The notes under the pieces: generated by a model
The model's input: the letters and a program-made list of their open reading frames with translations, nothing else
Told to the model about the DNA's origin: nothing
The model's database searches: none
In this document: piece by piece, positions 1 through 50,540 of the stretch
How positions within the stretch are numbered: position 1 is the first letter of the stretch
Layout: each line of letters opens with the position of its first letter
Position numbers and translations under genes: made by a program
Source: an uncultured Methanomicrobiales archaeon
GTDB lineage: Archaea > Halobacteriota > Methanomicrobia > Methanomicrobiales > Methanospirillaceae
Direction of reading: 5' to 3'
Length of the DNA: 50,540 nucleotides
Assembly: GCA_903828975.1 (NCBI GenBank)
Contig: CAIKOD010000078.1
Coordinates: forward strand, 1 to 50,540

Positions 1-40
1 ATCTCCCAGTGACATCATTCGTGTGCCAAGGGGAGGTACC

Positions 41-1705
41 ATGAACGACATATCAGTCCTGATCGGAGGAAAAGCCGGGGACGGAATCAACAGTGCAGGT
101 CTTACGATTGCCCACCTGTTCAACCATCTCGGTTACCGGGTGTATATGTATTTTGATTACCCCTCCCTCATCAAGGGAGGCCATAATTTTGCTATCGTAA
201 GGGCATCTGAACATAAAATCGGGGCGCACCGTGAGACTGCTGACTTTCTTCTCGCATTGAATAATGATACCATTGACGTTCATACCGGCATGATGCGGCC
301 GGACACTGAGATCATATATGATGCTGGTAATGCTACGAGGGCAACCGGCACTCCCGTTCCTGTCAGTGGGATCCTCAATGAAGAAAGTGCACCACTGATT
401 ATGGGCAACTCAGCAATCATCGGTGCTTTTGCAAAAGCAGCTGGGATACAATGGGACGTAATCGAAGAGGTCTTCAGCCGGCACCTGCCCAAGGAGACGG
501 CAAAAAATCTATCTGTAGCACGAAAGGCCTATGATGTGGCACAAACAAAACGGGTTGTACCTGTTATCGGACCAGGTCATCTGCCAGTCATCACCGGAAA
601 CGAGGCGATGGGCCTCGGTCTTATCCATGGTGGCCTGGACGCCTACATCTCCTACCCCATGACACCGACTTCCAACCTCCTGCATTTCCTCGCAGAACAG
701 GCTCCGCATCTACCCATCACGGTAGTCCACCCGGAAAATGAGATTGGGGTGATTATCATGGCGCTCGGTTTTGCATATGCCGGTAAGAAAGCTGCGGTTG
801 GAACATCAGGGGGTGGGTTCTGCCTGATGACCGAAGGGCTCTCGTTTGCGGGCCAGGCTGAGATCCCTGTGGTCATTGTTATGGGGCAGCGGACAGGACC
901 TAGTACCGGCCTTCCCACCTATACCGGCCAGTCCGAGCTCCATTTCGTTCTGCATGCAGGACAGGGGGAGTTTCCGCGTCTCATTGTCGCTCCCGGGGAT
1001 GCCGAGGAGTCATATGTGTGGGCCTCTCTCGCTATGCAACTTGCATGGAAATACCAAATTCCTGCCATTATTCTCGGTGATAAGACGCTAAATGAAGGTA
1101 CCTACAGCTTCGACCGGAAAGAACTGGGAGAATTCCACCCCGATCCAGAAATTTCCGGCGAAGGGCTGGTAACCGGTCCGGCGTATGGGCGCTACAGGCT
1201 GACCGGGTCCGGGGTCTCCCCGCCTGCTTTTCCCGGGACACCCGACACGGTTGTCAAGATAACCAGCTATACCCATGATGAGACCGGCCTCTCTACCGAA
1301 GATGCGGGGATTTCCATGATTATGGCAGAAAAGAGGATGAAAAAGGGGGCACGGTTGTTGGAAGAAATAGACCGTCTCGGGGCGGTGAGGACGTATGGGG
1401 ACAGGAGCAGCCCGGTGGCCCTCCTTGCGTGGGGTTCTAATAAAGGTGTGGCCTGCGAGGTCGCAGGGCTCCTTGGCATTCGTGTTGTTCAACCAATAGT
1501 ACTTTCTCCGTTCCCGCTCCGGCAGATGAAAGAGGCTCTTTCCGGTGTAAAGCGGCTGGTGTCTGTCGAGGATAACATGGACGGACAACTGGGCTCCCTC
1601 CTTGCAAGCCGTGGCATTACCGTGGACAACCAGGTGCTGAAATATGACGGGAGACCGTTTTCGGTCGGGGAACTTCGTGGCAGGGTCATGGAGGTGTTGA
1701 AATGA
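41..1705 (+). CDS. korA: 2-oxoacid:ferredoxin oxidoreductase, fused gamma-alpha subunit
   Basis: Large subunit of an oxidoreductase that reversibly converts a 2-oxoacid plus CoA to an acyl-CoA, CO2 and reduced ferredoxin. Residues 1 to about 175 form the gamma domain (glycine-rich GGKAGDG near the N terminus). From about residue 183 comes the alpha pyrimidine-binding fold with SYPMTPTSN, HPENEIG and GTSGGGF. The first in-frame start is GTG at 23, but ATG 41 has a GGGAGG ribosome site at 31-36 and gives the usual N terminus, so 41 is chosen. The stop overlaps the beta-subunit start by 4 bp (ATGA), so the two are co-translated. Fused gamma-alpha subunits are common in archaea and anaerobes. The substrate cannot be read from the sequence; 2-oxoglutarate or a broad 2-oxoacid is the best guess, so the symbol is provisional. 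Confidence 0.9.
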   Translation: MNDISVLIGGKAGDGINSAGLTIAHLFNHLGYRVYMYFDYPSLIKGGHNFAIVRASEHKIGAHRETADFLLALNNDTIDVHTGMMRPDTEIIYDAGNATRATGTPVPVSGILNEESAPLIMGNSAIIGAFAKAAGIQWDVIEEVFSRHLPKETAKNLSVARKAYDVAQTKRVVPVIGPGHLPVITGNEAMGLGLIHGGLDAYISYPMTPTSNLLHFLAEQAPHLPITVVHPENEIGVIIMALGFAYAGKKAAVGTSGGGFCLMTEGLSFAGQAEIPVVIVMGQRTGPSTGLPTYTGQSELHFVLHAGQGEFPRLIVAPGDAEESYVWASLAMQLAWKYQIPAIILGDKTLNEGTYSFDRKELGEFHPDPEISGEGLVTGPAYGRYRLTGSGVSPPAFPGTPDTVVKITSYTHDETGLSTEDAGISMIMAEKRMKKGARLLEEIDRLGAVRTYGDRSSPVALLAWGSNKGVACEVAGLLGIRVVQPIVLSPFPLRQMKEALSGVKRLVSVEDNMDGQLGSLLASRGITVDNQVLKYDGRPFSVGELRGRVMEVLK

Positions 1706-2553
1706 TCGGGCGTAACCTGATAACCCCTGCCAAAAACACCTGGTGCCCTGGATGTGGCAACTTCTCACTCCAGTTTGCATTGAAGTCCGTGCTTGGGGAA
1801 CTTGAACAGTCCGGGACGTCCCTTGATGATGTTGTCCTTGTGACCGGGATTGGCTGCCATGCGAAGATGGCCGATTACCTGAACTTAAACAGTATTTATT
1901 CCATCCACGGGCGGACGATCCCGGCTGCAATCGGGATTAAACTGGCAAACCCGCGGCTGAAGGTCATATGCTGTGCCGGGGACGGGGACTGCTATGCAGA
2001 AGGTCTTGACCACCTCATATTTGCTGCGAAACGGAATGCCGATATCACCGTGATTATCCATAATAACCGGGTATACGGGCTTACAACCGGCCAGTATACG
2101 CCAACCTCCCCGTTAGGGTTCCGGGGGCGTTCAACGCCCGGCGGCACAACAGAACTTCCGATAAACCCCCTCGAGCTGATGCTCGCAAGTGGTGCGACGT
2201 TCGTTGCGCGTGGGTACACGAGGAAGATGGAACAATTGCGGTCCCTGGTGAAACAGGGGCTGTTGCACCGTGGTTTCTCTTTCATTGATGTCCTCCAGAT
2301 TTGCGCGACCTACAACAACATGACCGATTATTACCATGAGCACGTCTATGACCTGAAGGACCACGATATTTCCGGGTTTGAAACGGCATTTCGAAAGGCG
2401 CGGGAATGGGATTATAATAGTGACGCCAGGATCGCCCTGGGACTGTTCTACCAGCAGGTGATGCCTACCTACGAGGACCGGGTTTTTGCCCACCCGCCTG
2501 ACAACATTGACAGCCAGAAGAGAATTGAGGAAATCCTGCAGGAAAAAATGTAG
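1702..2553 (+). CDS. korB: 2-oxoacid:ferredoxin oxidoreductase, beta subunit
   Basis: Beta subunit that carries the thiamine diphosphate and partners with the fused subunit just upstream (4-bp ATGA overlap). The N terminus has CPGCG at residues 15-19, typical of Kor/Vor beta subunits. GIGCH follows, and the ThDP/Mg motif GDGDCYAEG is near residue 93 with HNN about 20 residues on. The length of 283 aa is normal. No polyferredoxin (delta) gene follows, so a two-subunit enzyme using free ferredoxin is likely, unless a delta gene lies before the window. No strong terminator hairpin is seen after the stop; repeat element A begins 31 bp downstream. Confidence 0.9.
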   Translation: MIGRNLITPAKNTWCPGCGNFSLQFALKSVLGELEQSGTSLDDVVLVTGIGCHAKMADYLNLNSIYSIHGRTIPAAIGIKLANPRLKVICCAGDGDCYAEGLDHLIFAAKRNADITVIIHNNRVYGLTTGQYTPTSPLGFRGRSTPGGTTELPINPLELMLASGATFVARGYTRKMEQLRSLVKQGLLHRGFSFIDVLQICATYNNMTDYYHEHVYDLKDHDISGFETAFRKAREWDYNSDARIALGLFYQQVMPTYEDRVFAHPPDNIDSQKRIEEILQEKM

Positions 2554-2583
2554 ACCGGGCCATTCCGGCAGTTCTTATTTTTC

Positions 2584-2977
2584 GGCTCTGTTGACATCAT
2601 CTCAAATCTATCTGTAGATCCGGTTATTCCCGCTCTGTTGAAAAGTTATATTAGGCACCCGGAATCCTGATTATTCTGAAATTTATCTCCGCTCCCGGGG
2701 CTCATGCCCCGCCGCTGTGGCGCCCCGGTTGGGATAGAGAATAATCTCCAAATCTCTGAAATTATCTTGAATGCCACAATTAAACCCTGAAAATGGATAT
2801 CTTATAGGAGGTGGGACTGGGGGGTGAAACCCCCTCCTGTCAACGTATCCCCTCTTTTTTAAATATGCAGGCTTTCCCATGAACATGCGTGAACGAACCC
2901 CAAAATGAAATGATTATGAAAGGGCATTCTCATGGTTGGGGTATGAACTTCCTGTTCATGTCTGTTTCAACAAAGCC
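2584..2977 (+). mobile_element. MITE-like element, copy A (long form, 394 bp)
   Basis: Left end GGCTCTGTTGACAT and right end TTTCAACAAAGCC form terminal inverted repeats. The 8-bp flanks TATTTTTC (2576-2583) and CGTTTTTC (2978-2985) match at 6 of 8 positions, consistent with a decayed target duplication. The shared core runs 2691-2838: a GC-rich hairpin beginning CCCGGGGCTC, then the GGGGGT-GAA-ACCCCC hairpin, then a T-tract at 2855-2860. A second module (about 2870-2977) ends in the small hairpin ATGAAC-TTCCT-GTTCAT. An extra internal end-like sequence, CTCTGTTGAAAAG, near 2633 suggests a nested or recombined history. No open reading frame is conserved with other copies. Confidence 0.75.
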
Positions 2978-3163
2978 CGTTTTTCAACTTTTCCCGAAGA
3001 ACTGCCCGGTTACGTCACACCTGATCCTCCCTGGCAATCCGGCATATGACAGGGTGTCCTGCCTGAAGACTTCATTATCAGGGGCCGGGGCACCCGGTTA
3101 AGGTACTACAGTTATAGATGCGAATGCAATTACTACATAGGAAATGAACGCTGGAAACCCCGA

Positions 3164-3763
3164 ATGACCGATCCTCTCACCCTGACTCCATTTTTTGCAT
3201 GGGTTGTACTTCCCCTGCTGATTTTTTTAGCCCGTATATGCGACGTGACGCTTGGCACAATCCGGGTCATTTTTATTTCAAAGGGGTTCAAATACATTGC
3301 TCCTGTTATCGGGTTTTTCGAGGTGATCATCTGGCTCCTTGCCATTGGACAGGTGATGAATAATGTTACAAATGTCGCTTCGTATATTGCCTATGGGGCT
3401 GGTTTTGCAACCGGTACTTTTGTTGGAATGGCAATTGAGGAAAAACTATCACTTGGTACTGTAATTGTACGGGTGATTACAAACCAGGAAGCAAATGACC
3501 TGGTCGAATGGTTACGTGCCAATGATTACGGTGTAACGGTAATTGGTGCGATGGGATCCACCGGTCCGGTGCAGGTCCTCTTCATGGTGATCAAAAGGCA
3601 GGACCTTGGCAGGGTGACCGGGATTATCAGGCAGTTCCAGCCTAATGCGTTCTATTCAATAGAGGACGTAAAATCCGCTGCAGAGGGTGTGTTCCCGGAT
3701 AAGAAATCCAAATATCTTATGAGTTACCAGGATATGCTGAAATTTTTCCGTAAGGACAAGTAA
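3164..3763 (+). CDS. UPF0316 (DUF5698/DUF2179) membrane protein
   Basis: Small integral membrane protein of unknown function. Roughly residues 8-95 hold three hydrophobic segments with the family-like stretch ARICDVTLGTIRVIF. Residues about 105-190 form a soluble DUF2179 domain, a PII/ACT-like ferredoxin fold known in YitT/YebE-type proteins and often suspected to bind a small ligand. The length of 199 aa fits the family. ATG 3164 is the only start that keeps the first membrane helix; an ATG 20 bp upstream (3144) runs into a stop overlapping this start. It stands alone between elements A and B, so context gives no role. Confidence 0.8.
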   Translation: MTDPLTLTPFFAWVVLPLLIFLARICDVTLGTIRVIFISKGFKYIAPVIGFFEVIIWLLAIGQVMNNVTNVASYIAYGAGFATGTFVGMAIEEKLSLGTVIVRVITNQEANDLVEWLRANDYGVTVIGAMGSTGPVQVLFMVIKRQDLGRVTGIIRQFQPNAFYSIEDVKSAAEGVFPDKKSKYLMSYQDMLKFFRKDK

Positions 3764-3868
3764 TAACCCTCTAATTACCCTGGAAATTGCCGGCTATTCC
3801 TTCCTGTCCCATCCTGTAATTGCAGATGTCCCCCTTGTTCATGACCCCGTTTCGTGTTGAAAAAAGGT

Positions 3869-4131
3869 GGCTCTTTAGAAATGCTCTGATAGGTCCTTAC
3901 CATTTCGGACTATTCCTTAATTTTCCAACGCTTCCGGGGCTCGTGCCCCGCCGCTGTGGCGACCCCGGTTGGGATAGAGACTACTCCCAGAAACTCTCAA
4001 TTTAATCGTTTTTTAGTAAACCCTGCCCAACGGGTATCTTGTTAGGGGTGGGGCAGGGAGGGGGTGAAACCCCCTCCTGTCTATGCAGTTTTGTTAACTT
4101 TTTTTATGATCCACAGGATTTCCACATAGTA
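3869..4131 (+). mobile_element. MITE-like element, copy B (short form, 263 bp)
   Basis: Starts GGCTCTTTAGAAATGC and ends TTTCCACATAGTA, both decayed versions of the family ends. The flanks AAAAAGGT and AAAAATTC agree at 5 of 8 positions, which is weak because they are A-rich. The core holds three helices: the GC-rich hairpin at about 3931-3967, a perfect 8-bp pairing CCCTGCCC (4021-4028) with GGGCAGGG (4051-4058), and a perfect 9-bp hairpin GGAGGGGGT-GAA-ACCCCCTCC (4057-4077). A run of seven Ts follows at 4099-4105. The last two helices share two bases. It lies between two converging genes. Confidence 0.7.
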
Positions 4132-4145
4132 AAAAATTCGGTGTG

Positions 4146-5732
4146 TTATGAAACCCTTGTCTGAGCCTGCTCCCTGACAAAGGAGAGGAGATAATAGGGG
4201 CCCCCTGAGCCCCTGCCGGTTGAACCACTTGCGTTCCAGCCGGTAAATGACTGGGAACCAGGCCATGCACCGGTTGTTGCACCCCCGGCACGGTTGGTAT
4301 ACGCTACACCTGCCCGTACATGACTGAAAAAATAGTCCATTTCACCCGTGTCTTCCGAGAAGATTCCTGCGGTAAGGCCGAAGTCTGTCTGGTTTGCGTA
4401 TTCAACCGCTTCCTGCAAGGTATTGTATGTTGTCACGATAAGGATAGGGACAAATAATTCGTTTTTCATGAGTGGGTGGCCCTGCGGGAGTCCGTTAACC
4501 ACGGTTGGTGTGATATAGAGTCCTTTTCCATATGAGGGATCGGTCAGGACCTCACCACCCGTCTCGATGGTCCCGCCTTCTGCGATAACCTGCCTGACCG
4601 CCGCGGTGAATGTATCCACCGCCTTGTGGTCAATTAATGGCCCAAAAAACGTATCTCTCTCCCGCGGGTCACCGACAATGATTGACCCTACCCTCTGTTT
4701 CAGCTGCTCCATGAAGGAGGAATAGACCTCCTCCTGCACGTACACCCGCGAGGTCGCACTGCATTTCTGGCCGGCATATCCAAATGCTGAACGCACAACT
4801 CCTTCCACCGCTTTCGTTAGATCTGCCTTTCCGGAGACGATCACGGGGTTCTTACCCCCCATCTCAATAACAAGGGGTTTTGGGTACCGCTGCCCCTGCG
4901 TGAACTCCCTCCAGATCCATATACCGGTGTTTTTCGAGCCGGTGAACGCGATCCCGTCAATATCCCCGTGCGAGACAACAGTTTTTCCAAACGGTCCCCC
5001 CGGACCTGTGACCAGGTTCAGGACACCATCGGGCACACCTCCTGAAATGAACGCTTCGTAGAGTTTTATCCCTGATAATGGTGCCTCGCTGGTCGGTTTG
5101 AATACTATGGTATTGCCGGTAAGCAAAGCCCCTGTACACATTCCTGCTGCAAGCGCTATCGGAAAATTGAACGGCGAAATCACCGCCCAGACCCCTTAGG
5201 GCTTCATGACGGAGGTGGCGTGTTCACCGGTGAGTGGTGCCTCCATAGGGAGCATATACCCTTCTGCTCTTTCATAGACTGTACAATAATACCGGAGGAG
5301 GTCTATGGTTTCGAAAACCTCGGCCAGGGCCTCGTTACGTGTTTTTCCTACTTCCCATGTGAGAAGTGCAGCCAGGTCAGACGCCTGTGATTCTACATGG
5401 TCGGCTGCAAGCCTGATTATGCGGGTACGTTCTTTCCAGCCGGCCCGGCTCCATTCCGGGAATGCCATTTTTGCCGCATGAATCGCTTTCTCTGTATCTT
5501 CACTGTCCCCTGCCTGGAAGGAACCGATCAGGGTCTCCCCGTCTATCGGTGAATAGACCTGGAATTCCGGTCTTCCCTCGACCCTGCTACCACCGATATA
5601 CAGTGGGTGGTGTTGCCCCAATTCCCTTCCGACCCGTTTCAGTGCGCTTTCGTAAGCCGGGTGGACCTGTTCATCTTCGGCAAGTGTCATGTAGGTGATC
5701 TTTTTTGGATCTTCTGTCATGTTCAGCTCCAT
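4146..5732 (-). pseudogene. aldehyde dehydrogenase (pyrroline-5-carboxylate dehydrogenase-like), interrupted by in-frame TAA
   Basis: One NAD(P)-dependent aldehyde dehydrogenase read in a single frame but split by a TAA at 5198-5196. The 178 residues before the stop end in VMKP; the frame continues GVWAVISPFNFP, the family's conserved loop. Family members usually have an aromatic or aliphatic residue at the stop (KPYGVW), so a single change TAT/TAC to TAA explains it. Everything else looks intact: the glutamate motif EMGGKN, the catalytic cysteine in GQKCSA and a normal C terminus give about 528 residues. TAA is not the codon for pyrrolysine or selenocysteine, so programmed recoding is unlikely. 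A GTG at 5183 could in principle restart a fragment lacking the N-terminal half. Best read as a recent pseudogene or a sequencing error. Confidence 0.8.
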
Positions 5733-6239
5733 TATACCCGGGTAACGGTTTGGTTTCGTCCGGTAGTTCGCCTAACCAGTACCCTGTGTGTCGGCCATGC
5801 CTGCAGGAATGTTATCAGAGTGCCGGATTAGTCTGCCCGTTTTATCTTTTCCGGTAACGGTTTGTTGTGCCCCTCTCATGTTTATTGTTCCGTTGGTGTG
5901 GTGTCCATCATAATAGTCAAAAATGTCCGTGTGAATATTCACCGTTTCGCTATGGAAATTGCATCGATGTTATTCCCACTCCGGTAGCGATTCCATTGTA
6001 AAACCCCTTGATTACGGGGGTTCTATGCCTTCCGGGGGACTGGCGTCATTCCTGCTACATATAACGCCTCTGTTGCCTGAACGGTAATTAAAAGGTTCTT
6101 TTCACATATACAGTGATTAAAAAATCAGAAATAATTGAAAATGAGCCGTGATTAATTGACACCCTTTGATTCCGGTATCATGGTTTTTCAGTTAAATTGT
6201 CCCGTGTACAAACAAAGGTACCGGGTCCCTTATTTCTAT
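5733..6239. other. 507-bp intergenic region without a recognisable gene
   Basis: No open frame here has a ribosome site or recognisable product. The one notable item is a perfect 12-bp direct repeat GGTAACGGTTTG at 5741-5752 and 5853-5864, 112 bp apart. The first copy lies 9 bp before the aldehyde dehydrogenase start. The region from about 6060 to 6240 is AT-rich and lies beyond the 3' end of the HAD gene. Confidence 0.5.
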
Positions 6240-6953
6240 TCAGGATGGTTGTAGGAACAGGGGATAGAGCAGCCCGGGGAGGTCAAGAATCGTATTAAGT
6301 ATATATTCTGCGGGAACTTCGCCACGTGTATCAGCTAAACGATCGCCATACCGTGCATAAAATGTCTGCATCCCGACCTCACGGGCGGGTACCAGGTCAC
6401 GGTGCGGGCTGTCACCAATCATCGCCGTCACAGAACTTTCGCTGCCAAGTTTCCTGAGTGCGAGCCGGAATGGTGCGGTATCGGGTTTTTTTCTCCCTGT
6501 CATCTCGTAGGTGATGATATGGTCAAATGCACCGAAAAGACCGGCTTTCTCTAAGCGGCGTCTTGCATGGTACATATCTGCGTCAGTGACCAGTCCGAGG
6601 GGAACCCATTTTTCCCGGATTTCAAGGACTACTTCAGTAACCCCTGGATATGCGCTGATATTGTTCAGCTTCTCCTGCTCGTACAGGCTGCAGACCTCAT
6701 AATACCTTGGAATTGTAAAAATATCCCTGTCAAGGAGGTAGTCACGGATGTTCCGCCAGTCCTCGAATCCCCAGTCCGGCCTGAGAAAATAACCAAAGAG
6801 GTCCTGGCCATCCTCCCTCCCAAGGTACTCTGATGCGGTGTCACAGGCTGCCATCTTTGCACCAACAAGGTCAAAAAGGGTATTATCCATGTCAAAGATT
6901 ACGGCCCTGACTCCCTCGCGCGTCCGGTTGACAGGGGTATAGTCATCCACCAT
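6240..6953 (-). CDS. HAD-superfamily hydrolase
   Basis: Probable small-molecule phosphatase of the haloacid dehalogenase superfamily. All four catalytic motifs are present: DMDNT with nucleophile Asp21 and Asp23, Thr123 in LVTDA, a lysine in GRKKPDT (about 155), and the acidic motif IGDSPHRD (about 179-186). The cap between residues 30 and 110 is helical, as in subfamily IA. The 237 aa length is normal. The start has an AGGAT-like ribosome site about 7 bp upstream. Members act on phosphoglycolate, sugar phosphates or nucleotides; the substrate cannot be told. It is monocistronic, with the lipoprotein gene upstream on the same strand separated by a U-tract terminator. Confidence 0.85.
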   Translation of the reverse strand: MVDDYTPVNRTREGVRAVIFDMDNTLFDLVGAKMAACDTASEYLGREDGQDLFGYFLRPDWGFEDWRNIRDYLLDRDIFTIPRYYEVCSLYEQEKLNNISAYPGVTEVVLEIREKWVPLGLVTDADMYHARRRLEKAGLFGAFDHIITYEMTGRKKPDTAPFRLALRKLGSESSVTAMIGDSPHRDLVPAREVGMQTFYARYGDRLADTRGEVPAEYILNTILDLPGLLYPLFLQPS

Positions 6954-7061
6954 TTGGTTATCCTGCCTTAGAATATCAACTCAAACCAATGTAATTGATT
7001 CCATTGTGCCACGATAGTGAACGAATAAAAAAACAGGGGAATACCATTACGAGTAGCATAA

Positions 7062-7080
7062 CTCTCCGAAAAAAAGAGTG
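7062..7080 (-). terminator. U-tract terminator after the lipoprotein gene
   Basis: On the minus strand a run of seven Ts (7075-7069) lies about 18 bp past the stop at 7093, bracketed by a short CTCT/AGAG pairing. Archaeal termination relies mainly on such T-tracts. Confidence 0.5.
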
Positions 7081-7092
7081 GTGGTGTCCCGG

Positions 7093-7659
7093 TTACGTGA
7101 GTTTTTTCATCCTGACGATATTGACCGGAAGGCCCCACTGTGAAATCGTTATCACATCCGGGTTCCCTTTCGCGGTGAACGAGACAACTATTCCGTCCTG
7201 TGAAAACTCGCTGTCGAGGTCAAGGGGTAAGTACTGCACAACACCTGATTTTCCCCCGGTATCAACAATAATCCCATAAAAACCTCCTTCTGTGGTGATA
7301 CAAGTCATGTTGCCTACACCATAGATATACCCGCTATCGCCTGGGATTTGCCGCATCAGGACGAGATCAACCGGAATCCCTGTCTGGATCGGGTAATAGG
7401 GATTAGGAGTTGTGCGCCCTGAAAATGCGACCCTGTCACCGTTTTTGAAATGATCATGCGGGAACGGGGACGGGATATACACAAGCCCGTCATCGGCGGT
7501 GATTTTTAATGAAGACCCGAACATATCAGGGAGATTTAAAACTCCGGTATCGTCCACGGTCGTCCGTTCTGCCACCATAGTATTCGTACAACCTGTAACG
7601 ATGCTAAAAATCGCAAGAATAACAACGAGCAGGAGAGCATGTACGTGGTGCTTTTTCAT
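7093..7659 (-). CDS. predicted lipoprotein of unknown function
   Basis: A 188-residue exported protein. The frame is open further upstream (to 7776), but the methionine at 7659 begins a classic lipoprotein signal: MKKHH, a hydrophobic stretch of about 17 residues, then VTGC as lipobox with Cys23. That start also fits the TATA box at 7711-7719. The mature part is beta-rich, with ITADDGLVYIPSPFP and repeated short hydrophobic strands, as in small OB- or beta-sandwich lipoproteins of methanogens. No catalytic motif is recognised. It is transcribed divergently from the metallo-beta-lactamase/rhodanese gene, sharing a 160-bp promoter region. Confidence 0.7.
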   Translation of the reverse strand: MKKHHVHALLLVVILAIFSIVTGCTNTMVAERTTVDDTGVLNLPDMFGSSLKITADDGLVYIPSPFPHDHFKNGDRVAFSGRTTPNPYYPIQTGIPVDLVLMRQIPGDSGYIYGVGNMTCITTEGGFYGIIVDTGGKSGVVQYLPLDLDSEFSQDGIVVSFTAKGNPDVITISQWGLPVNIVRMKKLT

Positions 7660-7710
7660 AGCTTGGACTTTTAACAACACTAAAATAAGTATCTTCCTGC
7701 CTGCTATGGC

Positions 7711-7719
7711 AATATATAG
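7711..7719 (-). promoter_or_regulatory. TATA box for the lipoprotein gene
   Basis: The minus strand reads ACTATATATT here, 52-60 bp before the chosen start at 7659. Transcription would begin near 7687 and leave a leader of under 30 nt. This supports 7659 over the longer frame. Confidence 0.45.
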
Positions 7720-7778
7720 TCCTGGTACGGGTCTCGACAAAATTGTGTGGGTACCTTGGTTGACCGTACTGTCCACAA

Positions 7779-7786
7779 CTTTTATA
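7779..7786 (+). promoter_or_regulatory. TATA box for the metallo-beta-lactamase/rhodanese gene
   Basis: CTTTTATA centred about 40 bp before the ATG at 7822. Expected transcription start is near 7810, just ahead of the purine-rich ribosome site AGAGGACGAAGGG. Confidence 0.5.
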
Positions 7787-7821
7787 CCCGGTTATCCTAA
7801 AGGAAAAAAGAGGACGAAGGG

Positions 7822-9195
7822 ATGATACTACGACAGGTCACCTCGGAAGGACTGGCCCACCACTCTTATTATATCGGGTCCAACAGGGCCGCGGCAGTAA
7901 TTGACCCTCGCAGGGACTGTGATGTGTACCTCGATCTCGCAAGGGGGCTCGATCAGCAGATCAGCGTTATTTTTGAGACACACCGGAATGAAGACTACGT
8001 GACCGGCTCATGTGAACTTGCAAAACGAACCGGTGCTGCAATTTACCACGGTCCCATGACCGCCTTTTCTTACGGGGCCCGTGTTGAAGAGGGGATGCGC
8101 TTCACGGTCGGGGATCTCGAAATCTCCGTGCTCGAGACCCCGGGCCATACTCCCGACAGCATATCGCTGGTAGTCAGGGATAAGAAAGTCTCCGGTGACC
8201 CATATCTGGTATTTACCGGGGACGCATTGTTCACGGGTGATGTCGGCAGGACCGATCTCTTCGGCAGGGGAAAGGGTGAAGAGGCAGCCGGCATGCTCCA
8301 CGATAGTATCTGGAAGAAGATCCTTCCCCTCGGAGACGCGGTCATGCTCTACCCGGCCCATGGAGCGGGGTCGGTCTGCGGGGCAGACATTGTTGACCAC
8401 CCGGTGACCACAACCGGGTACGAGAAAAAAACAAACCCCCTTCTCCGGAAGGACCGGGAGGCTTTTATTGAATTTAAAACCAGGGAGCACCATTACGTCC
8501 CCCCGTATTTCCGGACCATGGAAGTTGTCAACCAAAAAGGTCCGTTGATTATCGGGCAGCTCCCTGACCTTATCCCCTATAACAACCGCCAGGTGAAGGA
8601 TCTGGTCGTTAAGGGTGCACAGCTCCTGGATATCAGGGCCCCTGGCAGTTTTGGATCGGGGTATATCGAAGGAAGCCTCTCTGTCTGGCGCGAAGGCCTG
8701 TCTGCATATATGGGGTGGTTCCTTGATTATGAGGCCCCGGTCATCCTCGTTGATGACTTCAACCTTGACCTTGGGCCGGTCATACGCCAGTTTGTCAGGC
8801 TGGGGTACGATAACCTGAAAGGGTACCTTGCCGGGGGCTTCCCGGGGTGGTATAAAGCGGGAGAACGTTTCAACAGGCACCGTGTATGGTCTGTTTATGA
8901 CCTTCATACGGCAATTGAGTCTGCCAGTGAAGAATTGTACCTTCTCGATGTCCGCGATATCCATAACCGGGACAAAGCAGGACACATCGCGGGTGACCAC
9001 CACATGTACGTCGGGGAGCTCCCCCGGAACATCATGGATTTGCCGCGGAACGCAAACATTGTTCTCTATTGTGATGCGGGGTACAAGGGCTGCCTTGCTG
9101 CAAGTTTCCTTTCAATGCATGGCTACCCGCGTCTTACCAATATCCTTGGTGGTATGGCCGGCTGGTCCGCGGCGGGCCTTCCCGTGGAGAAATAA
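7822..9195 (+). CDS. ETHE1-like metallo-beta-lactamase fused to two rhodanese domains
   Basis: Cytosolic protein of 457 aa. Residues 1-200 are a metallo-beta-lactamase fold most like persulfide dioxygenase (ETHE1) and CoA-persulfide-handling enzymes; two rhodanese domains follow at about 255-345 and 355-457. The usual HxHxDH is THRNEDY: His54 is kept, but the second and last His are Asn56 and Tyr59. His109 (PGHTPDS), Asp134 (FTGDALF) and His180 (YPAHGAG) are kept. ETHE1 binds one iron through positions equivalent to His54, His109 and Asp134, so the mono-iron site looks intact and the second site lost (inference). The first rhodanese lacks an active-site Cys; the second has Cys417 in LYCDAGYKG. 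Likely role is persulfide or thiosulfate sulfur handling. The start has a good purine-rich ribosome site and TATA box. Confidence 0.8.
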   Translation: MILRQVTSEGLAHHSYYIGSNRAAAVIDPRRDCDVYLDLARGLDQQISVIFETHRNEDYVTGSCELAKRTGAAIYHGPMTAFSYGARVEEGMRFTVGDLEISVLETPGHTPDSISLVVRDKKVSGDPYLVFTGDALFTGDVGRTDLFGRGKGEEAAGMLHDSIWKKILPLGDAVMLYPAHGAGSVCGADIVDHPVTTTGYEKKTNPLLRKDREAFIEFKTREHHYVPPYFRTMEVVNQKGPLIIGQLPDLIPYNNRQVKDLVVKGAQLLDIRAPGSFGSGYIEGSLSVWREGLSAYMGWFLDYEAPVILVDDFNLDLGPVIRQFVRLGYDNLKGYLAGGFPGWYKAGERFNRHRVWSVYDLHTAIESASEELYLLDVRDIHNRDKAGHIAGDHHMYVGELPRNIMDLPRNANIVLYCDAGYKGCLAASFLSMHGYPRLTNILGGMAGWSAAGLPVEK

Positions 9196-9414
9196 CCGGG
9201 TACACTTCATTTTTTTATTAACGGCATGTTCCATGAAAGCAGCCTGATATAGGGGGTTGTTCAACCGGCTGTCCCGAGTCTGATCCCCGACTCTTAATCG
9301 GGAATAACCACGTTGTTTTTCAGGTGTTGTCCGGGTGGTCTCATGGAGAGTACTATCCTGGAAATAAATTACAAATCTTTATCAATACATGCCGGATATT
9401 CACATAAGATCGGA

Positions 9415-9891
9415 ATGGAGATTGTAAAGATCCCAAGAATGGAAAAAGAGGAATACGACCGCCTGATAGAAGAGGGGTATATCAGCCGTATTGCATTCCA
9501 GGGCGAAAAATACCCCTACATCGCCCCGTTTCTTTATGTTTTTGACGGCCAGTTCATTTACTTCATCTCTACAAAATACGGGAAGAAGATCGAATACTTC
9601 AGAAAAAGCCCCTATGTCTCGGTGGAGGTTGAAAAATATACGAAAGATCTCTCCTGTTACACCTTTGTAACGATGCAGGGGTATCTTGAAGAGGTGCATG
9701 ATTCGATCGAGAAAAAGCTCATCAGGCAGCGTTTTATCGATTTAATTAAGGAAAAGCATCTCTCCATGAATATCCTCGCAGCGCTCGGTCATTCCCCGCT
9801 TGACCCGCCTGAGGCAATTGCCAGAGAAGAACGGTCCCTTGTCTGGAAACTTACCGGTGTGAAAGATCTTGTGGCGCTGAAAAATCTCTAA
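9415..9891 (+). CDS. pyridoxamine 5'-phosphate oxidase-like flavin-binding protein
   Basis: A split-barrel FMN-binding protein of the NimA/PPOX-like group, 158 aa from the chosen start. It begins [18 protein letters not shown] and continues with [17 protein letters not shown] and [16 protein letters not shown], the strands that cradle FMN in this fold. The frame is open back to 9313, with another ATG at 9343. The family normally starts close to the motif chosen, and an AT-rich TATA-like stretch (9375-9386) precedes it, so 9415 is preferred with some doubt. Relatives reduce nitro compounds or bind flavin, heme or F420; the substrate is unknown. Its stop overlaps by 4 bp the stop of the converging DUF255 gene. 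Confidence 0.7.
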
Positions 9892-12053
9892 CCCCTTCTT
9901 ATGGAGCCCTGCCGCTCCGGCCTTTCATCCCTCTTTTCCAGTTCCGCGATCATTGTGTCCGGGTCAGTGGCCGGATAGGAACATGCATGGTTTTTACAGA
10001 CATAGGCTGTAGCTTTTCCACCGTTTTCTCTCATCTCTCCCGTAAATCCTGATATACGGTCGATTTCAAACGGCCCCTCCCCCCCGGGTCTCCGGAGGAC
10101 TACAACTGACGGGAAATACCGGGAATTTATTGCAGCTTCCATGGCAACTGTGCCGGGAGCCCTGGCATCGCCGACTATTACCACGCTGGCTGCCGGACCT
10201 AGAGCAAAATCGAGGGATGAAAGAAATCCTGTATACCCTGCAGGTGACTGTTCAACACGGGTTGAGAAGGACCCTGCGAGGTCCCATGCCCGTGCATGGT
10301 AATCCGTGTTGGTGGTCATCAGCCCGAGCCGTACAAGATTTTTCATTGCTATGGAGTTGACCGATGGGAGCGCACCATCATAGATGTCCTTCTGTCGGAC
10401 AAGGAGGTCCGCCTCGTCCTGGTGGGATGTAAAATATCCCCCGGTTTTGCCATCAAGAAAATGATTCGTGAAATATTCCTCGATCCCTATCGCAGCCCTT
10501 AGATATTCCGGCATAAATGTAAGTTCATACAGGTCCAGAAGCCCTGCACAGAGGTAGGCATAATCAGATGCAACCCCGCGGATGCCCGGCTGCCCATTCC
10601 TGTACCGGTGAAAAAGCTCCCCGGTCCCGGACCGCATTGTCCCGAGAAGGAAATCCGCTGCACCGGTTGCTGCTTCGAGATACCGGTCATCCCCGAATGC
10701 GCGCGCAGCAAGGGAAAGAGCCGAGATGACAAGGCCGTTCCAGTCAGTCAGTACCTTGTCATCTTTCAGGGGTGGAACGCGGCCCTTACGTGCGGCGAAA
10801 AGGCGTTCCCGTGCACGTGAAATCCTCGCAATACCTTCCTCCTCCATTACCCGGGTAATTGATGCAGGCTGTTCCGGAGGAGCCGTAATGTGCAGGATGT
10901 TCTCACCAGTCCGTTGACCGGCCTCCTGTGAGAGGAAATTCCCTTCCGGCTTCACGTGGTAGGTGCAGACAAACACGGGAGCCTCATCGCCAAGCACCTC
11001 CTCTATCTCCTTCTTTTTCCAGAGATAGAATTTCCCTTCAACTCCTTCGCTATCGGCGTCTTCCGCCGAGTAAAACCCTCCGCCCGGATCATGCATATCG
11101 CGGAGGAGGTATGTGAGACACTCCTCTGCGGTTGTGCGGAATGATTTTGTACCTGTTGCAAGGTACGCTTCGGTATAGGTGATTACGAGTAACGCCTGGT
11201 CGTACAGCATTTTCTCAAAATGCGGCACGAGCCAGCGGGAGTCTGTTGAATAACGGTGGAACCCGTAACCCAGATGGTCATATATTCCCCCGCATGACAT
11301 CGCCGTAAGAGTTTTTTCAGCCATTGAGAGTGCATTTTTTTTACCTGTCCGCTTCCAGTACCGGAGAAGGAATGATATGGTGTGGGGTGTCGGGAATTTC
11401 GGTGCATTGGAAAACCCGCCGTTTGTCGCATCAAACCGCAGTGCGAGGTCACCGTATGCCTCATGCAGGAGCGCTTCGGTAACCGGCTGGCCCGCCTTCG
11501 TTCTCTCCCCGTGGTGAAGGGCACGGGTAATCTTTTCTACCTTTTCCCGGATATCACCCCGCCGGGTTTTCCAGAAGGTCTCGATAGCGGGTATGAGGTC
11601 AAGAAGACCATTCGACCCGAACCTGCTCTCCTTAGGGATATAGGTCGCGGCAAAAAACGGCTCTCTTTCGGGTGTCAAGATGATGGTGAGCGGCCAGCCG
11701 CCTGATCCCGTGAGCGCCTGGGCAACCGACATGTAGAGGGCATCAATATCTGGACGTTCTTCCCTGTCCACCTTGATGCAGATAAACACCCTGTTCAGCA
11801 GGGCTGCCACTTCATCGTCCTCGAATGATTCATGCGCCATCACATGACACCAGTGGCAGGTCGAGTACCCGATCGAGAGGAAAACCGGTCGGTCATGAAC
11901 CTTTGCCAGCTGGAATGCCTCATCACCCCACGGGTACCATTCAACCGGGTTGTATGCATGCTGGAGCAGGTAGGGGCTGCTTTCCCCGGAAAGCCTGTTT
12001 GGGCTTTGCGGCCCTTTTTTCCCTGCAGGACCCTTGTTGTTATGGGACGGCAT
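9888..12053 (-). CDS. thioredoxin-domain protein of the DUF255 (YyaL/SPATA20) family
   Basis: A 721-residue cytosolic protein. Residues about 20-175 are a thioredoxin-like domain with the family signature [14 protein letters not shown] and the cysteine pair C66-HW-C69-H. The remaining 540 residues form an (alpha/alpha)6 barrel resembling N-acylglucosamine epimerase and cellobiose epimerase, with [16 protein letters not shown] and LTDWNGL. The length matches full-length relatives from bacteria and archaea. Function is not established; a redox-linked or sugar-processing role is guessed. Start at ATG 12053; no strong ribosome site, so it may be leaderless or short-leadered. Confidence 0.85.
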
Positions 12054-12232
12054 ACCCGTCCATTGGTCATGAGTTTATTTCTTTATTTCCCAAGGGTTTT
12101 TGCCGGGACAACGTATGAACTATTGACGGAGGGGATATCCTGCCCGCATGATCTGGTAAAACACAGGTATAACTTAATGAGGACGCAGAACGGGGTACAG
12201 TGACCTATAGTTGAAATCCCGGGTGTCGCGGT

Positions 12233-12250
12233 AAAAAAATAAAAAAAAGA
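12233..12250 (-). terminator. U-tract terminator of the cyclophilin gene
   Basis: Within 3 bp after the cyclophilin stop the minus strand has runs of eight and seven Ts separated by one A (TTTTTTTT-A-TTTTTTT). A strong archaeal T-tract signal with no stable hairpin. Confidence 0.6.
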
Positions 12251-12252
12251 TC

Positions 12253-12723
12253 TTACTGCATCGTTGCCTTGATAATTTTTACCGTCGTTTTTGGCCTGTC
12301 ACTGGCATCCTTTGGGACTTTAGCGAGCTTATCCACCACATCCATCCCGGAAGTGACCTTTCCGAATGCAGGGTGGCGCCCGTCGAGGAAGTTGTTGTTT
12401 ACGAGGTTGATAAAAAACTGGCTCCCTCCCGTGTTTGGTCCCGAATTTGCCATCGAAATGGTGCCCCGGTTATTTTTGCTGGGAGGTGTAAATTCATCGC
12501 GGATTGCATAACCCGGCCCGCCGCACCCGGTACCGGTCGGGTCCCCGCCCTGGATCATAAAACCGTCTATTATCCGGTGGAAGATGACCCCGTCATAATA
12601 TCCCTGTTTCACGAGTTTTTCAAAATTCCCTGCAGTGATTGGCATATCGTTATCGAGTTCAATGGAAATTGTTCCCATCGTTGTCTCAAGAACCGCAATG
12701 CGTGGTTTTCCACCATCAGTCAT
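12253..12723 (-). CDS. cyclophilin-type peptidyl-prolyl cis-trans isomerase
   Basis: Cytosolic foldase of 156 aa that speeds cis-trans isomerisation of X-Pro bonds. The core is complete: FHRIIDGFMIQGGDP holds the catalytic Arg and Phe, followed by the loop GTGCGGPGY and by SMANSGPNTGGSQFFI with the substrate-binding Gln and Phe residues. The loss of the usual Trp near the C terminus, as in many prokaryotic cyclophilins, suggests low cyclosporin sensitivity. No signal peptide. Divergent from mutS, monocistronic, ended by a strong T-tract. Confidence 0.93.
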   Translation of the reverse strand: MTDGGKPRIAVLETTMGTISIELDNDMPITAGNFEKLVKQGYYDGVIFHRIIDGFMIQGGDPTGTGCGGPGYAIRDEFTPPSKNNRGTISMANSGPNTGGSQFFINLVNNNFLDGRHPAFGKVTSGMDVVDKLAKVPKDASDRPKTTVKIIKATMQ

Positions 12724-12882
12724 GTATATACATCGTTTCGTGGCTGCTATTAACCTTCCATTTGTACAGGTGAGGATATTTTCTGATTACTGCCAGGGGA
12801 AGTTCCGCGAATGGTACGAATACTTCCAACCCGGTACTCATACCGCGAGATATTTCCGATCTGTTTTCCTATGGTATACACA

Positions 12883-15654
12883 ATGCCGCAGGAGACCGGG
12901 GAAGGGAACGAAGGAAGCGGAAAACGCCTTACTCCCGTAATGGAGCAATATCACACGCTCAAGAAAGAATGCGGTGACTCGATACTCTTCTTCCAGATAG
13001 GTGATTTTTACGAGACCTTCTGGACCGATGCAGAGGTGGTCTCGCGGGAGCTTGATATCGTCCTGACTTCCCGTTCAAAAGGTTCCGGTGGGGAAAAAAT
13101 CCCGCTTGCAGGGGTACCATGCCATGCGTTCGATGCATACATCGCACGTCTCGTCCGGAAGGGTTACCGTGTGGCTGTCGTAGATCAGGTGGGTGACCCG
13201 AAAGAATCAAAGGGGATCGTAAAACGGCAGCTCACCCGTGTGATTACACCCGGGACCGTGATCGATCCCTCGATGGTCCCTTCAACTGCTGCCGCATATC
13301 TCATGGCCGTCGCGGAAGACCGTACTGCCGCTGTGGTGTCAGCGGCATTTCTGGATATCACCACCGGTGAGTTTTTTTACTCTGTATGCCCGAAGGAGAA
13401 CCATTTCCAGTCGCTTGATGCGGAAATTGCAAAGTATCACCCCGGGGAATGCATTGTTTCGCCTGGTACTGACCCCCTGGTCATCACCCTTCTTGAGGAC
13501 CGTGCGGTCCCCGTGACACAATGGAAGCAGGAAGTTTTCGGTCTTGAAAGGGCAAAAGAAGTGCTGATGTCACATTTTCATGTTGCTTCGCTTGATGGGT
13601 TCGGCCTAGTATCCCGGGGGTCCGCGGTCAGGGCACTGGGCGGAGCCTTATTGTATGCAAAGGAGACGCAGGGGAAAGAACTACTGCACATCACCGGGAT
13701 TTCAGACCGCACGGTCTCCGGTACCATGGTTCTTGACGCCGTAACGCTCCGGAACCTCGAGGTGCTCAACAATATCCGTGATGGGGGAGAGGACGGGACC
13801 CTGAAAAAGACACTTGACCTGACAAAGACCCCCATGGGGGGCCGGCTTCTTGTCAGGTGCCTTACAAACCCTCTCCTTGACCATGAAGAGATCAATGCAC
13901 GGCTGGATGCGGTTGCATATGTTGCCTCGCATGCTCCACTCCGCGCCGCTCTTCGTGACCTGTTGTCCCGGTGCAGTGATATCTCCCGTATTGCCGGCAG
14001 GATATCATATGGGAATGCAGGTCCCCGGGACCTCTTCACCCTGTCCTGGTCGCTCCAGGCAATTCCTGAGATCAGGTCGCTGATCGAGGCAGGAACCGAT
14101 GATCTTCCAAAGGCGATACGAAATGCACTGACGTCCCTTATGGACCATCGTGCAACAATTGACCTCATCCAGCGGGCAATTGTGGAGGACCCCCCGGCAA
14201 CGGTAAAGAATGGCATGGTGATCAGGGAAGGTTATGATGCCGAGCTTGACCGCCTGAGGGGTATATCAGGATCAGGAAAAGACTGGATTGTACAGCTGCA
14301 GCAGGAAGAACGCGCCACAACCGGGATCAAGTCACTTAAAGTGGGCTATAATTCTGTATTCGGGTATTATATTGAGGTAACAAAGCCAAACCTCCACCTT
14401 GTCCCGCCATCCTACGAGAGGAAACAGACGACGTCGACTGGTGAACGGTTTACCATTCCTTCCCTCCGGGAGAAGGAGGCAAGTATTGCCAATGCCGACG
14501 AACGGCTGCTCGCACGGGAGGCCGTCCTCTATTCCGCCCTTCTCCGTGAACTACAGGAGATGGTACCGGTAATCCAGTCCTCTGCTGAGGGTATCGGCTA
14601 CCTCGACCTGTTCGCGGCCCTCGCTGAAACCGCCCGTAAATACCAGTACGTAAGACCGGACATCAATCCCGGGAACCGGCTCCTTATCCGGGAAGGACGG
14701 CATCCTGTCGTCGAGCGCCGTATGACCGGTGGTTTTGTGCCAAATGATCTCATGATTGATGCGGCTGGTGAACAGGTACTGATCATCACCGGGGCGAACA
14801 TGGCTGGGAAATCAACCTACATGCGCTCTGTTGCCCTGATCAGCATCATGTCCCAGATGGGTAGTTTTGTCCCCGCGACGTATGCAGAGATCGGTGTTGT
14901 TGACAGGATTTTTACCCGGGTCGGGGCCTTTGACGACCTTGCCTCCGGCCAGTCGACGTTCATGGTCGAGATGATTGAACTCGCGAATATCTTGAACAAC
15001 GTGACAAAAAAGAGCCTGGTGATCCTCGACGAGATCGGGAGGGGCACCTCCACGCTCGACGGGTTCTGCATTGCAAAGGCTGTTCTGGAATTTCTCCACG
15101 GGAAAGGAGGATCAGGCCCGAGGACACTTTTTGCCACGCATTTTCACGAGATCGTCGGGATTGAATCTGACCTGCAGCGGGTAAGAAATTACCACTTTGC
15201 AGTGCGGGATACCGGCAAAGAGGTGGTATTTCTCAGAAAGATCATTCCGGGTGCGACTGATAAGAGTTATGGGATCCATGTTGCACAGATTGCAGGGGTG
15301 CCGAGAAAAGTGATCGACCGTGCGAACACGATCATGAGCGAGGTTGAAGACCGGGACACAAATCCCGGCGGAAAAGCCAGGAGGTACACACAGATGCTCC
15401 TTGTTGATGCACCGGTGGTTTCAAGAGACCCTGTATTGCAGGATATTGAGGGGCTCTCTGTCGATTCCATGACCCCGCTTGAGGCACTCACCTGGCTCAA
15501 TGAACTGCAAAAAAGGGTGAAGCATGGGAATTCCGGGGGTCATGCCAAGTCCCGGCATATGGATGATACCATTACTCCCGGGTATTCACCCGGAATCATC
15601 ACGGATGATAAACCAGAAGGGGACAGGGATAGTGCAGAGCAGGGGAGCAGGTGA
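12883..15654 (+). CDS. mutS: DNA mismatch repair protein MutS
   Basis: Recognises mispaired bases and signals MutL. About 923 aa from ATG 12883. The N-terminal mismatch-binding domain has the clamp motif FFQIGDFYETF; the connector and lever domains follow. The ATPase has Walker A GANMAGKST near residue 640, Walker B LVILDEIGRGTST near 712, and the helix-turn-helix residues at about 750-800. The frame extends to ATG 12811, which has a possible AGGGG site. Start 12883 is preferred because homologues begin shortly before LTPVMEQY, with ATG 12941 as another option. The C-terminal 60 residues after the dimerisation helices look unstructured. It abuts mutL and they are probably co-transcribed. Bacterial-type MutS1 is patchy in archaea and usually thought to be acquired. 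Confidence 0.92.
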   Translation: MPQETGEGNEGSGKRLTPVMEQYHTLKKECGDSILFFQIGDFYETFWTDAEVVSRELDIVLTSRSKGSGGEKIPLAGVPCHAFDAYIARLVRKGYRVAVVDQVGDPKESKGIVKRQLTRVITPGTVIDPSMVPSTAAAYLMAVAEDRTAAVVSAAFLDITTGEFFYSVCPKENHFQSLDAEIAKYHPGECIVSPGTDPLVITLLEDRAVPVTQWKQEVFGLERAKEVLMSHFHVASLDGFGLVSRGSAVRALGGALLYAKETQGKELLHITGISDRTVSGTMVLDAVTLRNLEVLNNIRDGGEDGTLKKTLDLTKTPMGGRLLVRCLTNPLLDHEEINARLDAVAYVASHAPLRAALRDLLSRCSDISRIAGRISYGNAGPRDLFTLSWSLQAIPEIRSLIEAGTDDLPKAIRNALTSLMDHRATIDLIQRAIVEDPPATVKNGMVIREGYDAELDRLRGISGSGKDWIVQLQQEERATTGIKSLKVGYNSVFGYYIEVTKPNLHLVPPSYERKQTTSTGERFTIPSLREKEASIANADERLLAREAVLYSALLRELQEMVPVIQSSAEGIGYLDLFAALAETARKYQYVRPDINPGNRLLIREGRHPVVERRMTGGFVPNDLMIDAAGEQVLIITGANMAGKSTYMRSVALISIMSQMGSFVPATYAEIGVVDRIFTRVGAFDDLASGQSTFMVEMIELANILNNVTKKSLVILDEIGRGTSTLDGFCIAKAVLEFLHGKGGSGPRTLFATHFHEIVGIESDLQRVRNYHFAVRDTGKEVVFLRKIIPGATDKSYGIHVAQIAGVPRKVIDRANTIMSEVEDRDTNPGGKARRYTQMLLVDAPVVSRDPVLQDIEGLSVDSMTPLEALTWLNELQKRVKHGNSGGHAKSRHMDDTITPGYSPGIITDDKPEGDRDSAEQGSR

Positions 15655-17439
15655 ATGGCAGAGCTCCATGGTAACCGGATCAGGCTCCTTGACCCGGCCA
15701 CGGTAAATCAGATCGCCGCGGGCGAGGTCGTGGAGCGCCCGGCCTCCGTTGTCAAGGAGCTGGTGGAGAATTCTATAGATGCCGGTGCTACCCGGATTAT
15801 TGTGTTGCTTGAGTCAGGAAGGGAAGGGATCACTTCTCTCCGGATCACCGATAACGGGTGCGGTATGGGTGCAGAAGATGCCTGTACGGCGTTTACCCCG
15901 CATGCGACGAGTAAGATCCAGTGTATCGGGGACCTGGACCGCTGCCGGACACTCGGTTTTCGCGGGGAAGCACTGGCGAGTATTGCCGCCGTGTCCCAGG
16001 TTACCCTGGTCACCATGGAACGGGATGGCGGGCAGAGTGCGACGGAGGTAATAATCCGTGGCGGAGATATCGAAAAGGTAAACGAGACGGGGGCCCCTGC
16101 CGGGACGACCATCACGGTACGAGACCTCTTTTTCAACACTCCTGCGAGGAAAAAGTTCCAGAAACCGGGCGGCTCCGAGATAGCTACAATTACAAGGACC
16201 ATGGAAGCGTTTGCTATCGCGAACCCCGGTATTGCATTTTTATTTGCCAGTAACGGAAATGAACGGCTCTCGACCGAAGGGAGCGGAGACCTGTTCGATA
16301 CCATTGTCGCCATCTACGGGAGCGGGGTGGCGGATGAACTCATCCCGGTGTCGATAACGGAGGGGCCGCTCAACCTGAACGGTTATACATCAAAACCATC
16401 ACTATCACGGCAGAACCTCTACCAGGTCTACGTGAGTATCAATAAACGGCAGGTCTATGCCCGGGCCGTTGTAGAGGCTGTCAGGGCAGGATACGGAACC
16501 CTTCTCCCTGAAAACCGCTATCCCGTGGCGTTCCTCGATCTTGGGATCGATCCTTCCTACATTGATGTCAATGTCCACCCGGCAAAACGCATCGTGCACA
16601 TCTCCCGCGAGCGGGACATCTGCGCAATGGTGACCGGGGCCGTGTCCAGGGCTTTGAAAGGGGCTGACCTTGTACCGCGGGTGCCGGACGGGTTCCATAC
16701 CATGCGAAAGACCGACCCGTCTGTTAGTATATCAAGGGGGTATGATCATCGGGCAAGGCCTGCACCGGGGGTCGCCGAGACCGGACATGGGGCGGTACTC
16801 CTGGCAGACCGGAGGCTGCGGCATTCAGAATTATCCCCCGTTACGGCGGGGAGCGGCGATGGAACCACTGAATTCATCTATCTCGGCCAGTACAGCGGGG
16901 CGTATATCCTTGCACAGGGACCGTCCGGGGACCTCCTGCTGGTTGACCAGCACGCGGCACATGAGCGTGTCCTGTACGAGCAGGTAACCGCATTCCGGGA
17001 CCCGGACCAGGAAGCCCAGGAACTGCTCGTACCCGCGATACTTACCCTTTCTCCTGCAGAATCGGGCATCCTGCGGGAGTACCTCCCGCTTCTCATGGAA
17101 AAGGGATTCTCTCTTGAAGAGTTTGGTAAGGATACCTACGCGGTCCGCATGGTCCCGGTAATCCTTGGAAAACCGGGTAACGGGGAGATGGTGCGGGACA
17201 TTATCGGGGACCTCATCTCATTGCCACGGAAACACGGGCCCGATTCCGGCGAACAACTTGCGCGGACCATTGCGTGCCATGGAGCGGTAAAAGCGGGGAA
17301 TGTGCTCACCTCCGGCCAGTGCCAGAGACTTCTTGACCAGCTCTCCCGCATGAATGAACCCTGGACCTGCCCTCACGGGAGACCCGTGATGATTTCATTC
17401 ACGCGGGAGCGGCTCGATCTCCTTTTCAAGCGAACGTAG
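15655..17439 (+). CDS. mutL: DNA mismatch repair protein MutL
   Basis: GHKL ATPase that links MutS to strand incision; 594 aa. N-terminal motifs: ENSIDAGATRI (about 36-46), DNGCGM (about 67) and TLGFRGEAL (about 97). After a linker rich in Pro, Arg and Gly (about 340-400), the C-terminal domain carries DQHAAHERVLYE near residue 430. This fits the endonuclease motif DQHA(X)2E(X)4E, so this MutL should nick DNA itself, as in organisms without MutH. The ATG follows the mutS stop directly, with GGGGAGCAGG as ribosome site inside mutS. Start is certain. Confidence 0.93.
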   Translation: MAELHGNRIRLLDPATVNQIAAGEVVERPASVVKELVENSIDAGATRIIVLLESGREGITSLRITDNGCGMGAEDACTAFTPHATSKIQCIGDLDRCRTLGFRGEALASIAAVSQVTLVTMERDGGQSATEVIIRGGDIEKVNETGAPAGTTITVRDLFFNTPARKKFQKPGGSEIATITRTMEAFAIANPGIAFLFASNGNERLSTEGSGDLFDTIVAIYGSGVADELIPVSITEGPLNLNGYTSKPSLSRQNLYQVYVSINKRQVYARAVVEAVRAGYGTLLPENRYPVAFLDLGIDPSYIDVNVHPAKRIVHISRERDICAMVTGAVSRALKGADLVPRVPDGFHTMRKTDPSVSISRGYDHRARPAPGVAETGHGAVLLADRRLRHSELSPVTAGSGDGTTEFIYLGQYSGAYILAQGPSGDLLLVDQHAAHERVLYEQVTAFRDPDQEAQELLVPAILTLSPAESGILREYLPLLMEKGFSLEEFGKDTYAVRMVPVILGKPGNGEMVRDIIGDLISLPRKHGPDSGEQLARTIACHGAVKAGNVLTSGQCQRLLDQLSRMNEPWTCPHGRPVMISFTRERLDLLFKRT

Positions 17440-17589
17440 GTAGTGAATCCGGATTTAACCCGGATAAACCCTGCAGGTGCTCTTAAATTTCTTAATTTCA
17501 AATGACAATTTTTGGCCGGATCGATATTTTCAATTAATTCCCTGTCATATTATTACCGCTACAAGACCAGGGAATACAGAGGTGGGAAA

Positions 17590-18069
17590 ATGAAGAAAAA
17601 AATGTATGGAGTTCCTGTTTTGGTTATCCTGGTTTTAATAACGGTTTATTCAGCCGGTTGCCTGGGATCTGCAATGGTACAGAGTAATCCATTCCCCGAC
17701 GGGACCCCGGGTACCGTTGAAAAAGACCTGCCCCCGTTATTCAATTACCCGTTACCCGGGCAGGTGCAGGCCGATGACGGGGTTTCGGGTATTTATAGTG
17801 CCGGGGATATCCTCCAGCCGGCAAAGGACTCCCCCCTGTATGACCCTGATATTGCTGTAATGGTAATCCGGGATTCAGGCGACGGAAGGTACGAGATTGG
17901 TGGTATTGTAAATTCGGAAGGAATGTGGTACAGGCTGCAAGGCTCCAACCCCGGCCTGGTTGACCATGTGTATATTGAGCGGATATTTTCCGTGCGAAGT
18001 GGGCACATGGACTTCAACGGCATGGCAATCATCAGCAACTGGCAACCGGATAGCAACACCCGGGCATAA
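17590..18069 (+). CDS. predicted lipoprotein of unknown function
   Basis: A 159-residue exported protein. The start at 17590 has a GAGGTGGG ribosome site at 17580-17586 and begins MKKKMYG followed by a hydrophobic stretch and the lipobox SAGC with Cys23. The longer frame to 17512 is rejected because it would bury the signal peptide. The mature part includes DDGVSGIYSAGDIL and a YEIGGIVNSEGMWYR strand pair. The length and beta-rich build resemble the lipoprotein at 7093-7659, but no clear sequence kinship was found by eye. It sits between mutL and the MutY-like gene; no link to repair is implied. Confidence 0.7.
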   Translation: MKKKMYGVPVLVILVLITVYSAGCLGSAMVQSNPFPDGTPGTVEKDLPPLFNYPLPGQVQADDGVSGIYSAGDILQPAKDSPLYDPDIAVMVIRDSGDGRYEIGGIVNSEGMWYRLQGSNPGLVDHVYIERIFSVRSGHMDFNGMAIISNWQPDSNTRA

Positions 18070-18168
18070 CTCAACGGTTTTATTACCTGTCCTCCATCTT
18101 TTATTTTTAGGAGGGCCAAAAAAGAACCTTTGTGGTCCACCTGCAACCATGCGCTTCAAGGAGCAGAT

Positions 18169-19017
18169 ATGCAAGGTACTGAAAAGGGAAAAAACCAGCC
18201 GGATGAACTTGATATTCGCCGCTTTCAGGAAAATGTCCTGGATTTTTATCGGAGAAACGGGCGTCATGACCTCCTGTGGCGGAAGACAAATGACCCGTAC
18301 CATATTCTTGTATCTGAGATCATGCTCCAGCAGACACAGGTGCAGCGGGTGACAGTGAAATATCCCCAGTTTATTTCAGTATTTCCTGATGTATCCTCGC
18401 TCGCGGGGTCAACACTTGCTGAAGTCCTCTGGGTCTGGAAAGGGATGGGATATAACCGGAGAGCGATTGCGCTCCGCACAATTGCCGGGCTTGTAGTATC
18501 CAGGTTTTCAGGGTTAATCCCTGATGATGAGGCCGTTCTTTCCGGGTTTCCCGGTATTGGAAAGGCGACTGCCGGTTCAATCGCAGTGTTTGCGTTCAAC
18601 CGTCCCGCGGTTTTTATCGAGACAAATATCAGGAGAGTTTTCATTCATTGCTTTTTTAGTGACCGGGTGCCTGTTTCAGACCGTGAAATTCTGCCCCTTG
18701 TTGCCAGGACCCTCGACCGCGAGCACCCGCGTGAGTGGTATTATGCACTGATGGACTATGGCTCAGTACTTGGACGGCGTATTCCTAATCCGAACCGAAG
18801 GAGCACCCATTACCACCGGCAGCCGGCATTTGAAGGATCTGACCGGCAGTTACGAGGCCTAATCCTTGAACTGCTTTTACAGGAAGGCACAATGATAATA
18901 AACGACCTGGTTACCCGAACCGGTGAGCAACCCGGGCGGACAGGGGAAATCCTGCTGGCACTTGTCCGGGAGGGATTTGTTACACTCGAAAATGATACAG
19001 TCCGGCTGCACAACTAA
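18169..19017 (+). CDS. MutY-like HhH-GPD DNA glycosylase without iron-sulfur cluster
   Basis: Base-excision glycosylase of the endonuclease III/MutY superfamily, 282 aa. Start 18169 has AAGGAG at 18159-18164. The six-helix core includes PYHILVSEIMLQQTQV, with Glu50 at the position of the MutY catalytic Glu. The hairpin is FPGIGKATAG; no Lys is found where endonuclease III has its lyase Lys, so it is probably monofunctional. The usual catalytic Asp (LDGN in MutY) is Glu151 in IETN. The four cysteines that bind 4Fe-4S in MutY are absent, replaced by NPNRRSTHYHRQ. The last 60 residues look like a winged helix. It may excise adenine opposite 8-oxoguanine or thymine from mismatches; the base is uncertain. 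Confidence 0.8.
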   Translation: MQGTEKGKNQPDELDIRRFQENVLDFYRRNGRHDLLWRKTNDPYHILVSEIMLQQTQVQRVTVKYPQFISVFPDVSSLAGSTLAEVLWVWKGMGYNRRAIALRTIAGLVVSRFSGLIPDDEAVLSGFPGIGKATAGSIAVFAFNRPAVFIETNIRRVFIHCFFSDRVPVSDREILPLVARTLDREHPREWYYALMDYGSVLGRRIPNPNRRSTHYHRQPAFEGSDRQLRGLILELLLQEGTMIINDLVTRTGEQPGRTGEILLALVREGFVTLENDTVRLHN

Positions 19018-19030
19018 GATTTCTATACCT

Positions 19031-19293
19031 GGCCTTGTTGAAACCGTGCGTGTTTAGAAAAAGGAAGGGAAAATACGTAGACAGGAGGGGGTCTCACCCC
19101 CTCCCTGTCCCACCCCTGTAAGATATTCACCGGGCAGGGTTCAACTGCAGAATTCCCCAAAATTTCAGAGATTAAAAGACCATTCCCTATCCCAACCGGG
19201 GTCGCTAAAGCAGCGGGGCAGAGTCCCGGGAGCGTGGGAAATTTGGGAATACTCTAATCTACAAGATAGATTCCAGCGCATTTCAACAAAGCC
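19031..19293 (-). mobile_element. MITE-like element, copy C (short form, 263 bp)
   Basis: Ends GGCCTTGTTGAAAC and TTTCAACAAAGCC are good inverted repeats. Flanking 8-mers CTATACCT and ATTTTTTT do not match, so no target duplication survives. The core is in minus orientation. The first hairpin reads CGCT-AAAGC-AGCG on the plus strand where copies D and G have CGCC...GGCG: a paired change (T-A for C-G) that keeps the stem. The second hairpin also stays perfect with a changed loop (GAG for GAA). It lies between the MutY-like gene and the gene starting at 19373. Confidence 0.75.
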
Positions 19294-19372
19294 ATTTTTT
19301 TGTGAAAGGCCGGTAACTGTTTTTATGTATCCGGCCTTTTAGTATGTAAAAATCCAATGAGGGACGATTATT

Positions 19373-20056
19373 ATGATGCCAAAAGTTGATCCTGACAATA
19401 AAAAATTCCTTATTGTGCTACTTTTTGCAGGCATTCTTATGGTTGGGCTTATTGCACTTGCAGTTATGACGTATTCTGGCAGCCCCGTACCAGGAAGATC
19501 CAATTCTCCAGCTGAAGGGACTCCGGTTAACCCTGTAACGATACAACCCTGGGTTATTATTACAACCGTAAGTCCAAATAACTCCGGTTCGCCGCTGGTT
19601 CCCACGATGATCCCGATCACCACCCCGGCCAGCATGGCCAAATCCGTAAAAAATCCCATTTCATCCCCTGAAGCATCACCTCAGCCGATTGTTACTACTC
19701 TCCCGTTGGCGTCTGCATCTGGGGATTCATCTGATAGTGTTGTCCCGCGGCCGTTCACGCTCTCGGTGAGTCCGGCATCGGCCAGTGGAAAGCCTGGTGA
19801 GACCATATCCTATACCCTCCGGATAGATGGCGGCGAAGGGCAGACTGAACCAATCCACTTCAGGTTAACGGCAAGCGCGCTCCTTTTTTCCCAGACATAT
19901 GACCTTGGTGACGAACAACCCCCGTTTCCAAAGACCTCTGTCTACCAGTTCGCAATCCCCGGAAATATTCCCTCAGGAATCACGATTAACGGGGTCCTCA
20001 CTGCAAGCGGGGCCGGTCAGACAAGGGAACAACTGGTCACACTAAGGGTGTTGTAA
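19373..20056 (+). CDS. membrane-anchored extracellular protein with Ser/Thr/Pro-rich stalk
   Basis: Unknown protein of 227 aa. A short charged N terminus is followed by one strong transmembrane helix (about residues 12-33). Then comes a low-complexity stalk rich in Pro, Thr and Ser (about 38-120), and a C-terminal beta-sandwich-like domain (about 125-227) beginning PFTLSVSPASASGKPGE, as in Ig-like or CARDB-type repeats. It likely sits outside the membrane with an uncleaved N-terminal anchor. ATG 19373 or 19376 fits the GAGGGA site at about 19358. Element C ends 80 bp upstream, so the promoter lies just outside the element. Confidence 0.65.
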   Translation: MMPKVDPDNKKFLIVLLFAGILMVGLIALAVMTYSGSPVPGRSNSPAEGTPVNPVTIQPWVIITTVSPNNSGSPLVPTMIPITTPASMAKSVKNPISSPEASPQPIVTTLPLASASGDSSDSVVPRPFTLSVSPASASGKPGETISYTLRIDGGEGQTEPIHFRLTASALLFSQTYDLGDEQPPFPKTSVYQFAIPGNIPSGITINGVLTASGAGQTREQLVTLRVL

Positions 20057-20101
20057 CAGGAAGTTTAACGTTATTTAAGTATCTCGTCTGAAGATAATTC
20101 T

Positions 20102-20141
20102 CTGTTATAATAATTTGGGGTTTCCCACATCGTTATAACAG
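20102..20141 (+). terminator. possible stem-loop terminator after the 19373 gene
   Basis: Perfect 9-bp inverted repeat CTGTTATAA (20102-20110) and TTATAACAG (20133-20141) around a 22-nt loop, 46 bp after the stop. No T-tract follows directly, so it may be an operator or processing site instead. Confidence 0.3.
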
Positions 20142-20183
20142 GAATGAAACACGAGGTCCACAGGCAGGAAGTTTGGCATTTTC

Positions 20184-20617
20184 GGCTCTGTTGAAACACA
20201 TATGAACTGGAAGTTCACACCCGGACCATTGAAAACACCTCGTTTAAAAAATCTCCATATATTGGGGTCCGTTCAGGTATTTATTATGAAAATGCCACCC
20301 GGGGTATTCAATTTTCATCCTGTATGCTTGTGGCCTTCCGGCATCATGTCCGTTTTCATGGGAAATCCTACGCGGGAAAAAAAATAACAGAACTGCTCAG
20401 ACAGGAGGGGGTTTCACCCCCTCCCTGTCCCACCTCCATTAAGATAATCCTGGGCAGGATCCGATTCAGGCATTCAAAGAAAAATTTCAGAGATTGTTTA
20501 GATCATCCCCTATCCCAACCGGGGCCGCCAAAGCGGCGGGGCGGAGCCCCGGGAGAGTGATTACATTTTGGAATACCCTAATCTTAAAGATAGATGTTAG
20601 ATCAATTCAACAAAGAC
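20184..20617 (-). mobile_element. MITE-like element, copy D (long form, 434 bp)
   Basis: Left end GGCTCTGTTGAAAC, right end TTCAACAAAGAC. Flanks GCATTTTC (20176-20183) and GTATTTTC (20618-20625) match at 7 of 8: a clear target duplication. On the minus strand, from the right end, come the GC-rich hairpin, the CCTGCCC region, the 9-bp GGAGGGGGT hairpin and a T-tract. Then follows the fullest form of module 2 in this orientation (about 20184-20380), ending in the TGAACTTCCAGTTCA hairpin. Lies between two converging genes. Confidence 0.85.
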
Positions 20618-20649
20618 GTATTTTCATCTTATCCGGCAGTAATTTCTAA

Positions 20650-22212
20650 TTACCTGCCCTGAAATAGCAGCCAGTCATTTTTTCCTGCCCGTTTAAACCT
20701 GACCAGAACATATGGCCCCTCCAGTCTCTTTCCGTGGAAGGTGATCTCTATCTTGTCATTATCCCAGTGTTTTGTCACATAGTGTCCGTTATCCCAGATC
20801 GTGACAGTACCGGCACCATATTCCCCTTTCGGGATCGTCCCCTCGAAATGCCCGTAATCCAGCGGGTGGTCCTCAACTGCCACTGCCAGGTGCTTTTCAC
20901 TGTGGGTAAGCGGCACCCCTTTCGGTACTGCCCAGCTCTTCAGTACACCATCACGCTCGAGCCTTACATCAAAATGAAGGTTCCTTGCACGGTGTTCAAG
21001 GACCACAAAATAATTTCCCTCATCCGCAGTCACATTATCACCTTCTGGTTCCGGTGTTACCGTAAAATTCCTGATCTTGCGGTATTTTTTCAATGCTACC
21101 TCTGCCGGAACCCCTATTTCCTCAGCAACCGGAATGTCCTGGTGTATCGTTACGGATGTGCCGCCCTTACCTGCCTGCTTTTCAGCCCACGGTACCCCCA
21201 CGGTATCAATCTGATCGACCGTACATTCACCCGGTTTTTTATCTGAACGGAGACGGATAAACCCTGGAATACGTAATTTCCGATCTCTTGTCACAGACTG
21301 GTAGGAAACTTCGCATACGAGGGCAGGTATCAGCCATGCAACTCCCTTCCCGGGCTCCACACCGGTGAGATGCGGGGTGTCTGTTTCGTACTGCAGGAAC
21401 AGGTCTTTTAACAGGGTCAGGTCCCGGTCTTTAAATCCGGAACCAACCTTACCAATGTAGATCAGGTCGCGGGTATTGTTTTCAGGGCCACGGTTTGAGC
21501 TGCCATTTCCAGGATCGCTTCCATTTTCGCGCTGTCGTGTTCCATATTTATAGAGGCCGAGGATCAGTGCACCGAACTGTGTGGAACGACCCCCCTTTCC
21601 CCGTGTATACCCGGAAATCACGCAATCGCAGGTTTTCTGTTGCTTGATTTTCAGCCAGCTGCTGCTCCGGACACCTGGCTCATACACGCTGTCCAATCGT
21701 TTCGCCATTACTCCTTCCAGCCCTTTCCGGACGGCTGCCTGGTAATATTCAGTCCCCTGGGACTCTACAGGTTCGGAAATTACGACATGTGGCCCTTCCT
21801 TCACCCGCTTTTGGAGTATCTGTCTTCGTTCGGTAAGAGGAAGGTTAACCAGTGGGACGCCGTCCTGTTCGAGGATGTCAAAAACAATGTAGGTAACCGG
21901 GCTGATCCCTGCAGGCTGAGGTGTCCACCCCTGGGAAGTAATTCTCGGCAGGAGCTCCTGTATATCAGGTCGTCCTCCTGACATTGCCACGATTTCCCCG
22001 TCAAGCACGGTTCGGGGGGCCAGTTCTAGAAGTTCTGCCAGTTCCGGGAAACTGCCGGTGAGTTCCTTATCATTACGGCTCCGGATTAACAGCCCCTCAT
22101 TTACATATGCGATCGCACGGACCCCGTCCCATTTTATCTCAAATAGCCATTCGTCGCTTGAAAATGGTCCATCAGCAGGTTTTGAACTCATCGGGAGGTA
22201 ATGGTGTGTCAT
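20650..22212 (-). CDS. ligD: ATP-dependent DNA ligase fused to C-terminal LigD 3'-phosphoesterase domain
   Basis: NHEJ ligase of 520 aa. Residues 1-200 are the adenylation domain with EIKWDGVR (Lys27 is the AMP acceptor), DGEIVA and the EGVMAKR motif. The OB domain (about 205-330) holds an unusual Gly/Asn/Ser-rich insert (about 228-252). Residues about 395-520 are a 3'-phosphoesterase with His407, His413, Asp415 and Arg417 in LEHRARNLHFDVRLE and SWAVPKG, which trims 3' ribonucleotides or phosphates before ligation. In Pseudomonas LigD the order is PE-LIG-POL and in mycobacteria POL-PE-LIG; in Methanocella the parts are separate genes. LIG-PE with separate POL is therefore notable. Starts 19 bp after ku stops. 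Confidence 0.88.
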   Translation of the reverse strand: MTHHYLPMSSKPADGPFSSDEWLFEIKWDGVRAIAYVNEGLLIRSRNDKELTGSFPELAELLELAPRTVLDGEIVAMSGGRPDIQELLPRITSQGWTPQPAGISPVTYIVFDILEQDGVPLVNLPLTERRQILQKRVKEGPHVVISEPVESQGTEYYQAAVRKGLEGVMAKRLDSVYEPGVRSSSWLKIKQQKTCDCVISGYTRGKGGRSTQFGALILGLYKYGTRQRENGSDPGNGSSNRGPENNTRDLIYIGKVGSGFKDRDLTLLKDLFLQYETDTPHLTGVEPGKGVAWLIPALVCEVSYQSVTRDRKLRIPGFIRLRSDKKPGECTVDQIDTVGVPWAEKQAGKGGTSVTIHQDIPVAEEIGVPAEVALKKYRKIRNFTVTPEPEGDNVTADEGNYFVVLEHRARNLHFDVRLERDGVLKSWAVPKGVPLTHSEKHLAVAVEDHPLDYGHFEGTIPKGEYGAGTVTIWDNGHYVTKHWDNDKIEITFHGKRLEGPYVLVRFKRAGKNDWLLFQGR

Positions 22213-22231
22213 CGTCTGAAAAACCCGGGCT

Positions 22232-23152
22232 TTATTTTCCCTGTAATGCTGCCAGAGTCTCCTTTAACGCCTGCATCAGCTCTTTTGCCTCTTCCGGGTG
22301 AGGGCTCTCGTACACGATCTTTTCTCCGGCAAGTTTTTTATTCACTATCTTTTCGACAGCCTCCCGGTAGGTATCATGGTAGTCCGCAATCGAGAAGTCC
22401 CCGGAAAGGTCTGAAATGATCCGCCTGGCAAGTTCGAGCTCGGCTTCCCGGGGCACCGGCAGCCTGGTAATCGCCTCAAAAGCATCCGGAGATGTCACCT
22501 CGTCCGCATACCGGAGAGTGGTCAGGATAAGACCTCCCCGGTACCCGTGTACAACTACAGGGTACTCCTTTGTACGCAGGGTAATTGTCCCAACGGCAGC
22601 CCGGCCAAGGTCAACGAGAGCCGTGCGGAGGAGGCTGTATGCCTCTTCACTCCGATCCGGGGTAAGAATATACGGGGTTCCGAAATGCACCGGGTCGAGG
22701 GAGAGTGAATATACAAATTTCTCTATCCTGATTTTCCGGTCAGACACGGGAGCAATCGCCTTTAAGTCAGATGGTTCGATGACAACATACTCTCCTTTCC
22801 GTACCTCGTATCCTTTCACGGTCTCCGCCCATGGTACCACCTTTCCGTCCCTTGTACAGACCCGGTCATACCGGAGCGGCTGTGCATCATCACGATGGAG
22901 CAGCCTGAAGGAAAATGACTTGTCCCTGACCATGGTATGAAGGTGTACGGGGACGTTCACAAGCCCGATCGTGATACTCCCGCTCCAGAATGGTCTTCCG
23001 GCTATGTCATGCCGGTCATCCGGGCTTCCGCCATGGAGTCCTGGTTGGTCTTCTGTGAGGGAGCCTGTTTTTTCTTCATGATGAAGTGGTGCAGGTTCCG
23101 GAACTGGTTGAGGTATATGCCCTGTATTTTTTTGTATGGTTTGCTTTTTCAT
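22232..23152 (-). CDS. ku: NHEJ end-binding protein Ku
   Basis: Homodimeric ring that binds double-strand DNA ends and recruits the polymerase and ligase encoded beside it. The core begins at RPFWSGSITIGLVNVPV and runs through the beta-barrel bridge (KGYEVRKGEYVVIEP) to the C-terminal helices. Start 23152 is chosen because GGAG at 23162-23159 lies 6 bp before it and only 16 bp separate it from the polymerase stop. The frame is open to 23197. Either way the core is preceded by about 50 extra residues (Pro, Glu and His rich) that bacterial Ku proteins lack. Order on the minus strand: POL, Ku, LIG-PE. Confidence 0.93.
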   Translation of the reverse strand: MKKQTIQKNTGHIPQPVPEPAPLHHEEKTGSLTEDQPGLHGGSPDDRHDIAGRPFWSGSITIGLVNVPVHLHTMVRDKSFSFRLLHRDDAQPLRYDRVCTRDGKVVPWAETVKGYEVRKGEYVVIEPSDLKAIAPVSDRKIRIEKFVYSLSLDPVHFGTPYILTPDRSEEAYSLLRTALVDLGRAAVGTITLRTKEYPVVVHGYRGGLILTTLRYADEVTSPDAFEAITRLPVPREAELELARRIISDLSGDFSIADYHDTYREAVEKIVNKKLAGEKIVYESPHPEEAKELMQALKETLAALQGK

Positions 23153-23168
23153 CTCTTGCTCCGCTTTA

Positions 23169-24065
23169 TTAGTCCCCGATTTTCTGCCTGTTGTCAAATA
23201 GTTCCCTCCATGGCTCCTTATCTCTCGATAGTATGGTGCGAATGGTAAAGTCTTCGGCCCTGACTCCGGTTATCAGTTCTTCCCAGTTAACGGGGGTTGA
23301 AACGGTTGCCTCCGGTGAACCCCGGAGACTGTAGGGAGCAACCATTGTCTTTCCCTGAGCGTTCTGCAGGTAATCGATAAATATTGTTCCGGGATCGCGT
23401 GAATGTGGAAACTCTGATACAACGTGCGGTGTATCTTTTGCGATGGCTTTCCCGATACGGTGTGCAAACGCCCGTGTCATATCAAACCGGTACCCTGGTA
23501 CAAGTGGGACAATAATATGGAGGCCTTTCTTTCCAGACGTCTTCACATACGGTACGAGTCCTTCATTTCCCAGGTGGTTCCGGACAATATGTGCCACCTG
23601 GATGACGTCATCAAACGTAAGCGGTGGTTCGGGATCGATATCGAAAAGGAGGAAATCAGGGCTTTCATATGATCCTGTTGTTGAGAGCGAGATGTGCAGT
23701 TCCAGTGATGCGAGGTTTGCGAGCCACAGGAGCGTATCGAGGTTGTTGCAGAGGACATACCTTACCTGCCTGCCGGCGGTCTCCGAGGATCTTGGAAAAA
23801 TTTCAACATAACCGGGCGTGCCTCGTGGAGCATTCTTTTCGTAAAATTCAGACCCACTTATCCCATCAGGATATCTGTGCATTGTCAGTGGACGGTTATT
23901 AAGAAACGGAAGAATTTTTGGGGCTATCCGGATATAATATTCAAGTACCTGCTGTTTGGTTATCCCCGGGAGAGGGTAAAGTATTTTTTTTAGGTTTGTA
24001 AAATGGGCACGGCTGAGGGCTCCCCACGCATCCTGTCCATGTGCTGGTCCGCCTGTCCCTGTCAT
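23169..24065 (-). CDS. LigD-type NHEJ polymerase/primase
   Basis: Archaeo-eukaryotic primase-fold polymerase that fills gaps during end joining, preferring ribonucleotides. 298 aa, a stand-alone equivalent of the LigD POL domain. Seen: the opening region SRAHFTNLKKILYP, NNRPLTMHRYPDG, the catalytic DFLLFDIDP with Asp142 and Asp144, and TSGKKGLHI, all hallmarks of the family. First gene of a compact three-gene operon with a TATA-like box at 24098-24108. No fused ligase or phosphoesterase is attached. Confidence 0.92.
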   Translation of the reverse strand: MTGTGGPAHGQDAWGALSRAHFTNLKKILYPLPGITKQQVLEYYIRIAPKILPFLNNRPLTMHRYPDGISGSEFYEKNAPRGTPGYVEIFPRSSETAGRQVRYVLCNNLDTLLWLANLASLELHISLSTTGSYESPDFLLFDIDPEPPLTFDDVIQVAHIVRNHLGNEGLVPYVKTSGKKGLHIIVPLVPGYRFDMTRAFAHRIGKAIAKDTPHVVSEFPHSRDPGTIFIDYLQNAQGKTMVAPYSLRGSPEATVSTPVNWEELITGVRAEDFTIRTILSRDKEPWRELFDNRQKIGD

Positions 24066-24097
24066 TGATCCAGTCCTGGTCCCGGGCTACCGACACC

Positions 24098-24108
24098 TTA
24101 TTTTAAAA
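24098..24108 (-). promoter_or_regulatory. TATA box of the NHEJ operon
   Basis: The minus strand reads TTTTAAAATAA, 33-43 bp before the polymerase start at 24065. It merges with the T-tract that may end the small upstream gene, so terminator and promoter overlap. Confidence 0.45.
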
Positions 24109-24142
24109 ACCGCTGGTCCCCCCGTTTTTAAGAAAGGGGGGA
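24106..24142 (-). terminator. hairpin plus U-tract after the small membrane protein gene
   Basis: A perfect 7-bp stem, TCCCCCC (24117-24123) with GGGGGGA (24136-24142), followed on the minus strand by five Ts at 24110-24106. Located just past the stop at 24164. Confidence 0.5.
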
Positions 24143-24163
24143 TCCGGGGTAATAACTCCACTA

Positions 24164-24343
24164 TTACCCTCGCATGTAGTACCCGATCAGGATGAGCAGG
24201 AGCCCGGAATAGAACATGATAGCCCACGGCCATGCAAAGCCGAGCTGGATTGTTGAAAGGCCTTTTAAGTCCTGTAGAAGGACGAGAATAAATCCCGCGA
24301 TAAAACAAATGAGGCTGATATCATTTTTTACCTTTTTATCCAT
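24164..24343 (-). CDS. small two-helix membrane protein
   Basis: A 59-residue gene. It begins MDKKVKNDISLICF and has two hydrophobic helices (about 10-25 and 38-56) joined by a short polar loop containing a QDLKGLS stretch. A clean GGAGGT ribosome site lies at 24354-24349. A TATA box at 24385-24393 and a hairpin terminator downstream support a real gene. Function unknown. It precedes the NHEJ operon but has its own terminator, so no functional link is claimed. Confidence 0.7.
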   Translation of the reverse strand: MDKKVKNDISLICFIAGFILVLLQDLKGLSTIQLGFAWPWAIMFYSGLLLILIGYYMRG

Positions 24344-24384
24344 TCATTACCTCCGGATTGAATATTAGATATGTACCCTGCCCC

Positions 24385-24393
24385 CTATATGTA
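24385..24393 (-). promoter_or_regulatory. TATA box of the small membrane protein gene
   Basis: Minus strand ACATATAGG about 45 bp before the start at 24343, giving a short leader that contains the GGAGGT site. Confidence 0.4.
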
Positions 24394-24498
24394 TTTCGCC
24401 CTGAAATGGGGTAGGGATTATCATCATCCAAAAAATAACAGCCTCTGTAATCTAAACGGTCCAACATTCGGGTTTTGTCTCCAGAAAAAAGAATACTA

Positions 24499-24759
24499 GG
24501 CTTGTTGAACCCCTTTCAATCTGTCTTGTGCATTAGGTTATTCCAAAATTTATTCACGCTCCCGGGGCTCCGCCCCGCCGCTTTGGCGGCCCCGGTTGAG
24601 ATAGGGGATGATCTCACAATCTCTGAAATTTTTCTTTGAATGCCCGAAATGGATCCTGCCCAGGATTATCTTAACGGGGTGGGACAAAGAGGGGGTGAAA
24701 CCCCCTCCTAAATGGGCAGTTCTGTTAATTTTTTTTAAGCGCAGGATTTCTACAGAGTC
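24499..24759 (+). mobile_element. MITE-like element, copy E (short form, 261 bp)
   Basis: Starts GGCTTGTTGAAC and ends TTTCTACAGAGTC. Flanks GAATACTA and GATATTTA agree at only 4 of 8, so the target duplication is not supported. The core (about 24557-24713) is the cleanest: CCGGGG...CCCCGG enclosing the GC-rich hairpins at 24562-24595, then GAGGGGGT-GAA-ACCCCCTC and eight Ts at 24729-24736. Sits past the 3' end of cbiE and upstream of the small membrane protein gene. Confidence 0.7.
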
Positions 24760-24811
24760 GATATTTACTCTCTACAGCGCCGGCACGAGCAATAATAGCA
24801 TGTAACGCTGG

Positions 24812-25393
24812 TCAGAGGTCGCCGATTACCAGTGAGAACAGGTCAGATGCCGGCGGTGGCGGGTTGTCAGGTGTACCCATAAGGACACTTTCATCCGGGT
24901 ACCCGAGATTTTCGAGGACAACCATGGTAATCTCCCGGTAAGCGGGCGCGAGTGCTTTTGCAAGGTCAGGTACGCTGAATTTGGGATCAGGAACAAGGAA
25001 CACTATTTTTCCGCGTGAAAGTTCGAGGAGTGTCTTTTCGGTCGCATACGAGTGGTCACGACCGTGGGCGAGGACAACTGATACCTGTGCGAGTGAGAGA
25101 TGGAGTCGTGCGGCAGCCAGCTGGAGCGAGGAGATCCCCGGAATTACCTCGCCGGGCAGGTAACCGAGTCCTGCGAGCATCGGGTCCCCGGTAGACAGGA
25201 TCACCGCATGGTCTGGAAGCGACCCCAGGCCCCGGTAATCCCTGATTTCCTGGACCGTGCACCCTTCCCTGATATGAGGCCTGACTGTTTCAATAGCCCG
25301 TTTAGAACCATAAATGAGGTCAGCCCCGGAAATCACCCCGATTGCCGTTTCGGTAAGCATACCCGGACCACAACCGACCCCGACGATTTTCAT
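24812..25393 (-). CDS. cbiE: cobalt-precorrin-7 C5-methyltransferase CbiE
   Basis: SAM-dependent methyltransferase of the tetrapyrrole methylase fold that adds the C5 methyl group in the anaerobic corrin pathway. 193 aa, shorter than the fused CobL because its partner CbiT is a separate gene at 30184. Seen: GVGCGPGMLTE at the N terminus, STGDPMLAGLGY, and PGISSLQLAAARL, the SAM-pocket motifs. GGAG ribosome site 9 bp before ATG 25393. Last gene of the cbi run; 132 bp separate it from cbiD. Confidence 0.9.
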   Translation of the reverse strand: MKIVGVGCGPGMLTETAIGVISGADLIYGSKRAIETVRPHIREGCTVQEIRDYRGLGSLPDHAVILSTGDPMLAGLGYLPGEVIPGISSLQLAAARLHLSLAQVSVVLAHGRDHSYATEKTLLELSRGKIVFLVPDPKFSVPDLAKALAPAYREITMVVLENLGYPDESVLMGTPDNPPPPASDLFSLVIGDL

Positions 25394-25525
25394 GAATTTA
25401 CTCTCCTGGATGTTATCGTACTAGTACTTGGATTGTTGCATGAACAACATAACGGAGATTTTCCACGGGATGTCATTCCTGTATCCTGGTATAGAAATAC
25501 ACGATCCATGGTATCCGGTGTGAAA

Positions 25526-26578
25526 TCACACAAAAATCCGGGCTGTATCATGGGTCACGTCTCCGTCCCGGCTTATGAGCACAATACGCATGTCCGGGTA
25601 CTTAGCTTTGTACTGGTCAAGAGCACTTCTGACCCTGGGACTATATTGTTGCTTTGTCATGAGTTCTTCAACCGTCCTGCACCCGGACCCCTCAAGAATT
25701 CCAGGATTGATATAACGCAGGATCAGGCCCGGGAGCCCGAACAGGGTAACTTCCCCCGTGGCCTCCGTGAGGGTAGCCCCGATATTACTGCCGACAAGCA
25801 CCGCCTCGTGACCCGGGAAAAACAACCGTGCATACCGGAGCCCTGTACGGCCGGTCGTAAGTACCACCCGTGAAGCACTTCGCACCCGTGAGAGGACGGT
25901 CTCCTCGAGGTGGTCATCCCATGGCTCAACAAGACCGGTTGTACCGAGCACCGAAATGCCCCCGGTAATACCAAGACATGGATTGAGCGTTTTTTTCGCG
26001 ACCAGTTCCCCTTCAGGTACCGATAATTCAATCCGGACCCCGGATAGTCCTGATATGGAAAGGGCTTCCTGTACAGAACCGGTGATGCAGGCCATCGAAG
26101 GGGTGCCTATGGCCGGCTCACCACTCGCGTAGCGGGGTGTATCGTAGGAAAACCGCCCGATCCCCTTTCCGGCGTGGACCGTGATCCTTGCAGCTGCCGG
26201 CGCTGCAACAGCCCTGAAAAGAATTCCTGCAGTGACATCATCCGGGTAATCACCGGCATATTTCCTGCATTCTGCAGACCCCTTCCCGGTAACGTTCACC
26301 GGAATTTCCACTGTGATACCACTTGGGGTCGTTACGGTCACTGAAGCGACCGGGGACTGTAACGAGAGGACAGCTGCCTTGCATGCGGCCGCCGCCGTGG
26401 AGCCGGTTGTATATCCCCTCATGAGGACGGTGCCGTCTGAGGTAAGAATGGCGAGTCCCCGGGAAACCAGTGGAAGCAACTCCGGTGTTTTACATCCCGT
26501 AATCCAGTCATGCGGGTATTCAAAACCGCTGACCGGGTCCTTTACCACCTGTCCTGAATTGCCGGGTGAAAATTCCAT
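25526..26578 (-). CDS. cbiD: cobalt-precorrin-5B C1-methyltransferase CbiD
   Basis: Methylates C1 of cobalt-precorrin-5B; diagnostic of the anaerobic (early cobalt insertion) route. 350 aa. Motifs seen: MRGYTTGSTAAAACKAA, VTTPSGITVEIPV, and GITGGISVLGTTGLVEPW. Residues 1-50 look like an extra N-terminal stretch before the usual TTGT start region. The last part holds ISRDGDVTHD. Lies 32 bp after cbiC on the same strand. Confidence 0.93.
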   Translation of the reverse strand: MEFSPGNSGQVVKDPVSGFEYPHDWITGCKTPELLPLVSRGLAILTSDGTVLMRGYTTGSTAAAACKAAVLSLQSPVASVTVTTPSGITVEIPVNVTGKGSAECRKYAGDYPDDVTAGILFRAVAAPAAARITVHAGKGIGRFSYDTPRYASGEPAIGTPSMACITGSVQEALSISGLSGVRIELSVPEGELVAKKTLNPCLGITGGISVLGTTGLVEPWDDHLEETVLSRVRSASRVVLTTGRTGLRYARLFFPGHEAVLVGSNIGATLTEATGEVTLFGLPGLILRYINPGILEGSGCRTVEELMTKQQYSPRVRSALDQYKAKYPDMRIVLISRDGDVTHDTARIFV

Positions 26579-26610
26579 ACCATACCCAGGGGTTGCCCTG
26601 ATTGTTGGGA

Positions 26611-27282
26611 TCAGGACTTATTCCTGTCCTGTTGTTCAGCATACATGGTTATAATCTCGTTTATTGCCGCAACGGCAACCGGGGTCCCCCCACGCGTTCC
26701 TTCGGTTGAAATAGATGGAATATCAATAGTCCTGAGCATTTCCTTTGATTCGGCGGCATTTACAAACCCTACCGGTGTCCCTATGACGAGCGATGGCATA
26801 TGCCCCTCCCTGATCATCCGGCACACCGTCAGGAGCGCGGACGGGGCGTTGCCGATGACAATTACTGCACCGTTGACCGTATCCCCGAGGTTCTGGAACC
26901 CCTTCGACGTCCTCGTTATCCCTTGTTCTTTTGCGCCCTCATCGAAGTCAAGTGCACAGGAGACCTCGCTCTGGTGCCCTTTTTTCTGGATGCCTACCTG
27001 GACCATCCTGATATCGGTGATTATCGGTGCACCGGCAGCCAGTGCAGCGAGACCTGCCTGTACCGGGTCTGAATGAAACCTGATCAGGTCGGCCATTAAA
27101 AAGTCACCTACCGCAACCGAACACCGCTGCCGTATGCGGTCTTCCGGCGTTGCATTCCCGATAGTAACCCTTGCCAGTTTCCTGCTCTTTTCTGAGATTT
27201 CGAAGGCCTCTTTCGTTGTTGCCCCGAGGTCAGTATACGTATTTTCTATGGTATCCACGCGGTGTAATGATTCCTTTGACAT
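26611..27282 (-). CDS. cbiC: cobalt-precorrin-8 methylmutase CbiC
   Basis: Moves the methyl group from C11 to C12 to give cobyrinate. From the chosen start 27282 (GGAGG at about 27297-27293) it is 223 aa. The longer frame to 27318 lacks a ribosome site. Seen: RQRCSVAVGDF, DIRMVQVGI, the GFVNAAESKE motif, TEGTRGGTPVAVAAIN near the C terminus. Its first 53 bp overlap the end of cbiH, showing tight translational coupling. Confidence 0.93.
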   Translation of the reverse strand: MSKESLHRVDTIENTYTDLGATTKEAFEISEKSRKLARVTIGNATPEDRIRQRCSVAVGDFLMADLIRFHSDPVQAGLAALAAGAPIITDIRMVQVGIQKKGHQSEVSCALDFDEGAKEQGITRTSKGFQNLGDTVNGAVIVIGNAPSALLTVCRMIREGHMPSLVIGTPVGFVNAAESKEMLRTIDIPSISTEGTRGGTPVAVAAINEIITMYAEQQDRNKS

Positions 27283-27982
27283 GGTCGCCCATCCTCCAGA
27301 GCCTGCTTTCACTGCCACCGATAATTACGGTGGTGTGCATATCCACTAGATCTTCTTTGCCTGGTGCTTCGCCAAGCGTTGTAAGGATTACTTCTTCACC
27401 TTCACGGTATGCATTTTTTATAATCGCCACCGGGGTACTCGAAGCATGATGTTCCCGGGCAATTCCAAGTGCCAATGACAGGTTATGGGGCCTCCCCCGG
27501 CTTTTCGGGTTGTAAAGGACTACCGGAATGCCCATTGAGAATGCGGCCCTCAGCCGCTGTTCGATGACCGGGAGTGGTGTCAGGAGATCAGATAGACTGA
27601 TCACACAGAAATCACCGGAAAGCGGGGAGCCGACCCGTGATGCCGCTGCATTCGCTGCCGTCACACCCGGGATGATCCTCACATCGATATCGCTCCCGCT
27701 CCGCTCAAGCACTTCAAGGACAATACTTGCCATCCCGTACACCCCCGGGTCTCCACCGCTGACCATTGCGACCACGTGGTCGCGGGCGAGGTCGACAGCC
27801 TGCTGCGCACGTTCGACTTCTTTCCCCATGGAACTACGGATGACCTCTTTTCCAACGAGAAAAGATGCAAGGGCCGTGAGGTATGACGAATTTCCGATAA
27901 CATATTCAGCCGATTCAATGGCCTGCACCGCATCGTGGGTCATCTGTCCGGGTGACCCCGGGCCTGTCCCCACAATATACAA
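27230..27982 (-). CDS. cbiH: cobalt-precorrin-3B C17-methyltransferase CbiH
   Basis: Contracts the ring while methylating C17. 250 aa from a TTG start at 27982, which follows a GGAGG site and comes 10 nt after the cbiG stop; it gives the usual opening YIVGTGPGSPG. An in-frame TTG at 28009 would add nine residues and overlap cbiG. Seen: GTGPGSPGQMT, SGGDPGVYGMAS and PGVTAANAAASRVGSPL, typical of CobJ/CbiH. No fused CbiG or ferredoxin domain. Confidence 0.9.
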   Translation of the reverse strand: MYIVGTGPGSPGQMTHDAVQAIESAEYVIGNSSYLTALASFLVGKEVIRSSMGKEVERAQQAVDLARDHVVAMVSGGDPGVYGMASIVLEVLERSGSDIDVRIIPGVTAANAAASRVGSPLSGDFCVISLSDLLTPLPVIEQRLRAAFSMGIPVVLYNPKSRGRPHNLSLALGIAREHHASSTPVAIIKNAYREGEEVILTTLGEAPGKEDLVDMHTTVIIGGSESRLWRMGDHVKGIITPRGYHRKYVY

Positions 27983-27992
27983 TGCCCCTCCG

Positions 27993-28865
27993 TCAGCGTG
28001 CGATGGCAATGGTAACCCTCCCCGCCACTCGTTTTTTCATAACAAGCTCCCGTTTTCTCGAGACTGCAAGTGCAGAAGGTTCCGCGACCCCGGGCAGTCC
28101 AATCCGGCCGGCCGCAGAGGGTGATTCCTGCACCTGTGCCTTTATTGTCTCATCATCGAGAAATATGAGGCATCCACCAACTGATTCAACTGCCTGGATG
28201 AGCCCGTTTTCTCCGATCTTCTTCTCTGTCGTGGCATATATCATCACCTCATCGGGCATGATCCCGGAATCGTCGAGTGCCAGGTGTACGGCGTCAACAA
28301 CCTCCTCACTGGTCACCCCCCGTCTGCACCCAAGACCAACCGCGTAGATCCCGGGCCGGGACAGGAACGAGACCCCGGGACTCGCCAGAACAACCGCCGG
28401 CCCCTGCACGGTATATACCCGTGTCCGGCTGTCCAGTATCCCGGCATTTACTTCACGGGTGGTATCCCTGTTTACCACGTGACGCCCGAAGCGGGTGGCA
28501 ATTCCTTCAACCGATTCGAGTCCCTGCGTCTCGGTCGCTGTGGTAATGACCGGCTGTATACCAAGTGCGGCAAGCTCGCGTGCAAGTTCATTTGCCCCGT
28601 GGTGACCTCCGACAACAGGTATTGCGTACGCCATGTCGGGACTCACTACCACGACCGCCGGATCGGTCCACTTATCGACCAGCAGGGGCGCCACCATCCT
28701 CACAACGATCCCTGCCGACATGACCGCAACAATTCTCCGGTACTGGGCAAATGCGGTGTAAAAGACATCAGGTTCGTAACCGAGGAGATCGGCATCCAGT
28801 TTATAGGCGATACGCTCGGCGAGGGGTCCGAACCGTGCGAGTGAAATGACTACCGTGTCGCTCAT
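27993..28865 (-). CDS. cbiG: cobalt-precorrin-5A hydrolase CbiG
   Basis: Opens the delta-lactone and releases acetaldehyde, a step found only in the anaerobic route. 290 aa. The N-terminal domain has MSAGIVVRMVAPLL and VVGGHHGANELA. The C-terminal CobE-like domain has GLGCRRGVTSEEVVDAV, the family signature. Overlaps cbiF by 4 bp (ATGA). Confidence 0.92.
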   Translation of the reverse strand: MSDTVVISLARFGPLAERIAYKLDADLLGYEPDVFYTAFAQYRRIVAVMSAGIVVRMVAPLLVDKWTDPAVVVVSPDMAYAIPVVGGHHGANELARELAALGIQPVITTATETQGLESVEGIATRFGRHVVNRDTTREVNAGILDSRTRVYTVQGPAVVLASPGVSFLSRPGIYAVGLGCRRGVTSEEVVDAVHLALDDSGIMPDEVMIYATTEKKIGENGLIQAVESVGGCLIFLDDETIKAQVQESPSAAGRIGLPGVAEPSALAVSRKRELVMKKRVAGRVTIAIAR

Positions 28866-29584
28866 GAATAGAGATGAGACCTCCTGTCTCCCCGGGTCCC
28901 CGGGTCAATTACCCCTCCGATATACAGGAGTGCGGAACGTTGGATCCCCTCTGCCCGGGCCTTCACTGCAATATCCGCCACCGTTCCCCTGACGATCTTC
29001 TGGTCGGGCCAGGTAGCATGGTAGACCACTGCTGCCGGGGTTCCGGGTGGATGGGAGATCTTTGCGAGCACTTCCTCGAGTTGCTCTGTCCCGAGGAAGA
29101 TGACCATCGTGGTCAGATGGGAAGAGAGCTCACATATCTGGTCGTGTTCCAGGGTCTTTCCTGCAGGTCTGGTAATAATTACACTCTCTGATATCCCTTT
29201 CAGCGTCAGCTGGGCCTGTAATGCGGCAGCACCACCAAACATCGAAGAGACCCCCGGGACCACATGTGTGGTGACCCCTTCGTTGCTGAGCAGTTCCATC
29301 TGTTCAACAATTGCGCCGTAAAGGGATGGATCACCTGAATGCAGCCTCACAACCAGTTTGCCTTTTTTTGCAGGGACTACCATTGCCGGGACCAGCTGTT
29401 CGAGTGACATCCCCCAGCTGTCAAGTTTTACCGGCGCCGGGGACACGGACACAAGGGCCGGGTTCACCAGCGAACCTGCGTAGATCAGGACATCGGCGCT
29501 CAACAGAAGGTTCTGCCCCTTTACCGTGATCAGTTCCGGGTCCCCGGGCCCCGCACCAACAAAGTACACTTCCGGTACGTTCAT
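28862..29584 (-). CDS. cbiF: cobalt-precorrin-4 C11-methyltransferase CbiF
   Basis: Adds the C11 methyl group using SAM. 240 aa. Seen: YFVGAGPGDPELITVKG at the N terminus, RLHSGDPSLYGA, and PGVSSMFGGAAAL, the three SAM-binding loops of this family. Starts 3 bp past the cbiL stop and overlaps cbiG, so it is inside the operon. Confidence 0.93.
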   Translation of the reverse strand: MNVPEVYFVGAGPGDPELITVKGQNLLLSADVLIYAGSLVNPALVSVSPAPVKLDSWGMSLEQLVPAMVVPAKKGKLVVRLHSGDPSLYGAIVEQMELLSNEGVTTHVVPGVSSMFGGAAALQAQLTLKGISESVIITRPAGKTLEHDQICELSSHLTTMVIFLGTEQLEEVLAKISHPPGTPAAVVYHATWPDQKIVRGTVADIAVKARAEGIQRSALLYIGGVIDPGTRGDRRSHLYS

Positions 29585-29587
29585 ACC

Positions 29588-30193
29588 TCACCGCCCTGCA
29601 TACAGGATGCTTAAATAGTCGCTCTTTTCCGGGATGTCGTCCCCGTGACAGACCCGCATATCAGGCAGGAACATCCGTTCGACAAGGACAAATTCCCGGT
29701 ATCCTTCGTCTTTCAGGGTTTTTATCATCTCCCTCGGTCGTTTCACTTTCAGCAGGATACGGCAATCAGGTTCACCACCGTCGGTGACAAGAAATCCTCC
29801 CGAGAGTGATACACCTGATACCGATGCAAACGCCGTGATCGCACTGACACCAGGTTCGCTCGTGCAGACAACTCCAGGGTGTCGTTCCTTCATGGTCCGG
29901 CAGAGCCTTGAATAGGTGGAGAAAAAATTCGGGTCGCCAAGAATGCCGAGGACCGCGAGGCCATTCTCTGCAACAGTTGCGATAATGTCCGCGTTCCGGA
30001 CCATGCACCTGCTAATCTCCTCCTCATCATCGGTCATGGGGAATTCAAGCACCCGGGCATCCCGGTACGGGGCAGATAGTTCCTTCGCAATTGATCCCGG
30101 GACATACACTTCATCTGCATCTCTGAGGAGTCGTACTGCTTTCAGCGTGAGGAGTTCGGGATCACCCGGCCCGAGACCAAGACCTACAAGCAT
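29588..30193 (-). CDS. cbiL: precorrin-2/cobalt-factor-2 C20-methyltransferase CbiL
   Basis: Adds the C20 methyl group, committing the ring to corrin. 201 aa, a little short for the family (usually 220-240). Seen: GLGLGPGDPELLTLKAV, LGDPNFFSTYSR and PGVSAITAFASVSGVSL. Overlaps cbiT by 10 bp. The substrate is likely cobalt-sirohydrochlorin given cbiD and cbiG in the same cluster. Confidence 0.92.
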   Translation of the reverse strand: MLVGLGLGPGDPELLTLKAVRLLRDADEVYVPGSIAKELSAPYRDARVLEFPMTDDEEEISRCMVRNADIIATVAENGLAVLGILGDPNFFSTYSRLCRTMKERHPGVVCTSEPGVSAITAFASVSGVSLSGGFLVTDGGEPDCRILLKVKRPREMIKTLKDEGYREFVLVERMFLPDMRVCHGDDIPEKSDYLSILYAGR

Positions 30194-30717
30194 ACCGGGG
30201 TACCTCCGACAATGATATAAACCGGGTCTATCGGTTTGAACATTGTCCCTCCGGCAAGTGGAGAAGAGCGGGAGACCTGGACATGGACCGCCTCCTTAAA
30301 AATACCCAGTTGCTCCATGGTTGTGATCGCAAGATGTAATGTCTCAACTTTTACCGCATTTACGACAATTGAGCGTGTGCCAAGCGTGTGAAGGATCCTG
30401 AGCACCCGTTCGAGGTTACCCGAACCTCCTATAAACGCACAGTCCAGCTGGTCAATGGTCGGGAGGAAATCAACAGCTTCCCCGTGGAAGAACCTGATAT
30501 TATCCGCTCCGGCCCTTTCTGCTTTTTCCCTGGCGAGATCGATCGCCTCTTTCCGCCGGTCAATAGCGTAAATTTTCGAGGTCCGGTGTGAGAGGGCAAG
30601 TGAAATTTTACCGGTCCCACATCCGATATCGGCAAAAGTATCCCCCTCGAGAAGCCCGAGTTTGAACAGCGAAATCGCCATCACCTCGTCCTTTGTTGGT
30701 CCGCCGGAAAGTTCCAT
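30184..30717 (-). CDS. cbiT: cobalt-precorrin-6B C15-methyltransferase (decarboxylating) CbiT
   Basis: Methylates C15 and decarboxylates the C12 acetate. 177 aa, a class I Rossmann methyltransferase with LEGDTFADIGCGTGKISL as the SAM motif and IGGSGNLERVL, typical of CbiT. Likely first gene of the cbi transcript: a 149-bp gap holding AT-rich TATA-like sequence (about 30726-30757) separates it from cobA. The start lacks an obvious ribosome site. Confidence 0.93.
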   Translation of the reverse strand: MELSGGPTKDEVMAISLFKLGLLEGDTFADIGCGTGKISLALSHRTSKIYAIDRRKEAIDLAREKAERAGADNIRFFHGEAVDFLPTIDQLDCAFIGGSGNLERVLRILHTLGTRSIVVNAVKVETLHLAITTMEQLGIFKEAVHVQVSRSSPLAGGTMFKPIDPVYIIVGGTPVCL

Positions 30718-30866
30718 GGTATTGTATTAAAATAAGGTTGCGTAAAGGTATTAATGCTTGTTTTGCGATGGGAATCGGGCTAAAGGCCTCAAATATTGGT
30801 AGGATTAACGGGTGGACTCCCCATTCTTTTCTGCAGGGGCCACGATAACCTGGTGCCTTTGCCTGG

Positions 30867-31622
30867 TCATTCTGTGGCAACGAAGGACTGCCGGTCTTCA
30901 TTGTAGAGCCGCACGACGTCCCCGATCACGATAATCGCCGGGGGAGTGACGCCAATTGCTTTTGCCCTGCTACTGATATCCTTTAACGGGGCTACCGTGA
31001 CACGCTGATCTGTCCGAAGGCCCCGTTCGATGATCGCTACCGGTGTTTCGGGGTTTTTTCCGTGAGTGAGCAGTGACTCTGCAATATTGGGGAGGTTTTT
31101 CACTCCCATCAGGACCACAATCGTTCCCCTGCCTTTTGCAAGCAGTTCCCAGTCCAGTGCGGTCCCGGCTTTTTTCGGGTCCTCATGGCCGGTAAGGATG
31201 GTCACCTGGGAGGCGTACTTACGGTGAGTGAGTGGGATACCCACAGCGGCAGGGACCGCAACCGCGCTTGTGACACCCGGTACTACTTCCACCGGAATCC
31301 CGTGCGCGATGAGGACCTCGAGTTCTTCTCCTCCCCGGCCGAATACAAACGGGTCTCCACCCTTCAACCTGACTACCCGTTTTCCTGCCGTTGCCCGGGC
31401 GACCATGAGTGCCTCGATCTCGTCCTGTTCGAGGGTATGATCGCTTCCATATTTCCCACAGTCGATCTTTTCTGCGGCAGCCGGGAGTGAATTCAGGATC
31501 TCCTCGCCCGGGAGCTGGTCATACAGGATGACTTCTGCCGAATCGATCACTTCCCTTGCCCGTAATGTCAGGAGGCCGGTACCGCCCGGGCCTGACCCTA
31601 CCAGATAAACCATTCCCGTCAT
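30867..31622 (-). CDS. cobA: uroporphyrinogen-III C-methyltransferase (SUMT)
   Basis: Makes precorrin-2 by methylating C2 and C7 of uroporphyrinogen III, the branch to siroheme, F430 and cobalamin. 251 aa from ATG 31622, which has AGGGGAT just upstream; the frame is open to 31661. Seen: YLVGSGPGGTGLLTLRA, RLKGGDPFVFGRGGEE and PGVTSAVAVPAAVGIPLTHR. No fused CysG dehydrogenase or HemD domain; the dehydrogenase is separate at 36218. Confidence 0.93.
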   Translation of the reverse strand: MTGMVYLVGSGPGGTGLLTLRAREVIDSAEVILYDQLPGEEILNSLPAAAEKIDCGKYGSDHTLEQDEIEALMVARATAGKRVVRLKGGDPFVFGRGGEELEVLIAHGIPVEVVPGVTSAVAVPAAVGIPLTHRKYASQVTILTGHEDPKKAGTALDWELLAKGRGTIVVLMGVKNLPNIAESLLTHGKNPETPVAIIERGLRTDQRVTVAPLKDISSRAKAIGVTPPAIIVIGDVVRLYNEDRQSFVATE

Positions 31623-31719
31623 GGGTAATCCCCTGATGTTTCCTGATAATTTCGTCCACATGGAACGATGCCATTCTGTTGCATACCTGTGGACCCGGCA
31701 GTGATTTTCGGATTCTGCT

Positions 31720-32631
31720 TCATTTGCTACCTCCTGTTCCTTCGCCCCGCGTGCTGATACCCAGCAGGGTATAGGCCTCTTTAATCAGTTCACGGACCTC
31801 GTTATGGAGCTCATGACCACGGTCCCGGGCCTCTGCAACAGTTGTGATATCATGTTCGACCCTGACCTCGCGGGTACCGTCAAGTGATAGTACTGATGCG
31901 ATCAGGTGCCCGTTCCGGCAATAGATGCCGAGTGGTGTGAAGCACCCCCCGCCAACCTGTTCCATTACAACCCGTTCAATTGCAACGTCAGAACGGGTGA
32001 CCGGGTCATCGAGAAGGCTCATTGTTTCCGACAGCGAGGGGTCCAGCCGGCTCACAACGGCAATGGTCCCCTGGTTTGGTGACGGGACAAATTTTTCCGG
32101 GGGCAGGCGCTCCCCGGGGATTTTCACAGAAAGCCGTTCAAGTCCTGCCTCTGCCAGCACGATTGCATCGTATTCACCAGCGGTGAGTTTCTTCATTCTT
32201 GTATCGACATTCCCCCGGAGGGCTGCTACGATGACAGAAGGGTCGTGTCGCAGCAGTTGTGCCTTTCTCCTCGTGCTCGATGTCCCGACGACTTTTACCA
32301 GATCGATGCTTTTGTCATATGCAAGGAAGTCTGCAGGAGAGTCCCTTGGGAGCACGGCACTTGTCAGTACACCCGGGGGCCTGATTGCCGGGATATCCTT
32401 CATGGAGTGCACGGCTGCGTCAATTTCACCCCGCAGGATCGCATCATCAAGGGCTCGTACAAAGAGTCCCTGTCCACCGATTTCATGGAGCGGGACCCCC
32501 GTGTTGGAGTCCCCTTCGGTGGTGATGATCTGCTTCTCCGCCTCTATCCCTTTCGCTCTGAGCATGGTGCAGACCCGGTCGGCCTGGACCAGTGCCAGCC
32601 TGCTCCCCCGTGTACCGATTTTTAACGTCAT
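31720..32631 (-). CDS. hemC: hydroxymethylbilane synthase (porphobilinogen deaminase)
   Basis: Polymerises four porphobilinogens into hydroxymethylbilane. About 303 aa. Seen: [45 protein letters not shown] and GGGCFTPLG, whose Cys carries the dipyrromethane cofactor. Start 32631 forms an ATGA overlap with the hemL stop; an ATG two codons earlier (32637) is equally possible. The next step, hemD, is not found in this cluster. Confidence 0.94.
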
Positions 32632-33881
32632 TGGCATGGTCCGAGTGATTGCCGGTAGGCATCCGATATCAGTTCAATATCCTCTTCCGTGTGTGCCGCG
32701 GAGAGAAAATTGGTCTCAAACTGGGAAGGAGGCAGGAAAACACCTGCACGGTACATCTCTTTCCAGAACCTGCCAAACGCATCAGTATCGCATTCTTTGA
32801 CCTGCTTGTAATTGACGGGTGCCTCTGGCCTGAAGAAATACTTGAACATGGAGCCGAGCATCACAAAATTACCTCCGGCATCTTCAGGTATGGAGTCCCG
32901 TATTGCCTCTGCACCGAGTCTCATAAGGCTGTATACCTCCGGGTGGGTATCGAGCCAGTCAATTGTCGCAATACCCGCTGAAAGGGAGAGCGGGTTTCCT
33001 GAGAACGTGCCAGCCTGGTATACCGGGCCGGACGGCGAGACCATTTCCATGATCTCCCGTCGTCCTGCAAACATCCCGATTGGCAGGCCCCCACCCACGA
33101 TCTTCCCGAGTGTCATGAGATCCGGGCGGACGCCGAAGTAGGCCTGTGCACCACCCATGCAGATCCGGTAACCTGTGATCACTTCATCGAAAATAAGGAG
33201 GACGTCGTGGGCTTTTGTTATCTCACGGACCTCCCTGAGATAATTGAATTCGGGCAGGACCGGGCCGATGTTCCCGAGCACCGGCTCGAGGATGAACGCT
33301 GCTACGTTATCATCCCGGGAAAGGATCTCTTCGAGTGCCTCAGGATCATTATACGATACCTGGCGGGTGTGGGAGACGAGGTCGGGGAGGACTCCTGCAG
33401 AGTCGGGGACACCGTGCGTGGTAGCCCCTGAGCCGGCTTTGACAAGAACGCCGTCATGTGCCCCGTGGAATCCCCCCTCTATTTTGACAATATCCTGCTT
33501 TCCGCTGAATCCCCTGGCCAGGCGGATTGCAGCCATTGTCGCTTCAGATCCGCTTGAAACAAACCTTACCATGTCCATGCCCGGATGGGCAGCCGTGACT
33601 CTGCGGGCCATTTCCGGTTCAAGAGGAGTTGGTGTGCCGTACAACCAGCCCAGTTCAACCTGGCGATCGATTGCCGCCCTGATGTCCGGATGGCAATGGC
33701 CAAGGATTAGCGGGCCATAGGCCATGCAGCAGTCCGTCAGATCTTTGCCGTCAACGGTTTTCAGGTGTGCGCCGCAGGCCGACTCCGTGTAGAAAGGGTA
33801 GGGTTTGATCGCCCTTACCGGGCTGCTCACGCCACCTGGCATAAGGGTTTTTGCCGTCTCGAAAATTTCACTGCTTTTCAT
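32628..33881 (-). CDS. hemL: glutamate-1-semialdehyde 2,1-aminomutase
   Basis: PLP enzyme that turns glutamate-1-semialdehyde into 5-aminolevulinate. 417 aa, normal length. Seen: [10 protein letters not shown] near the N terminus, [17 protein letters not shown], the aspartate in [11 protein letters not shown], and the PLP lysine in [11 protein letters not shown] (about 259). Starts 73 bp after hemB ends and overlaps hemC. Confidence 0.95.
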
Positions 33882-33954
33882 ATTGTCACCCGTTGTATCG
33901 TTTTATAAATTTGGTAATTCTCATCCTTCAGGTATCTGTATCGCTCTTCCCTTG

Positions 33955-34950
33955 TCAGGGATATCCTTCGGGCTTTTCAGACAGCCATCGGGCTGCATCC
34001 ATGGCATAATAGGTGATGATCAGGTCTGCCCCTGCCCGCTTTATACAGGTCAGGGCCTCGAGAGCGACTGCTTTTTCGTTGATCCAGCCAAGTTCTGCAG
34101 CTGCCTTGATCTGGGAGTATTCCCCGCTCACCTGGTAGGCAGCGACCGGGAGCCCGATCGTGCAGATGGCAGAAAGCACATCGAGGTAGTTACCGGCCGG
34201 TTTTACCATCAGGATGTCAGCTCCTTCTTTTGCATCAAGCTGAGATTCGAGAAACGCCTCCCGTGCATTTGCCGGATCCATCTGGTAGGTGCTCCGGTCC
34301 CCGGAGGAGAAACCGGAATCTGCAGCCTCGCGGAACGGTCCGTACAAGGCACTTGCAAACTTGGTGGAGTACGACATCACCGCAATATCCTGGTAACCAG
34401 ACTTGTCGAGTGCCGTCCGGATCGAGTGGACCATGCCATCGAGCATGCAGGAAGGTGCAACAATATCTGCCCCTGCTTCTGCATGACTGACCGCTATACG
34501 GTCCATCAGGAGGAGAGATGCATCATTATCGAGATCGGTCCCACACCGCCCGTGGTGAAGGATCCCGCAATGCCCATGGGATGTGTATTCACATGCGCAG
34601 AGATCCGTGATTACTGTCATACCCGGTACCCGCCCTTTTATGGAACGGACTGCGCACTGGATAACCCCTGACCTCGCATAGGACTCACTTGCCTCGTCGT
34701 CTTTTTTTGCCGGGATACCGAAAAGGAGGACTGCCCTGATCCCTGCATTGTAGAGGGACTGGACGTGAAGGGTGATCTCACCTGGCGGGTAACGGTACTG
34801 CCCGGGCATTGACCCGATCGGAATTTTTTCGATTGCGGTCTCGTCGATAAATAATGGTGCTACAAGGTCTGTCGTATGAAGTATTGTCTCCCTGAAAAGC
34901 GGCTGGAGCGTTTGCTTTCGGAGCCTCCTCATTCTTCGTTGCGGGTACAT
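33955..34950 (-). CDS. hemB: porphobilinogen synthase (5-aminolevulinate dehydratase)
   Basis: Condenses two aminolevulinates to porphobilinogen. 331 aa. DLCACEYTSHGHCG holds the cysteines of the zinc-type active site; Schiff-base lysines lie in YSTKFASALYGPFR and MVKPAGNYLD. Start 34950 overlaps hemA by 22 bp. ATG 34932 would give a neat ATGA overlap, but the upstream residues match the family opening (F/Y)PxxRMRRLR, so the longer start is kept. Confidence 0.95.
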   Translation of the reverse strand: MYPQRRMRRLRKQTLQPLFRETILHTTDLVAPLFIDETAIEKIPIGSMPGQYRYPPGEITLHVQSLYNAGIRAVLLFGIPAKKDDEASESYARSGVIQCAVRSIKGRVPGMTVITDLCACEYTSHGHCGILHHGRCGTDLDNDASLLLMDRIAVSHAEAGADIVAPSCMLDGMVHSIRTALDKSGYQDIAVMSYSTKFASALYGPFREAADSGFSSGDRSTYQMDPANAREAFLESQLDAKEGADILMVKPAGNYLDVLSAICTIGLPVAAYQVSGEYSQIKAAAELGWINEKAVALEALTCIKRAGADLIITYYAMDAARWLSEKPEGYP

Positions 34951-36221
34951 AACCGTTCACCTCTGATAATTGCTGCCACAAGTGCCTCGGCTGCTCCAAG
35001 GTCACCTGATTCGGCGCATGCCCTGATGGAAAATGTTGCATCGTTTAAGATTTTTGTAACAAGCACACGGGAAAGGTCTTCCACGATTGCCACCGTCTTT
35101 TCATCCTTTACCGGGAACCTGCCCAGTGCCCGGTCACGTTCCCGGATCCTTATTGCCTCGGCCCAGGTATGGAGGGTGGCAAGTGTGTCGTCAGCCGCTT
35201 TACGGTTGAGGAGGTATATGAACTGCCCAAGTTCCTCCTGGAGAAAATCCCTCGCCTTTTCTGCCTCTCCCTGGCGGGTATTCATTGTACATTCATTCAC
35301 CTGCCGGAGGTTATCGATGGTAAAAAGGTGGACCCCGTCGAGGGTGCCTGCTGCCTCCTCGATATCTCTCGGCTGCGCGATATCGACCAGGATCAGGGGC
35401 CTCGGGTGTCCGTCTAGTGGCCAGCAACGCCCTTTCATCACCTCGTGCAGGTCGCTTTTCTTTATAACCGGGTGTGGCGCCGAGGTGCAGGAGATAACAA
35501 CATCTGAAAGGGTGAGGTACCGGTTCATCTCGTCAAACTTCACCGCCCGTCCACCGATCTTCTTCGCGAGAATCACTGCCCGTTCGTACGTGCGGTTGGC
35601 GACGTAGATGGCGGTGAGGTCCTTCGCGGCAAGGGCCTGGGCGACAAGAAGTCCCATTTCACCGCTTCCAATGACAAGGATGTGTTTTCCCTTCAGGCTC
35701 CCGAGCTGCTCCTCGGCGAGCTGGACCGCCGCAGAGCCGACCGAGACCGCTCCACGGTTTATCTGGGTCCTTTTCCGGCATTCGACCCCCACATGCACGG
35801 CCTTGTTGATGCAGAGTTCGAGCACACTGCTACAGGTACCCGTTTCCTGCGCATCTGTGAGTGCTTTCTTCAGCTGGCCGATGATCTGGTCCTCACCGAC
35901 AATCATGGAGTCAATGCCGCATGCCACCAGGAGGAGGTGCCCGAGTGCATCTTTTCCCTCATACACCAAAAAATTAGTACGCCCTTTTTCAAGGAGGAAT
36001 GCCCTTAATGCCTCCGCATCCCCGTGTACAACTACCTCCACCCTGTTGCATGTCTGGAGGAGCACGACTCCCTTGAAGTGTTCCTTCGCATCCGCCAGGA
36101 AGGCTGGTTCGTCGGGAAACCGGAAGGCTTCGATGGCGGCGACATCGGCCGTATGATGATTGATCCCGGCAATCGCAAACGGTGTAAAACAGAGCTCCAG
36201 GTTCCCCTGCTTGGAAGTCAA
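34929..36221 (-). CDS. hemA: glutamyl-tRNA reductase
   Basis: First committed step of C5-pathway tetrapyrrole synthesis: reduces the Glu of Glu-tRNA to glutamate-1-semialdehyde with NADPH. 430 aa. Seen: the catalytic Cys58 in LLQTCNRVE, SMIVGEDQIIGQLK, the NADPH loop IGSGEMGLLVA, and a C-terminal dimerisation helix region. Overlaps the upstream met8-like gene by 4 bp (ATGA). Confidence 0.95.
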   Translation of the reverse strand: MTSKQGNLELCFTPFAIAGINHHTADVAAIEAFRFPDEPAFLADAKEHFKGVVLLQTCNRVEVVVHGDAEALRAFLLEKGRTNFLVYEGKDALGHLLLVACGIDSMIVGEDQIIGQLKKALTDAQETGTCSSVLELCINKAVHVGVECRKRTQINRGAVSVGSAAVQLAEEQLGSLKGKHILVIGSGEMGLLVAQALAAKDLTAIYVANRTYERAVILAKKIGGRAVKFDEMNRYLTLSDVVISCTSAPHPVIKKSDLHEVMKGRCWPLDGHPRPLILVDIAQPRDIEEAAGTLDGVHLFTIDNLRQVNECTMNTRQGEAEKARDFLQEELGQFIYLLNRKAADDTLATLHTWAEAIRIRERDRALGRFPVKDEKTVAIVEDLSRVLVTKILNDATFSIRACAESGDLGAAEALVAAIIRGERLCTRNEE

Positions 36222-36844
36222 GAAAGGTACCTCCGTTCAATAATCTCCCATGCAGGTCTGGTCCCGCCTTCAAGTGCTTTCCAGATACTTTCATCATCAA
36301 GTACTTCGTGCAGGATCCGGCTCCTCCTTTCCTGGTCTGGTATTTTTTGTTTCAATGTTATGCGGAGCTGGTTCTGGACTTCAATCATCCCGTCAAGGTT
36401 GGGGTAGGATTGTCCGATATGTTCACGGAGAAACCGTGATATACCCGGGCTCTCACCGCTGGTACTGATTGAGATGGTGTAATGCTTCCCTTTCAGTTGC
36501 GAGGGGAGGGTCACATCTCCGGCCTTCCCGTCTGCATTATTGAACAACACAGCCCGGATCGCACAGTAGCGCCCGATCCGGTCATTCAGGGTTGTGTCCT
36601 GCGTTGCAGCGATTACGAGGAAGGCTGCCTTGATCAGGCTGTCCAGTTCATAATCCCCGATTCCTGCGAGGGTCATTTCCACTCTCCTGACTGTTAACTC
36701 GTCGAATGCCGGTGAAAAAGAACGGCTGACTACGGTCACTTCGGTCTCTTCACAGAAATACGCCGCTTTCCGTGCACCGACCTCCCCACCACCGAATATC
36801 ACCACCCGCTTTCCTGAAAAATCGATCATGAGTGGGATCATCAT
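36218..36844 (-). CDS. precorrin-2 dehydrogenase, Met8/CysG N-terminal type
   Basis: NAD-dependent oxidation of precorrin-2 to sirohydrochlorin. 208 aa. The Rossmann motif is VVIFGGGEVGARKA near the N terminus; FNNADGKAGDVTLPS and ISTSGESPGISRFLRE are the catalytic and dimer regions. It may also chelate metal, as Met8p does, or be dehydrogenase only; the sequence does not settle this. First gene of the hem cluster. A TATA-like CTTAAAGTAAC lies at about 36866-36876 on the minus strand. Confidence 0.9.
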   Translation of the reverse strand: MMIPLMIDFSGKRVVIFGGGEVGARKAAYFCEETEVTVVSRSFSPAFDELTVRRVEMTLAGIGDYELDSLIKAAFLVIAATQDTTLNDRIGRYCAIRAVLFNNADGKAGDVTLPSQLKGKHYTISISTSGESPGISRFLREHIGQSYPNLDGMIEVQNQLRITLKQKIPDQERRSRILHEVLDDESIWKALEGGTRPAWEIIERRYLS

Positions 36845-37164
36845 TAGTATGTGGGTTATTTCGTTACTTTAAGATGTTGAATTGCGGTTCAAGACCCTGA
36901 CTGATTCAATCATTTTCCGCACCCATGACACCCCATTATCCTTGTGCTTCTTTCTGCCGGGACCTCCCGGGTTGTCACCAGGAGGTCCTTATCTTAAAAA
37001 AAGGGTTGAAAAAGATATCAGGCCGGACGGATGGATTATGCGTAGTGGGGGGTCTCATCAGCAGACCGGGTTCTCCCCTCTTTAATCGGGAAGTCCGGGT
37101 ACCATAATTCGATACGCTTATAATATTTGCATACGCATTTAGTAGAGCACAAATCAGCCCGAAT
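36845..37164. other. 320-bp intergenic region upstream of the hem cluster and tRNA-Gly
   Basis: No gene seen. It holds the putative promoter of the hem cluster (about 36866-36876, minus), the stem-loop at 36957-36988, and AT-rich sequence (CTTATAATATTTGCATA, about 37108-37126) upstream of the tRNA that may carry its promoter. Confidence 0.5.
36957..36988. promoter_or_regulatory. perfect 8-bp inverted repeat with a competing hairpin
   Basis: GGACCTCC (36960-36967) pairs with GGAGGTCC (36981-36988) across a 13-nt loop. A shorter stem CCGGG (36957-36961) with CCCGG (36966-36970) uses some of the same bases, so the two cannot form together. It lies about 115 bp upstream of the hem cluster. It could be an operator or leader structure; the role is unproven. 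Confidence 0.35.
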
Positions 37165-37236
37165 GCGCGGATAGTGTAGTGGTTATCACTAGGCGTTGCC
37201 AACGCCTAAACCCGGGTTCGAGTCCCGGTCCGCGCA
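37165..37236 (+). tRNA. tRNA-Gly (anticodon GCC)
   Basis: A complete 72-nt cloverleaf. The acceptor stem GCGCGGA pairs with TCCGCGC, discriminator A at 37236. The anticodon arm AGGCG-TTGCCAA-CGCCT gives GCC, which reads GGC and GGU. The T arm CCGGG-TTCGAGT-CCCGG is perfect. No intron; the CCA end is not encoded. Confidence 0.96.
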
Positions 37237-37412
37237 CTCTTAAATGAAGTTAATTTTGCGGCCTCTTCTGTTTTTAACCGGTTATTCAGGTAACCTCCGC
37301 TGCCAACCGTGACATCACGAACTTCCACCACTCCGGGCAAAAGAGACCTGTTTACACCTGTCCGGCCCTTGACGGAGTGCGGTGGGTTAAATCCCCAGAA
37401 TGAAGAAATTAC

Positions 37413-37804
37413 GGTTCTGTAGAAATGCTCTAATAACTTCTAACGATTTTGGGTGGTTCTGAAATTAAACTACGCTCCCGGGGCTCATGCCCCGCCGCTT
37501 TGGCGACTCCGGTTGGGATAGAGACTATCCCCAAATACTCTGAATTTAATGAGCCTTTGGGAAACCCTGCCCGAAGAATATCTTAATGGGGGTGGGGCAG
37601 GGAGGGGGTGAAACCCCCTCCAGGTCTTCGTATTTCCCTCTTCTTTTTTTTGACCCCGAAGGGTTTCAACAAAGCCCTTTTTTTAAAAAATATACGGATT
37701 ATTCCATCTAAATGCCCGAACGAACACCAATATAAAGAGATTTTTGAAAGGGCATTTTAATGGTTTGGGTGTGAACTTCCTGTTCATATGTGTTATAAAG
37801 AGCC
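37413..37804 (+). mobile_element. MITE-like element, copy F (long form, 392 bp)
   Basis: Starts GGTTCTGTAGAAAT and ends TTATAAAGAGCC. Flanks GAAATTAC (37405-37412) and GAAATGAC (37805-37812) match at 7 of 8. Internally a full family end, TTTCAACAAAGCC, lies at 37664-37676, so 37413-37676 is itself a 264-bp short form. Another 128 bp of module 2, ending with the TGAACTTCCTGTTCA hairpin, is joined to it. The core has the CCCTGCCC/GGGCAGGG pairing and the 9-bp hairpin. Lies between tRNA-Gly and the 3' end of corA. Confidence 0.8.
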
Positions 37805-37900
37805 GAAATGACCAGAACCGGTTTTTAACCTGGTCACCCGGGTTTGAGAAAACCCACACCCTGCAGGGTCTCCTCGCATGATGGGTTGTAAGATGGGTTA

Positions 37901-38962
37901 TCAGATCCACTTCTTCCTCCGGAAGTAGGTAAGCATGCCTGCAACCATGATGACCATCACGACCAGCACTGAATAATAGCCATATTCCCAATCGATCTCA
38001 GGCATATTCCGGAAGTTCATGCCGTATAACCCGACTACAAACGTGAGGGGAATGAAAATAGTCGCGATAAGCGTGAGCACCTTCATAATCTCGTTCATTT
38101 TATAGCTCAGGCCTGAAAGGTAGATATCGATCATCCCGGATACCATGTCCCGGAATGTCTCAAGGGTATCGATCACCTGGATCGTGTGGTCATAAACATC
38201 ACGCAGGTAGATTGTGGTTGACTCTTTAATGAGCGTGGATTCTGACCGTTCAAGGTTATTGATAACCTCCCGGAGCGGCCAGACGGATTTCCGGAGGAAT
38301 ATCATGTCCTTCTTCAGCCGGTTGATTTTATGGAGGGATTCCTGGGTCGGGTTGATTACCAGTTCCTCCTCGAGGTCCTCCACTCTCTCCTCGAGCTTCT
38401 CCATTACCACGAAATAATTGTCAACGATGCTGTCGATGAGCGCGTAAGCAAGGTAATCCGGACCGAATTTCCGGATACGTCCATCTTTCCGGATTCGTTC
38501 ACGCACGGGGTCAAATATATCCCCGATGTCTTCCTGGAATGAGATCAGGAAGTTCGAGCCGAAGATCATGCTGATGTGCTCGACTTTGACATCCATTTCC
38601 TGATCGATGAACGAGAGCATCTTCAGGTTCAGGTAAATATACGTCTCCAGGTCCTCCATTTTCGGGCGCTGCTCGGTATTTAGGATATCTTCCAGGATGA
38701 GGGGGTGTATGGTGAAGCATTTCCCGAGATCTTCGATCACGCCCGTGTTACCCAGGCCATCGACATTAATCCAGGTCACCGTTTCAGTGTCTCTGAACGG
38801 GAAACATTCGGTGATCTGTCCCACCTGTTTCTCCTGGAAGTGGGTTGCGTCATAGTCGATGACGGTGATAAGGACCGGCAGATCGCCCCGCTCACCGTTG
38901 ACACGGAGTGACCCCGGGGGTTGTCCTGCACGTTTCGAAAGCTTGTGCTGTTGTTGTGGCAT
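37901..38962 (-). CDS. corA: CorA-type magnesium/cobalt transporter
   Basis: Pentameric inner-membrane channel for Mg2+, sometimes Co2+ or Ni2+. 353 aa from ATG 38962 (MPQQQHK); the frame runs to 39079 without support. A long cytosolic N-terminal funnel with coiled helices (EKLEERVEDLEEEL) is followed by two C-terminal transmembrane helices. The selectivity motif YGMNF lies between them, and a basic tail ends FRRKKW. Fits CorA in length and layout. Element F lies just past its 3' end. Confidence 0.93.
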   Translation of the reverse strand: MPQQQHKLSKRAGQPPGSLRVNGERGDLPVLITVIDYDATHFQEKQVGQITECFPFRDTETVTWINVDGLGNTGVIEDLGKCFTIHPLILEDILNTEQRPKMEDLETYIYLNLKMLSFIDQEMDVKVEHISMIFGSNFLISFQEDIGDIFDPVRERIRKDGRIRKFGPDYLAYALIDSIVDNYFVVMEKLEERVEDLEEELVINPTQESLHKINRLKKDMIFLRKSVWPLREVINNLERSESTLIKESTTIYLRDVYDHTIQVIDTLETFRDMVSGMIDIYLSGLSYKMNEIMKVLTLIATIFIPLTFVVGLYGMNFRNMPEIDWEYGYYSVLVVMVIMVAGMLTYFRRKKWI

Positions 38963-39314
38963 AGGAGTCTGTATGAAGAGATAGGACGAAGAGTTGAATA
39001 AGAATGCGGTTCTTTCCCTCCAATATACCCTTGGCAGGAAGTCATGGGGTGTCGCATGCCGGATTAGTGATCTGTTCACCAGTATTCACTGGGCGACCAT
39101 AAAGGATTCTGGAACCGGGAATTGTGTGTATGGATGTGCAGATGAACCATGCGTACCTGATAACCGGGTTAACCTGATACTCTTTAACCTGGTAATCAAA
39201 AAGGAAGGAAAAGGACTCTTGTGTGATTATTTAGAAAATCTCTTAACTATTGAGTTTCATTAAATTTTAAGATACATAATCCCCCGGGCTCTTCCCGTAA
39301 TTTTCCTGCATATC
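38963..39314. other. 352-bp divergent intergenic region between corA and a glycosyltransferase
   Basis: No gene recognised. It contains three direct repeats (39155-39195) and, nearer the glycosyltransferase, an AT-rich TATA-like stretch at about 39259-39275. Confidence 0.5.
39155..39195 (+). repeat. three short direct repeats of ACCTGRTA
   Basis: ACCTGATAA at 39155-39163, ACCTGATAC at 39172-39180 and ACCTGGTAA at 39187-39195, spaced 17 and 15 bp start to start, in the promoter region between two divergent genes. The arrangement resembles a multi-site operator. Confidence 0.4.
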
Positions 39315-40058
39315 ATGATATCCATAATCATCCCGGCGTACAATGAAGGCGCCACGATACGAAGGTGTCTCGATGCCCTGACTCATCAGACTATCCCGAG
39401 GGGCTCCTACGAACTGATTGTCGTTGATGGAAATTCAAAAGACAACACACGGGAGATCGCGGCAGAATATGCAGATATCGTTTTTATCCAGGAATCAGAG
39501 CGGGTTCCCGGCGCACGTAACGACGGATTTTCCAGGGCGATGCATGATATTGTTGCCACTACCGATGCCGACTGCATTGTTGCCTACGACTGGGTTGAGC
39601 AGATTCTTCTTTCGTTTAAGGATCCGCGTGTGGTCCTTGCGTTTGGCCCGGTTACGGCAATCGAAGTCAATCCTGAAAACCGGCGCTACGTCCTGCTGTT
39701 TAACACCCTCATGTGGTTTGGGGCTGCTACCCGGTTGTACTACTATACGCTCGGCTGCAACACGGTTTTCAGGTATGAAGCCCTTAAACGGGCTGGCATG
39801 TACCGGATCATGGATGCCGGGGATGATCTCGAAGTTGCGATGCGGATGCGGAAAGAGGGGAAGGTTGTATTTAATTCAAATTTAAAAGTCGGGTTCGATT
39901 TCCGGAGATATGAGCAGTTCGGATTCTGGAAAACACTCTATGAGTGGTACTGGATTGTCCTGAAGGGAGGAGTCTCTAAAAAATTCTCCTATACAAAGCG
40001 TTTATACCAGAAACCGGAAACCGGGGACTGCCCGTTACAACAGGTCCTTCGGGAATAA
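39315..40058 (+). CDS. family 2 glycosyltransferase
   Basis: Transfers a sugar from a nucleotide or lipid-linked donor. 247 aa, one GT-A domain. Seen: SIIIPAYNEGATIRRCLDAL at the N terminus, VVDGNSKDNT, the metal-binding ATTDADCI (DxD-type), and a downstream GDDLEVAMRMRK likely holding the catalytic base. A hydrophobic stretch at about 130-150 suggests membrane contact. Its neighbour on the other strand is a UPF0104 membrane protein; together they may serve surface glycolipids (inference). Confidence 0.88.
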   Translation: MISIIIPAYNEGATIRRCLDALTHQTIPRGSYELIVVDGNSKDNTREIAAEYADIVFIQESERVPGARNDGFSRAMHDIVATTDADCIVAYDWVEQILLSFKDPRVVLAFGPVTAIEVNPENRRYVLLFNTLMWFGAATRLYYYTLGCNTVFRYEALKRAGMYRIMDAGDDLEVAMRMRKEGKVVFNSNLKVGFDFRRYEQFGFWKTLYEWYWIVLKGGVSKKFSYTKRLYQKPETGDCPLQQVLRE

Positions 40059-40227
40059 GCAATAACAAGCGGCGATATCAGTCAGGTTTATAGAGAGTGA
40101 CCTTGCGCTTTCTGAAAGTTGTAGCGTGACCGATGAAGATAGGTAGCTTTTTTTATACCGGTATATCAGCGGAATAAGATCAAAAGGCGCTGCCATCCAA
40201 TCCCGGAAGGGTAACCGGCCGGGCGGT

Positions 40228-41367
40228 TTATATCTTTTCCTGGTCGATCTTGTCGACGTTCCTCAGATCAATCTCACGCTTAAATATAGCAAGGCCGGCG
40301 ATGGCGCCGAGAATAATATTAAGATAAAAGGTGATAAAGCGCCATAAGAGGACAAAAATACCTATCATTCCCGTGGGGATGATTAACGCATACAACGACG
40401 TGGTCGATAGTTCGGTGATACCCGAAGACCCGGGTGTGAGGGGGATCATGTTAATGATCGCGATAAGGATCTGGAAGAAAAACGATTCGATAATCGCCGG
40501 GCCGAGCCCGAGTCCCATCATGATAAACGAAGCTACCAGGAATTCTGTGACCCAGAAAAGCCCTGTTGTGATCCCGCCTCCCAGCAGGCCTACCCGGGCT
40601 GTCCCGGTAAACCGCACCATACTCCCGAAAAGGTTATCAATCTCCCTGTCTGCCAGTTCAACGAGGGTTTCAGGCGATGGAGACCACCAGGAGAGCTTCG
40701 GGACCAGCCAGTTTACCAGTTTCATGAGCAGTCTCTTTGTCATTTCAGGATACCAGATTGCGAGAACAGGAATGATGAGGAAGCTGATCATCAGGATCCA
40801 GGCAACAATGACCAGCAAGTACAATGCCGGACTGAAGGAGTTCCAGAATAACTGCGTCATCAGGGTCATAAGGATGACACCCATTACGGTCAGAATAATA
40901 CCATCAAGGACCCGTTCCATAATAACAACTGCAGCGGCATCCCCCAGTCTGACCCCGGACCTGTATAGTTCATGAACCCTTACCGGTTCTCCACCTGTCT
41001 GCCCGGGGGTGATGGCGCCGGCGAGCAGCCCGGCAAGGACCATGTTCACACAATGGCGAAGGGATACACGGTAGCCAAGTGACCCTGACATTACCTGGAG
41101 CCTAACTCCCCAGATTACCAGGGCAATAAGACGGAATGCGATAGCAATAAAGAGAAAGAAAAGGTTGAAATTGAGAATGTAACCTATCGTTTCCTGGTTA
41201 AAAGTTGTCGCAAATACTATGATTATAACGGTAAGGCTGAAGAGGATCGAGAGTGCTAACCAGCTACGGGATGATAGTTTCACTTCATAGCTCCCCAGTT
41301 CAACGATATCAGATGAATCAGTTATTGTTATGACATTTTTAGGTTGTAATGTTTTGGATTTATCCAC
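40228..41367 (-). CDS. UPF0104 / lysylphosphatidylglycerol synthase-like flippase domain protein
   Basis: Integral membrane protein of 379 aa with about eight helices. Of the MprF family it has only the transmembrane flippase part and no aminoacyl-transferase domain. Seen: GAITPGQTGGEPVRVHEL and the later MIPLTPGSSGITE, the two conserved family loops. Likely moves a lipid or lipid-linked sugar across the membrane. Element G's target duplication begins 33 bp upstream of the start, so its promoter is at the element edge or inside it. Confidence 0.85.
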   Translation of the reverse strand: MDKSKTLQPKNVITITDSSDIVELGSYEVKLSSRSWLALSILFSLTVIIIVFATTFNQETIGYILNFNLFFLFIAIAFRLIALVIWGVRLQVMSGSLGYRVSLRHCVNMVLAGLLAGAITPGQTGGEPVRVHELYRSGVRLGDAAAVVIMERVLDGIILTVMGVILMTLMTQLFWNSFSPALYLLVIVAWILMISFLIIPVLAIWYPEMTKRLLMKLVNWLVPKLSWWSPSPETLVELADREIDNLFGSMVRFTGTARVGLLGGGITTGLFWVTEFLVASFIMMGLGLGPAIIESFFFQILIAIINMIPLTPGSSGITELSTTSLYALIIPTGMIGIFVLLWRFITFYLNIILGAIAGLAIFKREIDLRNVDKIDQEKI

Positions 41368-41407
41368 GTCGATTCAGGTTATTTTAAGGTAAAAAAGAGG
41401 GAAAACC

Positions 41408-41876
41408 GGCCTTGTTGAAATCCTATACCGGATAAAAAAATTAAGGCTTTGTTGAAACCCTTCGGGGTCATAAACAAGAAGAGGGAAATACGAAGACCTG
41501 GAGGGGGTTTCACCCCCTCCCTGCCCCACCCCCGTTAAGATATTCTTGGACAGGGTTAAATTGGGGCATTCAAAGAAAAATTTCAGAGATTTGGAGATCA
41601 TACCCTATCCCAACCGGGGTCGCCAAAGTGGCGGGGCGGAGCCCCGGGAGCGTGACTAAATTTTGGAATAAATTAATGTACAAAGTAGATTGAAAGGATT
41701 TCCCATGAAAACTAACATGATTCACTTGTGTGTCACAGGCATACAGGGTGAAAATTGGATGCTCGCGGTCAGTTTCATATTAACTACCTGAACGGAACCC
41801 AATAGGAGGAATTTTTAGCGAAACATTTCAATGGTCCGGGCGTGAAGCTCCCGTTCATGTGTGTTTCAACCGGGCC
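41408..41876 (-). mobile_element. MITE-like element, copy G (rearranged long form, 469 bp, perfect target duplication)
   Basis: Ends GGCCTTGTTGAAAT and GTTTCAACCGGGCC are inverted repeats. The flanks are identical, GGAAAACC at 41400-41407 and 41877-41884: a perfect 8-bp target duplication that fixes the boundaries. A second left end, GGCTTTGTTGAAACCC, lies inside at about 41444. The hairpin core (41500-41655) is in minus orientation, but module 2 (about 41698-41876) is in plus orientation, opposite to copies A, D and F. No transposase frame. Confidence 0.88.
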
Positions 41877-41884
41877 GGAAAACC

Positions 41885-42241
41885 GATAAAATTCCTGCTA
41901 TTTCCTGGCATGAGTTACCATTTTCAGGTGTATGCGGCTTCCAGCGCCGTGATCCTGTCCCCTGGTCTGCCACTATTGAACTTACGTTCACTCTTTTAGT
42001 TGCTGTCTCTTCCGTTGGAGCTTTCTTTTTCTTTTGTGGGTCATCTCACAGCCTCTACAGCAACAACGTCTCCTGACAGTCCGATGATCTATCTACTCCG
42101 GGCACGAACCCCGGGACTTGTTTCAATTCCCTGTAAATGGTTGCGACGGGGGTTACCCCAGCTCTTCACAGCTATAAAAGTACGGGTAGTTCCTGCAGTT
42201 TTTTATCCCGCCCGTCCATTTAGTTATACGAGGAAATGATT
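41885..42241. other. 357-bp intergenic region after element G
   Basis: No gene recognised on either strand. It holds a pyrimidine-rich stretch (about 42005-42035) and the promoter of the small gene at 42242. Confidence 0.4.
42172..42180 (+). promoter_or_regulatory. TATA box of the gene at 42242
   Basis: CTATAAAAG about 65 bp before the start, predicting a leader of roughly 40 nt. Confidence 0.45.
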
Positions 42242-42484
42242 ATGGCGGATTCATGGCTGGAAGCAGTGGAAATTGCCCGGAAAGAGGGCAAAGAACAGGT
42301 ATATCACGATTTTGATAAGAAGACGTATGGGATTTGCATGAAAAATGAACGTCCCGGCCATTTCTCATCAGGGTGTTATATTGAGCACCTCTGTATCTGC
42401 ATGTCAGCTTCGCTGAGCCCGGAAGAGCTGGAGCAGAAAGAAAATGCATTTTTGTCTGAAAACCCGGACTGGCTTACCAGCTGA
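42242..42484 (+). CDS. small cytosolic protein of unknown function
   Basis: 80 aa beginning MADSWLEAVEIARKEGKEQ. Start 42242 is preferred over ATG 42236 because GAGGA at 42229-42233 is too close to the latter. Charged helices at both ends flank a central part with four cysteines (Cys32, Cys45, Cys50, Cys52 counted from this start), which could bind metal, although no standard zinc-ribbon spacing is seen. No homologue recognised. Confidence 0.6.
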   Translation: MADSWLEAVEIARKEGKEQVYHDFDKKTYGICMKNERPGHFSSGCYIEHLCICMSASLSPEELEQKENAFLSENPDWLTS

Positions 42485-42648
42485 AGTTTCATTGTCGTGA
42501 GTTAACAGAAAAAAAGCGTCCGGGTTTACTGTTCGCTCCCCCTGACTATTCATCCCAGAGCGGTCTATTTCGCTCATCTGTATACCCGACCCCTGGTCCC
42601 TGGCAGCCCCCGTGATATTTATCCGTCAGGCCGGATGATATATGCCTG

Positions 42649-42975
42649 ATGACAGATCGGGATAGAATTCATGATCCAACTGGGGAGGGCAGCTGTGGTG
42701 TTTCACCCGGAACGGGCGGGACTGACTGGCTGGTCCCGGTTTCACTGGCCCTTACCGCGGTGGTTGCCGTGAATATCTACATTGTATGGTACCTCCTGGT
42801 CGCAATACCGTCTGGATGTGCGGACCTCGCTGCCCGGTCGAACGGAAGTGAGACCTGTGGCATCGAACCCGGGGCATATGTTATCTCTGGAATATCCATT
42901 GCCATCATTGTAATAGCACTTTATGCCTTCGTCCGGTGGAACCTGACACGGTGCCGGAACCGTAAGGTTGGGTAA
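42649..42975 (+). CDS. small two-helix membrane protein of unknown function
   Basis: 108 aa. A polar N terminus of about 27 residues, a helix at about 28-53 (WLVPVSLALTAVVAV), an external loop with two cysteines (SGCADL and ETCGIEP), and a second helix at about 75-95, ending in a basic tail. The two loop cysteines could form a disulfide. AT-rich GATATTTATCC at 42613-42623 may be its TATA box. Confidence 0.6.
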   Translation: MTDRDRIHDPTGEGSCGVSPGTGGTDWLVPVSLALTAVVAVNIYIVWYLLVAIPSGCADLAARSNGSETCGIEPGAYVISGISIAIIVIALYAFVRWNLTRCRNRKVG

Positions 42976-43028
42976 AAAGTAAAATTCTGCAAAAAAAGGA
43001 ATTGCCCCGCAATTACGGGTAACCCGAA

Positions 43029-43877
43029 TTAAATATTTCCTCTCATACCCCCGACTGGTTTTGGGGCAAATGCGTTTTCAATCAGTTCCTTTGAATAGGC
43101 CTCCGGTACATTCCCTGTCGTTGCATAGAGATAGAGCGCAGTATTGTATACACCCTGCAGGCTCGATCCGATCACCATCAGTATTGCAAGGTAGATGATA
43201 AAAACAGCCAGCAAAACGAGGAACAATGGGAAAATCCCGGACATCAGGGCGAGAAAAACCGGGATTAACCCGGTGATCCCGAGAAGTACAAAGACGATCC
43301 CGATTGACACCTGGCCGACAAGGGTCTCTCCCCAGGTCTTACGGAACAGCGAGGCTGACTGCTGTATTGCCTCCAGTGGTCCTTTCTCCTCAAAAATCAT
43401 CACGGGAATGGCAAAGTACGTGACCAGGCTCCACGCTGCTCCGATAAGCCCGATGATGATCTGCCCGATAAACCCTGCCCTTTCCTGGAGCAAATGTAAT
43501 ACAAGCCCGATTGTCGCAGAGATCATTGCCCAGATGAATATGGGTCCGAGATGAGCGTTTGCGTTCCTGATACCGTCCATAAACACCGGGTTTCCCCCGG
43601 TCAGGCGTATCCTTGCGCAGGTGATCAGGGCGGTATTGAAATAGATCACGACAAAGTAACAGAGCAGGTAGAAGAGGAAAAGACCAACGAGGAGGAGACC
43701 CCCTGAGAAGGCCGGCCTGCTATCTCCCATGAACAGGATCGGTAACACGAATGAAATAAGGATGAATAGCAATGCAATACCTGAAAGCACCGGGAAAAGG
43801 AGGATCTCCCTATCCAGGGAAAGTACCCTCCAGCTCTCCTTAATGAGGCTAAAACTCCTTGAAACGGATTCAAACAT
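43029..43877 (-). CDS. DUF6159-family membrane protein
   Basis: Polytopic protein of 282 aa with about six helices. It begins with the amphipathic MFESVSRSFSLIKESWRVL that opens this family and has VMIFEEKGPLEAIQQSASLFRKTWGE in the middle, a cytosolic loop shared with DUF4013/glycerophosphodiester-type membrane proteins. Function unknown. Monocistronic, divergent from the PAPS reductase-like gene. Confidence 0.75.
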   Translation of the reverse strand: MFESVSRSFSLIKESWRVLSLDREILLFPVLSGIALLFILISFVLPILFMGDSRPAFSGGLLLVGLFLFYLLCYFVVIYFNTALITCARIRLTGGNPVFMDGIRNANAHLGPIFIWAMISATIGLVLHLLQERAGFIGQIIIGLIGAAWSLVTYFAIPVMIFEEKGPLEAIQQSASLFRKTWGETLVGQVSIGIVFVLLGITGLIPVFLALMSGIFPLFLVLLAVFIIYLAILMVIGSSLQGVYNTALYLYATTGNVPEAYSKELIENAFAPKPVGGMRGNI

Positions 43878-43961
43878 ACATGATCATGTTGTCAGGGGGA
43901 GTGATAAGAATAACCAGGAAAATCCTTTCGGCCCTGCCCCGGACTGTTGTATGATCCTCTC

Positions 43962-43970
43962 CATATTTAT
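43962..43970 (+). promoter_or_regulatory. TATA box of the PAPS reductase-like gene
   Basis: CATATTTAT centred 31 bp before the ATG at 43997, so the transcript would be nearly leaderless. Confidence 0.45.
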
Positions 43971-43996
43971 CCTCCTGCTTCGAATAGTACGCGAGA

Positions 43997-45445
43997 ATGC
44001 GCCCGTCTTATCTTGGAAAAATACTGCTCCGGTGGTGTGATTCATGCCACACCCCGGTGATGTCGCGTCAGTGCGCCTGCGGGGCATTCACCCGTGAGGT
44101 GCCGGTTACACCGCCGGGGGATGCCCGGCCCGCGTTCATATATGATATCGATCTCATCAACAGGGTTTTTTCTGATCATTTCGGTGCCACTTTAATCCCC
44201 CCCGGGCACATCGCCCTCCTGAATAAAGTCCCTGACCCGGACCGGATGGAGGAGATCGTGGTAGCGGGTGCCGTGGCCGGGTCCATCCGCTATATGCCGG
44301 AAAAGCGGGTATGGGAGCCGATCCCCCGGCCTGAAGCAGCTGCATTGCTAAAACCAACGAAGCGCTTCGTAATTGTTGATGACGGTGCCAAAAAATCACT
44401 TCTGGAAGGAGCAAGTGTGCTCAGGCCGGGACTAGTGCATATTGACCCCTTGGTGGATGCAGGGGACGAGGTCTTTGTTTTCACGCGTTCCGGTGAGTGT
44501 GCCGGTGTCGGAAGGGCGAAGGTTGATGCCGCCACGGCTGAATCGATGGAACGGGGTGCAATTGTAAGGACGCGAAGGAATGTACAGTCCGATGTAATAC
44601 CCGGGCAGGCGACATGGGAAGATGCTGTCAGGGCGAATTCAGTCGTCCTTGAAAAAGCCGAGGCAGCAGCGGTCCAGTTTATCCACGAGGTCACAGAGAG
44701 AAACCCGCTCCCGGTCAATGTCTCGTTCTCAGGTGGCAAGGACAGCCTTGCCACGCTTCTCGTGGTGATGAAAGCGATTGGAAAGGTGCCAATACTTTTC
44801 GCCGACACGGGCCTTGAGTTTCCAGAGACATACAAGTGCGTGGAGGACACGATCGAACATTACGGGCTTAAAGCGGTCAGGTGTTCAGGGGAGAAGGAGT
44901 TCTGGGATACGTTTGCCCGGCAGGGGCCACCTGCAGTCGATTACCGCTGGTGCTGCGGTGTCTGTAAACTGAAACCGGTAAAACGGGCTATATCTGAGGA
45001 ATGGGGTGAATGCCTCTCTTTCATTGGTCAGCGGAAATATGAGTCATTTAAGCGGGCAACATCAAACCGTGTCTGGCGGAACAGCAATGTCCGGAACCAG
45101 CTCTCTGCGGCACCGATACAGAACTGGACTGCCATGCACGTCTGGCTGTATATCTTCCAGGAAAAAGGACCTTACAATGTTCTCTATGAGCAGGGACTAG
45201 ACCGGATCGGCTGTTTTATGTGTCCGTCCAGTGATATTGCAGTGCTTGAAGAGATCGGGAACAAACACCCGGAACTGATGGAGTCATGGAGTAACCATCT
45301 CGAGGAATGGCGAAAAAATCACGGACTGCCACCGGAGTGGACCACGCAGAGCAGGTGGCGTAAAAAAGACCAGGGAATCGTAGTCCCCGCCTCAGGCAGG
45401 GATATCGAAGGAGATATGGCAGATGAAGAAGATAGCAATTGTTGA
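43997..45445 (+). CDS. zinc-ribbon/PUA/PAPS reductase-like (adenine nucleotide alpha-hydrolase) protein
   Basis: 482 aa. Residues 13-28 form a zinc ribbon (CDSC...CACG). A PUA RNA-binding domain lies at about 110-195. The PP-loop ATPase SFSGGKDSLATLL is near residue 243. Further on are CCGVCKLKP and CFMCPS, cysteines that may hold a cluster or carry sulfur. The family is widespread in methanogens, often labelled phosphoadenosine phosphosulfate reductase. The PUA domain and PP-loop together suggest RNA modification or thiolation instead (inference). Its last 23 bp overlap hisH. Confidence 0.85.
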   Translation: MRPSYLGKILLRWCDSCHTPVMSRQCACGAFTREVPVTPPGDARPAFIYDIDLINRVFSDHFGATLIPPGHIALLNKVPDPDRMEEIVVAGAVAGSIRYMPEKRVWEPIPRPEAAALLKPTKRFVIVDDGAKKSLLEGASVLRPGLVHIDPLVDAGDEVFVFTRSGECAGVGRAKVDAATAESMERGAIVRTRRNVQSDVIPGQATWEDAVRANSVVLEKAEAAAVQFIHEVTERNPLPVNVSFSGGKDSLATLLVVMKAIGKVPILFADTGLEFPETYKCVEDTIEHYGLKAVRCSGEKEFWDTFARQGPPAVDYRWCCGVCKLKPVKRAISEEWGECLSFIGQRKYESFKRATSNRVWRNSNVRNQLSAAPIQNWTAMHVWLYIFQEKGPYNVLYEQGLDRIGCFMCPSSDIAVLEEIGNKHPELMESWSNHLEEWRKNHGLPPEWTTQSRWRKKDQGIVVPASGRDIEGDMADEEDSNC

Positions 45446-46028
45446 TTACGGGCTTGGCAACCTGAGAAGTGTCAAGAAAGGTCTTGAAAAAGCCGGGGCT
45501 TCACCGTTCATCACAGCTGATGCAGGGGAGATCGGCTCAGCTGACGGGATCGTCCTCCCAGGAGTTGGGGCTTTTCGTGAGGGTATGGACCAGCTCGGCG
45601 AACTCCGTGACGCGGTGATCGGAAGTTCGAGAGAGGTCCCTCTGCTTGGGATATGCCTTGGTATGCAGATGCTGATGGAATTTTCCGAGGAGCACGGGCT
45701 TCACAAGGGGCTCGCCCTTGTACCGGGGACTGTCAGAAAATTTCCACACCAGCCCGGGTACAAGGTACCCCAGATGGGGTGGAACCAGGTACGTCTGGAA
45801 CAACCTGACCACCCTCTCTTCGCCGGTTTTCCAATGGAGGAATTTATGTATTTTGTCCACTCCTACTACGCGGACACCCTCCCTGAATATACCCTGACGA
45901 CCACGGACTATATCTGCCGCTTTGCATCGACCATCCATAACGGTAATGTCTTTGGTGTCCAGTTCCACCCGGAAAAGAGCGGGATAAAAGGTCTCCGTAT
46001 ATTGTCAAATTATATCGGGATGTGCTGA
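45423..46028 (+). CDS. hisH: imidazole glycerol phosphate synthase, glutaminase subunit HisH
   Basis: Class I glutamine amidotransferase that feeds ammonia to HisF in histidine synthesis. 201 aa. Seen: IVDYGLGNLRSVKKGLEKAG, the oxyanion loop LPGVGAF, nucleophile Cys78 in LLGICLGMQML, and His/Glu in QFHPEKSG near the C terminus. Start has GGAG about 10 bp upstream and lies inside the preceding gene, so they are co-transcribed. No other his gene is in the window. Confidence 0.94.
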   Translation: MKKIAIVDYGLGNLRSVKKGLEKAGASPFITADAGEIGSADGIVLPGVGAFREGMDQLGELRDAVIGSSREVPLLGICLGMQMLMEFSEEHGLHKGLALVPGTVRKFPHQPGYKVPQMGWNQVRLEQPDHPLFAGFPMEEFMYFVHSYYADTLPEYTLTTTDYICRFASTIHNGNVFGVQFHPEKSGIKGLRILSNYIGMC

Positions 46029-46056
46029 CCCTAAAAACACCTGGCGGTCTAACCTC

Positions 46057-46064
46057 TTTTTTTT
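46057..46064 (+). terminator. T-tract terminator after hisH
   Basis: Eight Ts about 30 bp past the hisH stop, followed by five more at 46072-46076. Confidence 0.5.
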
Positions 46065-46194
46065 GGCATTATTTTTGAACGCACAACAGTCCGTTGCCTG
46101 GGAAATTTCCCCTGCGCATGAGAATGGTAAAACGGTGGATGTAAAACGTGGCTTATCCAGAAACCATTTACCTTCATACTGCCACCTGATCAGT

Positions 46195-47031
46195 ATGAAA
46201 AAGATCGCATTAATTGTATTACTCGTGATGGTATGCGTTGTGGGTGTGGCATCCGCATATGTGCTTACGATCGATTGTCCTGCGAAACTCCCGGTTGGTG
46301 CACCCCTTCCTGTCACAGGGACGACCACGTTTCCTGCAGGGACTACGATTGACCTCTCATTCTCCAGTTCAGGCCAGACCTCAAACCAGGTAAGCAGTAT
46401 TCCGGTAACGATCGGAGAGGATAAAAACTTCAATGTCGTTTTCGAGACAACCGGTCTGAAAGGTGGCATGTATAAGGTAGAAGCAATCCCCCGTGGGGAC
46501 TACCAGAACAAACTCAGCTCGGATTCCGTGACAATTCGGGTAATTGAACTTGTCGACCGTTCAGATATGCTCCACGTCACCAGCCCGACCAACCAGGTCA
46601 TTCCGAATGCACTCCTTATTGAAGGGTATATTTCACAGGCAGGTAACTCAGGTGTTAAAGTCGATGTGATCGGCCCTCTTGGAAAGGTCTTCGGGCCTGC
46701 GTATATTGCAACAGCAACCAGGGGTGGAAGCCAGGACGGGTACTTCTCGCAATATATCCCGGTTGAAGAACCAGGTAACTATAATGCACGGTTTGCTGAC
46801 AGTACCGGGTATATCGGGGAGAAAACATTTGGTGTTAAAGCAACAGTAACCCCCATCCCTGTGGTCACGACTGAAGGGACACTTATGTTCACACCGACTC
46901 CAACCACTCCACGGCCAGTGCAGACAAAAACACCGGTACCAACCCCAACCAAATCCGGGGCACCTGTGTTCGGGATTATCGGAGGCCTTGGTGTTGCCGG
47001 GTTCCTGATGCTCCGTAGATATAACCGTTAA
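46195..47031 (+). CDS. secreted, C-terminally anchored surface protein
   Basis: 278 aa from ATG 46195; the frame runs back to 46063 but the signal peptide begins MKKIALIVLLVMVCVVGVASA. The ectodomain (about 22-215) has two beta-sandwich-like repeats starting LTIDCPAKLPVG and LHVTSPTNQVIPN. A Thr/Pro-rich stalk follows (about 225-252: TPTPTTPRPV, TPVPTPTKS), then a transmembrane helix GIIGGLGVAGFLML and a basic end RRYNR. This layout matches archaeal CTERM-type surface proteins, though the PGF motif itself is absent. Often such stalks are glycosylated. Ligand unknown. Confidence 0.75.
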   Translation: MKKIALIVLLVMVCVVGVASAYVLTIDCPAKLPVGAPLPVTGTTTFPAGTTIDLSFSSSGQTSNQVSSIPVTIGEDKNFNVVFETTGLKGGMYKVEAIPRGDYQNKLSSDSVTIRVIELVDRSDMLHVTSPTNQVIPNALLIEGYISQAGNSGVKVDVIGPLGKVFGPAYIATATRGGSQDGYFSQYIPVEEPGNYNARFADSTGYIGEKTFGVKATVTPIPVVTTEGTLMFTPTPTTPRPVQTKTPVPTPTKSGAPVFGIIGGLGVAGFLMLRRYNR

Positions 47032-47063
47032 AAGCAGAAATAACCAGAATAACCGGGATCTAT

Positions 47064-47072
47064 CTTTTTTTT
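47064..47072 (+). terminator. T-tract between converging genes
   Basis: Run of nine Ts, 33 bp after the stop of the surface protein gene and 14 bp before the stop of the converging regulator gene. Confidence 0.45.
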
Positions 47073-47085
47073 CAGATGTTACGAA

Positions 47086-47883
47086 TCAGCCACCCTGATT
47101 CTTTCGCCTCTGGATGAGTTCATAGAGGACGAGTACTGCAATTACCAGGCATCCGCCGAGGAAAAAAGCGATAAGGACCTCCTGAACAGGGTATGCCGCA
47201 GGTGCAATAACCTTGATCTGTAGCTGGTTAGAAACGGTTTCAGGAGCGTAACCAGGAACGCTCGTCACAATATCCTTCAGATCCAAGGCCCGTGAACCGT
47301 TTTCTGCTACAAGTCCAACTCCCTGTGCACCGGCGTTCCCTGACAATAACGGGGCTGATGGTGCGGCGGGCAGCGCCTCGATCCCGGATTTTTTCAATTC
47401 ATTATCGAGTGTGGGAGGAGTCCCTGTAAGCGCTACTACCTGCAGGACTGCCCCAATCACTACCGTTGCAACTGCAATAAATCCAAAGAGCGAGGCATAC
47501 TTCAGGAGCAGTGCCTTTACATTTGTTACCCTTGGCGTGACGATGAGGAGCTGGTCCTTGAGGCCGTATACCTTTACTTCCCTCCCTTTCACGCTGTATT
47601 TCGTTTTTATTACCTCTATCAGGCCGGCATCGAGGAGGTTTTCAATATGGTACTTCGCCGTACCCATGGGAATACCGAGCTGGTCAGTCACCTCGGTGGA
47701 TGTTTTCGGGCCCGTGTTTAAAAGCTGGAGGATATCGCCCGCTGTCTGGCTCCCCATCGCCTTCGCAATTTTTTGTGCCTGTTCGCCCCCGGGTTCGAGG
47801 ACGATAACTTCCCTCGCATCCGGCAGGGGGCCTGTATCTGTCCCGCCCGGACCATCTGCACCCGGTATCGTGTCGTCTGGCAT
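47086..47883 (-). CDS. membrane-bound winged-helix transcriptional regulator
   Basis: 265 aa. Residues about 30-115 are an ArsR-like winged helix (SQTAGDILQLLNTGPKTSTE, then GTAKYHIENLLDAGLIE as recognition helix). A transmembrane helix at about 128-152 leads to an external loop of roughly 75 residues rich in Ala, Pro and Gly, and a second helix at about 235-257 with basic end RRKNQ. A one-component sensor of the envelope is likely. Starts 8 bp after the alaS stop and may be co-transcribed. It faces the surface protein gene. Confidence 0.8.
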   Translation of the reverse strand: MPDDTIPGADGPGGTDTGPLPDAREVIVLEPGGEQAQKIAKAMGSQTAGDILQLLNTGPKTSTEVTDQLGIPMGTAKYHIENLLDAGLIEVIKTKYSVKGREVKVYGLKDQLLIVTPRVTNVKALLLKYASLFGFIAVATVVIGAVLQVVALTGTPPTLDNELKKSGIEALPAAPSAPLLSGNAGAQGVGLVAENGSRALDLKDIVTSVPGYAPETVSNQLQIKVIAPAAYPVQEVLIAFFLGGCLVIAVLVLYELIQRRKNQGG

Positions 47884-47891
47884 AAGGCAAA

Positions 47892-50540
47892 TTAACCGTT
47901 GAGGGCAGCCGTGATCCTCTCACGCCCGACCTTGGTGGCAAGATCAATCTGTTCGACCGCAGGCCCTCCCCCTCGTCCGAGAGCCGGAGTACCGCCGCCC
48001 TTCCCTCCCAGAAGCCCCGATACCTGTGCGATTATCTCCCCGGCATTCACCGATGAGGTGCCTGAGGTGATTACGGCATCCACGCGTTCACTGTTTTTCG
48101 ACAGGAAGAACGCAACACCACCCTTCCCTGATACCTGTACTGCAATGGCCGTCAGGTCCTTCGCCGGAAGGTCGAGGCGCCTGACCACTACCGGTACACC
48201 ATTAATCATCTCCGGCTGGATTTGGGCGATCTCAAGTTCAACGATCTTTTGAGAGAGTTTTTCATTCTCCTTTTTCTGGTCTTTCCACTCGTTAAAGAAC
48301 CGCTGCGATGTGGCCGGCAGGTTGTCCTGCTGGACTGAGAACACATCTGCCGAACTGTTCACGATCTCCTCGAGGTGATGCATCCATGCAAGGGCTGCAA
48401 GTCCTGCTGAGAACTCCAGGCGTTCGATCCCGTCCTGGATATGCTCCACCCGCATAATCTTGATCATGCCTATCTGGCCCGTGCTCATACAATGAGTCCC
48501 TGCACACGCCTCGATGTCTCCGGCGACAGATACGATACGGAGCTCCCTGCCCGGGGGCACCCCGCCCTGGTAGAGGGAGAACCCGTACGACTGCTCGGCC
48601 TTGACACGGTCCTCGAACCTGATATCGATACAGGTATCGGCAAGGACCATCCGGTTTGCAGCCATCTCAATTTTATGCAACTCGTCGGGTGTGATATGCC
48701 GGAAATGACGGATATCAATCCTCGAACTTTCAACCCCCTTCTGTGCACCTGCCTGGTGGATATGGGCCCCGAGCACCTCTTTTGATGCCCTGAGCAGCAG
48801 GTGGGTTGCGGTATGGTGGCGCATCAGTGACCAGCGCCGTTCTTCGTCGACGATCCCTTTTACGCGGTCACCCCGCCTGAGAATGCCCCCCTCGAGTTTA
48901 TGGAGGATCACATCGCCGATCTTGACAACCCTGTTGACCCTGACCATGTTCTCCTGGGTAATGAGCATCCCGGTATCGGCAGGCTGGCCGCCCCCCTCGG
49001 GGTAGAAGAGTGTATGGTCCATCACGACGAATCCATCAAAGAAATCGATTACAACTGCCTCGAATTCGGTATTGCAGGGCTGGTCGTAGTAGAGTTTCCC
49101 GGTGGCAGGGAGGCCCCTGATACGGGCCTGGTACTTTGCGAACGGGTCTTCTGCGACTTCAACATCTGATTCGGAGTGCATGTCCGCAATATGCGAGTAG
49201 AAATTGTCAGGCAGGTCAACCACGGCCCCCTCTTTCTGCGCAATTTCCTTTATCATGTCCGGTGGGATTCCATGGGAATCGTAGAGCGTGATCACCTCCC
49301 TGAGGGGTACCCGTTCTGATTTTGCCTTGTAGGTCCGGGCCACTCTCTGGACAATTTTTGAACCGCGTTCTAGAGTATGGGAATATTTCTCCACCTCGCG
49401 TTCGATGATCTCCCTGATGACCAGGACGTCCTGTTCAAACTGCCCGGGTCCGATAATTCTTATCTGTTCCTCTACGAGGTCGGCAAGCCCGTCTTTTATG
49501 GAGAGGTCGTTCATCATCCGCAGCGTCCTCCTGATGACAAGCCGTGCAAGGTACCCTTCACGGACATTGGATGGAACGATGCAGTCACCGAGCATGTAGG
49601 CAAGACACCGGGTATGGTCAACGATTGCATACACCTTCTCGATTGGGGCGATCATGCGGTCGAGCTTGTCGGGAGGGACATTAATCGCAGAAGCGACCTT
49701 ATTCCTGAGCTGGAAAAGGTTTGTCCCGGAAATATCACCGAGCAGGCCGGCATACCTGGCATTGAGGGAGAGGATTTTTGTATATTCGGCATCGTCGAGC
49801 AGGTGTTCCATTCCTGCTGCTTCCATGACCCGTGAGACCATTTCCGGGAAGACTGCATCGTAGATGGTCGGGGAACCGCGGGACGCCCATACAAAACGCT
49901 CCAGCCCGTAACCGGTATCCACGATCCAGCTCTTCATCGGGTAGTACATCTCCCCGTTCAGGTCGATCCCCGGGGCATCCGTCTTCTGCCGTCCGAGGTT
50001 CATGAAGACGAGGGTGGCGACCTCGAGTCCGCCGATCAGAACCTCGACACTCGGACCTGCGTTCCCTCCGCCTATCCACGGGTGTTCCTTGTAGGTGACC
50101 TTTTGCAGGTCACCGCCAATGGATTTTATAAACTCGTCACAGAGTTCAACCGTGCGATCTTTCCAGTATATCTCCGTATCCTGGCTGTTGAATGCGTGGT
50201 GTGCCATCATCTCGAACTGGGTCAAGTGCCTGCCAGACCTTCCGACTGAATCAAGGTCATTTAACCTGATGCATGGCTGTGAAATTGTGAGCGGGTTTGC
50301 CGGTGGGGGGACGATCCCTGCGGTAACATATGGCTGGAAATCAGCAATTGACGCAATAGTGAGGTAGATATCATCCCTCCATCGTGCTACAACCGGGTAC
50401 CGTTCAATCCGGGTATGCCCGTTTCTCTCGAAGAACGAGAGGAATGCCTCCCTCATCTCATCCAGGGAATGCCGCCGGAATACCGGGTTTCCTATAAAAC
50501 TATACGGTTCGCAGGGGGCATCGCCGCAGATCTCGCGGGC
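47892..50540 (-). CDS. alaS: alanyl-tRNA synthetase (5' end beyond the window)
   Basis: Charges tRNA-Ala. 882 residues are visible; the frame is still open at the right edge, so the true start lies beyond it. The ATG at 50456 is internal: the 28 codons before it encode EICGDAPCEPYSFIGNP, part of the archaeal N-terminal region with its cysteines. Seen: the class II core (ARWRDDIYLTIASI, DTGYGLERFVW), the editing domain with HHTATHLLL and CAGTHCMSTG, which hold the zinc ligands, and a C-terminal glycine-rich DHHA1 part (GKGGGTPALGRGGG). Complete archaeal proteins are near 910 aa. Confidence 0.95.
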   Translation of the reverse strand, partial: AREICGDAPCEPYSFIGNPVFRRHSLDEMREAFLSFFERNGHTRIERYPVVARWRDDIYLTIASIADFQPYVTAGIVPPPANPLTISQPCIRLNDLDSVGRSGRHLTQFEMMAHHAFNSQDTEIYWKDRTVELCDEFIKSIGGDLQKVTYKEHPWIGGGNAGPSVEVLIGGLEVATLVFMNLGRQKTDAPGIDLNGEMYYPMKSWIVDTGYGLERFVWASRGSPTIYDAVFPEMVSRVMEAAGMEHLLDDAEYTKILSLNARYAGLLGDISGTNLFQLRNKVASAINVPPDKLDRMIAPIEKVYAIVDHTRCLAYMLGDCIVPSNVREGYLARLVIRRTLRMMNDLSIKDGLADLVEEQIRIIGPGQFEQDVLVIREIIEREVEKYSHTLERGSKIVQRVARTYKAKSERVPLREVITLYDSHGIPPDMIKEIAQKEGAVVDLPDNFYSHIADMHSESDVEVAEDPFAKYQARIRGLPATGKLYYDQPCNTEFEAVVIDFFDGFVVMDHTLFYPEGGGQPADTGMLITQENMVRVNRVVKIGDVILHKLEGGILRRGDRVKGIVDEERRWSLMRHHTATHLLLRASKEVLGAHIHQAGAQKGVESSRIDIRHFRHITPDELHKIEMAANRMVLADTCIDIRFEDRVKAEQSYGFSLYQGGVPPGRELRIVSVAGDIEACAGTHCMSTGQIGMIKIMRVEHIQDGIERLEFSAGLAALAWMHHLEEIVNSSADVFSVQQDNLPATSQRFFNEWKDQKKENEKLSQKIVELEIAQIQPEMINGVPVVVRRLDLPAKDLTAIAVQVSGKGGVAFFLSKNSERVDAVITSGTSSVNAGEIIAQVSGLLGGKGGGTPALGRGGGPAVEQIDLATKVGRERITAALNG

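Follow-up and report, generated by a model that had tools for sequence, protein, structure and literature searches.

The window, i.e. the whole stretch of DNA that was analysed (50,540 bases), is the complete contig C78 of a draft metagenome assembly of 2.58 Mb in 186 contigs (97.8 % complete), and the named relatives of this genome are Methanoregula and Methanoregulaceae. It harbours genes for a LigD-type primase-polymerase (POL), for Ku and for an NHEJ-type ligase (LIG) that carries a 3'-phosphoesterase (PE) at its C-terminus (Table 1). Open reading frames, Pfam and NCBIfam agree on the tight operon and on the ligase-phosphoesterase fusion that the first-pass annotation had placed here. All three genes lie on the minus strand with gaps of 16 and 19 bases, and this close spacing indicates a predicted operon. 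The open frame of Ku starts upstream of the ATG, at TTG 23197, and overlaps POL. As there is no in-frame ATG between 23152 and the conserved core, Ku is read with an N-terminal extension of ~50 amino acids. The GC content of the block (0.48-0.53) is close to that of the surrounding DNA. Promoter and terminator scans with bacterial-type models, which do not extend to archaeal promoters, gave nothing above shuffled sequences.

Table 1 Features of the POL-Ku-(LIG-PE) locus (positions in the window)
Feature	Position	Strand	Remarks
POL, LigD-type primase-polymerase	23169..24065	-	298 aa; separate gene, first of the operon
Ku	22232..23152	-	306 aa from ATG at 23152
LIG-PE fusion	20650..22212	-	520 aa; ligase ~1-337, linker ~338-383, 3'-phosphoesterase ~374-518
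LIG half (adenylation and OB domains, Lys27 nucleophile)	21202..22212	-	Pfam residues 18-190 and 244-325; PDB 1vs0
PE half (H407, H413, D415, R417, E447, H449, Y453)	20659..21093	-	TIGR02777 residues 374-518; PDB 3p43, 2lj6, 5dmp
Segment with operon and one dispersed-repeat copy, missing from the same site in congener G003	20059..24117		blastn of window versus L301
Small membrane-protein gene	24168..24347	-	59 aa; directly upstream of POL; flanking marker outside the operon

The LIG-PE chain matched the Pfam families DNA_ligase_A_M (5e-33), DNA_ligase_A_C (5e-18) and, with its PE part, LigD_N (7e-39, residues 406-505), while Ku (2.1e-37) and POL (LigD_Prim-Pol, 1.7e-81) matched their respective families. 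Judged from the sequences, these matches are far beyond chance. The NCBIfam models NHEJ_ligase_lig, LigD_PE_dom, Ku_bact and ligD_pol all exceeded their cut-offs. Ku scored as a single-domain Ku (TIGR02772, 247.9 bits with a cut-off of 150), LIG as an NHEJ-type ATP-dependent ligase (TIGR02779, 239.8 bits with a cut-off of 227.75), POL as a LigD-type polymerase (TIGR02778, 251.1 versus 214.7 bits) and PE as a LigD 3'-phosphoesterase (TIGR02777, 178.5 versus 144 bits). The structure matched by the LIG half is the LIG domain of M. tuberculosis LigD; the best PDB match of POL is the Methanocella NHEJ polymerase (5dmu) and Ku matched 9vnq. The active residues named in the first-pass annotation were found exactly as claimed: Lys27 of LIG in a KxDG motif (K27-W-D-G), Asp142 and Asp144 of POL in an hhhDhD motif (LLFDID), and His407, His413 and Asp415 of PE. 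Furthermore, H183 and D232 of POL sit in matching motifs. The catalytic set of PE, known from the Pseudomonas and Methanocella enzymes (PMC8656161, PMC4797286), is conserved: besides the two histidines and Asp415, residues Arg417, Glu447, His449 and Tyr453 are present, and all seven are invariant in an alignment of 11 fusions.

An AlphaFold2 model of LIG-PE, built from an 11-row alignment, was of moderate quality (mean pLDDT 73, pTM 0.50). Confidence was low at residues 226-246, an insertion that is variable among homologues, and at residues 338-383 between LIG and PE. The latter stretch is consistent with a flexible tether, and the ~45-residue linker in the model is probably flexible. A Foldseek search with this model retrieved ATP-dependent ligases, including the LIG domain of LigD. 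No PE structure was present among the first 50 rows, and the assignment of PE is therefore based on sequence.

The likeness to known systems is clear at the level of function. The NHEJ system of Methanocella paludicola has the same four functions (Ku, Pol, PE and Lig), and its PE is operonic with Pol and ligase (PMC4797286). In agreement with the first-pass annotation, Pol and PE of Methanocella have been studied as separate proteins (PDB 5dmu and 5dmp; PMC4797286), whereas in the window PE makes up the C-terminal part of the same chain as the ligase. Bacterial LigD, with Ku encoded alongside, contains the same LIG, PE and POL families and catalytic residues. Its domain order varies (POL-PE-LIG in M. 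tuberculosis, PE-LIG-POL in P. aeruginosa and LIG-POL in B. subtilis), but the window differs from a single-chain LigD in having POL on a separate gene and LIG ahead of PE; full-length LigD models matched the window proteins only partially and below cut-off. A class of "Nonconventional NHEJ" has been defined that allows Ku and LIG with PE on the same protein, in a scheme that also allows the LigD domains to be split over several proteins (Sharda et al. 2020, PMC7719229). In the accessible text of that paper the class is bacterial and domain order is disregarded, and a conserved archaeal POL-Ku-(LIG-PE) operon is not described.

Taken over from the protein families, a scheme for the operon can be proposed. 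A Ku homodimer would thread onto the broken DNA end and recruit the enzymes. POL would align the ends and fill gaps, with a preference for ribonucleotides, PE would trim surplus 3'-ribonucleotides and take off 3'-phosphates, and LIG, charged with AMP on Lys27, would seal the break. End-cleaning and sealing would be combined on one chain through the probably flexible linker, while POL would act in trans. The biochemistry of the separate NHEJ parts has been described (PMC4797286, PMC8656161).

The domain order of the fusion was compared with that of other genomes using the best 80 of at least 586 genome loci matching the LIG-PE alignment. Within these 80, all 59 bacterial chains with both PE and LIG have PE first (40 PE-LIG-POL, 14 PE-LIG and 5 POL-PE-LIG), in line with the earlier claim about bacterial LigD, and a LIG-PE chain was found in none of the 59. 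Two chains of Nitrososphaerota are also PE-first. The order LIG-PE was seen, among the same best 80 of at least 586 loci, only in the phylum of the window itself and in records named methanogens or Methanosarcinales; with a sample of this size, bacterial LIG-PE chains may exist elsewhere. In viral contigs, no LIG-PE chain was found in the best 80 loci, and the sole PE and LIG chains among these (L311, L358) are PE-first and accompanied by Ku. A virus-borne origin of the fusion was rejected on the basis of these 80 viral-contig loci.

The first-pass annotation held NHEJ of this type to be rare in archaea. In this strong form the statement does not hold: of 101 relatives, 20 have Ku (12 of the 79 good genomes among them), and among 394 genomes sampled from the phylum, 64 have it (45 of the 322 good ones, ~14 % or about one in seven). 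Ku is absent from the congeners G001 and G003, the latter genome being 98 % complete. End-to-end matches to the LIG-PE profile were obtained in 7 of the 394 phylum genomes, two of which (G379, G423) belong to other families. In all, at least 10 genomes or loci besides the window carry LIG-PE, and they represent two families of the window's order and two more families elsewhere in the phylum. Genes are arranged as POL-Ku-(LIG-PE) in the window, in G053, G047, G005, G016, G062, G379 and G423, and also in Methanoregula UBA154 and in a Methanosarcinales MAG. The contig of G002 begins inside Ku, which is followed by LIG-PE in the same order. A LIG of Bathyarchaeota (L119, 52 % identity) is a truncated frame without PE, possibly misbinned, and was left out. 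A search of the PubMed Central literature, whose coverage is incomplete, found no paper on NHEJ in Methanoregula. The arrangement had been called unusual, and this stands for the domain order, opposite to that of all bacterial chains sampled, but not for its novelty. Indeed, fusions being common in related methanogens had been named beforehand as the finding that would undo the novelty, and the further occurrences largely amount to this.

The recurrence of LIG-PE in 10 independent genomes or loci, with invariant catalytic residues, also refutes the thought that two genes were joined into one frame by faulty assembly, which the draft state of the window genome might have brought up and for which the probability is next to nil. 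The surroundings of the operon inform on its history. In the window it is flanked by the small membrane-protein gene and cbiE at one end, and by a hypothetical gene and a mutY-like gene at the other. A genome of another genus, G005, shows cbiG-H-C-D-E, a small gene, POL-Ku-(LIG-PE) and mutY in matching arrangement, and the locus of G002 agrees with the window as far as its contig reaches. In G003 the flanking genes are contiguous and the operon is absent, the alignment ending at window position ~20058 and resuming at ~24118; in G010 the neighbouring genes are close together without the operon. The small gene is kept in both G003 and G010 as well as in G005. As the locus is common to two genera, old residence with losses is favoured over recent arrival, which suggests old vertical inheritance of the operon and not a recent bacterial transfer. 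Recent horizontal transfer from bacteria into the window genome could be argued from the families shared with bacteria by all operon proteins, the patchy distribution of Ku even within the genus, the bacterial POL-PE-LIG chains that are the nearest non-archaeal rows in the LIG tree (support 90), and the ancient exchange between archaea and bacteria that is documented (PMC7719229). However, Ku and POL cluster with archaea at 98-99, the operon occupies the same locus in two genera, its GC content is close to that of its surroundings and the LIG-PE order is absent from the bacterial chains sampled, making such a transfer improbable. The label "bacterial-type" given earlier is appropriate for the protein families, but in the present trees Ku and POL are placed in archaeal clades outside the sampled bacteria. 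Inverted repeats of ~220 bp flank the operon (20362-20574 and 24540-24760), GC-rich and 90 % identical in opposite orientation, and could suggest a mobile cassette. Yet at least 40 separate copies of this repeat are scattered over the genome (206 candidates, of which 40 were scored), four of them in the window; the small gene retained by G003 lies between the operon and the right-hand copy, and G003 misses each copy independently. Compared with G003, these dispersed repeats vary independently of the operon, and a cassette bounded by them was rejected as highly improbable.

Related archaea have other layouts of the same functions. Operons of POL-Ku-PE without LIG were found in the genera g16 and g11, in Methanolinea UBA473 and in G410, and at loci of Methanolinea-type genomes (L053, L060, L065, L067, L142, L260 and others). 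Their Ku, POL and PE are sisters of those of the window and the gene order is the same, but LIG is missing from the operon. Unlinked LIGs were read in the POL-Ku-PE genomes G034, G027, G018, G040 and G410, and G016 has, besides a LIG-PE operon, a second LIG adjoining a second POL. In G067, POL and PE share one frame and Ku had no match. In family f7 (G101) a PE-POL chain has LIG and Ku as neighbours, and in f9 and f22 Ku adjoins LIG. Separately, Ku and LIG were observed fused in one chain of ~665 amino acids in family f10 of the phylum (L254, L255 and L256 whole, L257 and L258 partial), forming one clade in both the Ku and the LIG tree; the phrase Ku-ligase fusion returned no paper from the PubMed Central literature, of which coverage is incomplete.

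All 11 LIG-PE rows of the LIG tree, G016 included, fall into one clade (SH-aLRT 99). The window belongs to the archaeal POL-Ku-(LIG-PE) operon group as defined here, its LIG lying inside this clade and its gene order being that of the group. A second LIG of Methanomicrobiales (G016, G410, G077, G082, G027, G040, G018) forms a different clade (100), which holds the unlinked LIGs of the POL-Ku-PE genomes G018, G027, G040 and G410; that of G034 takes another position, likewise separate from LIG-PE. For Ku as well as for POL, the sequences from LIG-PE operons and from POL-Ku-PE operons join in a single archaeal clade (98), and the one in the Ku tree extends into a larger group consisting of archaea only (99). 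PE is too short for its tree to be well resolved. In a concatenated POL+Ku+PE tree with bacterial outgroup, a single clade of LIG-PE operons was rejected (p-AU 0.014), a rejection that hinges mainly on one genome, G016, and a single clade of POL-Ku-PE operons was not (p-AU 0.065). Such non-monophyly of the LIG-PE operons is expected if some descendants lost LIG. The LIG-PE join probably arose once, from the gene order Ku-LIG-PE, and in the sister POL-Ku-PE operons the LIG half was probably lost or exchanged, an unlinked NHEJ-type ligase taking over the sealing. One fusion followed by loss of LIG in some lineages is the simplest reading of the trees; the main alternative is that G016 could have received LIG-PE horizontally or exchanged its other parts. 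The PE tree, requiring up to 3 changes for LIG-PE, and the placement of G016 amid POL-Ku-PE lineages by Ku, POL and PE alike would also suit a history in which POL-Ku-PE is the older state and LIG-PE originated by several fusions or moved repeatedly between lineages. This history is considered rather unlikely, since the single clade of LIG halves with G016 inside it fits one fusion with later loss or transfer better than repeated fusion.

The LIG-PE operon is a real archaeal architectural variant of the known Ku/LigD NHEJ, neither unique to the window genome nor a new kind of system. To judge from protein sequences and gene order, it very probably represents an archaeal version of Ku/LigD NHEJ that is inherited in methanogens and their relatives as the three-gene operon POL-Ku-(LIG-PE). 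It is quite possible, and is proposed tentatively, that LIG-PE marks a distinct branch of archaeal NHEJ, in which end-cleaning is coupled to sealing, synthesis is supplied in trans, and the sister lineages have lost LIG and use an unrelated ligase in its place. If this is true, the operons would form a natural series (fused, split and exchanged) with which the importance of each domain join for end joining could be explored. Descriptions of archaeal NHEJ mostly come from a single organism, and the survey suggests that Ku-based end joining in this phylum has several domain arrangements, one of them in an order that the bacterial sample lacks. Bacterial LigD layouts alone are a poor guide for searches in archaea, and the archaeal layouts may serve as natural experiments on the coordination of polymerase, end-cleaning and ligase activities.

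A GC-rich dispersed repeat of ~220 bp with internal palindromes was found at four places in the window; the genome as a whole has at least 40 copies (206 candidates were counted at first look). The repeat gave no match in Rfam, and the copies near the NHEJ operon are missing from the congener G003. The small membrane-protein gene adjoining cbiE is kept in several genera, with or without the NHEJ operon.

Further domain orders of POL and PE were observed. In family f7 a PE-POL fusion adjoins separate LIG and Ku genes. G067, which belongs to the window's order and gave no match for Ku, has a POL-PE fusion frame. Besides its POL-Ku-(LIG-PE) operon, the genome G016 encodes another NHEJ ligase, distinct from the first, with an additional POL gene immediately after it. 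In G072 an in-frame TAG breaks up Ku and LIG is broken as well; NHEJ is apparently decaying in this genome. An open frame of G117 carries a Ku domain at its C-terminal end, and this Ku sits on a long branch.

Ku and the NHEJ ligase were found on one chain in five genomes of a single archaeal family (f10) of the window's phylum. In this layout Ku (residues ~5-265) precedes LIG (~290-605), followed by ~50 further residues, and the fused chains form one clade in the Ku tree as well as in the LIG tree. The novelty of this fusion is possibly above that of the LIG-PE operon of the window.

Coordinates of the features in the window and in the compared loci (L numbers)
Feature	Locus	Position	Strand	Remark
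~220-bp repeat	window	19083-19236		
~220-bp repeat	window	20362-20574		
~220-bp repeat	window	24540-24760		
~220-bp repeat	window	41500-41669		
Membrane-protein gene	window	24168-24347		59 aa
PE-POL fusion (f7)	L270	2824-4170	-	449 aa
POL-PE frame (G067)	L281	13327-15174	-	616-aa open frame
Second LIG and POL (G016)	L278	3535-5471	+	
Broken Ku and LIG (G072)	L069	6797-8646	+	
Frame with Ku domain (G117)	L259	3938-5473	+	512 aa
Ku-LIG fusion	L254	1340-3352	-	whole
Ku-LIG fusion	L255	3791-5794	+	whole
Ku-LIG fusion	L256	3288-5276	+	whole
Ku-LIG fusion	L257	3420-4556	-	partial
Ku-LIG fusion	L258	3746-4888	+	partial
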